Source: Glaciozyma antarctica PI12 (taxonomy: Eukaryota; Basidiomycota; Microbotryomycetes; Kriegeriales; Camptobasidiaceae). From it: 64,000 bases of DNA. Each line of letters opens with the position of its first letter. Within the stretch, counting starts at the first letter, position 1. A program made the position numbers and the translations under genes. Of the stretch, positions 1 to 64,000 are shown piece by piece. A model generated the notes under the pieces. It made no database searches. It was not told the origin of the DNA and was given only the letters and a program-made list of their open reading frames with translations. The DNA lies in the NCBI GenBank assembly GCA_002917775.1, contig KZ627151.1, positions 446,607-510,606 of the forward strand, in the 5' to 3' direction.

Positions 1-177
1 AGGATCCTAGAACTAAGATGGAGCGAGACGGTCACTGCGGAGGGGGGCGGGTTGGAGGGCGGGTTGGAGGAGGGGGAGAGGAGGAGGATCGTGGGACCCG
101 TCGTGGGGGCTACGACTGCTGTGGTAAGGTTTGCGATGGGGAGTGTGTTGCGGGAGTGGGAGGGGGAGGGGGTGTAA
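1..177 (+). CDS. C-terminal exon of an unidentified protein (cut by left edge)
   Basis: A reading frame is open from the first base to a TAA at 175-177 and gives about 58 residues. The composition looks protein-like: acidic and Gly-rich around residues 14-32, then a hydrophobic stretch (VGATTAVVRFAMGSVL) and a charged end (REWEGEGV). I do not recognise the family. The gene would converge on EFM5, which ends at 505 on the other strand. The same bases on the minus strand give only a low-complexity Pro/Leu/His frame with no ATG, so the plus-strand reading is preferred. It could also be chance open sequence in a GC-rich region. Confidence 0.4.
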   Translation, partial: RILELRWSETVTAEGGGLEGGLEEGERRRIVGPVVGATTAVVRFAMGSVLREWEGEGV

Positions 178-504
178 TGTGACGAAGAGAAGGAGCAAGG
201 ATGGCGGGGCGTTCAACGCTGTGAGATGCGGGGGTGGGAGAGAGAAATGGAGCGAGCGGCTTAGTGGGGGAGGAGCGAGATCTCGCTAGCGAGCGAGAGA
301 TTAAGAACGAGGATGAAGGGACCCCAGGATCTGAACCGAAGCTCGTTTTCCATCTATAGTATCGATTCTAGTGGCTTACCGACGCTAGGCGCAGTCCAGT
401 CCGCTCGACCGCCTCCCTCCCAGCATCATCTTGCGAACGAAACCGCCGAATCAGCGCCCGCGTCGCCAAGGAAGGAAGAGCGCAAAGACACTCACCCAGC
501 TGTC
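178..504. other. Convergent 3' intergenic region
   Basis: This lies between two converging gene ends. It contains a short palindromic stretch, GAGATCTCGCTAGCGAGCGAGAG, near 276-299, which could help 3' end formation. No gene is seen. Confidence 0.4.
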
Positions 505-1446
505 TCAACCGTCGACAAACGTAGAATCCTGCTCGTCCTTTCCGAGTTCCCAGCTGCTCCAGCACGCAAAGTCGTTCGCGAGGTTATTGGCGTGCTCGAC
601 TTGGAGATGGGTGATTCGGAGAGGACCGAGAGGCGGGTGAGCGTAGATCGCAGGGAGGATTTTGACGGAGGTGCTGGTTATGATGAGGAGTCGACCGCGG
701 GTGGGGTGGAGGATGAGGGAGAGCGTTTTGGCGAGGTTGCGGTTCGTGATCTACGGAAAGAAGAACCGGATCAGAGCGGACTTGTGGTAAGGTTGGACTT
801 GGACGTACCTCGTTCAAGAAGGGCGGCTCAACGATGGCGATATCTACGCTTCCCAGCAGTTCGGCAGGCAGCTTGTCCGGTTCGTCGAGGTCGTAATGAA
901 CGAAATGCTTGCCTGCCAGGAGAGCGAAGCGCCGATCGAATTCGAGCAGCCGAGTTTCTCGCAGCGGGTTCGTGTGCTGGAACGCGACGAAGCCAGTCGG
1001 GCAGCACAAGTAGGCCACTCGAGAGTCCTCCGCGCAGAGGCTCCGGACGAACTTGGCTAGGCGAGTCGCGAACGCGGTAGAATACCTATGTGCCGAACCT
1101 TTTTTAGCTACACCAGGTCCGCGAGAGGAAACAGTAAGCGAAAATCGACTTGCCAGAACTGGCTCAGTTGCCAGTCCTCTCCGAAGAGTGCGCGGAACTC
1201 GTCGACGGTGATCATCTCGAGCTCCTTCTCCTCGTCCTCCAGCGCAAGTTTCGCTGCCGCGCAATCCGCCAGCTCTTTAAACTGCTGTTCCGCCGTCGAG
1301 CGTTTGTCGTAGAATGAGTTGAGGAGGGCGAGAGTGGATGGGTCGAGTTGCGGAGGAGAGGAGGAGAGCTGGGAGAATGAGGATTGGGGCGAGGTCGGAG
1401 TAGGGAATGCGAGACCAAAGTCGTCTTGGGCGGAGTAAAGGAGCAT
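505..1446 (-). CDS. EFM5: EFM5-type eEF1A lysine methyltransferase
   Basis: Known Efm5 / human EEF1AKMT1 proteins methylate a lysine on translation elongation factor 1A in the cytosol, using S-adenosylmethionine. Three exons (1446-1154, 1085-809, 750-505) give 271 residues with no stop. The family markers are in order: LSQFWYS near residue 98, the CCPTGFVAF block, the catalytic loop VEPPFLNE, and EHANNLANDFACW near the end. The first intron only keeps frame if spliced at a GC donor (GCAAGT, 1153-1148); this restores the family's LSQFWYS. The catalytic loop reads E-P-P-F where the family normally has D-P-P-F/Y. The start is the only upstream in-frame ATG before a region lacking coding signal. 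Confidence 0.88.
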
Positions 1447-1672
1447 TGCTGGGGATGCGCTTGAGGCTGAGAGCTTGCAGAGTTTTGAGCTGGAGAGAGT
1501 ATTCGAAGCAAGTGTAGCCGCGGAGTCCCTAAAAATAGCCGATTTAATTTACCTCAGCTAAGTCAAAGCTAGGCCCAAGCTTTGAATTAATTTCGACGGC
1601 TGCAAATCTTCCTCCGCCCTTGGGTTCCCTCCGCCCGTTAGACCTTCCCATCTCAACCTCGCCCTCTCAAAA

Positions 1673-2485
1673 ATGGTGAGAACACGCTTCTGCACCTAGC
1701 CCTCCTGCTCCCCCTTGAACCGCCAAACGACAGCTCGTCGGACGCCCTCGCCGAATTTCGCCAGCTTTGCGTTGGAACCCAGGTCGTGCTGGAGTGGTGG
1801 AGCAGCGATGAGGGAGGGACGCAGGCTAGGAGAAGACGCAAGGCGGAAGAGGCATTGGGGAGAAGCCATGACCTGGTGCCTACCGTTTCCCTATCGCCGG
1901 CGGATGAGACGGGAGGTGACCGACCTCGTCCCTCCCGCTGTGGTGGCCCTCCTCACCAGAGGGAGCCCGACAATCCATTCCGTGCCACCGTAGGACAGGA
2001 GTACTGACTCGTTCTTCTTCCTTTCTACCAGCCTCAGGAGATCAAGGATATCAAGAAGTTCCTCGAGATCGCGCGCAGGAAGGACGCCGTCTGTGAGTAG
2101 TTTTGCGTTGGCGATGAGGACGCTGGGATGGGAGCTGACGGTTCCCTTTGCCCCTCTGTAGCGGCTGCCATCAAGAAGTCCACCTCCCGCAAGGTTGGTG
2201 CTTCTGGAACTCCCGTCACCAAGTACAAGTTCAAGATCAGGTGCTCCCGGTACGTGGCCATCCCTCTGCGTCTCCCTTCCAGGCGCTTACTCCTCTCACT
2301 TGCGTAGTTACCTCTACACCTACGTTATTGGCGACGCCGACAAGGCCGAGAAGCTCCGCCAGTCCCTTCCCCCCAGTACGCCCTTCCCGCCCTCCCACCA
2401 ATTTTTGACCTCAAGCTGACCCCGTTCCGTTTGTGCAGGCCTCAAGGTCCTCGACGTTGACGCTGAGAAGAAGGCGAAGAAGTGA
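1673..2485 (+). CDS. RPL38: 60S ribosomal protein eL38
   Basis: This is a cytosolic large-subunit ribosomal protein. Five exons (1673-1675, 2032-2092, 2162-2249, 2308-2375, 2439-2485) give 88 residues matching eL38: PQEIKDIKKFLEIARRKDA at the start, KYKFKIRCSRYLYTYVI in the middle, and KAEKLRQSLPP before a Lys-rich tail. The first exon is just the ATG, followed directly by a GTGAG donor and a 356-nt intron, a layout often seen in fungal ribosomal protein genes. The protein is longer than the 70 residues of mammalian eL38, mainly through a Ser/Thr-rich insertion after the first helix and a short charged C-terminal tail. Confidence 0.95.
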
Positions 2486-2898
2486 GGATCCGGTCCTAGG
2501 GGTTGATTGGAGGGGTGTCGAGGGAGGCACGACGTGGGATGAGCTTCTGCAAATCTAGCTTCGCTCTATGCCACTGTACCCATTGGGTTGGGATCTCGGT
2601 CTCGTTGCGCGTGCGTGACTGTGTCTGCTTGTGCGGACTCGGACGGCTTGAGACGAGGTCTTGCTGCTCGTTAAGAGGAGCGTTCGCTCGACGCGCTCTC
2701 TCCTCTTCTCTCCTCTCTTTCTGCAAGCCCTGCAAGCCCTGCCCTGGTCTATCTTGCACTTGCACCAGCCTTGTTAAGCGAAGCTCTCAGCCCAGTCCTC
2801 CCCCTCGAACCTCCTGCCCACAGAACGCCTATCAAAGCTCGACGCGACGACGGTCCTCTCTTCCTCCCTCTCCCAGCGGGAGGCGACAACCCCTCATC
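2486..2898. other. Intergenic: eL38 3' end and RRG7-like 5' leader
   Basis: About 410 nt between two plus-strand genes. The second half is very C/T-rich, typical of yeast leaders. The downstream frame is open through this region, but its codons show no conserved content before the ATG at 2899. Confidence 0.4.
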
Positions 2899-3684
2899 AT
2901 GCCGCCTCGCCCTCGTCTACGCCGTCTTCCCAGCCCCTCTCCCCACCCCTCCACCTTTCCCTCCACCTCAGCTCCTTCTCCCTCCACCTCCGCCCCTCCC
3001 CCTCCACGCCCTTCCAACACCTCCCTCGGCACCGCCTTCGAGCACCTAACCCTTTCCTTCCTCACCTCCCCCCCTCTCTCCCTCTCCCTCCTCCACTCCG
3101 GCGGTGCGAACGATCACGGCATCGATCTGCGCGGGTGGTGGGAATCCCCTCCTGGGAGCTCGGAAGGTGGGAGCTCGGAAGGTGTAGGGACGAAGGGAGG
3201 ACGGAGGAAGAGGTGGAGCGTGATTGTGCAGTGTAAAGCTGAGACAAAGAGGTTGGGACCGAGGGTGGTTCGGGAGTTAGAAGGTGCGGTGGGGTACGAA
3301 CGAGGGAAGCGAGCGACGATCGCTATGCTCGTCTCCTCCTCAGGGTTCTCGCACGAAGCGTTGTTAAGAGCTGGAGCGTCAACAGTACCGATGTCGTTGG
3401 TGTCGTTGAGGAAGGAGGGACGGGGAACGGTCTGTGAGGCGTTGGTGGTGAATCCGGTGTTGAGGGAGTTGTTGGGGAGCGCGTTGGAGGTGTTTAGGAG
3501 AAGGGAGGTGGATGGGGGTGCGGGCGGAGTGGGGATTAGATGGGCTGGGAATGAAGCGGGGTGATGGTGCGTATGCGGTTTGCGAGGGGGTGGCGAGCGA
3601 GCTGACGAGGTTCTTATTCCCCTTCGCAGACGGAACGGAATTGACGAAATCAAGACGCTGAGAGTGATGCATCTGCTTGTGTGA
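2899..3684 (+). CDS. RRG7: RRG7-like protein with restriction-endonuclease fold
   Basis: The protein resembles fungal Required-for-Respiratory-Growth 7 (DUF2034), a mitochondrial protein with a PD-(D/E)XK nuclease-like core. The first ~45 residues are Arg/Ser/Pro-rich and fit a mitochondrial presequence. Then come LGTAFEHLTL, the GGANDHGIDLRGWW block and WSVIVQCKAE, which together form the G-x-D...Q-C-K signature. After this lie GPRVVRELEG and a C-terminal helical part. The frame meets TGA at 3562-3564, but a canonical intron (donor 3561, GCTGAC branch, acceptor ending 3629) would extend it to TGA 3682-3684, ending LRVMHLLV. I prefer the spliced end, with moderate confidence. The role in mitochondrial DNA upkeep is inferred from the family name. 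Confidence 0.62.
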
Positions 3685-4015
3685 TTCCTGCTTTACGCTC
3701 GTCATGGGCGCTCTGATCCCATTCAGTACCGGCCTTCGCACTCTCGCTTCGCATTACTCCATCGCTACTCGCTCTGCGGTCGTCGCTCTGCTCCACTGCC
3801 ATCTCAGGAACTCCCCTCCTGCTCTTCAGAAAACAGTTGCTAGCCAAGCTAACATCACTGTTGTCCTCCTGCAGACCTCTCAGCACTCTGCTTCGCCCCC
3901 GGCAAGCTTTCCTCCCCCTCAGTCCTTTCATCCGAACGACCACTTCGCACCTCGCCAAACTCCATTCCACCATACAACACAGCGTACATCCACATCATCC
4001 CCTCCTTCCCAGCTA
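3685..4015. other. Convergent 3' intergenic region
   Basis: C/T-rich sequence between the RRG7-like gene and the transcription-factor gene, which ends at 4016 on the minus strand. No gene is seen. Confidence 0.4.
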
Positions 4016-4871
4016 CTACATCCCCATCGACTCAATCCCACTCAGCGCGTCCCAATCCGTCGAAAAGCTCCCAAAGTCATTCGAAAACAGATGGCCCAAG
4101 TCCGTCGTGAGCGGGTTGAAATCGAAAGAGTACTCGGCGAAGACGTCCAGATCGGGTGGAAGCTGCGTCCCTGCCAAGGGATCCCAGATGGAGGGAGCGA
4201 TGCTGGCCGGAGTGGTGGAGGGGGGAGTGCCTTGGGATGCGGTATCGCGAGGAGAGCTTGCTGCGTCGACCTGTGATTCGGATGAGCGGGCTGTGCTGAG
4301 GATGAGGAGGGGTGTAAGGACTAGGAAGCGATTGACGACTTTGAGGAACGGCGCGTCTCCATCGTCGTCCAGCCGCCTCCGCTTCGTCCCTCGTTCGTTC
4401 GTTGAGCGTGTAATCTCCGATTCGGCCTCTGTGGAGAAGGACGTGAGACCGTTTCGAACAAGAGCGCGGAGAGACGCACCGAGAAGGCCTTCGAGAAGCG
4501 AGATCGCGTTGCGTGCGGCGGCGCTGACCATCTCGGCGGTCCTGCGATCAATGGTACCGAATCAGTGCGCTTCGACAGGATAGGAAGAGGGCGGCGAACT
4601 TGAACAGCACGACCGTCTCTTGCAGCAGTCGTCGCGTCTCGAGCGACGGGTTCCGAGTCAGATCCACAAACGCCAAGATGGCCTGCAGGCATTGAAGTGA
4701 GCTGGGAGGGCAATGCTGGAAGCAGAAGACAGTACGCACCGCGGCGAAGCCAAACAACGGTACCTGCCAGAGCTTGAATAAGTCCGGAGCGCGGAGTCCA
4801 GCAACTTTAAGCAGAGCGAGAATCGAGTTGGCAGAACTGACGCAGCGATCCTTTGAGGCGGCGTATGTCGG
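4016..4871 (-). CDS. C-terminal half of a fungal-specific transcription factor (5' part missing)
   Basis: Three exons read cleanly on the minus strand. Exon one (from 4871) gives AASKDRCVSSANSILALL and LFKLWQVPLFGFAA. A 57-nt intron leads to AILAFVDLTRNPSLETRRLL. A second intron with a GTTCGC donor leads to TAEMVSAAARNAISLLEGLL. A KRRR patch, a hydrophobic segment and an acidic/aromatic tail (DVFAEYSFDFNPL, ending GIESMGM) follow. This pattern fits the end of the middle homology domain plus activation tail of Zn2Cys6 regulators. No zinc cluster or start is visible: upstream of an acceptor at 4872 only about 140 bases remain before the WASP stop codon. The gene is either 5'-truncated or has an unrecognised short first exon. 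No frame break is seen in the retained part. Confidence 0.5.
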
Positions 4872-5014
4872 CTGCTTTTAGCCCATCGAGAGGTACGGTA
4901 GCGGCGATAGGGAAGGAAGGAAGAGAGGAAACGGCTTCGTCCACCGCGGATCCGAATTCCCGTCTCTCTTCAACTCCTGGCGCACAGCAACAAAGATCCA
5001 TTAACCGCCCGAGG

Positions 5015-6855
5015 CTAATCCCAGTCCTCATCATCGCTCTCCTCCTCATCGCTATCCCCCATATTCCCCTTCCTTTGACTCAACGCCGCCGCCAACGCGC
5101 TCGCCAAGTCTCCTCCCCCACCCGCGACCACCGCACCTCCCACCGCCGCACCTCCAACGACCGTCGCTGCCGTCCCCGCCGACGAGCCACTAGGAGAATC
5201 CTCGTGCACGCGAGGAGCGGGAGGAGCAGCGTTTGGATCCGTCTGTGAGGGTTTAGCGAGGAGCGAATTGGGAGCGAGGAGAGGAAGAAGTACCTTGCGG
5301 AGGTTTCCAACACCTTTGCCTTGAATGTCAGCGAGGAGGTTCATGCGCGCTGGAGGAGCTGCGGGACTGGGTGCGCCTGCGGGTGGTGGGGGAGGGGGAG
5401 GTGGGCCACCTCCGCGCGCGGGGGGTGGAGGAGGAGGGGGAGGAGCTGTGAGGGATTAGTGGGGACGGTGGAGAAGGTAAAAAGAACGTACGAGGGCCGG
5501 CACCGCCGCGAGCGGGAGGAGGAGGCGGGGGCGGGGGAGGGGGAGGGACTGGGAGACGGGCGGTTAGCGATGCTTGTAGACGAGGGAGAGAAGACGTACC
5601 TGCACCACCACGAGCTGGCGGAGGAGGTGGCGGGGGAGGGAGAGGAGGTCCACCTAAATTGCAAAGCGATAGTCAGTTCCCCGAACTCGCTCGCCTCAGG
5701 AACTAAGACGCACCGTTCCCACCCCTAACAGGCGGCGGAGGTGGCGGTGGAGGCACAACTCCTCGTGTGGGCGGAGGCGGGGGCGGCGGAGGAGGCATCA
5801 TCTGCTGTGGCGGAGGCGGCGAGCTCTCCTGCTCCTGCAGACTTGCCATTCCTCCCATCGCGCGTCGAGGAGCAGGAGGTGCGGGTGGCTTCCGCTTGGT
5901 GGTGGGCATTGCCGAGAGACGGGGAGCGGGGGCGGGAGGAGGGACGCGCTTGGTTGTGGGAGCGGGGGGAGGGCCGCCTGAGCCTTCGACATAGTTGCGG
6001 ATGAAGGACTCGTTCTTGAGGATTTGGGACTGCGGAATGCCTTGAATTAGCGGGATTGACAAGGAGAGGGTGAAGGCGTACCCTGCTGATACCCTGAGAC
6101 TCGAGCTGCCCCAGCAATCTCTCCCAACTCGGATCGACATTCGTGCTGCTGAATCCCTTCTCGGCGTCGAAGCCCATGTGCGCTACATGATTGAACCCGC
6201 TCGGCGCGCCGATCATGCTCTTACTAATCCCGCCCTTCTTCCCTTTCGACCCGCTCGACGAGGACGACTTCTTGAGCGACGAGGTCGAGGTGCCGGCCTT
6301 CTTGGCGTACTTCTGGCGCTGTGCGATCTTCTTGAACAGCTCGGCAGCTTCGGATTCGGACGAGAAGGCGAGTCCGATCATGCATTCCTTAGGTGAAGAA
6401 GCGTCAGCTGGTGAATGGGGACAGGAACAAGAGAGGAGCTCACGTCTCCGGGGAAGGTGTGGAAGAAGGTACGGTCCTGGTAGTACGACATGTCCTCCGT
6501 GACCGTGTGCTGCCAGATCACTCCTCGAGTACCCTACGAACGCACTATCAGCTTCAACGTCCTTCCAGCTCGGGCAGCGGACTCACCGCCAAATCCACAA
6601 CCTTGAGCCATCCGCCCGTCGTCCCCCATCCAAAGACTACCGCCCCACTGATCCCACTGTAGCTCCACTTGCTCGGATCCGGCCACGCATAGTAGATCCT
6701 CCCAATCGCGGCCGTGAGAACTGCGAGAGTGGGTGAGTCGAGTTGCGGGTGCGTGGGAGGGAACGGGCCGCACTCTTGTCGGAGGAGGAGGCGACTGGGG
6801 CGTGCTTCTTGACGAGCGCCTTCTCGGAGGAGGTGAGGGTCGAGGTGGACGGCAT
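5015..6855 (-). CDS. LAS17: WASP family actin nucleation-promoting factor (Las17/Wsp1)
   Basis: Las17/WASP activates the Arp2/3 complex to build actin patches at endocytic sites. The order of parts is complete. An N-terminal WH1 domain spans several exons (MPSTSTLTSSEKALVKKHAP, the WTTGGWLKVVDL region, ECMIGLAFSSESEAAELFKKI). A basic Ser/Lys/Gly linker follows, then a CRIB-like box IGAPSGFNHVAHMGF. A long run of Pro-rich blocks (PPPPPPPPTRG type) comes next, then a WH2 motif LLADIQGKGVGNLRKV and an acidic Trp tail EEESDDEDWD ending at TAG 5015-5017. The CRIB box, absent from budding-yeast Las17, suggests control by a Cdc42/Rac GTPase. About six introns are evident. The start ATG (6853-6855) faces calmodulin, so the two genes share an upstream region. 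Confidence 0.9.
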
Positions 6856-7332
6856 CGCGCGTAGAGAGCTCTGCGTGCGAGAGGACAGGAGAGCTATCAG
6901 CAGCTGCGCTTGGGTCGTCTGAGTTGTGCCCGTTCTCGAGTCACTCCAAGAGCGTCGCAGTAGGTTCGTTCTGCCTCCTGGAGTCCCATCACAGGCGCGG
7001 CTGGACGTCGCGAGCAGTTGAGCTGGTTGAGGGGGGCCGACCTTGGATGACGAGGAGCTCGCGCGCTCAGGAGAGGAGGTCGGGGTGTTGAGGCGCTTCG
7101 AGTGGAAGAACCTGCGCACCTGGATGGCGCTGAGCTTCTCTTTGAGCCGGTGTAGAAGTCGGAGAGAGCTGAGGTGACCGTATATGAACAACCGTTGGTG
7201 GGCACTGTTGGGAGTCGAGTCGTCCTCGCCTTCGCCCGAGAAGCTCTCCCTCCCACCACCACGTCGTACAGAGTAACTGCTGCTACGGTAATCTCCTCTA
7301 TTCACCAGTCAACTCTACAGCAACACTCTACA
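6856..7332. promoter_or_regulatory. Shared divergent promoter of WASP and calmodulin
   Basis: About 480 nt separate the two start codons. The region should hold both promoters. I see no TATA box or repeated site that I can defend. Confidence 0.45.
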
Positions 7333-8301
7333 ATGGATCAGCTCGCAAGTCGCACACGTCCCCACTCGTGGAACATCCAGCTGACAACCCTCGTTCTCGA
7401 CTCAACAGACTGAAGAACAGGTCAGCCTCGCCACCGTACCCAGCTCAGTCCTACAGCCACTGACTCCATTCCGCGCAGATCGCCGAGTTCAAGGAAGCCT
7501 TCAGCCTCTTCGACAAGGGTCCGCTCCCTCCCCCTCCCTCAGACCTCCGCTAACTCTCTTCCTCCCCTCCCCCTCCTCGCTTCACCTCTCCCGACCTCCT
7601 CCTCAACCAGATGGAGATGGAACGATCACGACTCGCGAGCTTGGGACCGTCATGCGCTCCCTGGGCCAGAACCCGACCGAGGCGGAACTGCAGGACATGA
7701 TCAACGAGGTGGACGCGGACGGCAACGGCCAGATCGACTTCCCCGAGTTCCTCAGTACGTTCTCCCTCCTTTCCTGCTTAACTTCCATTCTATGGCGCGC
7801 GTGGGGAAGCGGCAGTTGGGTTATTGATGGAGCTGATGGCGGTTTGTGCACAGCGATGATGGCGCGCAAGATGAAGGATACCGACTCGGAGGAGGAGATT
7901 CGCGAGGCGTTCAAGGTGTTTGACAAGGATGGAAACGGGTTCATCAGCTCGGCGGAGCTGCGTCACGTCATGACCAACTTGGGTGCGTCCGCAGTCTCCC
8001 TGCTCTCTCGTGCTGTGGTGGCGGGTGAAGAGCGGGAGAGGGAGTGTTGGGGAGCGGAAGCTAACGTGGCCGTTTGTGGTGCAGGCGAGAAGCTCTCTGA
8101 GAACGAGGTTTCAGAGATGATCCGCGAGGCAGACGTCGACGGCGATGGACAGATCAACTACGTGCGTTCTCCCTCTTCCTCGCTGTCCAACGTACTGACC
8201 TCTATTCATCCAGGCCGAATTCGTCTCCGTACGACCTCCTCGTTCTCCCTTCTCGACGCAAGCTGACCTCGGTTCGCTCGCAGATGATGATGAGCCACTA
8301 G
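7333..8301 (+). CDS. CMD1: Calmodulin
   Basis: Calmodulin is the cytosolic EF-hand calcium sensor. Eight exons (7333-7344, 7409-7420, 7479-7518, 7611-7754, 7854-7982, 8085-8161, 8214-8228, 8284-8301) total 447 nt and give 148 residues. All four calcium loops are intact, with [36 protein letters not shown] and [12 protein letters not shown]. The protein starts MDQLTEEQ, without the usual Ala at position 2, and ends MMMSH. The first intron (7345-7408) has a GC-AG border with donor GCAAGT; no GT donor there keeps the frame. Two exons are only 12 nt and two more are 15 and 18 nt. The sequence is near-identical to other fungal and animal calmodulins, so the call is secure. Confidence 0.97.
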
Positions 8302-8791
8302 TCGTACCGCCCCCCTCCTCCTCCCGACTCTTCTCCTTCGCCTCTCTGGATACTTTGTTTCCCTCTACCCGCCTCTACCTACATCGCCGCGCGGTGGAAA
8401 AGAAGGGCGCGGACGAATATTCGCACTTGAATCGATGCAGTTTGACCTTTTGACCTCGCGTGCGGGGCGGCGTTCGAGAGACGCTGGGGTTCGTCGAGGA
8501 GTGATACGGGCTTGTTGCTGCTCGTGAAGATCGAGCGAATTGAAGAGCGAGTGAGGATTCATGTTTCGTTGCGAAGGGAACCTGAACGCCCAGCTGCTCG
8601 CTCGCTCGCTCGCTCTCTCCCTCTCCAGCCTCGCGAAACAAGTCTAAAGCCCAACCGGTGGATTAAATGCTAATGCGAGGGAGTGTCGTGCGAATACGGG
8701 ACGAGGGCGAGAAGGTGGTCTAACAAGAAGCGTCGAACGCAAATGCGAAAAGGGGAGGGGGGTAACCACTGCGAGCTGGAAGGAGGCGAGA
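8302..8791. other. Convergent 3' intergenic region with a GCTC microsatellite
   Basis: Between the calmodulin stop and the end of the CaaX gene. It contains a pure (GCTC)n run at about 8596-8614 followed by CT-rich sequence. No gene is seen. Confidence 0.5.
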
Positions 8792-10277
8792 CTACATGAT
8801 AGAGCAGCTGCAGCACCCTCCACCGTGCCCATCGTCCACCGCATCCTTCCTCTGCGGCTCCTGCGCCGCCAGAGGCGAGACCTCAGTGACCTTGGGCGGG
8901 TTCGACACCTTCGCGACCCTCGACGCGTCACCATTCTTCGCACCCACGAGTGCACCCTCGGCCAATCCAGCTTGCCCGGCCGCTTCCTTCCCATCGCCTT
9001 TCATCGGATCCATCTCGACCTCCTCGGGCGTCGGCGTCCTTCCATTCTCCCCCCGCTTCGCACGCCCGTTGTACACTCCCCCTCTGGGCGTCCCATCCTT
9101 CTCCCAACTCCCAATCAGCCCCTGCTCCTCCAATTTCGCCAACCTCTCCGCCTCCAACCTCCTCGCCACCGCTGCACGCACCCATCAGCTCCTCCCCCGC
9201 GCAGAAAGCGAAAACGCAACGTACCAGGCAGCACCAAATCATCCAATCTCCCCGTCTTCCCCAGCTCCCCCCTTTCGTCCCTAAACACCTGCGGCACAGC
9301 GTCCATCCACGGCGGCGTCGCCTCAACCTCTTCCTCCCTCCGCCCATTCATCGAGAAGCTCCTCTGCCGCGGTTGCACCTTTTTCACCGCCGGCTTCGGC
9401 GGGCCACTAAGCGTCGCAAGGGCCGAGGCAGAGGCGGAACGCTGCGACGGACGAGGAGCCTGCCAGTTCTGGGTTTGGGCGCGGACGCGAGGTGAGGCGC
9501 GGGAGGGGGTGAGAGAGGGTTTGGAGGAAGTGTCGGGGGAGGTGAGGGCGGTGGGAAAGCGCGCGGTGGAGGGGGAGGAGGAGGGGGAACGCGTTGTTGT
9601 GGGGGAGGAGGGGGCGGTTTGGAGAGTCTCCCAGCTGGCTTCGGCCGCGCGGATGTTGGCCGGAGATCGTTTCGAGGGGAGGGAAAAGGAGGAGCCTTTA
9701 CTGGGCTTGCTGGCGACGTTGGCCTTCGTGTTGACGGGGGGTCGCGTCGGCTTGGAGGTTGGCGTGGAGAGGGAGGGGCTGGTTTGTCGCGTGGAGGAGT
9801 TGCGGGTGATGGAGATGGGAGAGGTCGAGCGGGGGAGCTTAGAGGGTGGTGGAGAGGCTTCCTGGAGCGTTTCGACTCGCTCGGAACTGTAGTCGTCTTG
9901 TTGACCCACGTCGTCGTCGGCTTGGAGGCGGGTGAAGGAAGCGAGAGAGGTTGAGGAGGTCGAGGTCGGGAGATAGGTCTTCAAGTTAGACTGTGAAGGT
10001 CGTCGGGACTGTAGCGACTTGGCTAGGGGCATACTGGCACGGAACACGAAGGTCAGCCCCACCCCAACACGTCGGGGAGAGACAACGCTCACCTGATGAT
10101 GTCCTCCATGTCGTCCTCCACGTCCCTCCTGTACTTCCGCTGTAGCTCCTCCTCATCCTCGAAAGTCTCGCACAACAGGTCATCCGCGGGAGAGACCGAT
10201 GTAGCGCTGTGGTGCCAGTCCGGATCCGAATCCTTGCGGCTGAGTTTGACAGTCGGACCGCCGTTCTCGCGTGCCAT
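8792..10277 (-). CDS. Unknown Ser/Pro-rich protein with C-terminal CaaX box
   Basis: I do not recognise this family. Three exons give roughly 450 residues. It begins MARENGGPTVKLSRKDSD, followed by an acidic segment (ETFEDEEELQRKYRRDVEDDM). A long Ser/Thr/Pro-rich, probably disordered middle follows, with small conserved-looking patches (IRAAEASWETLQ, PPWMDAVPQVFRDERGELG). Then comes a charged helix (AVARRLEAERLAKLEEQGL). The last residues are GGGCCSCSIM. C-S-I-M is a good CaaX box, favouring farnesylation because of the final Met, and the extra cysteines upstream could be palmitoylated, so membrane attachment is likely. The start ATG at 10275-10277 lies 204 bp from the divergent ankyrin gene. 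A regulatory or scaffold role at a membrane is inference only. Confidence 0.68.
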
Positions 10278-10481
10278 CGATAGCTGGTGAGAGAGGGTGT
10301 AAAGGAGCTGGCTGCCCGCGGTCGCCTCAGCGAGGAAAGCTGAGTGAGAGTCGGTTGACGGACACGAACGAGGGAAAGAGTGAGGGGGCAAGACAGCTGC
10401 AGGCCCGGCTCTTGGATCTTGTTGGTTTCCTACCACACCCCAGCCACCCGCACACGACACTGCCTGGAGCTACGGCTGCCT

Positions 10482-11376
10482 ATGGTCGGCCTGCAAGAGC
10501 TTCCAGCCGAGGTACGTGGTCCTTGCCCTGTCCGTCTCACTAGAAACACCGCTGACCTCCGAACAGCTTGAACAGCTTCTCCTCTACATCCATCTCCTCG
10601 CCCTCTCCCCCTCCCTCCCCCACGTCTCTCGCCACCTCTCCTCCCTATTCTCCTACTCCTCTTCCACCCACCGCGCCTCCTACCTCCTCGCTCGCCACCC
10701 TCGCAGCACCCTCTCTCACGCGATCAAATACGGCATCTGTACCCTCCCAGTCCTCCACGAGCTCGAACGACTCTCAGCGGGGCAAGGGAAGAAGAAGCTC
10801 AAGTGCGGAGAGCTGCCGCGGCGACTGGTGAAGGGGTTAGGGCAAGGGGTGGAGGTGGACCTGCCGATGATGGAGTACCTGCTCGGAGAGTATGAGGCGT
10901 CTCCGAATTCGAAGAAGGGGTACTTCCTAGCGAGGGCGGTTGTGGCGAGGCACGATCCGCTCATACGGTTACTGCTGAGTCATGGAGCGGACCCGGGGAT
11001 GAAGGACGGGTGGACGGTCGTGCAGGCGATTGGGTTGGGAGACCTCGCGCTGGTCAAGCTGCTTATGGAGCGGGAAACTGTCATGAGCGGATGTGAAGAG
11101 GTCGAGGAGGTGGAAGTGATAGAGCTGGGAGGAAAGAAGCGGCGGAGGAGCAGCGACGGAGGAGGTGGCAAAAGGCGCAAGATGGAGGAGCGGTGCGAGG
11201 CGACGGATGCGATGCTCGAGGCTGCGGTACGGGCGGAGAAGTGGGATATCGTGCACTACTTGCGGTCTAAAGGTAAGCACGCTTGCGCCGTTCTCGTACG
11301 CAGCTCGCTGATTCCGCTTCGTGTCGTCGCAGGCGCTGTTCCGAACATTCAGGTTCTGGCACTACTCGAGGCCTGA
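10482..11376 (+). CDS. Ankyrin-repeat protein
   Basis: Three exons (10482-10511, 10567-11272, 11333-11376) give 259 residues. The N-terminal third is helical and Leu-rich (LEQLLLYIHLLALSPSLPHV, ASYLLARHPRSTL). Two recognisable ankyrin units follow: YFLARAVVARHDPLIRLLLSHGADPG, then WTVVQAIGLGDLALVKLLME (given here as separate short pieces of a longer stretch). A basic nuclear-localisation-like patch (GGKKRRRSS...GKRRKMEER) precedes a last half-repeat (EAAVRAEKWDIVHYLRSKG). Ankyrin repeats bind other proteins; the partner is unknown. The basic patch hints at a nuclear location. Introns are canonical, and the end is short because the last exon adds only 15 codons. Confidence 0.72.
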
Positions 11377-12138
11377 CCAGGTCTACCGAGCCCACAACAG
11401 TAAGAGTAATTTCTCGGCGCATTTCGCATCGATGCTGACTTCTAGTTCAGGTCTATAAATGATCTGGGACGCGCTGCAAGACAACTCCGGCGGACCTAAA
11501 ACTGTCTTCTTCACTGCTTCTGCTCAGCTTGCTATACTGCTTCCCGAAAAGATTCTCTTCTTTAACGCAGGTCCTACCGCTTCTTCTCTTTCGACGACCC
11601 GTTCCCGTCTGCTTCCCGCGATCCTCTGACTCGTCCTCCGACAACATCTTTCGAACTGTCCGAGGGACGACGCGATGCCGAAGCGCCTGCTCGAGGGGAG
11701 GAATTACCGTTCTCGAGCGTCCTTTCAAGTTGACTCCTCGCTGAGGAACGCGTCTTCCAGCTCGGAACGGTCGAGCTCCTCAGCCTCAAGCCACGGGCTC
11801 AGCCTTCGCAGTCTTCTCTTGTTCCTTCCGCGTTGCTCTCTCATCATCGCCGAGTACCCAGTATTGTTTAGGATAGGGAGAAGGGTCAAAGAGAGCTGTA
11901 AGGTGCCGCGAGAGCGATCAGAGGAGGGCGGAGATGCAGCTTTCTTTGCTTCGCGGCGGTCGTTGAAATGCAATTGCGAATGCGAGACGCCCACTCTTGT
12001 AGACTCGACATACTTGCGTGTCGGCATCACCCCAAGGCACTCGAATCAAGGGCGAGCCGCTGTAGGATCGTCGAAAGAACTGGCGGCCGGATTCCCGTGC
12101 TCCTCTCTTGACTCCCTTCCACCCACTCGCTCTCCCAA
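11377..12138. other. 760-bp region without a confident gene
   Basis: A TATA-like CTATAAAT lies at about 11453 on the plus strand. The minus strand has two overlapping open frames (11453-11728 and 11725-12030) rich in Arg, Glu and Ser, with pieces such as LSPWLEAEELDRSELEDAF. They could be exons of a small minus-strand gene, but I cannot join them with good splice sites. The 3' part is the PhzF promoter. Confidence 0.3.
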
Positions 12139-13189
12139 ATGGCTCCCCTGACGTTCACAACCGTCGACGCGTTCACGACAAAGCCCTTCGGTGGCAACCC
12201 CGCCGCCGTCGTGGTCTTCGCAGCCGACGACGCGCGGGGGAAGGACACGGCACTGCTCCAGGTCTTGGGACTCGAGTTCAACCTCAGCGAGACGGCAATC
12301 CTGGTCCCCTTAGAGGAGTCGACTGGAACTAGACCGCACTACTCTCTGCGGTGGTTCACGCCCACGGTCGTGCGCCCTTGCCTCTCCATGAAGACGCGCG
12401 CTGACCATCGTGCAGGAGATCAAGCTCTGTGGGCACGCCACGCTCGCCTCCGCCTTCATGCTATTCTCCTCCCACCACCCGGACGCAACCCAAATTACGT
12501 TCGAGACGCTTTCAGGCCCCCTCGTCGCTGAAAAGCTTGCGAACGGGCAAATCGCGCTCGACTTCCCCGCCGACACGACGGTCCTGGACCGCTTGACGGA
12601 GGGAGAGCTGTTCGAACGTGCAGCTGCAGGAGCTGTGGCTTCTTGCTCCGCGATCGCTGAACACGTCGTCGCCTGCTCGGTCGGAGAGCAGGGATTCACG
12701 TTGATCGAGCTGTCGACCGAGGTTGACTTGGAGAAGCTCGAGGTCGATTCCTCCGCATTCGTACGTCCTTTCAGCACCGATGCTGAGCTTCTACTGATGC
12801 GAAAACTCTTCAGATCAAGCACGCTACGAACCCCATCACGGCTCTCACCCAAGTCGCGCCTTCCTCCTCTCCCTACGACATCTACTCTCGCTGCTTCGCT
12901 CCCGGTGTAGGAGTCCCCGAAGACCCCGTCGTGAGTCTTCTCCTCGCTCATCTTCAACACCAGCTCATCCATCTCGCAGACCGGATCACTCCACTGCGCG
13001 CTCGCACCGTTCTGGCTCGGAACGACGGCCAGCGATCAACTGGGGAAGAACGTCGGCGCGACGACGCTCAAGGCGAGGCAGGTCAGCAGTCGCGGAGGAG
13101 ATATCGACGTGACCTGGGATCGGGAAGGAGGGCGCATCAAACTCGTCGGGAGCGCCGTAAAGGTCATGAGCGGAGAAATCCTCATCTAG
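12139..13189 (+). CDS. PhzF family isomerase-like protein
   Basis: PhzF-fold proteins are cytosolic enzymes, often isomerases acting on small acids; in yeast-type fungi the substrate is usually unknown. Four exons (12139-12366, 12416-12760, 12814-12930, 12980-13189) give 299 residues, the usual length. Family blocks appear in order: TVDAFTTKPFGGNPAAVV at the start, NLSETAIL with the catalytic Glu, RWFTPT then EIKLCGHATLASAF, APGVGVPEDPV, and TGSLHCALAPFW, followed by VSSRGGDIDV and the end KVMSGEILI. All key residues are present. The family normally has TGSAHC where this reads TGSLHC. There is no targeting signal. Neighbours give no clue to the pathway. Confidence 0.9.
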
Positions 13190-13230
13190 TCGAACGCGCA
13201 TAGTCCATAGCACCTCTACCAAATCCCTAT

Positions 13231-15130
13231 CTAGTGATGCAACTCCCCCTTCGCGTCCGCCTGCGCGACGACTCCAAGAAATTTGACCTGCTGCGCCACG
13301 CTCTGCAGCACTCCCAACACGTCCCTGTTCGCCTCCACGAACTGCATCTTCTTGTACACCAACCCCTCTCCCTTCTTCAGCTTCTCCCCCTTCCACCCAT
13401 CCTTGACCAGCGCCTCCTCCTCGATCACCCACTGCTCTACGAGCTGCGCGACGGCCCGAAAGCGGAAGCGAGGGAGACGCGGGAGGAGGTGGTGAGGAGT
13501 TTGAAAGTTGAGGCCGCCGTGAAGGAAGTCGAGATAGGTCGGGCACGAGATGTCCATCGTTGTGCGGAGCTGGCGGTGCGGGTGGGATTCGAGGAGTTCG
13601 GTGTGGGGGATGATGTCCGAGGTGACGGAGATGGGCTGGGAGAAGTGGGAGAGGACGATCTGCGGGAGTCAAGTGTTAGTTGAGGGAGAAAGGAGCGGAG
13701 AGAGAGAGCGCACTTGGACGTGGAGAGGAGAGGTAACGGCGAAGCTGACGAGGACGAAGAGGACCTTGTTGCCGGTCCCTTCGACGCCGCGTACGACGAG
13801 ACCAAACCAGGTCCAGAAGAAAGCGATCCCGACGAATTCGGCGAGGCGGAGCTTGAAGAGAGGCGAAGCACGAGCCGGCCACTTGGTGAGCATGAAGACG
13901 TAGGAGTTGACGAATAGGTTGAAGCGCGCGAAGCACATGATGATGTAGTAGAGATTGTGTCTGCGAAAAGAACGCAGGATCAGTTGTTGCTGCGAAGCTC
14001 GGTCGGGAGGAACGTACTGATAGGGGAGAACTGCCTTTGCAAAGCCGTCAAACGCCATGACGCGCTTGTAGTACGAGCTTCGGAGCGAGGCGAAGAACTT
14101 GGTCGAAATAGCGAAGAAGGGGAGGTGCTGGATGTCGGGGTCGTGCTCAGGCGAGTTCGTGACCACTGCGGAGGAGGATCGTTAGTCGCGTACGTCGATA
14201 AAGCACCTGATCCAGCTCACAGTGGTGCACGTTGTGATTATCACACCACCAGCCGAGACTGATCCCTCCCATAAAGTTCGCAATCGCTGTCCCGAGAACT
14301 CGGTCCGTCATCCAATCTCCCGTCAACCCCGTGTGGCCGGCATCATGCGCGACGAATGTGATCTGATGCCACCATCCTCCGAGCGCGACGGCAGCTGCGA
14401 CGTATCCCAGCGTCGATTCGGCGATTTTGTAGAGGTAGATGAAGAGGAGGAGGAGCGAGGTGTAGATGACGAGGGAGGGGCCGTAGCCGGAGAGGAAAGG
14501 AGGGGGAGTGTCGAGGCCGAGCGCGTGGATTCTTGCATGGAGAATGCGCTGCGCTTGTCGAAGGTGGGCCTGGTAGGAGGGAGTGAGGGGGAGAAGGTCC
14601 GCGGCGGCGAGGGGAGGATCCACCATCTCAGTCGTGAGGAACGGCGAGGATAGAGGTGCGGCCTTCTCCACCTCTTCTGACCCCTCCCGAGGCGACGATA
14701 CAGTGATACTGGGCGTCGGAATCGGCCACATTCCCAACTGCACCGGCGGGACCATATCCCTCCAACCCTCGTCGTCCAGCTCGACCTTTCCTACAACCCA
14801 GCGTCCCATCCTTGCCTGCACCGTCTTCCCCGTGTGGTACGCCTCGATTTCGTTGCTCGCATCCCGCCCGACGTAGTGCAAGATCGCGAGGTCTCCTCCT
14901 GGGTGGAGGGCGAGCCAAGCTGAAGGGATTCGGTAGACGAGAGGCGCGTGGATGACGAGTAGTTGTCCTGCTGAGATCCTCGAGGCAATCTGCGCTCGAG
15001 AGAAGGTCTGGAGGGAGGCGGAGTTGGAGGGGAGGGGTACGCCGGGACAGGGGAGGAGGGAGGAGAGGCGTGAGGAGGGAGGTGCAGAGGCGGGAGCACT
15101 GGGATCGAGCTTCGCAGCGGTCTTTGACAT
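13231..15130 (-). CDS. Cytochrome b5-fused sphingolipid delta-8 desaturase
   Basis: Fungal delta-8 sphingolipid desaturases insert a trans double bond into the long-chain base of glucosylceramides in the endoplasmic reticulum. The N-terminal domain is a cytochrome b5 with the heme-binding ALHPGGDLAILHYVGRDA block. A linker and then membrane segments follow (SLVIYTSLLLLFIYLYKI, YVAAAVALGGWWHQITF). Three histidine boxes are seen: HDAGH, HNVHH and QTPHH in GGLNFQTPHHLLPRLPR. More membrane helices lie between (FVGIAFFWTWFGLVVRG). The start MSKTAAKLDPS lies just before the cytochrome domain; several introns interrupt the gene. The QxxHH box with fused b5 separates it from delta-9 desaturases. The delta-8 assignment rather than another front-end type is by family resemblance. 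It is divergent from elongin C. Confidence 0.88.
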
Positions 15131-15566
15131 CTGTGGACGTAGGCAGAGATCAGTAGCAGCTCCAAACGCCCTTGTCTGGAAGGAACGTGCTCGTCGACAC
15201 CGAGGACGAGCACGACCGGATCCCAGCAGCACCTCCCCAGCCTGTTTGTAGCAGCATCCTCCTGCCTGTACCTTCGCAATGCCCGTACAATCGTCCGCTG
15301 CTGCGCCGGTCCCATTCCCTTGCCAAACGAACGCGCTGCGCCCGGAGTAGAGGAGAGCAACGCGACTCACGATCGAATCCTCGTTCCTCTCCCGATGAAG
15401 GAGCTCTTGCTGCCTAGAGTCAAGGAGAGCCTTCCTATGCTGTGTGGCCTGCACGGGGCTGTCAATCTGAAAGAAAGGAGACGGTGAAGGGAGAGGAAGA
15501 GCGAGCGGCCGAAGTCGACAAAGCTGGTTTGTGTTGTTGCTGCTTGACATTCCACCGACCCTCGAA
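15131..15566. promoter_or_regulatory. Divergent promoter of desaturase and elongin C
   Basis: About 435 nt between the two start codons. The desaturase frame stays open upstream, but no in-frame ATG with conserved sequence is seen. No specific site is claimed. Confidence 0.4.
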
Positions 15567-16105
15567 ATGGCTGCCGCTGTACGTTCCACCTGTCAAGCGC
15601 TCAGAAGCTTTAGCTGACGACTCGCACTCCACAGCAAAGTCCCTACGTGACCATCATCTCTTGCGACGGTGCGCCCCGACTCTCTCCTCGTGAAGCTCCA
15701 CTCACAGCTCCCACAGGCCACCGCTTCATCATCCCTCGCTCCGCCGCAGAAGGTAGTGCTTTCATGAAGGACTCGTTCGCCCGTGCGCCCGTTCTCCTCC
15801 CCTTCTTCGTAGCCCCGCTCACGCTCACACCAACGCAGCCGACAGCGCGTTCGAGGAAGCAAGGAAGGGTATCCTCAAGCTCTCAGAGCAGCGCGCCGAG
15901 ATTGTGGAGAAGGTTGCAGAGTACCTGATGTACAAGGAGCGGTACACGGGGTCGAAGGAGGATATCCCCGACTTCCAGGATCGCGTCAAGCCTGAGATTG
16001 CGCTCGAGCTGTGAGTCTTCGCGAGGGCAGGAGGAGGAGGAAGAGGGAGCTGATGGTGCTCGTGGTTGGTGCAGGTTGACGGCGAGTGACTTCTTGGATT
16101 GCTGA
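15567..16105 (+). CDS. ELC1: Elongin C
   Basis: Elongin C is a small BTB/Skp1-fold adaptor that links cullin ubiquitin ligases to substrate receptors. Five exons (15567-15578, 15635-15668, 15717-15782, 15839-16010, 16075-16105) give 104 residues. The family pattern is clear: YVTIISCDGHRFIIPRSAA at the start, the GSAFMKDSF loop, ILKLSEQRAEIVEKVAEYL, the YKERYTG strand region with EDIPDF, and the ending PEIALELLTASDFLDC. The third exon is best ended at 15782; ending it at an earlier GT would delete the loop that the family keeps. No odd features were found. Confidence 0.93.
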
Positions 16106-16371
16106 GGATCGCGACGAGGTTTCGACGATGTTGTGTCTCCTTGCATTTCAGTACCTAGCATTGTAACGTCCCTCTGCGTGCTCAACTGCTCCCAAAGCTA
16201 TTTTTATTCTGCGTGCGCTTCGACTGGTCGCCACGCTGTAGGATCTTGCTTCGCGAGGCGCTCTCCGACTTTACTCCGCCGCAGACGCTGCGTACCTCAA
16301 GCTCCCTCCTCTGATCTCCGCAGGACGACCACCAAGCTCGACACAAAGTAACAGCAATAAGGATTGTTCAT

Positions 16372-17867
16372 CTACAGCTCCCCAAGCGCCTTCTTCGCCG
16401 CCCTCTCCGCCGCTATCTTCGCACACCCGCACGCCTTCTTGACCGGTTCCTCCACCACCGCTCTCCCCCACCCCGGCACCACCGCCCTCGCCACTCCTCC
16501 CACCGCACCCAACACCGTAGGCAGTACAAACCACCCAAAGAGAATTGGAAGGAAGTACGAGAACGCCGCGAGGTTCTCATGCGGGCTTCGCAGCTCGACA
16601 GGCCACTCGACGCTCTTCCCCTCAAACGATCCCTCCTTCGCGAACCTCTCCATCAACTCGTCCTTCTCCCCCCACCTCGCTCTCAGCCACTCATCGAACG
16701 CCGCCCTCTCTTCCTCCGTCCCTTCTCCCCCACTCTCCCACTCTCCAATCGGTACGTCGGTCCTGACGACCCAGGTGCGGAGGTGCACGTGGATTGACGG
16801 GGGTGGGACGTTCTTGAGCCAGATGGAGAGGTTGTAGTGATCTTCGGGGTAGTGTGAGGGGGAGATACCGGGGTAGCCGAGGGTGAGGTCGATGAGGGAG
16901 AGGGAGGGGAGGGTGCGGGCGAGGGTGCGGAGGCTGGAGGAATGTCAGTGGCGGAAGAGAGAGGGGAGCAAGGTGACGGACGTGAAGAAGAGTCCCGTTG
17001 ATCGTGGGAGGAGGGTGTGCTTGAAATCGTCGACTGAAGGGAGATCAGCGAGGGAATTGAAAGTAGAAGTGAGGACGTACCCCCGAGCTTCTCGGCGTGA
17101 GCAAGAGATTTAGGACGCGTGTTGCCCGTTACGAGAGTGCCTTCGGGAAAGATGAGTAGCGCAAGCTTGTCCTCCCCGCCGCTGCTTCTCAGTCGCTCCG
17201 ACACGCGCTCGAGCTGCATCTTGAACGGGACCTTGTCGGTCGCCCAATTCCTCGCGAGAAAGACAAAGCCGTACAGCTGGCATGCCCAGCCGACGAACTG
17301 GGTTATGTGTTAGCTACGGGAAGCATGCGGAGGAGGGAGAGACATACCGGAATCCATTTGAGAGACGACTTGAGCGTGATGAGGATCGAGGTGTGGTGCG
17401 CCGAGAGGTACGTGAAGCTCCAGAGGTAGAGCCAGTCCGCCAGAGTTTGGTGGTTCGCCATCTGCGAGCGCGTTCATCAGCTCCGTTCCAACCGCAAGAC
17501 GCAAACGCAGTACCCAGACGCCTTGATCTGGCAGCCTCACGCCTCTCACTCTCCCCCGCCCGTCCAGCTCCACCCACCAATACCCAATACCCATCCCCTC
17601 CCCAGCAGTGACCACGAACTTGGTCGGCGCGAATCGCTGGCTGATGAACACGGTGAGCTGTCCGAACGTCCCTTTCGTAAAGTCGAGGACGCGTTGATAC
17701 GCGGGGCGTGTCACCGAGACGAGCACGAGAGGAAAGAAGATGAGCTGTACGAGGTTGGTGAGGATGATGCCGAGGTTGAAGAGGAGTACGAAGAGGATGC
17801 CGGAGAGGAGGCTACCGTGGGGAGGTCGTTCGGCGGTTGGGATGGTATGCAGCGGCGCCGGTGCCAT
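16372..17867 (-). CDS. PlsC-type lysophospholipid acyltransferase (CST26/LCLAT-like)
   Basis: This membrane enzyme family transfers acyl chains to lysophosphatidic acid, lysophosphatidylinositol or lysocardiolipin. The N-terminus holds a long hydrophobic segment (LLSGILFVLLFNLGIIL then NLVQLIFFPLVLVSV). The catalytic H-x4-D box is NHQTLADWLYLW, and the second motif is FPEGTLVTGNTRPKS. A glycerolipid-site region FVGWACQLYGFVFLARN lies between. A C-terminal hydrophobic stretch (FLPILFGWFVLPTVLG) is followed by an Ala/Lys-rich tail. The gene has about six introns. The layout resembles yeast Cst26/Psi1 and animal LCLAT1 more than the short AGPATs, but the exact acceptor lipid cannot be told from sequence. 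It is divergent from the eL24 gene. Confidence 0.84.
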
Positions 17868-18879
17868 CTCAAGTAGCTGGAGTGCGTCTATGCGGCGTCT
17901 TGAGGCTGTCTGAGCTGGGCAGGGCAGGCGTTCTGGGCGGTGGTTTTGTCAAAGTGGGTCCTTTTAGCGCGGTCGAGTGGCTCTGCGAATCGAGAGGAAT
18001 CTGAAGGAACGAGAGTGTGGGGAGGGGAGAGAGAGACGAAATCGCCGCGGGGCAAGTTGCAAGTTGAGGGGGTTCGCGTGCTGCCCTTCTCACCTTCCTT
18101 TTCGGAGGGCTGCGTGCGTTGTTATAATTCTTGACTATGTCCAGTGGGCTCTGTTGGACGCGTAAAGCCACGCAAGCGGAGATCAACGACGAACGACGGT
18201 CGGGCAGCGAGAAAGCGCGCGCCGAGTCCGTTTAAATAGCTTTTTTCTTCTCCTCCGACGTGGTTCATCTCCTCCACACCGTTTATCAAAGCATCCTGTA
18301 CGCGGTCTCCTCCTCTGGAAGAAGAGAGGAGGAAGAGAGGCAGGACCGGAAGGTCGTGATCAAAGTGAGTTCTCAGAAGTCGACCCCCGAACTTTCAGAG
18401 ACGCTTTCTCCTCCCCTTCGAGAACGGCCACTTTCCACCCCCACGCCACTCTTCAAGGTGAGAGAGGCCCCGTTCCTGCTCTGTACACCGCCCATCATCC
18501 CCTCCCCCTGCCCCCCGAACGCCCCGACTCTCCCGTCCCACTCCCGCCGGTCCAATCGCTCAAAAAACGGAGACGATGACTTCGTTGCTACCCAGCTCAC
18601 AGTGATGGTCCTGCGCTTGCGTACGGACCAGTTGCACTCACTTTTCGATACGACCTTCCTTGAGGGGGTCCTGATCTGTTGCCTTGGACGGCTGGTGGTT
18701 GGAGGGAGCGCGAGGGAGGAGACTGCCTGGGAGGGGCGGGCTATCGCCAAATTTCGGTGGAGGACTCGTGGGCGAGGGAGGGAGACAGGACTGGTGGTCG
18801 AGACAGCAGGGTCGTTGAGAAGAAGGACCTGACTGGATCCCTTTTCTCCCCGTCGTTCGCCGTACACAGACACGTCAAG
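17868..18879. promoter_or_regulatory. 1-kb region upstream of eL24, likely with a 5' UTR intron
   Basis: Long for this genome. A consensus donor (AAG|GTGAGAG at about 18461) and an acceptor TACACAG|ACACGTCAAG ending at about 18869, ten bases before the eL24 ATG, suggest a ~410-nt leader intron. A T-rich tract (AGCTTTTTTCTTCTCC) sits near 18238. No coding gene is seen. Confidence 0.42.
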
Positions 18880-19580
18880 ATGAAGGTCGAAACTTGCAGC
18901 TTCTCCGGCTACAAGATCTACCCTGGAAAGGTGCGCTTGCAGTGCTTCCCCTCCCCCCGTGCTATTCTAACGTTGTCGCGAAACTCCAGGGCAAGCTCTA
19001 CATCCGCTCCGACTCCAAGGTCTACCGGTCCGCCCGCTCGACCTCGAACCCCATCCTACCCCAGCTGACCTATCCCTCGTAGCTTCGTCACCTCCAAGGA
19101 GGAGTCCCTCTTCCTCCAGCGCAAGAACCCTCGCAAGATCGCGTGGACTGTCGTCTTCCGCCGTGTCAACAAGAAGGGTGTAACCGAGGAGGTCGCCAAG
19201 AAGAGGAGCCGGAAGACGGTCAAGCACCAGCGTGGTATCGTTGGAGCCGACCTCTCGTCCATCCTCGCGAAGCGGAACCAGAAGCCGGAGGTCAGGGATG
19301 CGCAGAGGTGCGTTCAATCGAAGCGACGAGGCAGGAGGGCGGAGAGCTGACGGTTTTCTTTCCGTTCTCGTTGCGCAGGGCTGCCGCTCTCGCCGCTGGA
19401 AAGGAGAAGAAGAAGGCTGCCGAGACCAAGAAGTCTGTCAAGGTGCGTCCCGTCCATCGCCTCCCAGCCGCCGCGCTGAGCTAACGATGTCGCTCGCAGG
19501 CCCCTGTCGGAGTCAAGGTGTCCGCACCCAAGGTCCAGCGCGCGAAGGCCGGAGGAGCAAGCAGGACTGGAGGACGTTAA
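18880..19580 (+). CDS. RPL24: 60S ribosomal protein eL24
   Basis: This is a cytosolic large-subunit ribosomal protein. Five exons encode [18 protein letters not shown], then [20 protein letters not shown] and [19 protein letters not shown], followed by [40 protein letters not shown], an Ala/Lys-rich helix and a basic tail ending GASRTGGR. The CxxSGYxIYPGKG start is diagnostic for eL24. The second intron begins with an unusual GTCCGC donor inside the VYR/FVT junction; other introns are canonical. The long upstream region and probable leader intron are typical for highly expressed ribosomal protein genes. Confidence 0.95.
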
Positions 19581-20859
19581 ACGTCGCCCCCGGTTTTCGT
19601 TACGCTCTTCTTTCCCTCGTTTTCTCCGTCCGGCGGGGTTGTATGGACTGCAATGCCTATGCTACGCTTGAGGACACGCACGCTTTTTGGGGGGAAGGGA
19701 GACCGTAGGGGGGTGCGCGCTCGGGAAGGTGGAGGGGAGGGTGCTGCTCGGAGAAGAGGAAAGACTGCTGGGACGATTGCTGCTCGTCGATGATTTGGCG
19801 ACGTGGTGCGCTGCTCAGCGCAGGCTTGGTCTGCTTGCTTTCTGTGCGGTGCTGCGTGCTCTCTCTGCTGTCCCTGGAGACGTCTGCTCGTCGCCGGAGT
19901 GTCGCTTCTCGCTTCTCCATCGCAGCTTGATCTCAATCCGTTTTGCTGCGAACCTCTCAGCTCCCCAAACGTGAACGACCAGCACCTGCTCGACTTCAGC
20001 TGAGCGACGGCAAGTCTTGTTTCCAGAGCACTCCCTCGCAACCCTCGCAACCCTGAGAACCCTCGTCGAATCTCCCCCTCCCTCCTCTGCTCCGAATTTC
20101 TCCCCCATCGCATCTTCCTCCGCTATTCCCGTTCTCGAACTCCCCGCTTTGGCTTCTTGATCCTCTCCACCGAGAGTGACCTGAAGTCGTCCTCAGCTCG
20201 GCCCCTCGCTCTCCATCCTCGTCCTCGAGCTCCCATCCTTGTCCTCGAGCTCCCATCGCCCTCCCGGACCCACGGTGGCCTTCTTCGCACACCCGCCGAC
20301 CTGGACCGTCTCTCCCGCTCCAAAGTTCTCCAACGACGCTCTCTACCCCGCCTCGACCGCGTCGTGCACGTCGGTCGAATCGACCGCTGGCGCCTCGATA
20401 TTCGCACGCTGTCCTACGCAGCCCGAGTTCTACAGTTCCTGCGCCCACGGAGTTAAGTGAAGAAAGTGGGAGGGGAGAGGAGGAGTAAGAAGGAGGGGAG
20501 GGGGGAGACGATCTGGAGGAGGTCGTCGCAAAGTCGAAGGAGGTCGCAAAGGGATGGGAGGAGGAGGGCTAGGACTACCTGCCGTAGCAGGATACAGGAT
20601 CACATTGTGAAGCCTGTGCTTTCCGGACGGCCAGCAGAAGTTGAGGGTGGTGGGTGAAAGACGGGAGGGGGGAGGCGAGAGGGCCCGGAGGTCCGGGGCT
20701 GCGTTTCTCTCTCTCTCTCGCCACTCGCTCTAAGTCTCTCGCAGACCGCATGTAAAGCGGTCTATTCTGTGCGCAAATTGGAAGTTCGGGCTCAATTAAC
20801 TGGTTTTTCGCTACTACACAATACTCATCCAATCTCGCAAGCAAACCCTCCCTCCACCC
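19581..20859. other. 1.3-kb region without a recognised gene
   Basis: This lies between the eL24 stop and the 3' end of the F-box gene. Plus-strand frames near 20157-20460 are open but show only low-complexity Ser/Pro/Arg sequence. It contains short direct repeats (CCTCGCAACCCTCGCAACCC near 20035) and a (TC)n run near 20707. It may hold a non-coding RNA or long UTRs. Confidence 0.35.
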
Positions 20860-22551
20860 TCACTTCTTCGACTTCTTCCTCGTCGACGTCTCCCCCTTCC
20901 CTGCAGACCTCTTCCTCCCCAAAGTCCCCGCCGCACTACTCTTCCTCTCCTTCACCTCTCTCGGCTTCCTCAAATCCGTCTTGAACTCAATCGCGCCCTC
21001 TGAATCCTCCCTCTCCCTCACCATCTCCCCCACCTTCCTCCTAACGCTCTCCATCACCTCCCACTCCCACAGCGGCCTGTTGTCAAGCGTCATATCGTCC
21101 AACCCCTTCAACTCGATCCTCCTGAGCGCCTTCGACCATCCCAAATCGAGCGCCTCGTGTAGCTCCACCGGGTCGATCCCGTTCGGCGCAGACGCCCACG
21201 GCTCGTTGATGTTTGCACAGTTGGTAAGGCAGAGGTTGGTGATTCCGACGCAAGGAAGTCGGGCGAAGAAGGCGGGGGAAATGCAGAGTGGTCCGCCGAG
21301 GGTGACGTGCGTGAGAGTGGGAGGGAAGTGGGGGGAGAGCTCGTCAGCGATTCGAAGGTCGGGCGAAGGGAGGCGGAGGCGACCGTCGACGAGGGTACCG
21401 GCTCGAACGAGGGCGTCGCGGGTGGCGTTGTGGAGGATTGGGGCTCGGACGTAGAGGAAGAGGGTGAGGGAGATGAGATTGGGGATGAGAGGAATGAGAG
21501 TAGTGACGAGCTTGGTCGGCGGGAAGGCGATCACTTGAGGAGGAGGAGGAGGGACGCCTGCCATCGGAGGTGGAAAGCGGAGGAGAGTTTGGAGTTGGAA
21601 TAGGGTGAGTGTGTGAAGGGAGGGGAGCGAGTTGAAGAGGGTGTCGAAGTCGAATTCGGTGAGCTGGCATTGGAAGAGCGTGAGGACGGTGAGAGTAGAG
21701 TGGAAGGCTGGAGGGGGCGTGTGGGCGAGGAAATTGGCACCGTCGGCGTATGGTCCCGAATGGCCAGGGGTGATGCCGCCCAGCTTCAACGACGTGAGTT
21801 GCGAAATGTTGAAGACTGCCTGCGCGTTCGCGAATCCGATCGAGTTGCCGTGTAGCTCGAGCTGTTCGACGAGCTTCATCTGCCTGAACGCTGCGGCCAT
21901 CATCGGGTCCAGGTTGCTCCCGTTATCGTCGAGGACGATGCTGAGGGAACGCAGATGTGGTAGAAGCGTCGCGAGTCGAAGAACTTGTTCCGTAGTAACT
22001 CCGACCTGCGTGCACAAAGGACTAGGTCAGGGATCCCCTCAGCTCGGCAGCTCGCGGCGAACCTGTCCTCCCTCGTTCTTCCCGTCGAAACCAACTTGAC
22101 GCTCCTTCAACTCGATATATACCCCCTTCACAAACTGCCTCAGGTACCCCTTCATCACCTGCCCTCGCACAGCGACCGAGAGGTCGAGCGCCTTGAGGAA
22201 CTTGGCCAGCCTCCGCTCCGTTCCCAGCCACACGTACGCAAACAGCGCCTCCCTGACGACAGGGTACAGTGCAAAGCTGCGAGAGAGAACACTTGTCAGC
22301 TCTCCCGCCTGCTGCCTCTCGTGAAGCCCAACTGGCCTCGCCAGAGGATGGGATCGCAGCGCGATCTCGTTCGCGCGCTGCACGCCAAGGTGGATGCCAG
22401 ACTCGGCATCGCAGTCGATTCCAATGTGGCTGAAGATGAGGTGTAGGACTTCAGGTGGGAATCGAAAGAAGGCCGATTGGGGATGAGCTGGAGAAGGCGC
22501 GGGAGGAGGAGCAATGCGAGTGCGGGAGGAGAGGATCAGCCAACGCGCCAC
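20860..22551 (-). CDS. F-box / leucine-rich-repeat-like protein
   Basis: F-box proteins bring substrates to SCF ubiquitin ligases. The N-terminal part has FFRFPPEVLHLIFSHIGID, a fair F-box match. A helical domain follows (VVREALFAYVWLGTERRLAK). The C-terminal two thirds shows irregular Leu-rich repeats: LRSLSIVLDDNGSNL, LVEQLELHGNSIGF, LTSLKLGGITPG, LTVLTLFQCQLTEF, LHTLTLFQLQTLL, LTHVTLGGPLCISP and ITNLCLTNCANIN. The tail is Lys-rich (KRSAGKGETSTRKKSKK). The frame opens at 22551 without an ATG, so a short first exon must lie between here and the Ubc13 start at 22715; an ATG at 22592-22594 followed by a good GTGCGTGT donor is a candidate. Target unknown. Confidence 0.7.
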
Positions 22552-22714
22552 GCAGTTGCAGTATGGGAATGTACACGCACGTTGTACAGCTCATTGGGAG
22601 CAGAGCAGAGTCCAGCCGGGTGGGAGGAAGGCAAGCAAGGGCGGGCCGTTCAGCTCTTAGCTCTTTCGTGGTCCTGCTTCAACCTCTCCCCTCCCTCAAG
22701 TCGCCGCCAGCACG

Positions 22715-23638
22715 ATGTCAGCCCTTCCCAAGCGGATCATCAAGGTTCGTAGACCACCTAACTTGCTCAGGCGGGCACGGAGGATCGGGCGAAACGAGGC
22801 ACGCGAAGCGTTGGAGGCACGGGCGAGGAGACGAGGTGCTGTGCAGCTGCTGTCCAAGGAGGCGGGACCTGAAGCAGCAAGCGGGAAGCTGTCTGCCAGA
22901 CAGCGCCCACCACACGACAAGGCAGCGACCTCCTCCCTCCCTCCCTCCTCTCGGCCCACCTCTCCCTCTTCTCGACCTGTCCACCATCTCCTCAGCCTTC
23001 CAGAGCCAAAGCTAACCGCTTGCTTATACCCCGCAGGAAACCCAGCGATTGCTCGCCGACTCGCCTCCAGGAATCTCGGCTGTCCCTCACGACGACAACC
23101 TTCGGTACTTTGACGTCCTCGTCACTGGCCCCGACTCGTCGCCTTATGCAGGTGCGTAGACTGGGAAGCTGGAGCAGGGAGCTGGAGTTAACCCGCTGCG
23201 CAGGTGGACTGTTCAAGCTCGAGCTCTTCCTCCCGGAGGAGTACCCCATGTCGCCCCCCAAGGTTCGCTTCCTGACCAAGCTCTACCACCCCAACATCGG
23301 TACGTCCTGGCTTTGTCTTTGTGGTATGGGAATGAAGCTGACGTGCCGTCCCTCTTCAGACAAGCTCGGTCGGATCTGCCTCGATATCCTCAAGGACAAG
23401 TGGTCCCCCGCTCTCCAAATCCGAACCGTTCTTCTGTCCGTGCAAGCACTTCTCAGTGCTCCCAACCCCGTGCGTGATCTCTCTGGTACTGGCGAGTGAT
23501 GATTGGATCCAGGAGCTGACGGGATTATATGGACGCCAGGATGACCCTCTCGCGAACGACGTCGCAGCACACTGGAAGGAGAACGAGCAGGACGCGATGC
23601 GGGTTGCACGAGAATGGACCGCCAAATACGCAAAGTGA
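22715..23638 (+). CDS. UBC13: Ubiquitin-conjugating enzyme E2 Ubc13
   Basis: Ubc13 with its partner Mms2 builds Lys63-linked ubiquitin chains for DNA damage tolerance. Five exons give about 151 residues starting [20 protein letters not shown]. Hallmarks are [38 protein letters not shown], the HPN motif [16 protein letters not shown] with the catalytic Cys, and [20 protein letters not shown]. The end is [20 protein letters not shown] and EWTAKYAK. Length and motifs are standard. The first intron (GTTCGTAG donor) is nearly 300 nt, long for this window. Its start is within about 165 bp of the divergent F-box gene. Confidence 0.95.
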
Positions 23639-24398
23639 TTTGATTCACACTGCCTGGCCGCTGGTACGTTCGAGCTGCGAGCCGCGACCCCTGGCGCTCT
23701 GCTAACCCACTCGCACCTCCGCAGAACTCTCGAATCCACCTGTCGCGCCACGGCGGTGCCTAGACGACCCTTCCCTCTCTTACTTCCCTCCTTCCCCTTC
23801 CCTCTCCGCTTCCGCTTTTCTACTCGTCACCTTATTGTCGCCCATTTAGCCCCACCTACGTCTCGCCTCCTCCCTCCCCTCCTTCCTAGCGGAACTTGCA
23901 TACCCATGCGCCCTACATCCTATTCGTGTTTGCAATCAGTTGGGCCTCATGAAGCGAGACGTTGAGAGAGAATCTTTTGCAGCAAGCGATGCGCTACCTT
24001 CGCTTCGCACACAGCCCAAAACACCCTCTCCCTCATCGTGAACTTCCCAACCAGTTTCTTGCCAGCCTTCCGCACTCCTCGGTCCGCCACTGAGGCGGCA
24101 CTTAGAGTGGCGTGCGAGAGGATCGCATGCTTCGCAACGAGGGCGAGGGCGAGGAGCTCGATGGGCGGGCTTCGCACAGACCACGAAAAACGGAATGCAG
24201 TACATCCTCCTCTTCGTACAATCCTCCTCACAAATCCCCTCGCACAAGTCCCCCAAACCCCCTCACGTCCTCCGCATGTAATCCGCGTAAAACTCCTCGA
24301 ACGACTTGACGACCACTTTCCTCGTCATCCTCCCGAACGACCTGACGACCACCTTCTTCGGCAACCCCCCTTCCCCCCCACCCTTCTCGCCCAGTACC
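23639..24398. other. 760-bp region between Ubc13 and the next gene
   Basis: A minus-strand frame (23947-24231) has modest coding character (KKLVGKFTMRERVFW, HRLLQKILSQRLAS). A near-perfect 19-bp direct repeat, CGAACGACYTGACGACCAC, occurs at 24299-24317 and 24334-24352. These could be a small gene or an extra 3' exon of the gene that follows, but I cannot prove a splice path. Confidence 0.3.
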
Positions 24399-25967
24399 CT
24401 AAGACGGAAGCGCAGGCGGCTGACGAATCAGTGGTAGCGTGAAGGCGGCTGGAAAGTATGCGACGAAGAGCGATGCGCGGTGGGAGGTGGGACCGGGCGG
24501 GCGAGCGTCGGCTTCGGTCTCTTCGAACATGTCGTTCCAGTCGCCGGGGTTCAGCTCCACGAAGAGCTCGTCGCGTAGCCTTGCTTTCGCCATCTCGAGC
24601 TCGGCTTCGTCTTCGCTGAGGTCGTCGTAGCGTACGAGTCTGCAATCGCGTGAGCTCGTTTGCAAGAGATCGTGCGGGAAGAGAACGTACGGAGGAGCGG
24701 GCGGGCTCGAAGCTTCTCGGCGAGCAGTCAGTTTCGGAAGAGAGGTGTGCTGGCGGGAGGAAGGTTGGGACAGGCGAGGTGGCGGATGTACACGATTGAA
24801 GGAGGATGCCAATGGAGTGGGAAGGTGGGTCTGCCGAGGGGAGGGAGGTTTTGGGTCGCTGTGTAGGTCGTGGTTAGTCTTCGGAAAGTTAGTATTCGGA
24901 AATGAGGATACGCACGGCTCGTCGTCGTCCTCGTCCTCGTCCTCATCCTCCACTTGGTCCGAAGCACGCCGCTTTCCAGCTGCGCAAAATATCGACTCAG
25001 CAGCTGCCACCGACGACGCCAACGCAAAACAAGCGTACCGTTGAACGAGCCAGCCTTCTGCGCCGCCTCAAGAATCTCGTTAAGCACCGAAGGTCCCCTC
25101 ATCTTGACTGGCGGCTCCAACACGTCCCACAAGTCCTCCGTAAGCTTCTGCGCCGCCGCCAGCCTCCCGCGCACCTCATTCATGTTTCTCGAGCTCGTGA
25201 ACGGGTTGTGCGAGATCTGAGGCGTGAGGACCGCGAGGCGGAGATGGGCGTTGCAGCGCTCGGGAAGGCGGGAGACGAAGTAGAGGAGGACTTTGATGGG
25301 GCAGATAGGCCAGGGTGGGATGGAGAGGGTGGAGAGGTGAGAGGAGTAGTTGGAGACGGCGAGAGGAGCGTGATGGGCAAGGGGTTTCGTGCTGCTGGCG
25401 GCGCGGGTACCGAGGGTGAGGATGATTCGTTCGGCGAATTCTGTGAGGGAGCGAGCGCTTAGAACGCGGAGGGGATCGAGGAAGAGCTCGCGTACCATCA
25501 GAAACGAAGTCGGAAGCTCGCAGCTGAGAGAGAGTGGTAGGTAACCCGACAACGAACCTCGCTAGAAGCGGCAACGCGTCCCAGATCGCAGCTACGCAGG
25601 AACAAAGCGAGCATCAGCCATCGTCCCTCGCACCGAGCTCTCAGAACTCACGGTCATTCATCGCCGGCCCAAGGTACTTCTCCCCTGCAGCCACCTTCAG
25701 CTTCCTTCCCTTCCCCTTCTCGCGGGCCCTCTTCCCCTCGTTCCACGCCTCGTCCAGAGCCCGTAGCGAGAGGTTCCACCCTTGAGTAAGTTCGAGCAGC
25801 TGGTCATCATAGCTATGCGCCGCTTTAGCGACAATTGCGAGCTGCCCTGCGAGCGTTGAAGGAGTCGGGATAGCGGAGGCGCCGGTTCGTGCTGTAGGTG
25901 GGTTGCGGTTGAGGGGGGCGGACTTAGAGCTGCCGTCCTCTCCTCCAGAGAGCGACTCCTGAAGCAT
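24399..25967 (-). CDS. Unknown protein, about 440 residues
   Basis: I do not recognise this protein. Six or so exons join well by canonical introns. The N-terminus (MLQESLSGGEDGSSKSA) leads to a helical region (LAGQLAIVAKAAHSYDDQLL, LTQGWNLSLRALDEAWNEGK). Next come MVRELFLDPLRVLSARSLTE and FAERIILTLG, and SIPPWPICPIKVLLYFVSRL. Then RGRLAAAQKLTEDLWDVLEP and VLNEILEAAQKAGSF follow. A strongly acidic run (VEDEDEDEDDDEP) and a Pro/Ser-rich linker come next, and the C-terminal block is RYDDLSEDEAELEMAKARLR then DELFVELNPGDWNDMFEETE. The pattern suggests a soluble helical scaffold, possibly nuclear. The stop is TAG 24399-24401. Confidence 0.62.
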
Positions 25968-26354
25968 AGCAGTCGTGAGGCGTCCAGCGAACCTCCCCCC
26001 TCCGCTCCCTCCTCCTCCGCGTCTGAGAGCGGCTCCCTAACCACCCCTGCTCCCCACCGCGCCGTTCCCTTGACTGCCACGCGCCTCCATCGCTGCTCCT
26101 TGACCTTCTGCTGGGAGGGGAGGGTTGTTGGGCTGCTGCTGCGCCAGAGGGGGGCAGGAGAAGGGAGAGGGATGCAGGAGGGAAGTTGGAACAAGTCAAC
26201 TCGCGGTCTCCTAGGCTCTCCTCTCCTTCGCGCTTCGCAAGGCACTTCCTCTCGCTTCTCTCGGCAGCAACAAGAATATGGAGAAGAGCTATTGTTATTA
26301 TTGCGTCCTAATAGCCTTCCAAAGGTCCTGCCTGATACACCCTCTAACGAGACT
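25968..26354. other. Intergenic region between two minus-strand genes
   Basis: The unknown gene's promoter and the end of the transporter's 3' UTR. A locally AT-rich stretch (GTTATTATTGCGTCCTAATAG) lies near 26294. No gene is seen. Confidence 0.4.
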
Positions 26355-28781
26355 CTAAGCCTCAGTGCTAAGGTCGCGAGTCTGCTCCGAGTGCTTGACA
26401 TCCGCTCCGAGCTTGGGCTCCTGGTGCTTGTAGTGATCGGTATCCTCATCATGCTGCACCCAAAGAACTGTCAGCGGAGAGTTGGGGGAAGAGGGAGGGA
26501 GGAAACGCACGATCTCGTCGGAGAGAATCTTCTGGCGGTAAGCGTTCGACTTGATGATGGACGAGTTGCGGTAGAGGATGTCAACCTGCTCGAGCGAGAG
26601 ACCCATCTGAGGAAAGAGGAGGCGTTAGTGAGGGTTTTGGAGTAGGAGGAACCGTGCGTACGGTCTCGGGGACGCAGAAAAAGACGAAGATGAAGCAAAG
26701 GACGCAGCAGCCTCCCCAGATCCAGAAGCTGTCGTCGGAGAGCCGTCAGCAGAGCTCGGTAGGAAAGCTGCGAAAGGGACGTACACGTTCGATTGGAGTC
26801 CTGCGTTTCCGGCGCCAGTGTTGACGAGGTAAGGAGTCGAGTATCCGATGGCTGCGAGAGCGAGGTTAGCTGAGGAATGTGGAGAAGCGAGGAAGCGTGA
26901 GCTCACCAAAGTTGAGGAGCCAGTTGGAGGCGGTGGACATGGACATGGCCTTTCCACGAATGGCGAGAGGGTAAATCTCGCCGGTGACGACCCAAGCGAG
27001 GGGTCCCCAGGTGGCGGCGAAGTGGGCGATGAAGATACAGACGAAGGCGATGAGGACGCGTTGTCCGGCGAGGTTCTCAGTGTCGATGGCGACTCCGACG
27101 GCGGCGACGATGATCTGTGCGACGGCCATTCCGAAGGCTCCGTAGAGGAGGAGGAAGCGACGTCCGAAGCGGTCAACGGCCCAGATTCCAGGGAGGGTCA
27201 TGACGACGTTTACGATGTTGGTGATGATGGTGATGATGAAGGCGTTGTTGATTCCACTGTTGCGGAAGAAGGTGGTGCCGTAGTAGAAGATGAAGTTGAT
27301 ACCTGCAGGTCGACGTCGTCAGTATGTTGCGAAGGAGCTCGGGAGCGACGAAGACTCACCAGTGAGCTGCTGAAGAGCCTGAATTCCCATGCCGGTAAGA
27401 GTGCGAAGGCGGTTGCGACCGGGTCCGTTGCGGAAGCAGTCGAGGTAGCTGGTGGCGCCGATGGCGCGCTCGTGGTGGAGGTTGGCGGCGATCTCAGCGA
27501 ACTCCTCGTTGACCTGGGCGGAGTCGATGGGAGCTCCGAGGATACGAGAGAGGGACTTCATGGCGTCCTCGTCGCGAGACTTCATGATCAACCAGCGAGG
27601 AGACTGTACGGAGCGTTCATGAGCGACGTTCGACCTGGCGAGCAGAGAGGAGCACTCACCTCGGGAAGGAGAGCAAGTCCACCGGCGAGGATGGCGGCCC
27701 AGATGAACTGAATGCCGATGGGAATGCGGTAGCAGGCGGGGCTGTTGATGTCCTTGGTGGCGTTGACGACGACGGCGGCGATGAGTAGACCGATCGTGAT
27801 CTGTGAGGAGAAGGAGGTCAGCGAGAAGGACTCAAGAAAGCTCGTCGCAGGAAGAACGCACCATCCATTGGTAACCAGCGACGATGGCGCCACGAATGTG
27901 CTTGGGTGCGCACTCGGACTGGTACATGGGAACGAGGCAGGAGGTTCCTCCGACTGTCAAGCTTGTTCGTCAGCGGGCGTTCTCGAGTTCGTAGTAGAAG
28001 GAAGACGCACCTCCAAGTCCGGCGAGGACGCGACCGACGACAAGAGGAACGAGCGAGGTGGCGGCGGTCTGGAGAGCGACACCGATGCAGAAGATGAGGA
28101 GGTAGCAGATGATACCGTAGCGACGTCCAAGACGATCTCCGATGGGGGCAGCTCCAAGAGCACCGACGAAGGTTCTGCGCAGAGAAAGAGGGCGGGTCAA
28201 CTGCTAGTCGACAAGGCTATAGTTTGAGATCAGCTCACCCGGCGGAAAGGATCGAGGTGATGAGGGCGTCGTCGCCCGAAGGAAGGAACTTATCAGGGTT
28301 TCCCATAGCGTTGAGGAGCCCGACTCCGTCAGGCCCGATGCGCTGGGTTCCGAAGAGATCGAGGAAGACTGGCATCTGCGAGGGCACAACAACACGAGGT
28401 CAGCTGCCGTCCTCCAGTAGCGCCAGAACGCCATCGCGGGTCGCCTGCGGAGAGAAGGAAGCAACGTACCTCCTTGACTCCCGAGATGTATCCCGTATCG
28501 TATCCGCTGCGGAGAAGAACGAGGTCAGCGGAAGTTCCTGCTCACGACCAGCCTCCTTTGCGTCGTCGTCGTTTCCAACGAGACGCAAGATCCATGCTGA
28601 TCGGATCGCAGAAGCGAGGGCGGTGTATACTCACTAGAGGAAACCTCCGAACGCTGCAAAGCAGGTCATGACCTGAGGGAAGGATCTTCATCAGCGTTCT
28701 GCAGAGAGCGAGGTGGGAGGGAGAAGAAGATCGTACGATTGCCATCTTGTTGCTGGCGATGCCCTTGAGGTTGGCGGCCAT
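26355..28781 (-). CDS. MFS sugar porter (hexose transporter)
   Basis: This is a plasma-membrane sugar uptake protein of the major facilitator superfamily, with about a dozen exons. It starts MAANLKGIASNKMAI. Family signatures are all present: FGYDTGYISG-type first helix, the loop GDRLGRRYGI, CAPKHIRGAIVAGYQW, ALLPESPRWL, the QALQQLTGINFIFYYGTTFF helix, DRFGRRFLLLYG, WVVTGEIYPLAIRGKAM, and VPETMGLSLEQVD in place of PETKG. The C-terminal tail is only about 45 residues (ending EQTRDLSTEA), which favours a transporter over an Snf3/Rgt2-like sensor. The substrate is probably a hexose, judged from family likeness. A 1.15-kb upstream region leaves room for complex glucose control. Confidence 0.9.
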
Positions 28782-29930
28782 GTTGTAGACTGAAGTGTAT
28801 TGGCGGGGGAGGTGGTGGAGAGTAGTGGAGAAGGAAGAGGCAGAAGATGGGGAAGGAGGAGTTTTTACATCGATGGGGGAGGAGCAGCAGAAGGGCTAGA
28901 AGCGAGGATTGATAATGACGCGTGGCTGTCCGGAGTTAGATATTAGAGATCTCGTTCTTTTCGAATTCAAGATCCTCTCGCGCCCTTGTGGTCTCAGATC
29001 GGAGCAGCAGCACGACACGGAGGACCTGGGGGGATAGCTGAGAAAAGAGCAGGAGCAGTTAGACCTCCCTCCTCCTCCTCCAGCAGAGAGCCATCCCAAC
29101 GCCACCACCGATCAGGACCTCCGCTCCTCGGCCTCTTCTTCTGCGACCAGGCTGGGCCTCCGAGAATTCCCCGCCAAGGCCTTTGTCAGGCCACGCAAAA
29201 CCTGCCCGCGTCTGGACTGTTCGCGACGTCGCGGAACCTGATCCGACCTGATCTACCGCAGCCCTCTCCTCGCCTCCTTCCTCTGGGCATCTACTCGTCT
29301 CGGTCCGGTCCCCGCTCATTCCGAGCACTGCCCCGTCCTCGCGCTGGGCTCCGACCGACGAACGAGCAGCGAGTAAGCAGTCCCCGGAGTAGTCTTCGCA
29401 AGGTCCTTTTCAGGAGCTGGGGATAGCCGAGGTGATGGGAAGCGGGGACCCAGCCGCGGCCGCGCAGCGTGCACGAGGAGGAGGTCGAGGAGACTGAAGA
29501 GAAGGACTGAAGGAGGAACAGAAGGCCTGTCGACGGTACGAACGCAGTGTAAGGAGAACTCGAAAGTCCGCGGTCTCCTTTCGCCTTCTTCGCCCGTAGG
29601 TACCACCGCTTGAGCGCGCGCAGATGGAGCTGGTGGAGCTGGAGGAAGAGCGCTTGAACGTCGGTGTCGGGTGAGTAGAGAGAGGAGAGGGTAAGAGAGA
29701 GAAAGAGGAGCTAGCCGCGAGATTGCGTCGGTCGGCGAAGGCCGCGCGTGTCTGCCTCCGAAGGTCCTTTGTTCTCTTCGTACTACCCAGTTAAGACCCG
29801 GCGTACGAGCACAGCAAGAACCACTCTCTCCAGCCCGCAGAGCGAATGCGAAAAAGGCGTCTTGCATAGTCTACAAATTACCCAACTCCCGAACTCCGCA
29901 ATGCGTTCCTCCCTCGCCCTCCATCGACGC
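28782..29930. promoter_or_regulatory. Long upstream region of the hexose transporter
   Basis: About 1.15 kb between the transporter start and the end of SYN8, with no conserved reading frame. It is likely the transporter promoter plus the SYN8 3' end. C/T-rich tracts occur, but I cannot assign sites. Confidence 0.4.
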
Positions 29931-30795
29931 TCACAGCTTGAACAGCACGATGAGGATGACGAGCAAGACAATCAACACCCCAATCAACCCCGTGCTCCCC
30001 GTATTCTTCGCCTTGCGTCCAAACTCCTCCAGTCGTCCTCCAGCCCTTCGCAAGCCATTCTCGGTCCGGTCGAGCGCTTCGTCCGTCTCGTCGAGTAGCG
30101 AGGAATGTAGTTCTAGTTCCGACGAGATGTGGAGCGATAGCTCGTGTTGTCGAGAGATGGCAGAGGAGAGGGAGGTGAGTGTGTCGTCTTGATCTGTTTT
30201 CCGGTGAGAGGTCAGAGAGGACCTGCGAAGGGATCGAAGGAGCGCACCATTGAGCATCCGTCGCTGCATTTGCATGACTTCGGAATTCGCTCGACGCATC
30301 GTCTCCTCGTCCTCCTCCATCTGCTCGAGATCCCGCTGGTCGTCCTCGTCCGCGAAAGAGATGGCAATATGCGGAGGTTTGGCGCTATCAAACGGCTGCA
30401 GCTGCACTCCGGACCTGCTCACACGCACAGCAATCAGCTCCCCACCTATTATCCCACATCTAGCGCACTCACCCATCCTCCACCACCAACTCCTCCTCCC
30501 CCGTATCCACCAACCTCCCCGTCCTCCCCTCCACCTGCACCCCCAACCCCTCCGTAAGCCCAACCAAGCGCTCATACTGCCCCTTCAGCCCCTTCACCAC
30601 CTCCTCACTCTCAAACCCCGATTCATCTAGCGACGTGATACCCCGAGAGAGGAGGAGGAGGTTCTTGGAGATGGAGGAGGGGAGGGAAGGGGAGGGGAGG
30701 GAGAGTTGCGTCGAGCGGGTTAGCTCGAGGATTTGGGAGAGGGTCGTGGTGGAGAGGGAGGAGAGGCGTGCGGCGGTGGGTGGTGGGGGTGCCAT
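29931..30795 (-). CDS. SYN8: Qc-SNARE, Syn8 (syntaxin-8-like)
   Basis: Syn8 is a tail-anchored SNARE acting in fusion between Golgi and endosomes. The N-terminal part is helical (LSSLSTTTLSQILELTRSTQ, KNLLLLSRGITSLDESGF). A middle acidic segment carries AISFADEDDQRDLEQMEEDE. The SNARE helix follows: TLTSLSSAISRQHELSLHIS, then LLDETDEALDRTENGLRRAG. The end is a single membrane anchor (TGLIGVLIVLLVILIVLF, last residues KL). Three introns are clear. The layout, with a C-terminal anchor right after the SNARE motif and the Q-type register, matches fungal Syn8 rather than Vam7 or Bet1. The start ATG is 347 bp from the divergent MOSC gene. Confidence 0.83.
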
Positions 30796-31142
30796 CGCTC
30801 AGGAGAGGCGGGAGGTGCTCGTGGGTTTGGGGTGCAAGAGGTGGGTCGTGGCGGCTTTGGAAGGGACCTGCTAGGCTGCGTTGCTGGGGTACGTAGACAG
30901 GACGGCCTTGGAGGAGGTGGCCTTTGGTAAGGAGGTGGGAGGGCTGTGGGAGGAGGAAGACCTTCGCCGGCCGCGACAACGCCTCTCTCTCTCCTCCACC
31001 TCACCCAGCCAGCACTCGAACCTCTTCTGCTCTTGATTCTGCTTGTACTCTGCTCTCCGTTTGATCTTCAATCCAGTACCAGCACACCAGCACGCCAAAC
31101 GAACCACCGCTTACTCCCAGCGCTTCCCCCACAATCCGCACC
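30796..31142. promoter_or_regulatory. Divergent promoter of SYN8 and the MOSC gene
   Basis: About 350 nt between the two start codons. No specific element is recognised. Confidence 0.4.
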
Positions 31143-32478
31143 ATGGCTGACTCAATCACCGTCTCGTCCCTCTGGGGTAAATCCTGCAGTTCTAAGAGAC
31201 CTGCAATTGGCCTGAACTCACTCGCAGTCTTCCCCATCAAGAGCGCGCGAGGAACGCAGGTCACCGAAGCGACGTACGGCGAAACTGGGCTCGACGTTCG
31301 TCCTATCTCCCCGCGCCGGTGCCCTCTGCTAATCCCTCCTCCGTATCCAGTACGATAGGCACTGGATGATTGTGGAGGAGAAGACGCACCAGTTTCTCAC
31401 AGCTCGCAACATCGGTCGCGTACGCCCCCCTGCCCTCCGCTGCTCACCCTGCTGACCTCCTCCTCGCAGATGATCCTCCTCCACCCCGTCCTCGATATCG
31501 CCAACTCGCTCCTCACCCTACACATTCCCGCCTACTTGACTTTCCCCGCCTCGAGCCACTCGATCCCACTCGTCGCTCCCTCCTCCGCGGAATACCTCAC
31601 CGACCTCAAGATCTGGTCCTCACCACCTCTAGACGGCTACGTCGTCGGTTCTCCCTCCCTCACCAAAGCCCTCTCAAACTTTACGGGACGACCAGTCCTC
31701 CTTGTACAGAAAGGAGTCGAGCGACGCGAAGCTGGTCCGGAGGAAGGGTGGATTGGATCCCTCCCGAACCTCCGACTCGAGTATGACGACGTCTCCCCTC
31801 TCAGCTGGGCAGACCAGTTCCCCATCCTCGTCGTCAATGAGGCGAGTCTGAAGGAGGTGGAGAGGCGGACGATCGCGGACGAGAGGGTGGACAAGGAGCG
31901 GTGGAGCGAGGGAGGGAAGGGGTTGGAGGTGGAGAGGTTTAGGGGGAATGTCGTGCTGAGTGGGGCGGAGGAGTGGGAGGAGGATGGCTGGGCGGAGTTG
32001 GAATTTTGGGAGGAGAGGGAGGACGTCCTTTATGTCGCGAGTCGATGCGCGAGGTGTATGGTGAGCTTTCGGCCGTGTGAGGTGAGATGGGGTAGCTGAT
32101 CGTTCGTCGCAGCTTCCGAACGTCGATCCTGAGACTGGCGTGCGCGACAAGGTTGTCCCCGACCAGATCCTGCGGCCGTACAGGGAAGGCACGTTTTCGC
32201 TTTATCCTCAAAAGACCTGGTCAGCTCTTTCCCTACGTCGAAAGCACTCTCCGACAGCCCAGCTGACTGCTCAGTCTTCTCCTAGTTTTGGCGTGCAGTG
32301 CGTTCCCAAACGATCCAGTGCGTTCCCAGTTCCGCCGTGCGGAGTGGAAGTGGAAGCTGACGCGCTTACTCTCTCAGAGGGGATCTTGCGAGTCGGCGAC
32401 AAAGTTCGTGTCGTCTCAGCCTTTCCCAAGACGCCGGAAGGAGGCTTTGATCGCCCTGAGGACCACCATGTCGCGTAG
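31143..32478 (+). CDS. MOSC-domain protein (mARC-like molybdenum enzyme)
   Basis: MOSC proteins bind molybdenum cofactor; the mARC branch reduces N-hydroxylated compounds. After MADSITVSSLW, a beta-barrel MOSC_N domain follows with VFPIKSARGTQVTEATYGET, YDRHWMIVEEKTHQFLTARN and IWSSPPLDGYVVGSPSLTKA. The core has DQFPILVVNEASLKEV and ERFRGNVVLSGAEEWEEDGW. The conserved cysteine block is SRCARC then MLPNVDPETGVRDK. The MOSC end is GILRVGDKVRVVSAFPKTPE, finishing DHHVA. Introns interrupt it at least six times. No N-terminal membrane anchor is visible, unlike animal mARC. Whether it is a true mARC or a related Fe-S-free MOSC enzyme cannot be settled here. Confidence 0.84.
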
Positions 32479-32832
32479 GAAGCAATGGAGGACCTGCTCG
32501 CCGAGCGAGAGAAAGCTCTGCGTGGTCGCCGCCAGCTCGTTTCTGCTCTACTACTGCTTTCCAGGTCTCTTATAAGGTATCGCTCAATCGCTGATCAGCT
32601 GCGTGCAGGCTCAGGACTCGACGGGATGCGCACTTCACGACGCGCAACGATGAGCTCGCCTGCTTTCTCGCCATATTTGCTCATGCTGCTCTGCTCGAAG
32701 GAAGACCAACCGCGTTTGTTCAAAGACTGCTGCTGAATGGCGAGTGAGGTGCGGGGGAGGGAAAGGATGGTGAGGTGGCGTGTACTTCCAAGGTGCGAAG
32801 GTCCGTTTCCGACGACGAGGAAAGGACGGGTT
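32479..32832. other. Convergent 3' intergenic region
   Basis: Between two converging genes. A short plus-strand open frame (32485-32736) has no recognised content. Nothing else is seen. Confidence 0.4.
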
Positions 32833-34904
32833 TCAAAGAGCAAAAAGTGTGGTAATGAGGTTCAAGTAGAGTACGGTGTGCAGAACGAGAGGAGGAAAAG
32901 CTATCGAGTAGTGTAGGAGAGTCCGTCTTCGAGCCTCGGAGTTGAATCCGCTGGGGGTGATGTCGCCTGTTGAAGCTGCGTCGGCATCATAATCAGCTCA
33001 TCGTAAACCACACACCGAGCGGAAGGTTATGCGTACCGTTTTCGTCGAGGCTTCTGCGAGAAGCGAGTCGTCAGGATCTCGCTCGCAAAGACGTCGCAGC
33101 CTGAAAGCTCACCTCCATCACCTCCGAAACCTGCCCCCACTCGCCATCGATCCCGCTCCCATCATTCCACCTCCAATCGACGTCCCCGCCATCCTACGAC
33201 TCAAGCTGTTCCTCTCAAACTCCGCAAACGCCTCCTCCTGCCTCGCTCGCTCCAGCTCAATCGACGGGAACCCATCGTCGAGCCGCATGTGAGGAGGAAA
33301 GTCGAGCTCGGGAGGTGCGTTGGGGAGGAATCCGCTGGCGTTGAGGCATTGAAGCATGTAGGCGAAGGCGTTGAGGATTTGAGTGTGCGATTTGCGGCAC
33401 GAGTCGTCGATGCGGCGGTAGAGCTGGAAGACGGCTTGCGATTCGAGAGCGTTGTACCAGATTCCCGAGTCGATGGTGGGGTCGGAGCAGAGGTGCGTGG
33501 ATATGAGGCGGAATTGCTGCGTGAGTAGGCTAGACGAAGAGCAAGAGGAGGAGCGAAGAGAAGGTACCTTGAGGTACGTCTGGAGGCTCTTCGCAGTCTG
33601 CGAAATCGTTCCCAAATGAAGCTCGTTACGACGGCGAGCTGCGCAAGATTGTTAGCACTACGGACGAGCTGTGAGTCGAAACAAGACTTACGAGGCGCAG
33701 GAGGAGGAAGTCGAACGCGCTGCTGTTCCTGAACTCGCTCGATAGCAATCAGCGACTCGGCCCACTCCCTCTCCCTATCGCAAATCTCCATCGTCCACTC
33801 GAAGTTTGCGGCTTCGCACTTCGCCCAGAGCTGCCCGTTCAACTCGACTTTCCTTCGCAGCTCCGCAACTCGGTCGTGCCCGACGATATCGAGTCGCTCG
33901 CGCATCGTAACGGTGTTCGAGCCTCCTTCCGGATCCGGCCTTTCTACCTCGACGACGACTCCTCCCTCGCTGGCTAACCCCAGAAGCCCTCCCGACATGC
34001 GCCAAATGCCCTCGGCGATGCGACGCCACTGCGCGATTCCGACGACGAGCTGGTCGAAGTAGGTGAGGAGCGAGAGGACGAAAGCGATGGTGAGTTGACC
34101 GAAGCGAGGTTGAAGAAGGCTTGCGTCGCTGTGGGTCGGAAGGTGCTTGGCGAGCTCCTCGATGCAGAATGCGAGCTTGCAGAGCGCCGTCTGAAATGGC
34201 TCTTGCAGCTCGTCGAGGCGCTGACCGATGGTGAGAACGGAGCTGGGTTGATAGAGTCGCTGGAATTATGGAACCGTTAGATCTCAGGAACAGAGGATCG
34301 AGGAACGCGACCGACTTCAGGAGCGCCGCCGCCGGAGCAAGGGTAGACGAAGAGAGGGATCGCCTGCGAAGGGGAGTCGATGAGTCGCTTGTCCTGCTAC
34401 CTCGCCTCAAAATCAGGAAGACGTACTCGAGGCTGTCGGGGAGAGGACTGAAAAAGATGGGTTAGCTGGAGTTTGGCTCAGGGACGCCGAGGGGGACTCA
34501 CCCAAGAGATGGAAGGCGCCCTCGAAAGCTGAACCCCACCCATCGGAGAAGCAACGCGAGAAGCTTCCCCACCAACTCGCTCGTAAGACGACGCAGTCCT
34601 CGTACTTCCACCGGGGATGGCCGATTGCGAACGAGCGGGGGACGCCTGGCGAAACGAGCTCTGCCTGGTGGGAGGGGCTGGTCGACCGCTACTACCACCG
34701 ATCGAGAAGCTAGGAAGTGCCGGCGAAGCTGCACGAGCGCTGCCTCCTCTCATCGGCCGATACTGCGACGAACCGTCAGCTAGCTCCTCCCTCAACATCG
34801 AAAGCTCCACGCACTTCGGCAGGACCGACAGACGCTGCTCCCCTCCTCGAGAGCATAGATGGTCGATGCAGGACCCCAGCTGAAGGATAGGTCTGCGAGT
34901 CCAT
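32833..34904 (-). CDS. Unknown helical protein with a possible C-terminal membrane anchor
   Basis: I do not know this family. Starting at ATG 34902-34904 (MDSQTYPSAGVLHRPSMLSR), the first 100 residues are Ser/Ala/Arg-rich and probably disordered. Next come AIPLFVYPCSGGG and a long helical core: QRLDELQEPFQTALCKLAFC, IEELAKHLPTH, FGQLTIAFVLSLLTYFDQLV, and IAQWRRIAEGIWRMSGGLLG. Later blocks include CEAANFEWTMEICDREREWA, STHLCSDPTIDSGIWYNALE, LYRRIDDSCRKSHTQILNAF and RLDDGFPSIELERARQEEAF. Two canonical introns then lead to HYSIAFPPLVLHTVLYLNL as a possible tail anchor before TGA 32833-32835. The final exon rests on splice signals alone, so the anchor is less sure than the core. Confidence 0.6.
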
Positions 34905-35550
34905 CTTGAGGAACGAAGTGGCCGCTGTTGGGGGAACCGCGGAGGCCGCTCGATGGGGCGGCGAGGTGGGGTGGTGCTGGGGCGGGTTGGCGTGCCTGAA
35001 CGTCGTCGGAGGAAGAGATCCTTTGTCGAGGAAGACTTAGCGCAAGGGAGACATCGGGAGGAAGCACCCTTGCGCGGGAAGAATTGAAGTCTTCCTGCAC
35101 GGCGACGATCTCCGCGGAGAACCGAGGAGACCGCAGGTCTCTCGTTCGGCCGTTCTCCCCAGATCCAAGTATAGGTCTTTCAGTATTTCTGAAGGCTGGC
35201 CTTGGCTACAAGTTGTAGCTTCCTGAAGAATACCGAGGCGCGCAGAGATCTAGTCCGCGGAGATCGCGACTCGAAGTTCTGGAGCAATGCGGGCGTGCGA
35301 AGGCTCGAGGCAGCTTCGTCTCTCAATGAAAGCATAGCTGCACGCGACTCTGGCGCAGTTGAGCGAGAGTTGGCGCGACGACGTCGAGGGGAGCTGCGGC
35401 GACAAGCTCGAGCACCCATGCCATCGTTACAGCACAAACGAACAACGACGGCTAGTATCTACCAACTTCAAGCAAGCTACAGGAAACCTCACAACCACCA
35501 GCACCACTCGAAACCTCTCTATCGAGAAGCACTCCCCGTCCCTCGCCCTC
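34905..35550. other. Intergenic region between two minus-strand genes
   Basis: About 645 nt. Overlapping frames on both strands show only Arg/Ser-rich, non-conserved sequence. Likely the 5' leader of the gene to the left and the 3' UTR of the gene to the right. Confidence 0.35.
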
Positions 35551-38500
35551 CTACATCTCCCCATTCTCCCCTTCCTCTCTCGACAGCGGAGTCCCGTACG
35601 AATACTGCGTTGCCCAGCTCTCCTGCTCGGCCACCTCGCCCCCATACCCTCCCTGCGCGTACGCCCCTCCTCCTACCATGCTGATCCCCAACCCATCTCG
35701 CGGCGACTGCATCTGGTACGCGCTCGTCAACAGCGAGTCGTACCCCGACCCACTCGCCATCCCGTACGGAGTCTGAGGGGAGAACGAAGGGGTAGGGTAG
35801 GAAGATGAGGAAGGAAGGTTGTTGTAGTGCGGGCTGGCGCTGGCGAGGGGAATGGCTCCGCTGCGGTACGACGACTGGTACGGGCTTGCTCGGTAGCCCA
35901 TGCTCGGCGGAGGGGCGGGAGTCGAGTAGTACGAGCTGGGAGGGGGAACGGTGGTGGTCCAGTACTGCTGGTACGGCGAGGGATAGGAGGAGGGATTCGG
36001 TTGGTGGGAGTAGGAGAATGGGTAGGGTGCGGGATAGGGGGACGTCGGGGAAGGCGAGTGGGCGGGAGGGGCGGGGAGAGGGAAGGCTGGTGGAGGGAAG
36101 GGCGAGCCGGGGATGCTGGATGGGCGAGAATCGGCCTTGAGGACGGAGGAGTAGACGTTCTTGTTGGCTCGAGAATTGGGACGCGGCCTGGCGGCTTGTC
36201 CTTCCGTCGTCGAGGAAGGCGCCGTGTCGGGAAGAGAGAGGGACGTCGGTGCGGGAGTCGATTCAGTCGATCGGTGGGTGACAGGGTAGGCGTTGCCGAA
36301 GGAGGTGGACGGAGGGACGCCCGAATGGGAGGGGACGACTTGCTCGGGCGCCTGCGAAGGTTGGCGATCCCCGTTCTCCCTCGCGCCGGCATTCGCGCTC
36401 GACTCCTTCGCCGTCGCCGTCTCCCCATCTCGCTCGCCACCCGACTGCCGCTCGTCTCCTATCTCCGAGCCACCGCGCTGCGACCTCGACTTGACCCTCG
36501 TCGAGCGTCGCCTCCCCGACTCGGATCCAGCTCCCTCCCCGATTCGAGTCGGTTCGAGGAGACGCTCCTGCTCTGGCGATTTGCGCTCCTGCTCGTGCGA
36601 GGCGGGCGAGATGTGCTGCAGCTGGACGTGTGGCGAGGGGTGGCGTTGCGGGTGCGACGGGTGCTGATACTGTTGCTGGTGTTGGCGTTGAGGCTCGTAC
36701 TGTTGCTGGTGCTGGTGCTGCGGCGGCTGGTTCGCGTAAAGCGAATACTGCTGGAGCTCGTGTTGCTGGAACGTGGAGGGTCGCACTTCCGAGGCCTGCC
36801 TTCGATGCTGGATGTCACGCTCATACTGCTCTTGCCGGAAGTGATGCTGATGCTGATCGAGGGAGATCCCCGAGGGACGGATTGGAAGCGAGGCGACTTG
36901 ATGAGAGGACGAGGCCTGAGACTGAGTCGCCGCGAAAGGATAGGGCGACGACGTGTGGGGAGGAGGAAGTGGCTGAGAGTGGTAGTAGTTTTGCTGGCGG
37001 TGCTGAGGAGGTCCTATCAGAGGGTAGGTCGATTCAGCAGGTCGAGCTGAGGAACCGCGCTGCCAAGCGTAGCTCGTCGAAGCCGCGCTGTTGGCGACGG
37101 ACAGGGCCATAGGACTGGAGCGAAAAGATGGGTCAGCTACGGGGCCAGCAGAACGAGCGAGAGACGACGCACGCGAGCGAAGGAGGAGGCGAGCCAGCCG
37201 TCGCAGTCGAGTAGTTCTGAACGATCATCGGAGGAAGAGCTGGCGGCGAATGGCTTCTGCAGTTGTTTAAGCGAGGTGAGCTGCGCCCAATCTCTACGAG
37301 AGAAGCCCAACGAACCCCCTTTTCGGCGCGTCAACCGACCTCCCCCCCTTCGAATCCACTTCGTCCTCTTCTTCTCCGGCTCCTCGTCCTCGTCCTCCTC
37401 CCTCTCCTTCCCCTTCCCACTCGAAACCATCCCTCCCTCCCCACTCTCAAAGCACCCAAGAACCTCCTCGATCGTCGGCTGCGCCAATAGCGGTCCAGCG
37501 CTCTTCACCGCCGCCTGCGAATCCCAGACCACTTTCGTCGCAGCCTGAACGTACGCGAGCGCTTCGATCCAGCTCCGCACGAGCTCCCGAGTGACCTTGT
37601 GGCCTTCTCCCTTGGCGAGCGGGGTGTGGTCGAGGCCGAGAGAGAGTGAGAGAGGGTGCGTGGTAGGCTGCGGAAAGAGGATGCGGAAGGAGGCGCCGAT
37701 GCGGGTGGTGGTGGCGCGGATGAGGAAGATGGCGACTGTAGAGACGGAAATCAGCCGAGGTATAGGAAGCGGCACTTGGGCTTAAGGCACCTTTGTTATC
37801 GGTAACTGGAAAGGCGGGGATGTCGACGGCGCCGGACGCGCAAAAGGACTGCGTGATGATGGATTAGCGAAGAGATCTGGCATGGGGGGCGAGACAAGGG
37901 CATAAAGAGTAGCGGCTGGAGGAAGGATCATCATCAGCGAGGAACACAAGAAGTTAAGCGCGAGGCGTACTTCATAATCAAGCACAACGCAGATCGGTGG
38001 ACAGCTGAAGGCAAACTTCCGATGCTCTTCTCGACGGCCACTTGCGAAGCCGACTGCAGAGCTTCGTCTGCACGAGCAGGAGAGATCAGCAACTGGACGC
38101 GCGGGGTGTGAGAGAGAGCCTCGACTGACCTCGACCTGCTTCAATGCGCGCGCTTTGCACGAGTTCGGTAATGCGGAGGTAGAGGTGGGAGAGGCGGGGA
38201 GTTGGAGAGGATGCGAGAGACTCGTGGAGAGGGGCGGGGCGAAGGTGGACGTAAGGACGTGATGCTGAGCGGGGGTTGGCGATGGGTGGGCCGACGGTGT
38301 TGGCGCGTTTCGCTGGAGCAAAGAGATCGAGTCAGCTCCCTCCTCCCCCATTCCCCTCCACCCCACTGACAAGGACGCACGTGTTGGTTTGGTCCTCGAG
38401 GGACCCTGGACTGGTCCCGCTTGTCGATTCGCCTTGACTGGAGCGGAGGCAGTCCTCTTGACGGGAGCCTTCTTCGCCTTCTTCTTCTTCTTCTTGCCGA

Positions 38501-38696
38501 CCTCCTGCTCCTCCTCAAAGTTATCCTCCGACTCCTCAGCCGAATGCGCGGCTGGGTCGTGTTCGCTCACGTCCGAGTCGGAGAGGGAGCTGAGCGAGCT
38601 GACGTCGTCCTCCTTCCCACGCGCGCGCTGCTTCTCCACGGGGCGCATCCGCTTCCTCAGGCTGTAGATGGGCTCGGTAGCGGACTGGTCGGCCAT
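35551..38696 (-). CDS. Large unknown nuclear-type protein with long low-complexity tail
   Basis: I do not recognise this protein. It starts MADQSATEPIYSLRKRMRPV at ATG 38694-38696. A Ser/Asp-rich patch, then a basic run with six lysines (GKKKKKKAKKAPVKR), suggest nuclear location. Mid exons give a compact block: LIRATTTRIGASFRILFPQP, HPLSLSLGLDHTPLAKGEGH and VRSWIEALAYVQAATKVVWD. A second acidic/basic patch (EEDEDEEPEKKRTKW) precedes a spliced junction (NYSTATAGSPPPSLAPMALS). About 500 residues of Gln/His/Pro/Ser/Tyr-rich sequence follow, ending SREEGENGEM. Joining the N-terminal block to the tail depends on two introns near 37.1-37.3 kb, one with a weak GTTGAC donor; it could instead be two genes only 27 bp apart, which is less likely. 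Confidence 0.52.
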
Positions 38697-40452
38697 GGTG
38701 CGCGCTGGGGTCCGGTCGTAATCGGGAGCTTGAGAGGAAGGCGAGGACGTGGAGAGAGCTGGCGGAGGGAGGTGTTGCCCTGGTCGGGGGTAGTGCCGCG
38801 TGCGTGTGAGGCGGTGGTCGAGTCGAGTCCCACGGAGGAAGTGGCAAGGGGAACGGGCGGAGGGAGAGAAACGCGGCCTCGAAACTGAGCTCCTCCTGCC
38901 AGGTTCTTCCTGAAACCAAATCGAGGTCAGATTTGGCTCCTTCCTCTCGTGTAGGAGAGCTCCTTACTGCTTGCGTGTCTTCCCCCCCGCTTTCAGCTGA
39001 CTCCAGGCCCAGAAGTGGAGCCCCTGAAGTCGCCCCAACGCGCGTCGCTCTCGGACCCTCTTCGTCTCGATCTTCTTGCGCGCGACGAAGTGTCCAGGTT
39101 GAAGGGGCTTGATCGTACAGGTCTAAACGCCTATCCACCTGCGTGCGAATCGACCCATCAGCGCGCCTTCCTCGACAACGAGCGAGCCACAACCTAGCTC
39201 GAGCCGGGTCCTTCCTTCGCCGCTTACTGCTCGCTCACACCGTCAACTGCGGTGCGATTACACCTGTTGTCGCTCGTAAGTCCCCGCTGAGCCCCGCCAA
39301 GAAGCTCGCTCACCTTCTCCCCAGCTCCTTCAAGCAGGACGACAGCCACCGGCGCTCCTCCGCACCTGTCAACTTCCGCAAAGACCTCAGAGCCAAGCAG
39401 TTCCGAAGCAGAAGTGGGTCGCTCGGGAAGACGCGCTAGGTTGGACATGGGCCTCGAGCAGGGGACAGTGCTGGCGTCGTCGGTCGTTCGAGACTCCGCG
39501 CGCGTTCAGCGAGCTTCGACGGCAGCTGGAGACGAAGAGCAGTTTTTCTGCGAGCTGGACGTATCGCAGCTTGCGCGTTGAGCAGAGGGCCCTGGGGGGT
39601 GCCGCTTGCTGCCGCGTTCCTGCTCCACGAACCTCGCCTGCGTCACTGGGGTGAAGGCCCGCGCGGTCGTTTTGAGATTGAGCGGATAGGGACTGGCGGG
39701 CTGCTTTGAGAGAGCGATTCGCGTTGAACAGCGCTCCGGAAGAGGAGACTATGGTCGAAGATCTTCGGCAGGCGCGCAAGCGAGATCTTCCGTTGTGATT
39801 GGCTCACTCGCGAAGCCTACGACCTCTTCTCTGCGCTCTGTGGCTCCGCTCTCTGCTCGCAATCTTCGTATCGATCTTAATTTACCCGGCAACCAGCCAG
39901 CTGTCGTGGCTGAACACCAAAATCGCGCTCAAAACACCTTCACTCGGAATCTGCGCTCTCTCGGCGGCGCGCGAGGGTTCCTCCCTCCCAGCTCACGCAG
40001 CGTTGACATTCACAAACCTGCTGAAGATCTGTTTGTCTTGAGAACGTTAGATCAATGCGCCCCTCCACCCCTTAACCCGACTCACCCGATTCAGGATAGT
40101 CTCGAGTGATTTGACGGGGAAGAAGAAACTCGAGCTGCGAGGACGAGGTTCGCACTCGGTGAAGGCGACGAAAGTACCCCAACTTCGGCATGGATGATGG
40201 ATGAGAGAAATCGCTGAGAGCTGGAATTTGATCGCGGTGCTCGGTAGCGAGTTTTCGGCCAGGTGAGGGTTGCTGCCTCAACGCTGAGCGAGACTTGCGC
40301 GCAAACGAGCATGATAGAGAGAGAAGGTTGAGCGCAGCAGGAGAGATGGAAGGTAACGAGATTTGCGATGCTAGCGACGAGTATTTACATATAAACGACG
40401 ACGAGGGGAGGCTGGTGCTGCTTCTAAATGCCAATCGCGTTGCTGCCACTGA
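38697..40452. other. 1.75-kb gene-poor region
   Basis: Promoter of the large unknown gene and the 3' flank of the secreted array. Several open frames exist on both strands (for example 39143-39439 plus, 39387-39779 minus), but none has conserved-looking content. This is the first of three long empty stretches around the secreted proteins. Confidence 0.4.
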
Positions 40453-41366
40453 TCAGACCTTCTTGATCGTCCAGAGCTGATCGTTTGATTTCTGCATCTT
40501 TCCATCAGCCTCATCCCAAGCAGCGAGAGAACGACGCCGACGCACCTTATTCCACACGGAAAGAACGGTACTCTTGTACCCACCCGCCGTCATCAGCGAC
40601 GCCCCCGTCACCGCCTTAGGAGACTGATCCCCAATATGATCATGCGCGATAATATAGTACATCTCCACCAACGCTCGTTCGTCGACAAAGCTTTCCTCAA
40701 AGACTCGAGACCGCTTGCCGACTTCTCCGACGTGCTTGACGAGGTACCACCATTGCTTCGTCTTTTCGAGAGTCTTGGTTCCGGATTGACCGCTGCCGAC
40801 TGCGAGAAATATCAGCTTTGAAGCGGCGAAAGCAGAGGCAGAAAGCGCACCAGCGCAGGCGTCTAAGGGAGTCGTCAGTTCGACTCCGAAGCGAGAGTAG
40901 AGGAATGAAACGTACAAGAAACCATCGCATGATTCGCTCCACCATTCTTCTTCGCATCCCACTGCGCACTCGCACCTGCACACACCACTCCATCAGTCCG
41001 CAACCCCAGAATCAAAAGCCGCAAACAACTGAACGCACATTTCCCTTGTCCGCTAATCCGCACGAGGTTATCCTTGATCTACTCCACACCATCAGCTCCT
41101 CACCCCTGCTGGAAGAAGCGAAAAAAACGCACTTGAATCTCCACCGGCGTCCCCTTCGCAATGGGGAACAAATTCGTCACCTGCCCCCTCACAAAGCTCA
41201 ATCGCTTCCCACTCTTGACGTGCGTAATAACGTAGTTCCCATTCCCCTTGAGCGGCATCTTGGAGGCTTTGACTTGGAGGTTGATGAGGTTGATGGCGCT
41301 GGCATCGGTTGCGCAGGAGGCGAAGGGGAGGAGGAAAGCGAGGAGAGTGAAGCTGGTGATTCGCAT
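40453..41366 (-). CDS. Secreted protein A of a tandem three-gene family (short form)
   Basis: The product has a clear signal peptide (MRITSFTLLAFLLPFASC). The first domain carries YVITHVKSGKRLSFVRGQ, then IKDNLVRISGQGKCASAQWD and HAMVSYACAG. A TLEKTKQWWYLV block follows. The C-terminal domain has EMYYIIAHDHIGDQSPKAVT, then GGYKSTVLSVWNK and the end DQLWTIKKV. The same landmarks in the same order occur in the two genes to the right, so this is the third paralogue. It lacks the Ser-rich linker and the extra block that the others have between the KQWW motif and the DHL-type motif. Motifs such as QW/QWW spaced through the chain and the NVxTGKxL-like strand recall beta-trefoil lectins, but the match is weak. 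Four introns are seen. Function unknown. Confidence 0.75.
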
Positions 41367-41386
41367 CGTTCGTTCGTTCGTTCGTG
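41367..41386. repeat. (CGTT)n microsatellite before the start of gene A
   Basis: Five CGTT-type units sit directly upstream of the start codon of secreted gene A, in its 5' UTR. Confidence 0.7.
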
Positions 41387-41820
41387 GCGTGGAAGGGAGG
41401 AGGCAAAGCAGAGATTCCTTTTCGAGGGCGACTATACAGCGCTCCCCGAGCGAGAGAAGGGAGGGACGTGAGGACGGAAATTCGCCTAGGTCGAGGCCTC
41501 CCCACGACGAATTTGGTTCTGCCCCCGATTTTTTGGGGTTCGACGAACTGAACCGCGCTTCGATGTGAGGGCCTCAATCCCCTTTGCGATCGAGGTAGAA
41601 CGATGGAGCAGAAGGCCGCGGACCAGCGCAGACGACGAGCAGGGCTTCGCAAGCGGGACGTTCTTGAGCAGGTCTTCGCAACCGGGACGTACTCGAAAGA
41701 ATCGTCTCGTTCCACAGGAGGAGAAAGCTGTCTAGCGGCTTATAGTGCAAACAGCTGAGAACTGGCCTCGCTGCGGGGTATAGTAGGAAGGGAAGGATGC
41801 GATATGAGGGGAGGAGACGT
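41387..41820. promoter_or_regulatory. Promoter of secreted gene A
   Basis: About 430 nt between paralogues A and B. It should contain the gene A promoter and the gene B terminator. A TATAGTG-like sequence occurs near 41740; no site is firmly assigned. Confidence 0.35.
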
Positions 41821-43391
41821 TCAGGCGGAGGTGACGATCCATTGCTGGTTCTCGTCCGTCTGCGAAGAATCGTCAGCGGTGAAGAGGGGCGAAGGGAGGA
41901 AGGGGGGAGTGTAGAGAGGGAGGGAACGAACCTTGTCGAGGACGACGAGTTCTTGAGAGATGTACCCGCCGAAGGTGTCCATCTGGGACGAGCTGATTGC
42001 GCGCGTGTCCATATCCGTCAAGTGGTCGGTCGTGATGCTATCGAATGCGAAAACGTCAGCTTTGAAGCGAGGAGGGAAGGAGAGGAACGCACATGCAGTA
42101 GGTCGAAGCCGCACGACGCTCAATCTCGCGCTTCTCAACAGCGTGAGCGATCCCGACGTGTCCTCCGCGCTTATGCTTGGTGAATCGCTTCCTGTTCGCA
42201 GCCCAGTATGCCTGGAGACGAGCCTCGCACTCGACGTGTCCTCCTCCCTTCTTGTCGCTGTACACGTACTGCGTGCTTTCGAGTCAGTTTTTCGCAGCTA
42301 GATTGGCGGGGCGAACGACAAACGGGCCAGTGGGCAGCGAGCCACCATCCGGGGTGACGGCAGACCCAGGTGTACCTAGATCGCGAACGGCCTGAGCACT
42401 GGTTCCGCAATACTAAGCGCGAAAGACGAACCGGTTCTTGGGGTCGACGCTGGAGCTCGATTCTTCCGCAGAAGAGGTAGAGCTGGGCGAGGCGGAGGTG
42501 AAGTCAGAGTCGGAAACTGAGGAGCCTTCGGACGAGGAGCCGCAGGGGATGAGCTTCCAAAGCTGCTTGGCGAGGACTGCGAGAGGGAAGGACGAGCGGG
42601 ATTAGTAAAGCGGCGTCGATACTGGCGAGCGAAGACTTACCGAGGTCCGACTCGTTTGAGACGGCGTCAGCTCCGACTGAGGCGATGGAATCGAGCGTTA
42701 GCTGTGCTCTCACAGAGTGAAAGATCGAAAAACTCACCCTTGCAGGCGTACGAAACTGCAAAGAGCGACAAGTCAGCTCCTTCGCACGCCGCCGTTCGAG
42801 GAAGACTCACCCGCGGCGTAATCCCATGATCCAGCGGCGACTCCCTTGAGAGTCTGGAAACCCCACTGGGCGGACGCGCACTGTCGAATCGCGTTAGCTT
42901 CCGCACGAGAGCGAAAACGGGAAGACAGCGCACCTTGGTCAAACCTGAGCGGGGAGAACGTCAATTCAGGGGCACGCGAACGTCGAACAAGAGGGGCGCA
43001 CCATTGATGACTGTCCCAGTATCTCCCTCCCCACTATCCGTCTCTAGCGCAACAGCCGTCTTCTCACTCTGGGTGTGGAAGTTGGTCGTGTCCGAATTGC
43101 GGACAAAGGAGAGGAACTGCGTTCAACGCCGATCAGCTCGCCGCACCCCTCCTCCCTCCCAAGCCCTCACCTTCCCAGTAGCGACGTTCTCGAGCGTATA
43201 AGATCCATCGAAAGTGATAGCGGCGTTCTGCGGGAACTGGGTCAGTGCGCCCTCCTGAAGCCCCTTTGTCCTGTCCTCCAGCTCACAGTGATAGCAGAAG
43301 CGACAGCGGCGTTGTTCACGACCCCACCTTGGGCGTTGACGAGAGCTGCCAGCACAGCGAGGGGCAGGGTGAAGGAGGTGAAGGACCTCAT
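41821..43391 (-). CDS. Secreted protein B of the tandem family (two-domain form)
   Basis: The signal peptide is MRSFTSFTLPLAVLAALVNA. The first domain shows GSYTLENVATGKFLSFVRNS, then LTKCASAQWGFQTLKG, AVSYACKG-type (here VSYACKG), and VLAKQLWKLIPCG. A Ser/Thr-rich linker follows (SVSDSDFTSASPSSTSSAEE), probably O-glycosylated. The second domain has QYVYSDKKGGGHVECEARLQ, AYWAANRKRFTKHKRGG, TTDHLTDMDTRAISSSQMDT and GGYISQELVVLDKTDENQQW, ending IVTSA. Many short exons are used. The aligned landmarks prove kinship with genes A and C. I know of no named family for this. A wall-associated or lectin-like role is inference from secretion, the glycosylated linker and repeated QW motifs. Confidence 0.78.
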
Positions 43392-44477
43392 GGCTTGCTG
43401 CAAGATCTTAAGGGACGCGGATGGCGAGGGGTTGGAGTGGGGGGCGAGAGGGGTTGAAAGAGGGTGGAGGTGTCGAAGAACTGTGTGGGGGCTGAAGGTG
43501 AAGCTACCTGAGCGGAAGTGGGAGGAGTGAGAGGAGAAGAGAGAGCTGCGGGAGACAGGAGCGCAGTGTGTTCAGTCTGAGCGCGGTCCCGCTTGTGAAC
43601 TTGTACTTCCCGTCTTTTGGCTGTTGCTCTATGCAGCAGGAGAATTCCACCATAGAAGAGTAGAAGCAAGCTACTGAGTTCTCCCTGAGGAACGACGAAC
43701 GAACCCCCGAAAAAAAAAAAAAAACGCAAATCGAAGCGCAAACCGACGCTCCTCCTCCTCCTCTCCAGAGCTCTCCAGATCTCTCCAGCTCTCTGATCCA
43801 CCACCACAAAGCTCTTTCTTTCCCCTCCGTTCTTCCCAGCGACCGAGCAAGCGAGGTCAATCCCGAGTCCACCTGCTAAAACGCGCGCATTCCTCCCTCG
43901 CGTCACCATCGCAAGGCACGAGCAGACGCACGCCTCTTGCAGTAACAGATAGAGATTGCACACGAGAGAGAAGAAATCCAGCTTCTTTGCAGCTGGGAGA
44001 TAAGGATGAGGAACGAGCAAAGAACTGAGCAGCGGTGGAGAATCGCGCCGCTCCCACCTCGCTCGCTCCCCCCTTCACGCGATAATCGGCAGCGAACGAC
44101 CCCTGCTCGTGCACCTCCTTTCTCTGCAGAGCATCGCGATCGACGCGAGTAGCGACGCTCCCTTTCTCGCTTCCTTTCTCGCACGAACAAAAGCCTCCTC
44201 GCTCGCTCTCACCAAACTCTCTCTCTCGCCGCACAATGGGAGAAGACCACACAAAGTCTTCCAGAATCAACACACGATGGGAGGCTCAAAATAGTGTGAG
44301 AGGGAGGTGGGGAGAGGGATAAACTAAGGACAACCGAATGGGGGAGGCGAGTCAAAAGGGAAACGGCATATCAAACGCCGGACTCTGGGGGGTGGTGCGA
44401 ATAAAGAGGAGGGGCGCCGAACGAAGAGGCTGGAGGATAGGAGAGGGGGGGACGGTCGGCGAGTGGGGGAGACGCGG
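43392..44477. other. 1.1-kb region between secreted genes B and C
   Basis: Holds the gene B promoter and the gene C 3' flank. A pure A15 run occupies 43710-43724, notable in this GC-rich DNA. Open frames on the minus strand show no conserved content. Confidence 0.45.
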
Positions 44478-46001
44478 TTAGGCGCGGGTGATGACCCATT
44501 GCTGGTTCTCGTCCGACTGGGAAGCACGTTAGATCCGATGAAGAGGAGGGAGAGGGAGACGAGCGTACCTTGTTCCAGGTCTCGAGGACGGTCGAAGTGT
44601 ATCCACCTACCTCGCTTATCAGCCCCGTCAAGAACGAGAGAGGAGGAAAAGGACGCACCAGGGCTACTCATCGTTCCGCTCCCAATCGCGCGCGTAACCA
44701 TATCATGGAGATGATCAACGGCAATGATGTAGAACTTCTGATCCGCGCGCTTCGCAACGACCTTGGCGAGCTCAGAGTGAGAGCGCTTAGCCATACGAAG
44801 GTTGTCACGACGCCAGTTGGCGAGGACGTCAATGCACTCGGGGTGGCCTGGGCCTGCAGTGATGTAGTGGTAGTGCCTGCTCCCCTCATCAGCTAGGTCC
44901 ATCGGAGAGAGGGAGGAGGGAACGTACGCGTTAAGCCAGACCCCGGGGTGCTGGCAGATCCAGGTAGAGCGATCGCGAACGTCGACGGAGCTGTAATCGA
45001 ACGTAGCGGGATCGTGGTCCGTGGGAGCGTAGCCTGCGGCGGCGGCTTGAGAGGAGGAGGACATGTTGCTGGAGGAGGTCTTGCTCGACTTGGGCTTGGG
45101 GACGACGGCGGCCTTGACCTCGACGATGGGCGAGGACTCCTCAGAGGGGGAAGAGAAGTCGTCCGAGGAGGCGGAGGAGGAGCTCTTCTGGGGCTTGACG
45201 AAGAGGGTGACGTTGTCGTCGTCGTTGGACGAGTCGGAGGAGGAAGAGTCGGAGGAATCGACGGGGACGAGGAGCCACCTGCGCAAGTGTGGTCAGCGCG
45301 ATTCCTGCGCAAGGGAGCGAACGAACGCACCATTGCTTGGTAGTCTCGAGGGTGGAGCTACCGGTCAAGAGGCCCTTGCCGACGGCGCAAGCGTACGAAA
45401 CAGCAGCGTTGTTGAACTGCCCGGTCGAGGCGTCGCCTCCTTGCTGGAATCCCCATTGAGCAGAGATGCACTGCGGGAATCACGTTAGCTTTGTACGCGA
45501 GAACGAGCGCGAGAGAGGGCATACCTTGTTGTTACCTCCTGAGAGACGAGCCTACGGAGGAAAGCGAGCCGTTAGATCGACGCGATCAGCAACAAAGAAG
45601 GGGGGGGGGGCTTTTACGAACCTGGTCTCCGTTGAACTGTAACAGGCGCTCTGATTAGCTCGTCACTCTCAAGAAGAATGTGATGAGAGGCGCACCTGGA
45701 TGTCGAGGGGAGCGCCGTTGAGCTGAGGGAAGACGTCGGTTGTCGAGTCTCCGCGAACGAACGAGAGGCTACGTCCAGTCGCGACGTTGACAACGTTGTA
45801 AGCTCCATCGCCAGAGAGGCTATCGGAATCCTTCTGCAAAGAGGAGAAAGGGCCAAGGTGAGTTTATAGTCCCATCACAAACGTCTTGGCGCGTACGTGA
45901 AGGGTCGAAAAGACTCGGGCGTTGTCGATGATTCCACCGACGGCGTTGGCGGCGGTGGCGAGAGCGAGGACTGAGAGTCCTACGGTGGTGAAGGAGAGCA
46001 T
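44478..46001 (-). CDS. Secreted protein C of the tandem family (two-domain form)
   Basis: The signal peptide is MLSFTTVGLSVLALATAANA. The first domain reads GAYNVVNVATGRSLSFVRGD, RLSGGNNKCISAQWGFQQGG, NNAAVSYACAVGKG and STLETTKQWWLLVPVD. A long Ser/Asp-rich linker follows, with SSSSASSDDFSSPSEESSP. The second domain has STWICQHPGVWLNAY, YHYITAGPGHPECIDVLANW, FYIIAVDHLHDMVTRAIGSG and GGYTSTVLETWNKSDENQQW, ending VITRA. It is the longest and best-defined member, so it is the reference for the family. The three genes lie head to tail on one strand within 5.6 kb, as expected from tandem duplication. About nine introns. Function unknown. Confidence 0.8.
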
Positions 46002-46622
46002 GCTGAGGATGCTGTTGGATGGGGGGAAGGTGAAGATCGTTTGTTGAAAGGGGATCTAAGTTGGATTGTCGGGAAGGACGTGAGTGGTGGTCTCAAAGGG
46101 AGAGAAGGGAGGCTGAGGGAGTGTGGGGGAAGCAACCAGTGCTTTGAGAGTCGTATCGAGGAGAAAGAGAGAGTTGGGGTGAAGAGAAAGAGGAAAGCTG
46201 AGAAATCTCAAGCCCGACGTTGGCCACGCGGAGGCCGAGGGGAAAAACCTTGGGACGACGCGATCGAACACGACTTTAGCTTGTTTTGCGCACTTGGAGC
46301 TCAATGAATTGGCTCAGAGAAGGACGCGTAGGCTCAACGGGCGAAACTCGTTCAGGGTTGTGGACAAAGGAGAGCAGACTCCCCCCCTCGCCCACTCTGC
46401 GACAGGAGTTTCGCCTGTGGTGTGGGCAAGTACGTCCAGAGCAGTACTTCAGCACTCGCTGTACAAACCACTCTCGTACAATCTCGCGTACTCGAGAGGA
46501 GCGAGCGGAGGTGCTCGAGCTGAAATGAGCTGCTACTTGCTACTAATTCAACTCGCCCGCTCCTCCTCATCCAGAGGGATCAACCACACCTCACCCTCCT
46601 CCTCACCATCGACGCCTCAGGA
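46002..46622. promoter_or_regulatory. Divergent promoter of secreted gene C and mL58
   Basis: About 620 nt between the two start codons. No site is confidently assigned. Confidence 0.4.
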
Positions 46623-47189
46623 ATGTCGTTTAAACGCTTCCTCTCATCGTCCTCTCGTCTCCCAACAGCGACGACGACGACGACTCCCCTTCTTCGAACG
46701 ACCAAAGACCCTCTCCTCTCCTCTTCAACAGCCCAACACTTCATCCTCCCTTCCGGCGCAACCTTCACCGTCCGACCCCCACCTTCCACCCTCCCTTCCA
46801 CTCTCCCCATCCCTTCCTCCACCGCCTCCTCCCACCCCCTCTTCACTACCTCTTCCTCTCCCTTCCTCCTCCCTCCCACCTCCCCTTCCTCCTCCTCCCG
46901 CCAAGCCCCAAGCACCCACCACACCCTCTCCCCCACCGACATCTCTGCCCTGCAAGCTCTCCGTATTTCAAACCCGGTGCATTGGACCCGCTCGCGCCTG
47001 GCAACAAAGTTTGGGATCCCTGCTACGGTCGTAGGGACGCTTGGATGGGGAGAAGGAGCCGAGGCGAGGAGGGCGGAGAAGGAGAGGAGGGAGGTGATTG
47101 GAGCGGAGAAGGAGAGGAAGGAGGGAGCTTGGGGGTGGAAGAAGGCGGTGGGGATGGAAGAGAGGAGGAGGAGGAAGGCTCTTTGGTAG
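46623..47189 (+). CDS. MRPL20: Mitochondrial ribosomal protein mL58 (MRPL20 family)
   Basis: mL58 is a fungal large-subunit mitochondrial ribosomal protein. This intronless frame gives 188 residues. The N-terminus (MSFKRFLSSSSRLPTATTTT) is a typical mitochondrial presequence. FILPSGATFTVRPPP follows. The diagnostic part is LSPTDISALQALRISNPVHW then TRSRLATKFGIPATVVGTLG, which matches the family's L-R-x-x-(D/N)-P-x-x-W-(T/S)-R-x-x-L-A-x-K-F core. The tail is a Glu/Lys/Arg-rich helix ending RRRRKALW. The length is close to that of yeast Mrpl20 (about 195). The only odd feature is the lack of introns. Confidence 0.8.
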   Translation: MSFKRFLSSSSRLPTATTTTTPLLRTTKDPLLSSSTAQHFILPSGATFTVRPPPSTLPSTLPIPSSTASSHPLFTTSSSPFLLPPTSPSSSSRQAPSTHHTLSPTDISALQALRISNPVHWTRSRLATKFGIPATVVGTLGWGEGAEARRAEKERREVIGAEKERKEGAWGWKKAVGMEERRRRKALW

Positions 47190-48981
47190 GAAGGCGTGCA
47201 AAGGATGTGATTGCATCGGGAAAGGGTTTGATGAGACGCATGCGGGCTGGGAGTGTCCTGGAGTGGATGGGTACTGCTCTGGGGAGGCGAGAGAGGCGAG
47301 ATCGGGAGAGCTGAAGGACCTCGACTCGCAGGCTGGACTGACAGCTGGTGAGTCTTCGTGCGCTCTTCTCTCCGCTGGCTGCTACCCTCCTCTCCCTGCT
47401 TCGAGTCCCCTGCGTCACTGCACCCGCTAGCGCGTTGGCAAATCCCCCCTAGTCCGCATCTCAGCTCGACGAGTGCAGAGCACTTTGGCCTCCCTCACCG
47501 CCCTCCCTCACACGCTGCTCCCAGATTGCCCTCACCGCTCTCCCCCTCTGCTTCTGCATCGACGAGATTGATTGACTCCTTCCTCTCTCTCTGGCCAAAT
47601 CGTCTTCCGCACTCGCACCCGGACCATAGGAACCGACCCATTTCTCGCGCGGAGCAACATCACCTCCTCGCCTCCTCCTCGCAACTTGACCACTTCTTCC
47701 TCCTCTCATCCTTACCACTCTTCCAGATCGTACTCGCTGCGCTTCCGAGGCACAGCGTTCATGTCGTTTCGCAAGCCGACAACTTCTCTCCGACCCCTCG
47801 CACCCAAGACCACTCTCCGCTCATCGCGCTCAACGCACTGCGACCCACAACTTCCCAGCTCCACTATCTTTCGTCGGTCTGCTCGATCCTCTGTCCTCAC
47901 CACAACCACGACCACATCTCGAGTCGCGCCCACTGCCCCGCAAGGCGAGTTCGCTCCCTCGCTGCCTCTCCTAGCTCACTTTGGCTCACGATTCCGATCC
48001 AAGTCCACCCATCCCCACATCTTCTACCTCACATCCGCATCTCGATAAAGCTAATGGCGACTTGCAGAGCTCCCCGATCTACCATTGGCCCTCCAGGCAC
48101 CATCTCAATCGCCTCTCTCCCGATCTGCTTCCTCTAGGCTAGCTACGTACATCATCCTACATCATCGAGCAGGAGGGAGGCGGAGAGTACCTTCCATCTT
48201 CGATCTGGCGTGCGTTCGCAACTCTTTAATGAAGAGGTGATCATCGGTCCGGAGATGTCGATGGGATCGTCTCGCTCCTCGGACGTCTCTCTCTGATCAG
48301 AGCGGCGGGGAGAATGCTGTGCGGGGGTGTACGGTTGCGCATCTGAAAGACGGGTTCTCGTTGGGGAAGGAGGTTGTGATGTGGATCGGGGAGGAATGTC
48401 TCGCTGCGCTCCAGTGTGCTTGCAGTCCTCTCGCGGGGGCGTACGCGGTCTATAGATCCCAGATGCAAAGGACGGAGCGGTGCTGAAGAACACGCAGCAG
48501 GAAAAGCGGCTGGAGTGCGATGGAGTGCGATGACCGACGCCAGACGGAATCTGCGACGGTCTCAGCGTGTGTTGGTGCCCCCACCGCGCGGAGAGTGTAT
48601 CTGGAAGAGGGTGTGTCTTTAGACAGCTTCAGCTCCTGTACGACTCTCTCCCGAAAGAGCGTTGACGTACAAAGTGGGGGAAGCCTGCGAAGCCTCCTCC
48701 GGAATTCCGTGTCTTCTTTTCATTATGGCTCCTCCCCGGCACGTTCCTTCCGTTCCTCTCTCCCCGCTTCCTTTATTCTTCCAGTGCTAAAGCGCTCCAG
48801 GGAAGATGCATCCGGTCATCTGCAAGGGCCAACACTCGTACGTGTCGTTAAGTGCTGAATCTTGGCATCCAGGGCCGAACCCGAACCATCGCGCCATGTA
48901 TTCATTCCACTGCCGCTTGCCAGTCCTATATAACTCCTGTAGCTCCTCCACCTTTCTCTCTTCAGTCCACTCCATCCAGCC
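47190..48981. other. 1.8-kb gene-poor region
   Basis: Overlapping plus-strand frames at 47358-48137 and 47572-48048 are long for this window, but are His/Pro/Ser/Arg-rich and show no recognisable domain or signal peptide. The 3' end is the promoter of the first CHRD gene; a TATATAAC sequence near 48928 fits a TATA box about 55 bp before its ATG. Confidence 0.38.
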
Positions 48982-49836
48982 ATGAAATCTTTCACCGTCG
49001 CCGCCGCCGCCCTCGCCCTCGTCGCTCCCGCTTTCGCAGCCCCCGCACCTCTCCTCGGCCTCGACCTCAACCTCAACCTCTTTAACAACGGTAAGGGCAG
49101 GAACTCCGGTCCTTTCCAGTTCACCTCGACGTACGACGTCATCGCCAGGCCCTCCGAAGTGTACGTCCTCCCTCTCCTTCGCCACATTCCGCGCCCGTCC
49201 CCCCCCCCCCCACCCCATTCCGTGATGACGGCTCTTCGCAGCGTGAGCGCTACGAACGCCCCTACGGGCGGACAGGCTGGAGCCTCGGGATTGTTCAGCT
49301 ACGGGATCAACAGCGTTGAGGATATCATCTGCTGGGTACGGCCCCACTCCTCCTCGCTCGCTCCTCGCTGACCTCTTCGCAGAACATTACTGCCTTCGTC
49401 TCCTCCACGTATCAGAGCGCCGCTACGACCTCAACGCACATTCACCAGGGGAACAAGGGCCTGTACGTTCCCTCGCTCTCCCTCTTCTTGAGTCGGAGCT
49501 CATCCCCAACTTCGCGCAGTGCTGGTCCTCCCCGCATCACTTTCCCCAACCCCGAGATCGTCGGAGACTCGAGTGTCCAAAGTCGTCGCACCTCTATCGG
49601 ATGTCAGAAGGGACCTTTTAGGACCGGCATTCCCGTCAACGGAGGTACGTTCATCGTTCTTCGAGATGCGGGATGGGAGCTGACGCTCGCTCGCAGTTGC
49701 TGGAACCGATACTGGAACTGGATTCACGCTCAAGCAGATCGAGGATAACCCTTCCAACTTCTTCACCGACGTTCACACTGCCAATGCTGTTCCTGGGGCG
49801 ATCAGGGGACAGCTTAGTGCTAAGAAGCAGAATTAG
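48982..49836 (+). CDS. Secreted CHRD-domain protein 1
   Basis: The signal peptide is MKSFTVAAAALALVAPAFAA. The body is one CHRD (chordin-type) domain: FTSTYDVIARPSEVVSATN, GLFSYGINSVEDIICWNITA, THIHQGNKGLAGPPRITFPN, RTSIGCQKGPFRTGIP, then TGTGFTLKQIEDNPSNFFTD and VHTANAVPGAIRGQL, ending SAKKQN. The HIHxG and VHT...GAIRGQL motifs are typical. In fungi CHRD proteins are extracellular and of unclear role. Five or so introns; one contains a C14 run (about 49199-49213). Its closest relative in the window is the next gene on the same strand. Confidence 0.83.
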
Positions 49837-51529
49837 TGGAATGAGCGGATGTGGATATGGACTCTTTGTAGCTTGGAGACTGAATGAGAATCTGAGGCTC
49901 GCTGTTGATAGTAGATTGGTTGTGTTTGGAGAGAGCAGCGAGAGAAGATGCGCGCTGCGTCGGTGAGAAGCGAACGCAAGCAAGCGGAAGCGAGGGTTCG
50001 GGGGCCGACGCCTCGCTCGATGTGAACGATCTCAAAGCCCAATTCCGACAGAGCACGCAGCTGAGCGTGCGGATAGCCTCGCGGGAGGTTCGCCGTAGAT
50101 GGTGAGCGCGAAGGGATAAAGCGCGGCGCGACGGCATAGGCGCTCAACGGGCGGTTCAAGCTTCGCCAACCCGACGGGAAAGATCGAGGTTCTCGTGAGG
50201 TAGAAGGCTACCAGACGACAAGGTCATCGCGAGGAGCGAGAATGCGAGCTGAGGGTTGAGAGCGCGAGCGGGGAAGGCAGCGAGCAGGACGTCCAAATCC
50301 ACGCGAAGCGTCGTTGAGCAAAGGTCTAGAGCAAGTCACGATCTTTGTGAGGAGCGAGAGGTGCGTAGGCAACCACCAAGCCCCTCGGCGGAGCAACGTT
50401 GGCGCGAGCCCTCCCTTCCTCAGCGGCCTACCGCTCCGTATGATACGTGAGCAGAGATAGCTCCGCCATTCTGCGAGCAAGCCTGTCCCATCCCTCGTCC
50501 ACGCACCCGCCTCAGCTCGCCCCCAGCACCAGCAGCAACCGCCGCACCCACTCCCCCAGATTCGCCCATCTCCGACGAGTCCTCTTCGTCCTCCAATCCT
50601 CCTTCGGCTGGGATCCTGGGGCGTCCTTGCGGGGGAAGAAGAAGGATAAGAAGTCGGGACGGGAGAAGAGTCGGGACGGGAGAAGGTCAAGAGCGCGGTG
50701 CTGGACGTCGGACGAGGGGGAGCGCTGGGTCGTTCTTGGAGTTGCGGTGGGCGAGTGGCTGCCACAGGGAGACTCCGTAGGCACATCGAGAGCAGCAGTT
50801 GGCTTGCCCCGTCGACGTAGGTGAAGTGTAGGCTGTGCTTGGTAGGAGGCAACCAAGACGAACGCAGCTGTCCTTCTCTTTCCTCCTCCTCTCCTCAAGT
50901 GTCAAGCTCCGTCGCGCAACAAGCCAGAATCATTCCAGAGCACCCGCTACTCTGCATCGCCCAGCGACTCCTCCCCATCGGCCAGCACGCCAGCACCGTC
51001 AAGCTCTTCGTCCCACGGCGGGACATCCACCCGCTCCGTCCCCGGCCCACTCGCCTCGTGCACCAGCACCCGTGACGACCTCTTCTGTGCACCAGCGCCA
51101 GGACGATGGGCTCACCGTTGGCGAAGGGGGGCTAACCGCTTCCGGTAAGGGTGCCTGAGCCATCGGTCTGGGCATCTTGCGCCGTTCGTCACTTCGATTT
51201 GGGATTTGCGGTTCGGCCTTTGACTGCTCGGAGAAGTGGTGCTTCGGAGGAGAGGAGGGAGACCGTCACAAGTCACCCAGAGCAGGAGCGTTCCGCCCAG
51301 CCCAAGCTGATGGATCTTTCTTACGCCGCCGGATCGAACATCGGGCCCCGGCCGTTCTTACTCTCCCCTTGGCGGAGTGACGTCCTCTGCTTCCTCGATG
51401 GGTGGTTCGACTCCTGAAGCAGCACCTTGCCTACTATGCTCAAGTCTCTGCTCCTCTCTCTCCTTCCCACATTCCACTCCACTTCCACATCTTCACCAAC
51501 ACCCACCTCGCTCCGCACTCAACTTCAAC
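49837..51529. other. 1.7-kb region between the two CHRD genes
   Basis: Open frames on both strands (50208-50852 minus, 50447-50824 plus) have no recognised domain. Likely long regulatory sequence and leader of the second CHRD gene. No repeat of the first gene is visible. Confidence 0.4.
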
Positions 51530-52316
51530 ATGCGCACCTCTTTCTTCGCCGCCCTCGCTCTCCCTGTCCTCGCCCTCGCCGCGCCTCTCAACGATGGCAA
51601 GGCCTACGAGAACGACAAGGTCGACGCCGGACAGCAGGATCATACCTACTATCCCGAGCTCCTCAAGGTCCCCTTGTTCGACTTCACTTCGCACTACGAG
51701 GCCTACGCTACTCCTGATCAGCCGTTCGTCGCTTCCAACTCTCTCTCCGACCTCAACTGACCTCCCCTCCCTCCTCAGCGTCAACGCCAACAACACCAAG
51801 GTTCCTGGGCAGGAGAACGCCTACGGAATCTACAAGTACGCCATCAACGCGCCCTTGGAGACCATCTGCTACAACATTACCGTGTTCCTGAGTGGCAACT
51901 ACTCCTCCCCCGCCAAGACGGCTACCCACATCCACGAAGCTGGCGTTGGCATGAACGGACCTCCTCGCATCGCCTTCCCCAACCCTACCATCACCTCTCC
52001 CGTCGACGAGTTCGGTCGCCGCGTTTCCCTGGGATGCCTGGTTGGGCCTTTTACTACGGGCCTCGCACCCGAGGGCAGTGAGTTTTCTCCCTCTCAATTC
52101 TCCACCGATTCGAGCTGACGACCTTTGCAGCCGACACTGGAGACGGATTCTCGCTCTCCCAGATTGAGGCCAGCCCCGCGTCGTTCTTCAGTACGTTCCC
52201 CCTCTCTATCTCGCTCGGCTTGGCTGACTCGAGAACCCTCAGCCGACGTCCACACCGAGGAGTTCCTCGCCGGCGCGATTCGCGGCCAACTCGAGCTCAC
52301 CGAGACTATCTACTGA
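51530..52316 (+). CDS. Secreted CHRD-domain protein 2
   Basis: The signal peptide is MRTSFFAALALPVLALAAPL. After a short acidic spacer (KAYENDKVDAGQQDHTYY), the CHRD domain follows: LFDFTSHYEAYATPDQPVN, AYGIYKYAINAPLETICYNI, THIHEAGVGMNGPPRIAFPN, RRVSLGCLVGPFTTGLAP, TGDGFSLSQIEASPASFFTD and VHTEEFLAGAIRGQL, ending ELTETIY. The same blocks in the same order appear in the gene at 48982, so they are tandem paralogues. The first intron has a GTTCGT donor. An NYSS site suggests N-glycosylation. Function unknown; probably cell-wall or extracellular. Confidence 0.83.
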
Positions 52317-52780
52317 GGTGCGTGTGCCTGTCTACGTCTGAGGAGAGCAGAGCTGATGTTGTTCGTCTGCAGCAACGACTCGACGCGCTTTGGGAGAAGG
52401 ACGGCGCCAGTTTTAGGCTGCCCTGACTACCTGAGCGACGGACACTGCATCTTGTAGCATTCATGTAGCCTTGCCAAATCATTTCAGATTCAACAACGCA
52501 GGCGTCGCTGCCAGAGAGAGTTTGCGAGGCTGCAGTCGCGCTGCGAAGGAGACAGGGTCTTGTCGAAATCGCGGACTTCGAGCGTGTGAGCGTTCCCCCT
52601 CCTCCTTCCTCTCACCACTCCACAACCGAACGCAAGAACGTCTCCACCAACCAGCAAGATCACCCGAGCTCTCCCCGCCGCTCTCCTCCTCCTAGCCGTC
52701 GTCCTCACCGCGCTCTATTTCCTCGCCTCCTCCCCACCTCCTCCGGCCCCTCTACGGCACCACTACACACCACCTCCAGC
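52317..52780. promoter_or_regulatory. Upstream region of the acyl-protein thioesterase
   Basis: One frame at about 52658-52750 encodes a hydrophobic stretch (ITRALPAALLLLAVVLTALY) that looks like a membrane anchor, but it is not in frame with the thioesterase and has no ATG. It may be chance or an alternative first exon. Confidence 0.35.
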
Positions 52781-53816
52781 ATGGCACCTGCTCCTACTGT
52801 TATTCCCGCGATTGGGAAACACACTGCTACGGTCATCTTCAGCCACGTACGTCTGGTTCGAAGGCTACCTCCCCAACACCACGATTGCTCCGAGCTGGGA
52901 GGAACAGCCGGCTTCGAGCTGGGACGGAGCACGTTCGGAGCACGGCGCTGATCCTTCCTTTGTACGCACAGGGACTGGGAGATACGGCGATGGGATGGAC
53001 GCCCTTTGCGCGCTCGTTGAAGAACCGGTTCCAACACGTTAAGTGGGTCTTGCCTACGGCTGAGAACCAGCCCGTCACACTAAACGGTGGGATGCCCATG
53101 CCCTCCTGGTACGTCCGTTTCCCTGCTCGAGGAGAGGAAACGCTGATACGGCGCACAGGTTCGATATCAAGACTCTCTCGCCGCCTGGTGTGGGCTCGCC
53201 TTCGGGGGAGGACGAAGCTGGGATGCTCAAATCTGTGCGAGTGATTTCGGAACTTATTAGCGCAGAGGTGGATGCTGGGATTCCGGCGAACAGGATCGTG
53301 GTCGGGGGGTTCTCACAAGGTGAGTCCGGCTGGGGAGGAAGGGAGAAATGGAGCTGATGAGGACGTAGGGGCGGTGATTTCGCTACTTACGGGTATTACG
53401 TCGGAAAGGAAGCTGGCGGGCATGATCTCGTTGTCGGGCTTCTTGGGGTTGAGCGACAAGATTCATCTCGTGCGTTGTTCGCTCGTGTGCGCGATTGCGA
53501 AGAGGGACTGACGCCGGGTGCCGCTGCTGTAGATGCAGACTGGGCATGCAAAGAAGTTGCCGGTCTTCTGGGGACACGGAACTGGAGATCAGGTCGTGCG
53601 GTTCGCATGGGGGCAAGGCAGCGCGGAGAAGCTCAAGGCTTTGGGCTTCGACAACCTCGAGTTCCACTCGTACCCCGGTTCGTTCTTCCTTACTCGTCGC
53701 GTCGGGACCTGGCGCTGACGTTCTGGCGTCCTGCAGGAATGCCTCATTCGCTTTGCGATCAGGAACAGGCGGATCTAGAGGCGTGGTTGAAGAAGGTCGT
53801 CCCCGAGGCGGTGTAG
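52781..53816 (+). CDS. APT1: Acyl-protein thioesterase 1
   Basis: This serine hydrolase removes palmitate from proteins and can also act on lysophospholipids in the cytosol. Seven or so exons give about 235 residues. The start is MAPAPTVIPAIGKHTATVIF, then SHGLGDTAMGWTPFARSLKN, WVLPTAENQPVTLNGGMPMP and SWFDIKTLSPPGVGSPSGED. The nucleophile elbow is GGFSQGAVISLLTG, the acid is in WGHGTGDQVV, and the catalytic His is in YPGMPHSLCDQE. The end is DLEAWLKKVVPEAV. All three catalytic residues are present. The CaaX protein at 8.8-10.3 kb, with extra cysteines, is the kind of substrate such enzymes act on, but no link is shown. Confidence 0.9.
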
Positions 53817-54122
53817 AGCCAACCGTTTCTCCTTGTCAAAGACGTTGCTCTTTCCTGCTAGCGGTCTCTGGCTTCTCATCTCAAACTTGGAGCGTTGAGA
53901 GCGAGCGCGGTATTGGCGCGGTCGGTACCTTCGCAAGATCCCCTCGGCAACTCGCCGCGCCGAATGAGTTCTTCGACTTTTGCGTTTTCTCTCTTGATCC
54001 TCTGCCTCTGGTTCTGTGCGCTTGCCGTGCCTTTTACATATCCCCCGGTGAGCTCTGCTGCCACACCCGGCCGCGCTACTTGCTGACTCGCTCCTCCCAC
54101 AGCTCCTAGGCTTGCACCACCC
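53817..54122. other. Intergenic region between two thioesterase genes
   Basis: About 300 nt between genes on the same strand. No feature is recognised. Confidence 0.4.
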
Positions 54123-55176
54123 ATGTCCCTCCGGCGCCTCTCCACCCACCTCCCTCTCCCTCTCCGCACCCCCACTCCCCGGCGCCTCTCCACCGCCCTC
54201 CCCCCTCCCTCCTCCCGCCGTCTCCTCACCTACTCCGCCCTCCTCTCCGCCGGCCTCTTCTCCGGCTTCTCCCTCGCCCTCGTCCTCCCCCGCCCCCAAC
54301 TCCTCTCCCTCCTCTTCCCCCACCCAACCCCTCATGCACTCCATCCCGAATCAGAAGAGGGCGTCCTGCATGTAGAGGATATCGAATCGGGGTTGCAGGA
54401 GCTTGAGATTGTGAAGCGGTTGCGGGCGGAATTGTTGGATGGGGAAACGTCGGGGAAGGAGACGAGTTTGGAGGGGAAGGGGAGGAGCGAGGGAGTGAAC
54501 AAGTGGAGGGAGAGTAGGCCGTTCGCGACGGCGCCGGGACCGCACTCGCTGAGTGCGCATACGCTGCGAGGGCCAGGCAAGTTCGCGGTCGCGCCGTTGG
54601 TGTTTACGAGCAGGGATAAGAAGGAGGCGGTGTTTATTCTGCATCTGGGTGGGAATATGTGTGGGCATGAAGGTGTGTTCAGGCGGGCGAGGTGGAGAGG
54701 AAGAGGAGGAGCTGATTCTGATTTGGGTGCGCAGGGGTCATTCATGGAGGACTGCTGGCGACGGTGTTGGACGAGGCATTGGGACGAACTGTGGGTCGAT
54801 CCTTCTTAGCTAGAAAAGGAGCTGTCCGCTGGGACAAGATGAGCAGGAGCTCATTCGAATTCCGTAGGCTTTCTTCGCTCTCCCCAGCAATATCGGCGTG
54901 ACGGCAACGCTGGACGTCAAGTACAAGAAGCCGACGTTCGCCAACCAGTACGTCGTCATCCGAACGCAGGTGGGCCACGTGAACGGCCGGAAAGTGCGCG
55001 TCAAGGGACATATCGAGGATCTGGATGGCCAGACGCTGGTTGAGGCTGAGTGAGTCGACTTCGCGCTTCGGTCATGGAACGGAGCTGATGAGTTTTGGTG
55101 AATTAGGGCGCTGTTTGTGGAGCCCAAGATGGCCAAGTTTTTGAAGAGCAGCAGCGTCCGAGAGGCGTTGAAGTAG
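54123..55176 (+). CDS. Hot-dog fold acyl-CoA thioesterase (THEM4-like)
   Basis: PaaI-type hot-dog thioesterases split acyl-CoA to free acid and CoA. The N-terminus (MSLRRLSTHLPLPLRTPTPR) is Arg/Ser-rich like a mitochondrial presequence. A hydrophobic stretch follows (LLTYSALLSAGLFSGFSLAL). The middle holds a helical part (IESGLQELEIVKRLRAELLD). The hot-dog domain begins at APLVFTSRDKKEAVFILHLG. It continues through VIHGGLLATVLDEALGRTAF, the H-G-G...D-E-A signature, then ALPSNIGVTATLDVKYKKPT, VVIRTQVGHVNGRKVRVKGH and EAEALFVEPKMAKFLK. The presence of a membrane segment suggests attachment to the inner mitochondrial membrane. Four introns with canonical borders. Confidence 0.82.
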
Positions 55177-55333
55177 AGCAGAAAGTACGACGGAATAGAT
55201 CTCGTTCAGACCACGGATTCCTCAGTGACTCCAAGCTCGGCCACAGCTCGAAAGCAGCGTAATCGAGCAGCTCCGCCGCGAAAGCCACACACCAGAAAGC
55301 AGATCCATCGTCGTCCCCACCTCGCTCGCACGC

Positions 55334-56066
55334 TCAACCTGGCAGCTTTCCAGTCCGCTGATACGTCGCTACGTCCTGTATCGACCACCCCTTCCCTCCC
55401 TGAGAAGCCTCCACCACCTTCTCCTTCTTCTTCGCCCCATCCACCTCCATCGCGTCGTCCTCATTGTCGCTCTCCACCTCCACCCTCCCCTTCCAATCCC
55501 ACTCCTCCCCATCCACTCCCTCCTTCAGATCCGCTATCCGTACCGACGCTGCTTCCGTGAGCTGCATGTACGCCTTCAACGCCGTTTCGTACGTGGTAGG
55601 GTCCGCAAAGGCGGGAGGAAGGGAGTCGACGAGCTGAGCTAGGTGCGCCTCGACTTCCGGCGTCTACAATCTCGCGTCAGCTCTCCGACTCCAGTGCAGC
55701 CATCAGAATGCGCACCTGTTTAGTCCGCAACAGCATCCCCACGATCCAATCCTTGCTCTCCTCCACCTCCACCGCCGGCGCGACCACACTCCCCTCCCAC
55801 CTATCCTTCTTCCGATCCCTCGCTTCCCCCTTCTTCCTCTCCTCCTCCACACTACTTAACAAGCTCCCCAATCCCACGACCTGAGAGAGCAAGAGGTTGT
55901 ACCGCGCCAGTAGGTCGGACCAGGGCAGGATACCGGGGGAGGAGGTGCTGGGTTCGGGAGTGGAGAGAGAGGCGTGGTGGAGTTGAGTTTGGAGGGCAGC
56001 GATTTGGTCGATTAGTTGGACGAGCTTGAGCCGCAGAGCGTCGAGCTCGGGAGAGGTGTAGGACAT
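55334..56066 (-). CDS. MED8: Mediator subunit 8
   Basis: Med8 belongs to the head module of Mediator, which links regulators to RNA polymerase II in the nucleus. Two exons (from ATG 56064-56066 to TAG at 55334) give about 205 residues. It starts MSYTSPELDALRLKLVQLID. The family blocks are ILPWSDLLARYNLLLSQVVG, IVGMLLRTKQTPEVEAHLAQ, and the C-terminal helix TYETALKAYMQLTEAASVRI. An acidic linker follows, and then WSIQDVATYQRTGKLPG at the end. The LLRTK...PEVE block is the clearest match. It is divergent from the glutamine amidotransferase gene. Confidence 0.8.
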
Positions 56067-56423
56067 GGTGAGTTGAGTTGAGGGCGGGGTGGAGGGTGGG
56101 CGCGCGGCTTAATTGCGAAGGTGATGGGCGCTGGCACGGCTAAGGAAGCTGTGTAGCGAGCGGAGTGCAGCTTGAGCTCAGCTGGGAGTTTTGGAGAGGA
56201 CAAGAGAGGAGCAGCTCGGCGTCGCCTCTCTCCCTCCCTACTCCTCCCTAGCTCGACCTCACCTACAGCCGCGGCAGCACTCCTTTCATCTCATTCACCA
56301 GTACAACACCTCCGTATTGAGCCCCACTTCACCCCCAGCGACCCCCAGCAGCTCCAAGCGCGCGGCTCCTCCCCTCCTGTCTCCGCCCCCGCTCCTTCGC
56401 CTCGTCCCCTCCAGCAGCTCACC
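56067..56423. promoter_or_regulatory. Divergent promoter of MED8 and the amidotransferase
   Basis: About 355 nt between the two start codons. No specific site is recognised. Confidence 0.4.
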
Positions 56424-57499
56424 ATGTTGACCCCCCCGATCTCCTCCACCACCACCCCTCGCTCCTTCATTCAACTCCCTCCCACCGCCACGCGCCCTCT
56501 CCTCGTCCTCGTCCTCCTAGCCGACACGCCAATCCCCTCGTTCGTCCCCTCCCTCCCTCCTACGCTCTCACTAACACCGCCTCCCACAGCGTCAAAGCAG
56601 CACACGGCGACTACCACCAGATCTTCACGACTCTCTTCCGGAAGAGCATCCAGCTCGCCGAGGCGGAGGTGGGGGAGCGACATGCGCACGAAGGCGCGGA
56701 GCGACATGAGATGACGGTGGAGAGCTACGATGTTGTTCGGGGGGATTATCCTACGAAGGAGAGGCTATTGGAGGCACAGGGATTGCTGATCACGGGTAGT
56801 GGTACGTACTGCTCTCGAGCTTCGGTGAACCCACGCTGATGATGGAACAGCTTCCTCCGCCTACCTCCCTACGCCATGGATCACCAAGCTCGTGGAATTC
56901 ACCGCTGAGTTGCCTGTAGTCAACCCGGAGCTCAAGGTCTTTGGAATCTGCTTCGGGCACCAAATCATCGCGAGAGCGTTCGGGGGGGAGGTGGTGAAGA
57001 ACGGATTGGGGTGGGAGATAGGGGTGCGGAAAGTGGGGCTGAGCGAGAGGGGGAAGGAGGTGCTAGGTGGAGAGGAAGTGGTGAGTCTCGTCTCTTTATG
57101 GGGAGGGAGGAAGCTGATGAAGGCGTGCAGGCGATTCACCAGATGCATCAGGATATTGTACCGGCTCTTCCGGAGGCCTTCGAGTCGCTGGGATCGACGG
57201 AGGTGTGCCCTGTCCAGGGGATGGTTCGTCTCTCGCCGTCGGGAGGCGCGTTCGATCCCGCTTGCATCTCGATTATCACTTTCCAAGGTGCGCTCGTCAC
57301 TCTTCCGCTCAGTCCTCGCTGACTTTCGTGCGCAGGACATCCTGAGTTCTCGACGGATATCGTGGAGAAGGTTATCGAGGTGCGGGAGAAGGGAGGCGTG
57401 TTCCCTGCCGAGCTTGCGAAGGTCAGCAGGGGGTACGCGAAGGAGAGTGATGAGGGCGTGCGGATCGGGCGGGTCTTTTTGAAGATGATGGGGGTTTAG
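56424..57499 (+). CDS. Class I glutamine amidotransferase-like protein
   Basis: The fold hydrolyses glutamine or gamma-glutamyl compounds. About six exons give about 260 residues. The start MLTPPISSTTTPRSFIQLPP leads to ATRPLLVLVLLADTP, then VKAAHGDYHQIFTTLFRKSI, the MTVESYDVVRGDYPTKERLL block and LITGSASSAY. The nucleophile elbow is FGICFGHQIIARAFGGEVV, with the Cys in place. VCPVQGMVRLSPSG and GHPEFSTDIVEKVIEV provide the His-Glu pair. It ends RVFLKMMGV. It resembles the yeast YLR126C / plant gamma-glutamyl peptidase group, a stand-alone form without a synthase partner. The substrate is not known. Confidence 0.86.
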
Positions 57500-57854
57500 A
57501 TTGTCGTCGTTGTAGAGGAGGAGAATGTATCGCAAGGGGTCTGCGCTGTGGAATGGGAGGAAATCTGGTCACCGGAGTCCGCCCCAGCAAAATCGCTCAG
57601 GCCGCTCGCTTTCGCTGCTCGAGCTGGGGCGCTCTACCAGTCTACGGAACCGACTGCTTTGCTCTTGCTCTCCGTACATAGTCTACTCCTCTTTTGTTTT
57701 CTGCTCGTCGGCTACTTGCAGCCTTCCGGGGATGGCCGACGGGCATTCACGCGGGGAACACAACTTCGCTCCTTTACTTCCTCCATCTCAAAGGCCAAGC
57801 TCTAAACCGCTTACACCTCACAACCACCTCCTCAGCTCAGTAACACCTACAGCC
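57500..57854. promoter_or_regulatory. Malate synthase promoter region
   Basis: About 355 nt before the malate synthase start. Control by carbon source is expected from the family, but I cannot point to a binding site. Confidence 0.4.
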
Positions 57855-60373
57855 ATGGCTCAGTTCAACGTCCCTGGAGTCCAAGTCCTTGGTCAGTCGC
57901 TGCCTCCCCGCACTTCCTCGAGTGCTCGAGTACCGAGCTGCTCGGTCCGGGCGACTTCGGGGGTGATGCTGCTGGTGCGCCGTGCTATGGGGACGATACT
58001 GCAGAGGTGTAGTGCAGCACTCACTCTGCTATCGGTCCCCTTGCACGAGCAGAGCAGCCGCCTCCGCCAAGTCCCCTCTGGCGACGGCAGCTCTCCACTC
58101 GACCTCCTCATTCCTCTGGACTTCATTACTGACTCTGCCTTCTCTCTTGCCCTCTCTTAGGCCCCGTCGAAGGTAAGATGACCCCCTCACTCCCCCCCCA
58201 CTCGCCACCCCCGGCCTCTCTCCGCCTTTGAACCCCCCGCCTCCCCGCGAGCTTCCGCGCAAGGTGCAGATGACTAACGTTGTTCTCCCCCTCTCCAGGC
58301 GCCCACAAGACGATCATCACTCCCGAGGCCCTCGCCTTCCTCGCCACTCTCCACCGCAACTTCAACCCCACTCGCAAGAGCCTCCTCCACGCCCGCGTCC
58401 TCCAGCAGGCCAAGTACGATGCCGGAGCTCTCCCCGACTTCCACCCCGAGACGGCCTTTATTCGCGAGGATCCTACGTGGCAGGGACCCGTTCCTATGCA
58501 CGGCCTCGAGGACAGGAGGGTCGAGATCACTGGACCCGTGGACCGAAAGATGGTCATCAACGCGCTCAACTCTGGAGCCAAGACGTTCATGGCTGATTTC
58601 GAGGGTGCGTTCGCTTAATTGGTTTCGTGTGGGGAGAAGGAGCTGATCAACGGGCTGTGGAACAGACTCGAACGCTCCTACCTGGGCCAACAACCTCGAT
58701 GGACAGGTCAACCTCCGCGATGCCGTCCGTCGCACGATCAGCTTCAAGAACCCCAACGGCAAGGAGTACAAGCTCAACCCCGAGATTGCCACTCTCCTCG
58801 TTCGGTTCGTTGCCCCACCGTTTCCGTCTCGCGAGCTGGAACTGACCTCGCGATCGCAGCGCTCGCGGATGGCACCTTGACGAGGCTCACGTCGTCGTTG
58901 ACGGACAGCCCATGTCTGGATCCATGTTCGATTTTGGTCTCTACTTCTTCCACAACGCTACCGAGCTCCTCGCCCGCGGATCCGGACCCTACTTCTAGTG
59001 CGTCGCTCGTTCCTACCGCGGCGGCGAGACGTTCCGCTAACCTCGGTTCCTGGCAGCCTTCCTAAGATGGAGCACTACCTCGGTACGCTCGACGCGCTAT
59101 GTATCTTCCTGCGACGTAGCTGACGCGATTTCGCAGAGGCTCGCCTTTGGAACGACATCTTCCGCATGGCTCAGGACATCCTCAGCATCCGTCGCGGCTC
59201 CATTCGCGCCACCGTTCTTATCGAGACGATCACGGCTGCGTTCCAGATGGACGAGATCATCTTTGAGTTGAGGGAGCACTCTGCTGGACTCAACTGCGGT
59301 CGCTGGGATTGTGCGTTCGATTCCAAGTCCCCGTCGCACGACGCAAGCTGACTTTGAGCGCGTAGACATCTTCTCGTTCATCAAGAAGATGCGCTTCCAC
59401 AAGGAGTTCGTTCTCCCCGACCGCGGTCACATCGCCATGACTGTCCCCTTTATGGACTCCTACGTTCGCCTCCTCATCAAGACCTGCCACAGGTGCGTCG
59501 TTCCTCTCGTTTTTGAGCGACTCACGCTGACTTTGAACGCAGGCGAGGAGTTGCTGCGATCGGAGGAATGGCGGCGCTCATCCCCATCAAAAACGACGTA
59601 GCCAAGAACGACGCTGCGATGGAGAAGGTCCGCGTCGACAAGGCTCGTGAGTGCGCCGCTGGCCATGATGGAACTTGGGTCGCCCACCCCGCGCTCGTCA
59701 AGATTGCCATGGACGTTTTCGACAAGGGCATGACCGGCCCTAACCAGGTGTGTTTCCTTTGCCCCGTTTTACGCGTGTGCAGAAGCTGATCGGTTCCTTT
59801 GCGCGCAGTACCACATCCGCCGCGAGGAGGTCAACGTCACTGCCCTCGATCTCCTCAACACGAACGTTCCTGGAGGAATCTCCGAGGCTGGAGTTCGCGA
59901 GAACTGCAACGCTCTCCTGCACTACTGCGCCAACTGGGTCGGTGGACTCGGCTGCGTTCCCGTCAACAACGTTCGTTCCTTCCCTCTTCCTTCTCTCATC
60001 ATCTCGCTAACCTGCTGTACGCCCACAGATGATGGAGGACGCCGCGACCGCCGAGATCTCTCGCTCGCAGCTCTGGCACTGGGCCTACCACGGCGCCGCC
60101 ACCACCGCCGGTGCCAAGATCACGGTCCCTTACATCGACGCCATCCTCGACGAGGAGACGGCGACGGTCAAGAAGACTGGACTCGACCCCAAGCGCGTCG
60201 ACCTCAGTGCGAGGTACCTCAAGGACCAGATTCGGGCCAAGGCGCTCAGCGACTTCTTGACTTCGGACCTTACGTGCGTCGTATCGTTTGCTTTTATTGT
60301 GTTGAGTCTGATGTGGTGTTGCAGGGCTTACTTGGAGGAGTACGCGGTGTCGGGTCGCCCTGCGAAGCTTTGA
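57855..60373 (+). CDS. MLS1: Malate synthase
   Basis: Malate synthase joins glyoxylate and acetyl-CoA in the glyoxylate cycle. About eleven exons give roughly 540 residues. The start [13 protein letters not shown] is followed by a 12-nt exon (58161-58172) coding PVE. Key blocks are [99 protein letters not shown] and [20 protein letters not shown]. Then come [28 protein letters not shown] and the late block [20 protein letters not shown]. The last three residues are AKL, a working form of the PTS1 peroxisomal signal. The next gene also ends in a PTS1. Confidence 0.95.
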
Positions 60374-60605
60374 GTGAGGTTTTGATGAAGGAATTGTGTG
60401 TGCTTTCCGTCGAGATCTGTAACTAGTCATCGTACTCGATCGTCGTCGTTGCTGTTGTTGTCCTCGTCGTTGCGAAATCGAACTTCGACGAGGGAGAGAA
60501 GATGCCGAGATTCGGCTGGGTCGGTTTCTCAATGGGCCGCGTGCGGGGAGACGACTTCGACCGCCTAAGGGCTCTCTCTCAGGAACCACACAGCAAGGCC
60601 TCACG

Positions 60606-61816
60606 ATGTCACCTTCCATCTACCCCGACCTACCTGAGATCGCTGTGCGGCTCGACTCTGGAGGCGTGGCCGTCGTGATCCTCGACCGCCCGGAGCAGCG
60701 TAACGCCTTCACGAACGAGATGAAGGACTCGCTCGTACGTCTCACCTCCGCCGCTCGCACCACCTGCTCACCCCCCAGCACAGGTCGAAGCTTTCCGCCG
60801 GCTCGACGCCGACGACGGGGTCAAAGTCGTCGTCCTGACCGGCGCTCCTAACAAGGGGAACGCCTTCTGCGCCGGTGCGGACCTCTCCAAGGGCGACTTC
60901 AGCAACAAGGGACGTTTCTCGCACAACGCTGCTTCCAACTTGAACGAGCATAGGGACGGAGGAGGACAGACGAGCCTTGCGGCGCTGAGGATTAGGAAGC
61001 CGACGATTTGCGCGATTAACGGACATGGAGTGGGGATTGGTGAGTCGTGCGCTGGTAGGGTGGGAGAGAGGTTGATGGGGTTGTAGGGATCACTATGACG
61101 CTCAGCTTCGATATCCGGTTGGCGTGGAAGGATGCTAAGATTGGGTTCGTGTTCGGCCAGCGAGGGATCGTCCCTGAAGGTACGTCCACGCTTTCTACCC
61201 CGCTCTCAGCCCACTAATTCCCTCCCAGCCGCGTACTCCTAATCTTCCATTCCCTCGCTCTAATCGGCCATTCCCGCGCTCTCGAACTCTTCATGGTCCG
61301 TCCCCTTCCTCCTCCCCATCTCATCCTCTAACCCCCCATCACAGACTGCACGAATCCTCCCCGCCTCATCCCCGACGCTCGACCTCCTCTTTTCCTCCCT
61401 TCACGAGTCCCCCGAGGCGACCGTCGAAGCGGCGCTCGCTCTGGCACACGAGATTGCCGAGAACAACTCGATGGTCAGCATGGCGGTCGCGAAGGCGTTG
61501 GTGTGGAGAGGGATGGAGGATCCTGAGAGCCAGCATTTGCTGGATAGCAAGTCGATGCATGTTACTGGTGAGCAGCTCGAATTTTCGGCGGTGAGAACGT
61601 GCAAGGCTGATGAGCGAGCAGGGAACGGGCTGGATTCCAAGGAGGGCGTGCAGGCGTTCAAGGAGAAGCGAGCGGCCAAGTTCCCGGGAACGGTGCCGAA
61701 GGATTTGCCGACCGAGTTGTGAGTGATGTGGATGGTTGAGAAGGAGGACGGAGGCTGATGAGCGAGCGCGCAGGTACCCGTGGTGGGCGGAGAGGGACGT
61801 CAAGAGCAAGTTGTAG
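60606..61816 (+). CDS. Peroxisomal enoyl-CoA hydratase/isomerase
   Basis: Crotonase-fold enzymes hydrate or isomerise enoyl-CoA in beta-oxidation. The start MSPSIYPDLPEIAVRLDSGG leads to VILDRPEQRNAFTNEMKDSL, KVVVLTGAPNKGNAFCAGAD (oxyanion hole), LRIRKPTICAINGHGVGIGI, TMTLSFDIRLAWKDAKIGF and GQRGIVPE. After a junction come LIGHSRALELFMTARILPAS, ALAHEIAENNSMVSMAVAKA and NGLDSKEGVQAFKEKRAAKF. The end is SKL, a classical PTS1. The exon 61229-61295 does not fit frame with the canonical donor at 61180; a donor four bases later (GTCCAC, 61184) restores it, giving a changed loop just after VPE. Otherwise motifs are complete. Confidence 0.85.
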
Positions 61817-61997
61817 TCTTCTGCGAGATCTTGGTGCGAATTGATTATAGGAGTTTCTTGTCGAGCATAGATAGAGGAAGCGAGAGATTCTAGGGAGCAG
61901 CGAAGCGAAGCAGAGATTCTCAAGTAGGTCCTGACCTCGTCCGCACGCGATACAACTTCCGCGATACCATCGTAATCCAATCCCTGCGCTCCTCCTT

Positions 61998-63378
61998 CTA
62001 TACCCTCACTAGAACCGCCATGCTGAGCCCTTGCGCCAATGCGATCGTGAAGAGGAACTGGATCCTGCGACTCCTCTGCCCGTGCGAGATGGGTGGGGCG
62101 TGCGCATGGTCGAGTGGGGACATGGAAGGGTCGGGGAGGACGAGATGGCGGAGCGACCGAAGCTGCGTGACGTCGAAGGATGAGCGAGAGGTGAGAGGGG
62201 AGAAAGGGAGGACGCACGAGGAAGAAGAAGTCGGCAAGGAAGACGTAGAGGAAGATGCTCCAGAATAGCCAGCCGGTGGCACCGAGTAGACCGGCGAGGA
62301 GGGTGACGATGATCCTGCGTCGTCGTCAGCTCTCGCATTCCACAGGTTCGCAGGCGAGGAGAGGGAGGACGCACCCGACGAACTTGTACCCCTCGTACGC
62401 CACCAGATCCACGACCGTTCCTTCTTCGCCGATACCGAGGAGATAGCATCCCAGCTTAATGCACATGAACTCGAGGAAGAGGAGCCCGAACGCTTTGGAG
62501 GCGGTTTGGCCGAGGATACGAGGGTCGAACTGGCCATGAGCTCCAGCGATGACGGCCGAAAGGAGAATGTAGGTCGTTAGGGCCATGACTTGGGAGGAGC
62601 AGCGTCAGTTTGGGCGAGATCGAGCAAGGGAGAGGCGAGGAGGGGTGGTGCAAGGAAGGGAAGGGGAGAGCTCACCTGGGATATAGAGGTCGGGACAGTT
62701 GATGTCCTCCCTGGGAGGTCTCCATCCCTCGGCAACTCCACTCGTCTCGCTCCTCCTCAAGCTCCTGCTCCAAGGCCTGTGCCTCCACGGCCACAGCACG
62801 AGCCTCAGCTTGTTGAGCACGTAGCCATTCGACACATTGAAGCTATGCTTCAAGTGCGCGAGGGGGAGGAGCCTCGTAAAGTTTTTGTCGAGGTACGCCG
62901 ACCCAGCGTCGAACGCGTGCTTGCCAAACTGCACTCCCATCTGCGCCGTCGCGTCATTCATCCCAGGCCACTGGTCGCCCCCACCGCCTCCTCCTCCTCC
63001 AAGCCACGGCGCGCCTCCTCCGCCCCCACCTCCATCCATGAAAGGCTGCCCCTGTTGAGGAGCTGCGTAACCACCTCCAGAGTGGCCGGCGGGGATGTAC
63101 GAGTCGGGCAGGCCTTGGAGGGAGGGGTTGTGGTAGGCGTTTGACGAGTGCAGCTGCTGCCCGGCGTTCGCGGAGACGGGTGGAGAGGAGAAGCGTTGGT
63201 ACGAGTCGGAGGAGGAGGGGAAGGCGGAGTGGGCGTCGGGGGGAGGAGAGGTCGATGGGATTTGGGACGGAGGGTGCTGAGGGCGCGGGTGCTGGAGAGG
63301 GGGAGGGGAGCGCGAGGAGCCGTACACTAGAGCAGGTCGTGTTAGCGATGTCTGAAAGAACAGCCCGGAGCACGCACT
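61998..63378 (-). CDS. YIF1: YIF1 family Golgi membrane protein
   Basis: Yif1 works with Yip1 and Yos1 in COPII vesicle traffic between endoplasmic reticulum and Golgi. The N-terminal part is Pro/Ser/Gly-rich (MYGSSRSPPPLQHPRPQHPP, then GGGGGGGAPWLGG). The conserved core follows: GKHAFDAGSAYLDKNFTRLL, LKHSFNVSNGYVLNKLRLVL and REDINCPDLYIP. Membrane helices come next: MALTTYILLSAVIAGAHG, SKAFGLLFLEFMCIKLGCYL, LLAGLLGATGWLFWSIFLYV and FLFTIALAQGLSMAVL, ending VRV. No in-frame ATG begins the first long exon. Splicing at donor 63377 and acceptor 63327 joins an A to TG, making ATG across the junction and giving MYGSS as the start. Confidence 0.87.
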
Positions 63379-63648
63379 GGTTCCTGTTGCCTGCTGACGA
63401 GGTGAACGCGAGGATGGGGGCAGCTCAGTCGTGTCGTGTCGTCGTCACGGGCGCTGTTCTTGAGGTCGTTCGCTAGAGCCCTGCTGGTGAGCTTCGTCTG
63501 AGTTGACTGGCGTGGTCGGTGGAGGAGAGTTGAGTCGGTGAGTGACACGTTGAGGAGAGAAAGCGCCAAGGCAGCGCGAGCTTGCTCTCATCCGAACCAT
63601 CGACCCCGGCTCCAGCTGGGCTCACCGGGGCAGTCACCACAAGGAGGC

Positions 63649-64000
63649 ATGGCAGCACTAGCCAAGCTAGCAGGTCCCCGCGACGTGGACTCGTCCCAGC
63701 TCCTCCCCTTCCAACGTCAACTCATCTCCCAGCTCATCCCGCCGCCCGACGCGCACCACTCGACCGGCAACATGCTCCTCATCCTCGCTCGCGGGCTCGG
63801 TTTGCGATATATTGTAGCTACACTTGTGCGTGGAAACGATTGGGAGGAGTGGGAACGGAGCTGACGCGAGGACCCAGCTTCGGATCTACGACACGCCAGG
63901 CCAGCTCGTCTTGCTGCTGAACGCGACCCCGGAGGAGGAGAAGGGACTCAGCGAAGAGGTGGGGATGAGGCTCAAGGTGGTGGGCTACGAGATGCCTCAG
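63649..64000 (+). CDS. RAD1: RAD1/XPF structure-specific endonuclease (start only)
   Basis: Rad1/XPF pairs with Rad10/ERCC1 to cut DNA in nucleotide excision repair. Only the first two exons are in the window. The start MAALAKLAGPRDVDSSQ leads to LLPFQRQLISQLIPPPDAH, GNMLLILARGLGLRYIVATL, then after one intron LRIYDTPGQLVLLLNATPEE and EKGLSEEVGMRLKVVG. This matches the inactive-helicase N-terminus of XPF: the ARGLG motif, then the VLLLNATxEEE strand. The catalytic ERKxxxD nuclease domain would lie to the right of the window. It is divergent from YIF1 with about 270 bp between the starts. Confidence 0.85.

What the first reader, a model, noticed from the sequence alone, without database searches (positions are those of the whole stretch)
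40453..46001. Tandem array of three secreted paralogues of an unnamed family
Genes A, B and C lie head to tail on the minus strand. Each has a signal peptide and the same ordered landmarks: a TGKxLSFVR strand, KC(A/I)SAQW, VSYAC, a KQ(W/L)W block, a Y/F-x-I-x-x-DH motif, GGYxSxVL and a final QW-x-I stretch. Genes B and C add a Ser-rich linker and a GHxEC block. I cannot place them in a named family; spaced QW motifs faintly recall beta-trefoil lectins. An expanding, secreted, linker-bearing family suggests wall, adhesion or host/competitor contact roles.
Basis: partly seen in the sequence, partly recalled or inferred. Interest (0 to 1): 0.72.

Follow-up and report, generated by a model that had tools for sequence, protein, structure and literature searches.

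The report
Secreted lectin-like gene trio
A fungal genome carries three neighbouring genes, with a fourth relative elsewhere, for probably secreted proteins that look like distant relatives of sugar-binding lectins and carry likely processing-cut sites at one fixed place; interesting but not revolutionary.

Summary
Genes A (41366-40453, 212 aa), B (43391-41821, 309 aa) and C (46001-44478, 356 aa) lie head to tail on the minus strand; aligned pieces are 32-49% identical. The tandem copies are old, not freshly expanding. With the variable insert removed, 3 of 4 cores match the R-type beta-trefoil model PF14200 at E 1.2e-4 to 6.9e-4, below its curated cut-off; 0 of 8 reversed or shuffled controls did. 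QxW motifs in subdomains 2 and 3 and a Cys pair fit; the first subdomain lacks QxW and threefold repetition was not detected. New point: the insert sits between subdomains 2 and 3 and in all four proteins carries Kex2-type sites ([ILVM]xKR); 11 of 12 basic-Arg pairs lie in inserts. The genome has adjacent S8 and P-domain matches, the kexin layout. Best reading: remote R-type-like secreted trefoils, probably nicked by Kex2 into two chains. The fold rests on sequence only; secretion, the cut, the ligand and the role are inferred. No fungal collection was on hand, so range is untested.

The parts
40453..41366 (-). Gene A, 212 aa, 6 exons (41366-41133, 41078-41039, 40975-40916, 40862-40851, 40799-40546, 40491-40453)
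   Evidence: splice model; 5 of 5 introns with a YTRAY motif
40456..41240 (-). Trefoil-like core of A: S1 aa 43-84, S2 aa 85-136, S3 aa 163-212, interrupted by a 26-aa insert (40737-40660)
   Evidence: boundaries from the four-way alignment; PF14200 E 0.73 on the full protein, no PF14200 hit on its core
40711..40716 (-). Kex2-type site VGKR in the insert of A (K144-R145)
41821..43391 (-). Gene B, 309 aa, 12 exons
   Evidence: splice model
42101..42547 (-). Insert of B (aa 148-259): Ser-rich linker, two-Cys WVCRHPG...GHVEC block, then four basic-Arg pairs
   Evidence: no Pfam family for the block
42128..42133 (-). Kex2-type site VEKR in B (K249-R250)
44478..46001 (-). Gene C, 356 aa, 9 exons
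   Evidence: splice model
44735..45265 (-). Insert of C (aa 147-306): long Ser-rich linker, WICQHPG...GHPEC block, three basic-Arg pairs
   Evidence: only Strep_his_triad at E 0.17, taken as chance
44747..44788 (-). Kex2-type sites MAKR (44788-44783) and VAKR (44752-44747) in C
45942..46001 (-). Signal-peptide-like N terminus of C (A: 41366-41310, B: 43391-43332)
   Evidence: hydrophobic 11-mers of mean Kyte-Doolittle 2.1-2.4 within the first 30 residues of A, B and C, against at most 1.4 after residue 30; cleavage points judged by eye, no signal-peptide program was run

Best explanation
A small, old family of secreted, single-unit R-type-like beta-trefoil proteins. The chain makes subdomains S1 and S2 (S2 with a likely disulfide), then runs out into a variable surface insert, then closes the barrel with S3. 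The insert carries Kex2-type sites 4 to 17 residues before S3 (the site nearest to S3 in each protein), so a Golgi kexin would cut the folded protein into an N chain (S1-S2 plus insert) and a C chain (S3, about 54-67 residues) that would stay together non-covalently. The secreted product most likely binds a glycan, on the fungus's own wall or on another organism, and the Ser-rich and two-Cys insert of B and C adds a spacer and a second contact surface. Shown: genes, paralogy, insert position, site conservation among four paralogues, presence of a kexin-like gene. Inferred: the fold (from sub-threshold profile matches and motifs), secretion (hydrophobic N terminus), cutting, glycan binding, biological role.
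For: PF14200 matches the cores of C, B and D at E 6.9e-4, 1.2e-4 and 6.3e-4 and full-length B at 0.0024. A (full, E 0.73), B and C match in one register at S1; D matches the same profile positions at S2. Controls: 0 of 8 reversed or shuffled cores gave PF14200, and their best match to any family was E 0.0086 (8 of the 10 made were given). QxW is present at the end of S2 and S3 in all four; the S2 Cys pair is invariant. [ILVM]xKR lies in the insert in 4 of 4 proteins; shuffles of the inserts of A, B, C and D contain one in 6.7, 5.1, 6.1 and 15.4% of 5000 trials. Of 12 basic-Arg pairs 11 lie in inserts, which make up 365 of 1055 mature residues, binomial p 7e-5; the motif was chosen after looking. 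S8 protease and P_proprotein matches lie side by side on C7 (31988-30481, minus), the kexin layout. In the mushroom toxin CCTX2, Kex2p cuts at a KR site in vitro and the fragments stay together (PMC13324453, passages).
Against: No core or full protein reaches the PF14200 cut-off of 25.6 bits (best 23.1); full C and D and the core of A gave no PF14200 hit. No convincing solved relative. S1 has no QxW. Profile comparison of the three thirds does not show threefold repetition (column shuffles reach the observed score in 27, 89 and 6 of 100). PF14200 and PF00652 searches of the whole genome gave no hit, not even in these genes (the second also rang in no control genome). AlphaFold2 on one exon of A alone gave a helical model at mean pLDDT 46.7: uninformative, but not supportive. 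In A there is one site only, 17 residues before S3. KR without the aliphatic condition turns up in 22-61% of shuffled inserts.
Confidence: 0.5

Rival explanations
1. Plain secreted R-type-like lectins that are not cut; the KR pairs are incidental in a disordered, charged loop.
For: Inserts are rich in Ser, Lys and Arg; KR alone turns up in 22-61% of shuffled inserts.
Against: The stricter [ILVM]xKR form is in 4 of 4 and 11 of 12 basic-Arg pairs fall in the inserts.
Confidence: 0.3
2. Kex2-processed precursors whose true products are peptides cut from the insert, or S3 itself, with the rest as carrier.
For: D has three closely spaced sites (LVKR, IVKR, IEKR) and B has four basic-Arg pairs; Kex2-processed repeat proteins are said to be widespread in fungi (PMC9769878, seen only as a search listing with the start of its abstract).
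Against: The stretches between sites are short (D: AIVKR, AIEKR) and not alike between paralogues, and A has a single such site; S3 is well conserved and ends in a trefoil-type QxW.
Confidence: 0.1
3. Not a trefoil: an unnamed small secreted fold.
For: No family above cut-off in Pfam or NCBIfam, no solved relative, no threefold repeat by profile, S1 lacks QxW.
Against: Repeated PF14200 hits, absent from 8 controls; QxW and Cys spacing.
Confidence: 0.2
4. Wall or adhesion proteins, as the first reader suggested (a role, not exclusive of the fold readings above).
For: Ser-rich linkers in B and C, of a kind that could be O-mannosylated (inference).
Against: No hydrophobic C-terminal tail for a GPI anchor; A and D have no Ser-rich linker comparable to B and C.
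Confidence: 0.2

Closest known systems
R-type (ricin-B-like) beta-trefoil domains, Pfam PF14200 RicinB_lectin_2
   Same: Profile register, QxW in two subdomains, Cys pair in subdomain 2, core of about 150-160 residues
   Different: Below the curated cut-off, first QxW missing, insert of 26-160 residues between subdomains 2 and 3
CCTX1-3 chimerolectins of Coprinopsis cinerea (PMC13324453: outline with abstract, passages and section 13 seen; not the whole text)
   Same: Three paralogues next to each other; beta-trefoil units; a conserved KR site that Kex2p cuts in vitro without the pieces separating
   Different: CCTX has four trefoils plus a C-terminal domain that holds the KR site, and is called cytoplasmic; here there is one secreted-looking trefoil-like unit with the KR sites inside it and no such domain
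Kex2-processed repeat proteins (PMC9769878, search listing and start of abstract only)
   Same: Several dibasic sites in a secreted-looking protein
   Different: No repeated peptide cores; sites nearly confined to one insert

Membership tests
R-type beta-trefoil lectin (PF14200 / PF00652) | Score at or above the curated Pfam cut-off | tested here: not met
   0 of 4 full proteins and 0 of 4 cores; best 23.1 bits against 25.6
R-type beta-trefoil lectin (PF14200 / PF00652) | (QxW)3, one per subdomain | tested here: not met
   QxW in S2 and S3 of 4 of 4 proteins, none in S1
R-type beta-trefoil lectin (PF14200 / PF00652) | Internal threefold repeat | tested here: inconclusive
   hhalign of thirds not above column shuffles; but the same PF14200 positions match S1 in A, B, C and S2 in D
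R-type beta-trefoil lectin (PF14200 / PF00652) | Cys pair within a subdomain (recalled; common, not universal) | tested here: met
   invariant in S2 of 4 of 4
R-type beta-trefoil lectin (PF14200 / PF00652) | Beta-trefoil fold and glycan binding | not testable with these tools
[quoted passage not shown]
   proteins of 212-356 aa with one trefoil-like unit
Kex2-processed repeat proteins | Several similar peptide cores separated by Kex2 sites | tested here: not met
   site and spacer pattern of the four inserts, read by eye
Kexin substrate | Cut by kexin in the secretory pathway | not testable with these tools
   only sites shared by four paralogues and a kexin-like gene

The most novel reading that the evidence does not exclude
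A fungal secreted family in which a kexin cuts a single beta-trefoil exactly between its second and third subdomains, making a two-chain lectin whose third subdomain can be released or exchanged, used in contact with competitors or predators.
Probability: 0.12. Interest if true: 0.65.

Novelty: new variant of a known kind. Interest (0 to 1): 0.4.

Why it matters
If right, it adds an unclassified branch of R-type-like trefoils to a fungal secretome and a clear, testable processing site: proteolysis inside one trefoil rather than between domains. It also gives a natural series (A and D without, B and C with an extra two-Cys block) to ask what trefoil inserts are for.

Tried and rejected
Solved-structure searches with A alone gave nothing; with the three-protein profile (CLK3, AIR2) and the core profile (Cas9) only chance matches at E 0.21 or worse. 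NCBIfam on 4 proteins: one chance match at E 0.093. Scans for relatives in bacterial/archaeal genome contigs and in viral contigs: 22 and 20 pattern matches, 0 relatives; no fungal collection is on hand. The hit of B on C13 (E 0.001; L023, E 6.8e-4 unfiltered and 0.008 filtered) was rejected: in-frame stops and neither conserved Cys. L051, L053 and L054 of the motif search rejected. Threefold repeat by profile: negative. Structure of one exon of A: pLDDT 46.7, not used and not searched. Paper searches: Rhodotorula with ricin B lectin and secreted, Rhodotorula with beta-trefoil, RicinB_lectin with Microbotryomycetes: 0 papers each; Kex2, basidiomycete, lectin, propeptide, secretome, four of five: 11 listed, none opened; beta-trefoil, effector, Kex2, fungal: 1 paper, opened in part; toruloides with secretome, secreted proteins and lectin: 2 listed, judged irrelevant unopened; ricin B, lectin, red yeast, basidiomycetous yeast, three of four: 6 listed, judged irrelevant unopened; mycocin with Rhodotorula: 42 papers, 15 listed, none opened; Kex2 with aliphatic, P4 position and processing: 0. 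The organism was not identified; phenylalanine ammonia-lyase (PF00221), meant as a marker for Rhodotorula, was not found, so I name no genus.

Full report
What is there. Reading the minus strand and building splice models by hand gives gene A (41366-40453, 6 exons, 212 aa), gene B (43391-41821, 12 exons, 309 aa) and gene C (46001-44478, 9 exons, 356 aa). With D (8 exons) there are 31 introns, GT-AG by construction, 49-72 nt, and 29 of 31 hold a YTRAY motif. Some introns are shared: the last intron follows a Lys in phase 0 in A, B and C, and C intron 7 and D intron 7 are both phase 1 and lie within two aligned codons of each other. This supports models and homology alike. No transcript data were available.

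Relatedness. BLASTP between the three proteins gives 32-49% identity and E 4e-8 to 2e-51 per piece. At DNA level only short pieces match (99 and 41 bases between B and C, 29 between A and B, none between A and C at E 0.01). The duplications are therefore old, and 'expanding' is not supported.

A fourth member. A weak hit on C8 in the genome search with C (E 1.1e-5, stops inside) proved real when its other exons were found. Gene D (L008 minus 2330-1128, 261 aa) keeps KCLSSAW, VSYVC, KQWW, FYIMATDHLIDM and QQWRI. A search with D brought back only itself and gene C. A motif search found 6 sites, 3 of them known members and 3 without other family matches. The family has at least four members here.

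Fold. Pfam on full proteins gives PF14200 RicinB_lectin_2 at E 0.0024 for B and 0.73 for A, and no PF14200 for C or D. With the insert cut out, the cores of C, B and D score E 6.9e-4, 1.2e-4 and 6.3e-4; the core of A does not match. All lie below the curated cut-off. Of 8 reversed or shuffled cores (of 10 made) none matched PF14200; their best match to anything was E 0.0086. The QxW at the end of S2 and S3 and the Cys pair of S2 are invariant. Against this, S1 has no QxW, the three thirds do not align to each other above column shuffles, there is no solved relative, and searches of the genome with PF14200 and PF00652 returned nothing (the second had no positive control). I put the trefoil at about 0.75-0.8, as a remote relative and not a formal member.

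The insert and the cut. Between S2 and S3 lie 26, 112, 160 and 67 residues in A, B, C and D. Of 12 basic-Arg pairs in the mature proteins, 11 lie in these inserts, which are 365 of 1055 residues (binomial p 7e-5). Each insert has at least one [ILVM]xKR: VGKR in A, VEKR in B, MAKR and VAKR in C, LVKR, IVKR and IEKR in D. The one nearest to S3 lies 17, 9, 4 and 9 residues before it in A, B, C and D (positions). That Kex2 favours an aliphatic P4 is recalled; a paper search for it found nothing. The pattern was chosen after looking and the paralogues are related, so the p-values are optimistic. A kexin-like gene is indicated by S8 and P_proprotein matches side by side on C7. In A, C and D the S3 part has no Cys (B has one), so a cut S3 would be held mainly by the fold. 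CCTX2 sets a precedent: Kex2p cuts it and the fragments stay together (PMC13324453, passages). It is a precedent for behaviour, not for family.

B and C only. Their inserts hold a Ser-rich linker and a two-Cys block (WxC-HPG...GHxEC; 42368-42227 in B, 44962-44834 in C, each spanning an intron) without a Pfam family. They are most simply read as one addition shared by B and C, or a loss from A and D.

Role. A secreted glycan binder is the most economical function; whether it faces the own wall, a competitor or a predator cannot be told here. Tandem defence lectins are known in the mushroom C. cinerea (PMC13324453, section 13), which makes that reading reasonable but not shown.

Verdict. It is a new variant of a known kind, with one testable surprise: Kex2-type sites, shared by four paralogues, inside a single trefoil-like unit.

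Noticed in passing
window 48982-49836, +: Five-exon gene model for a 205-aa secreted-looking protein with a CHRD domain (PF07452, E 3.9e-12), on the other strand beyond gene C; its MKSFT start resembles MRSFT of B.
   Followed up: partly
window 46623-47186, +: Gene for mitochondrial ribosomal protein L20 (PF12824, E 3.8e-16) between gene C and the CHRD gene.
   Followed up: partly
window 2500-3564, 5725-6582, 7385-8266, 14147-15592, 62605-63444: Open frames matching RRG7, a P21-Rho-binding domain, EF hands, cytochrome b5 plus fatty acid desaturase, and YIF1 (19 of the 24 frames of 250 aa or more listed were scanned): ordinary eukaryotic neighbours.
   Followed up: no
G000 whole genome: No phenylalanine ammonia-lyase (PF00221) found at E 1e-10, which would be unexpected for a Rhodotorula (recalled); the exon-wise search may have missed it.
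   Followed up: no
G000:C7:30481-31988, minus: S8 protease and P_proprotein matches side by side, a likely kexin.
   Followed up: partly
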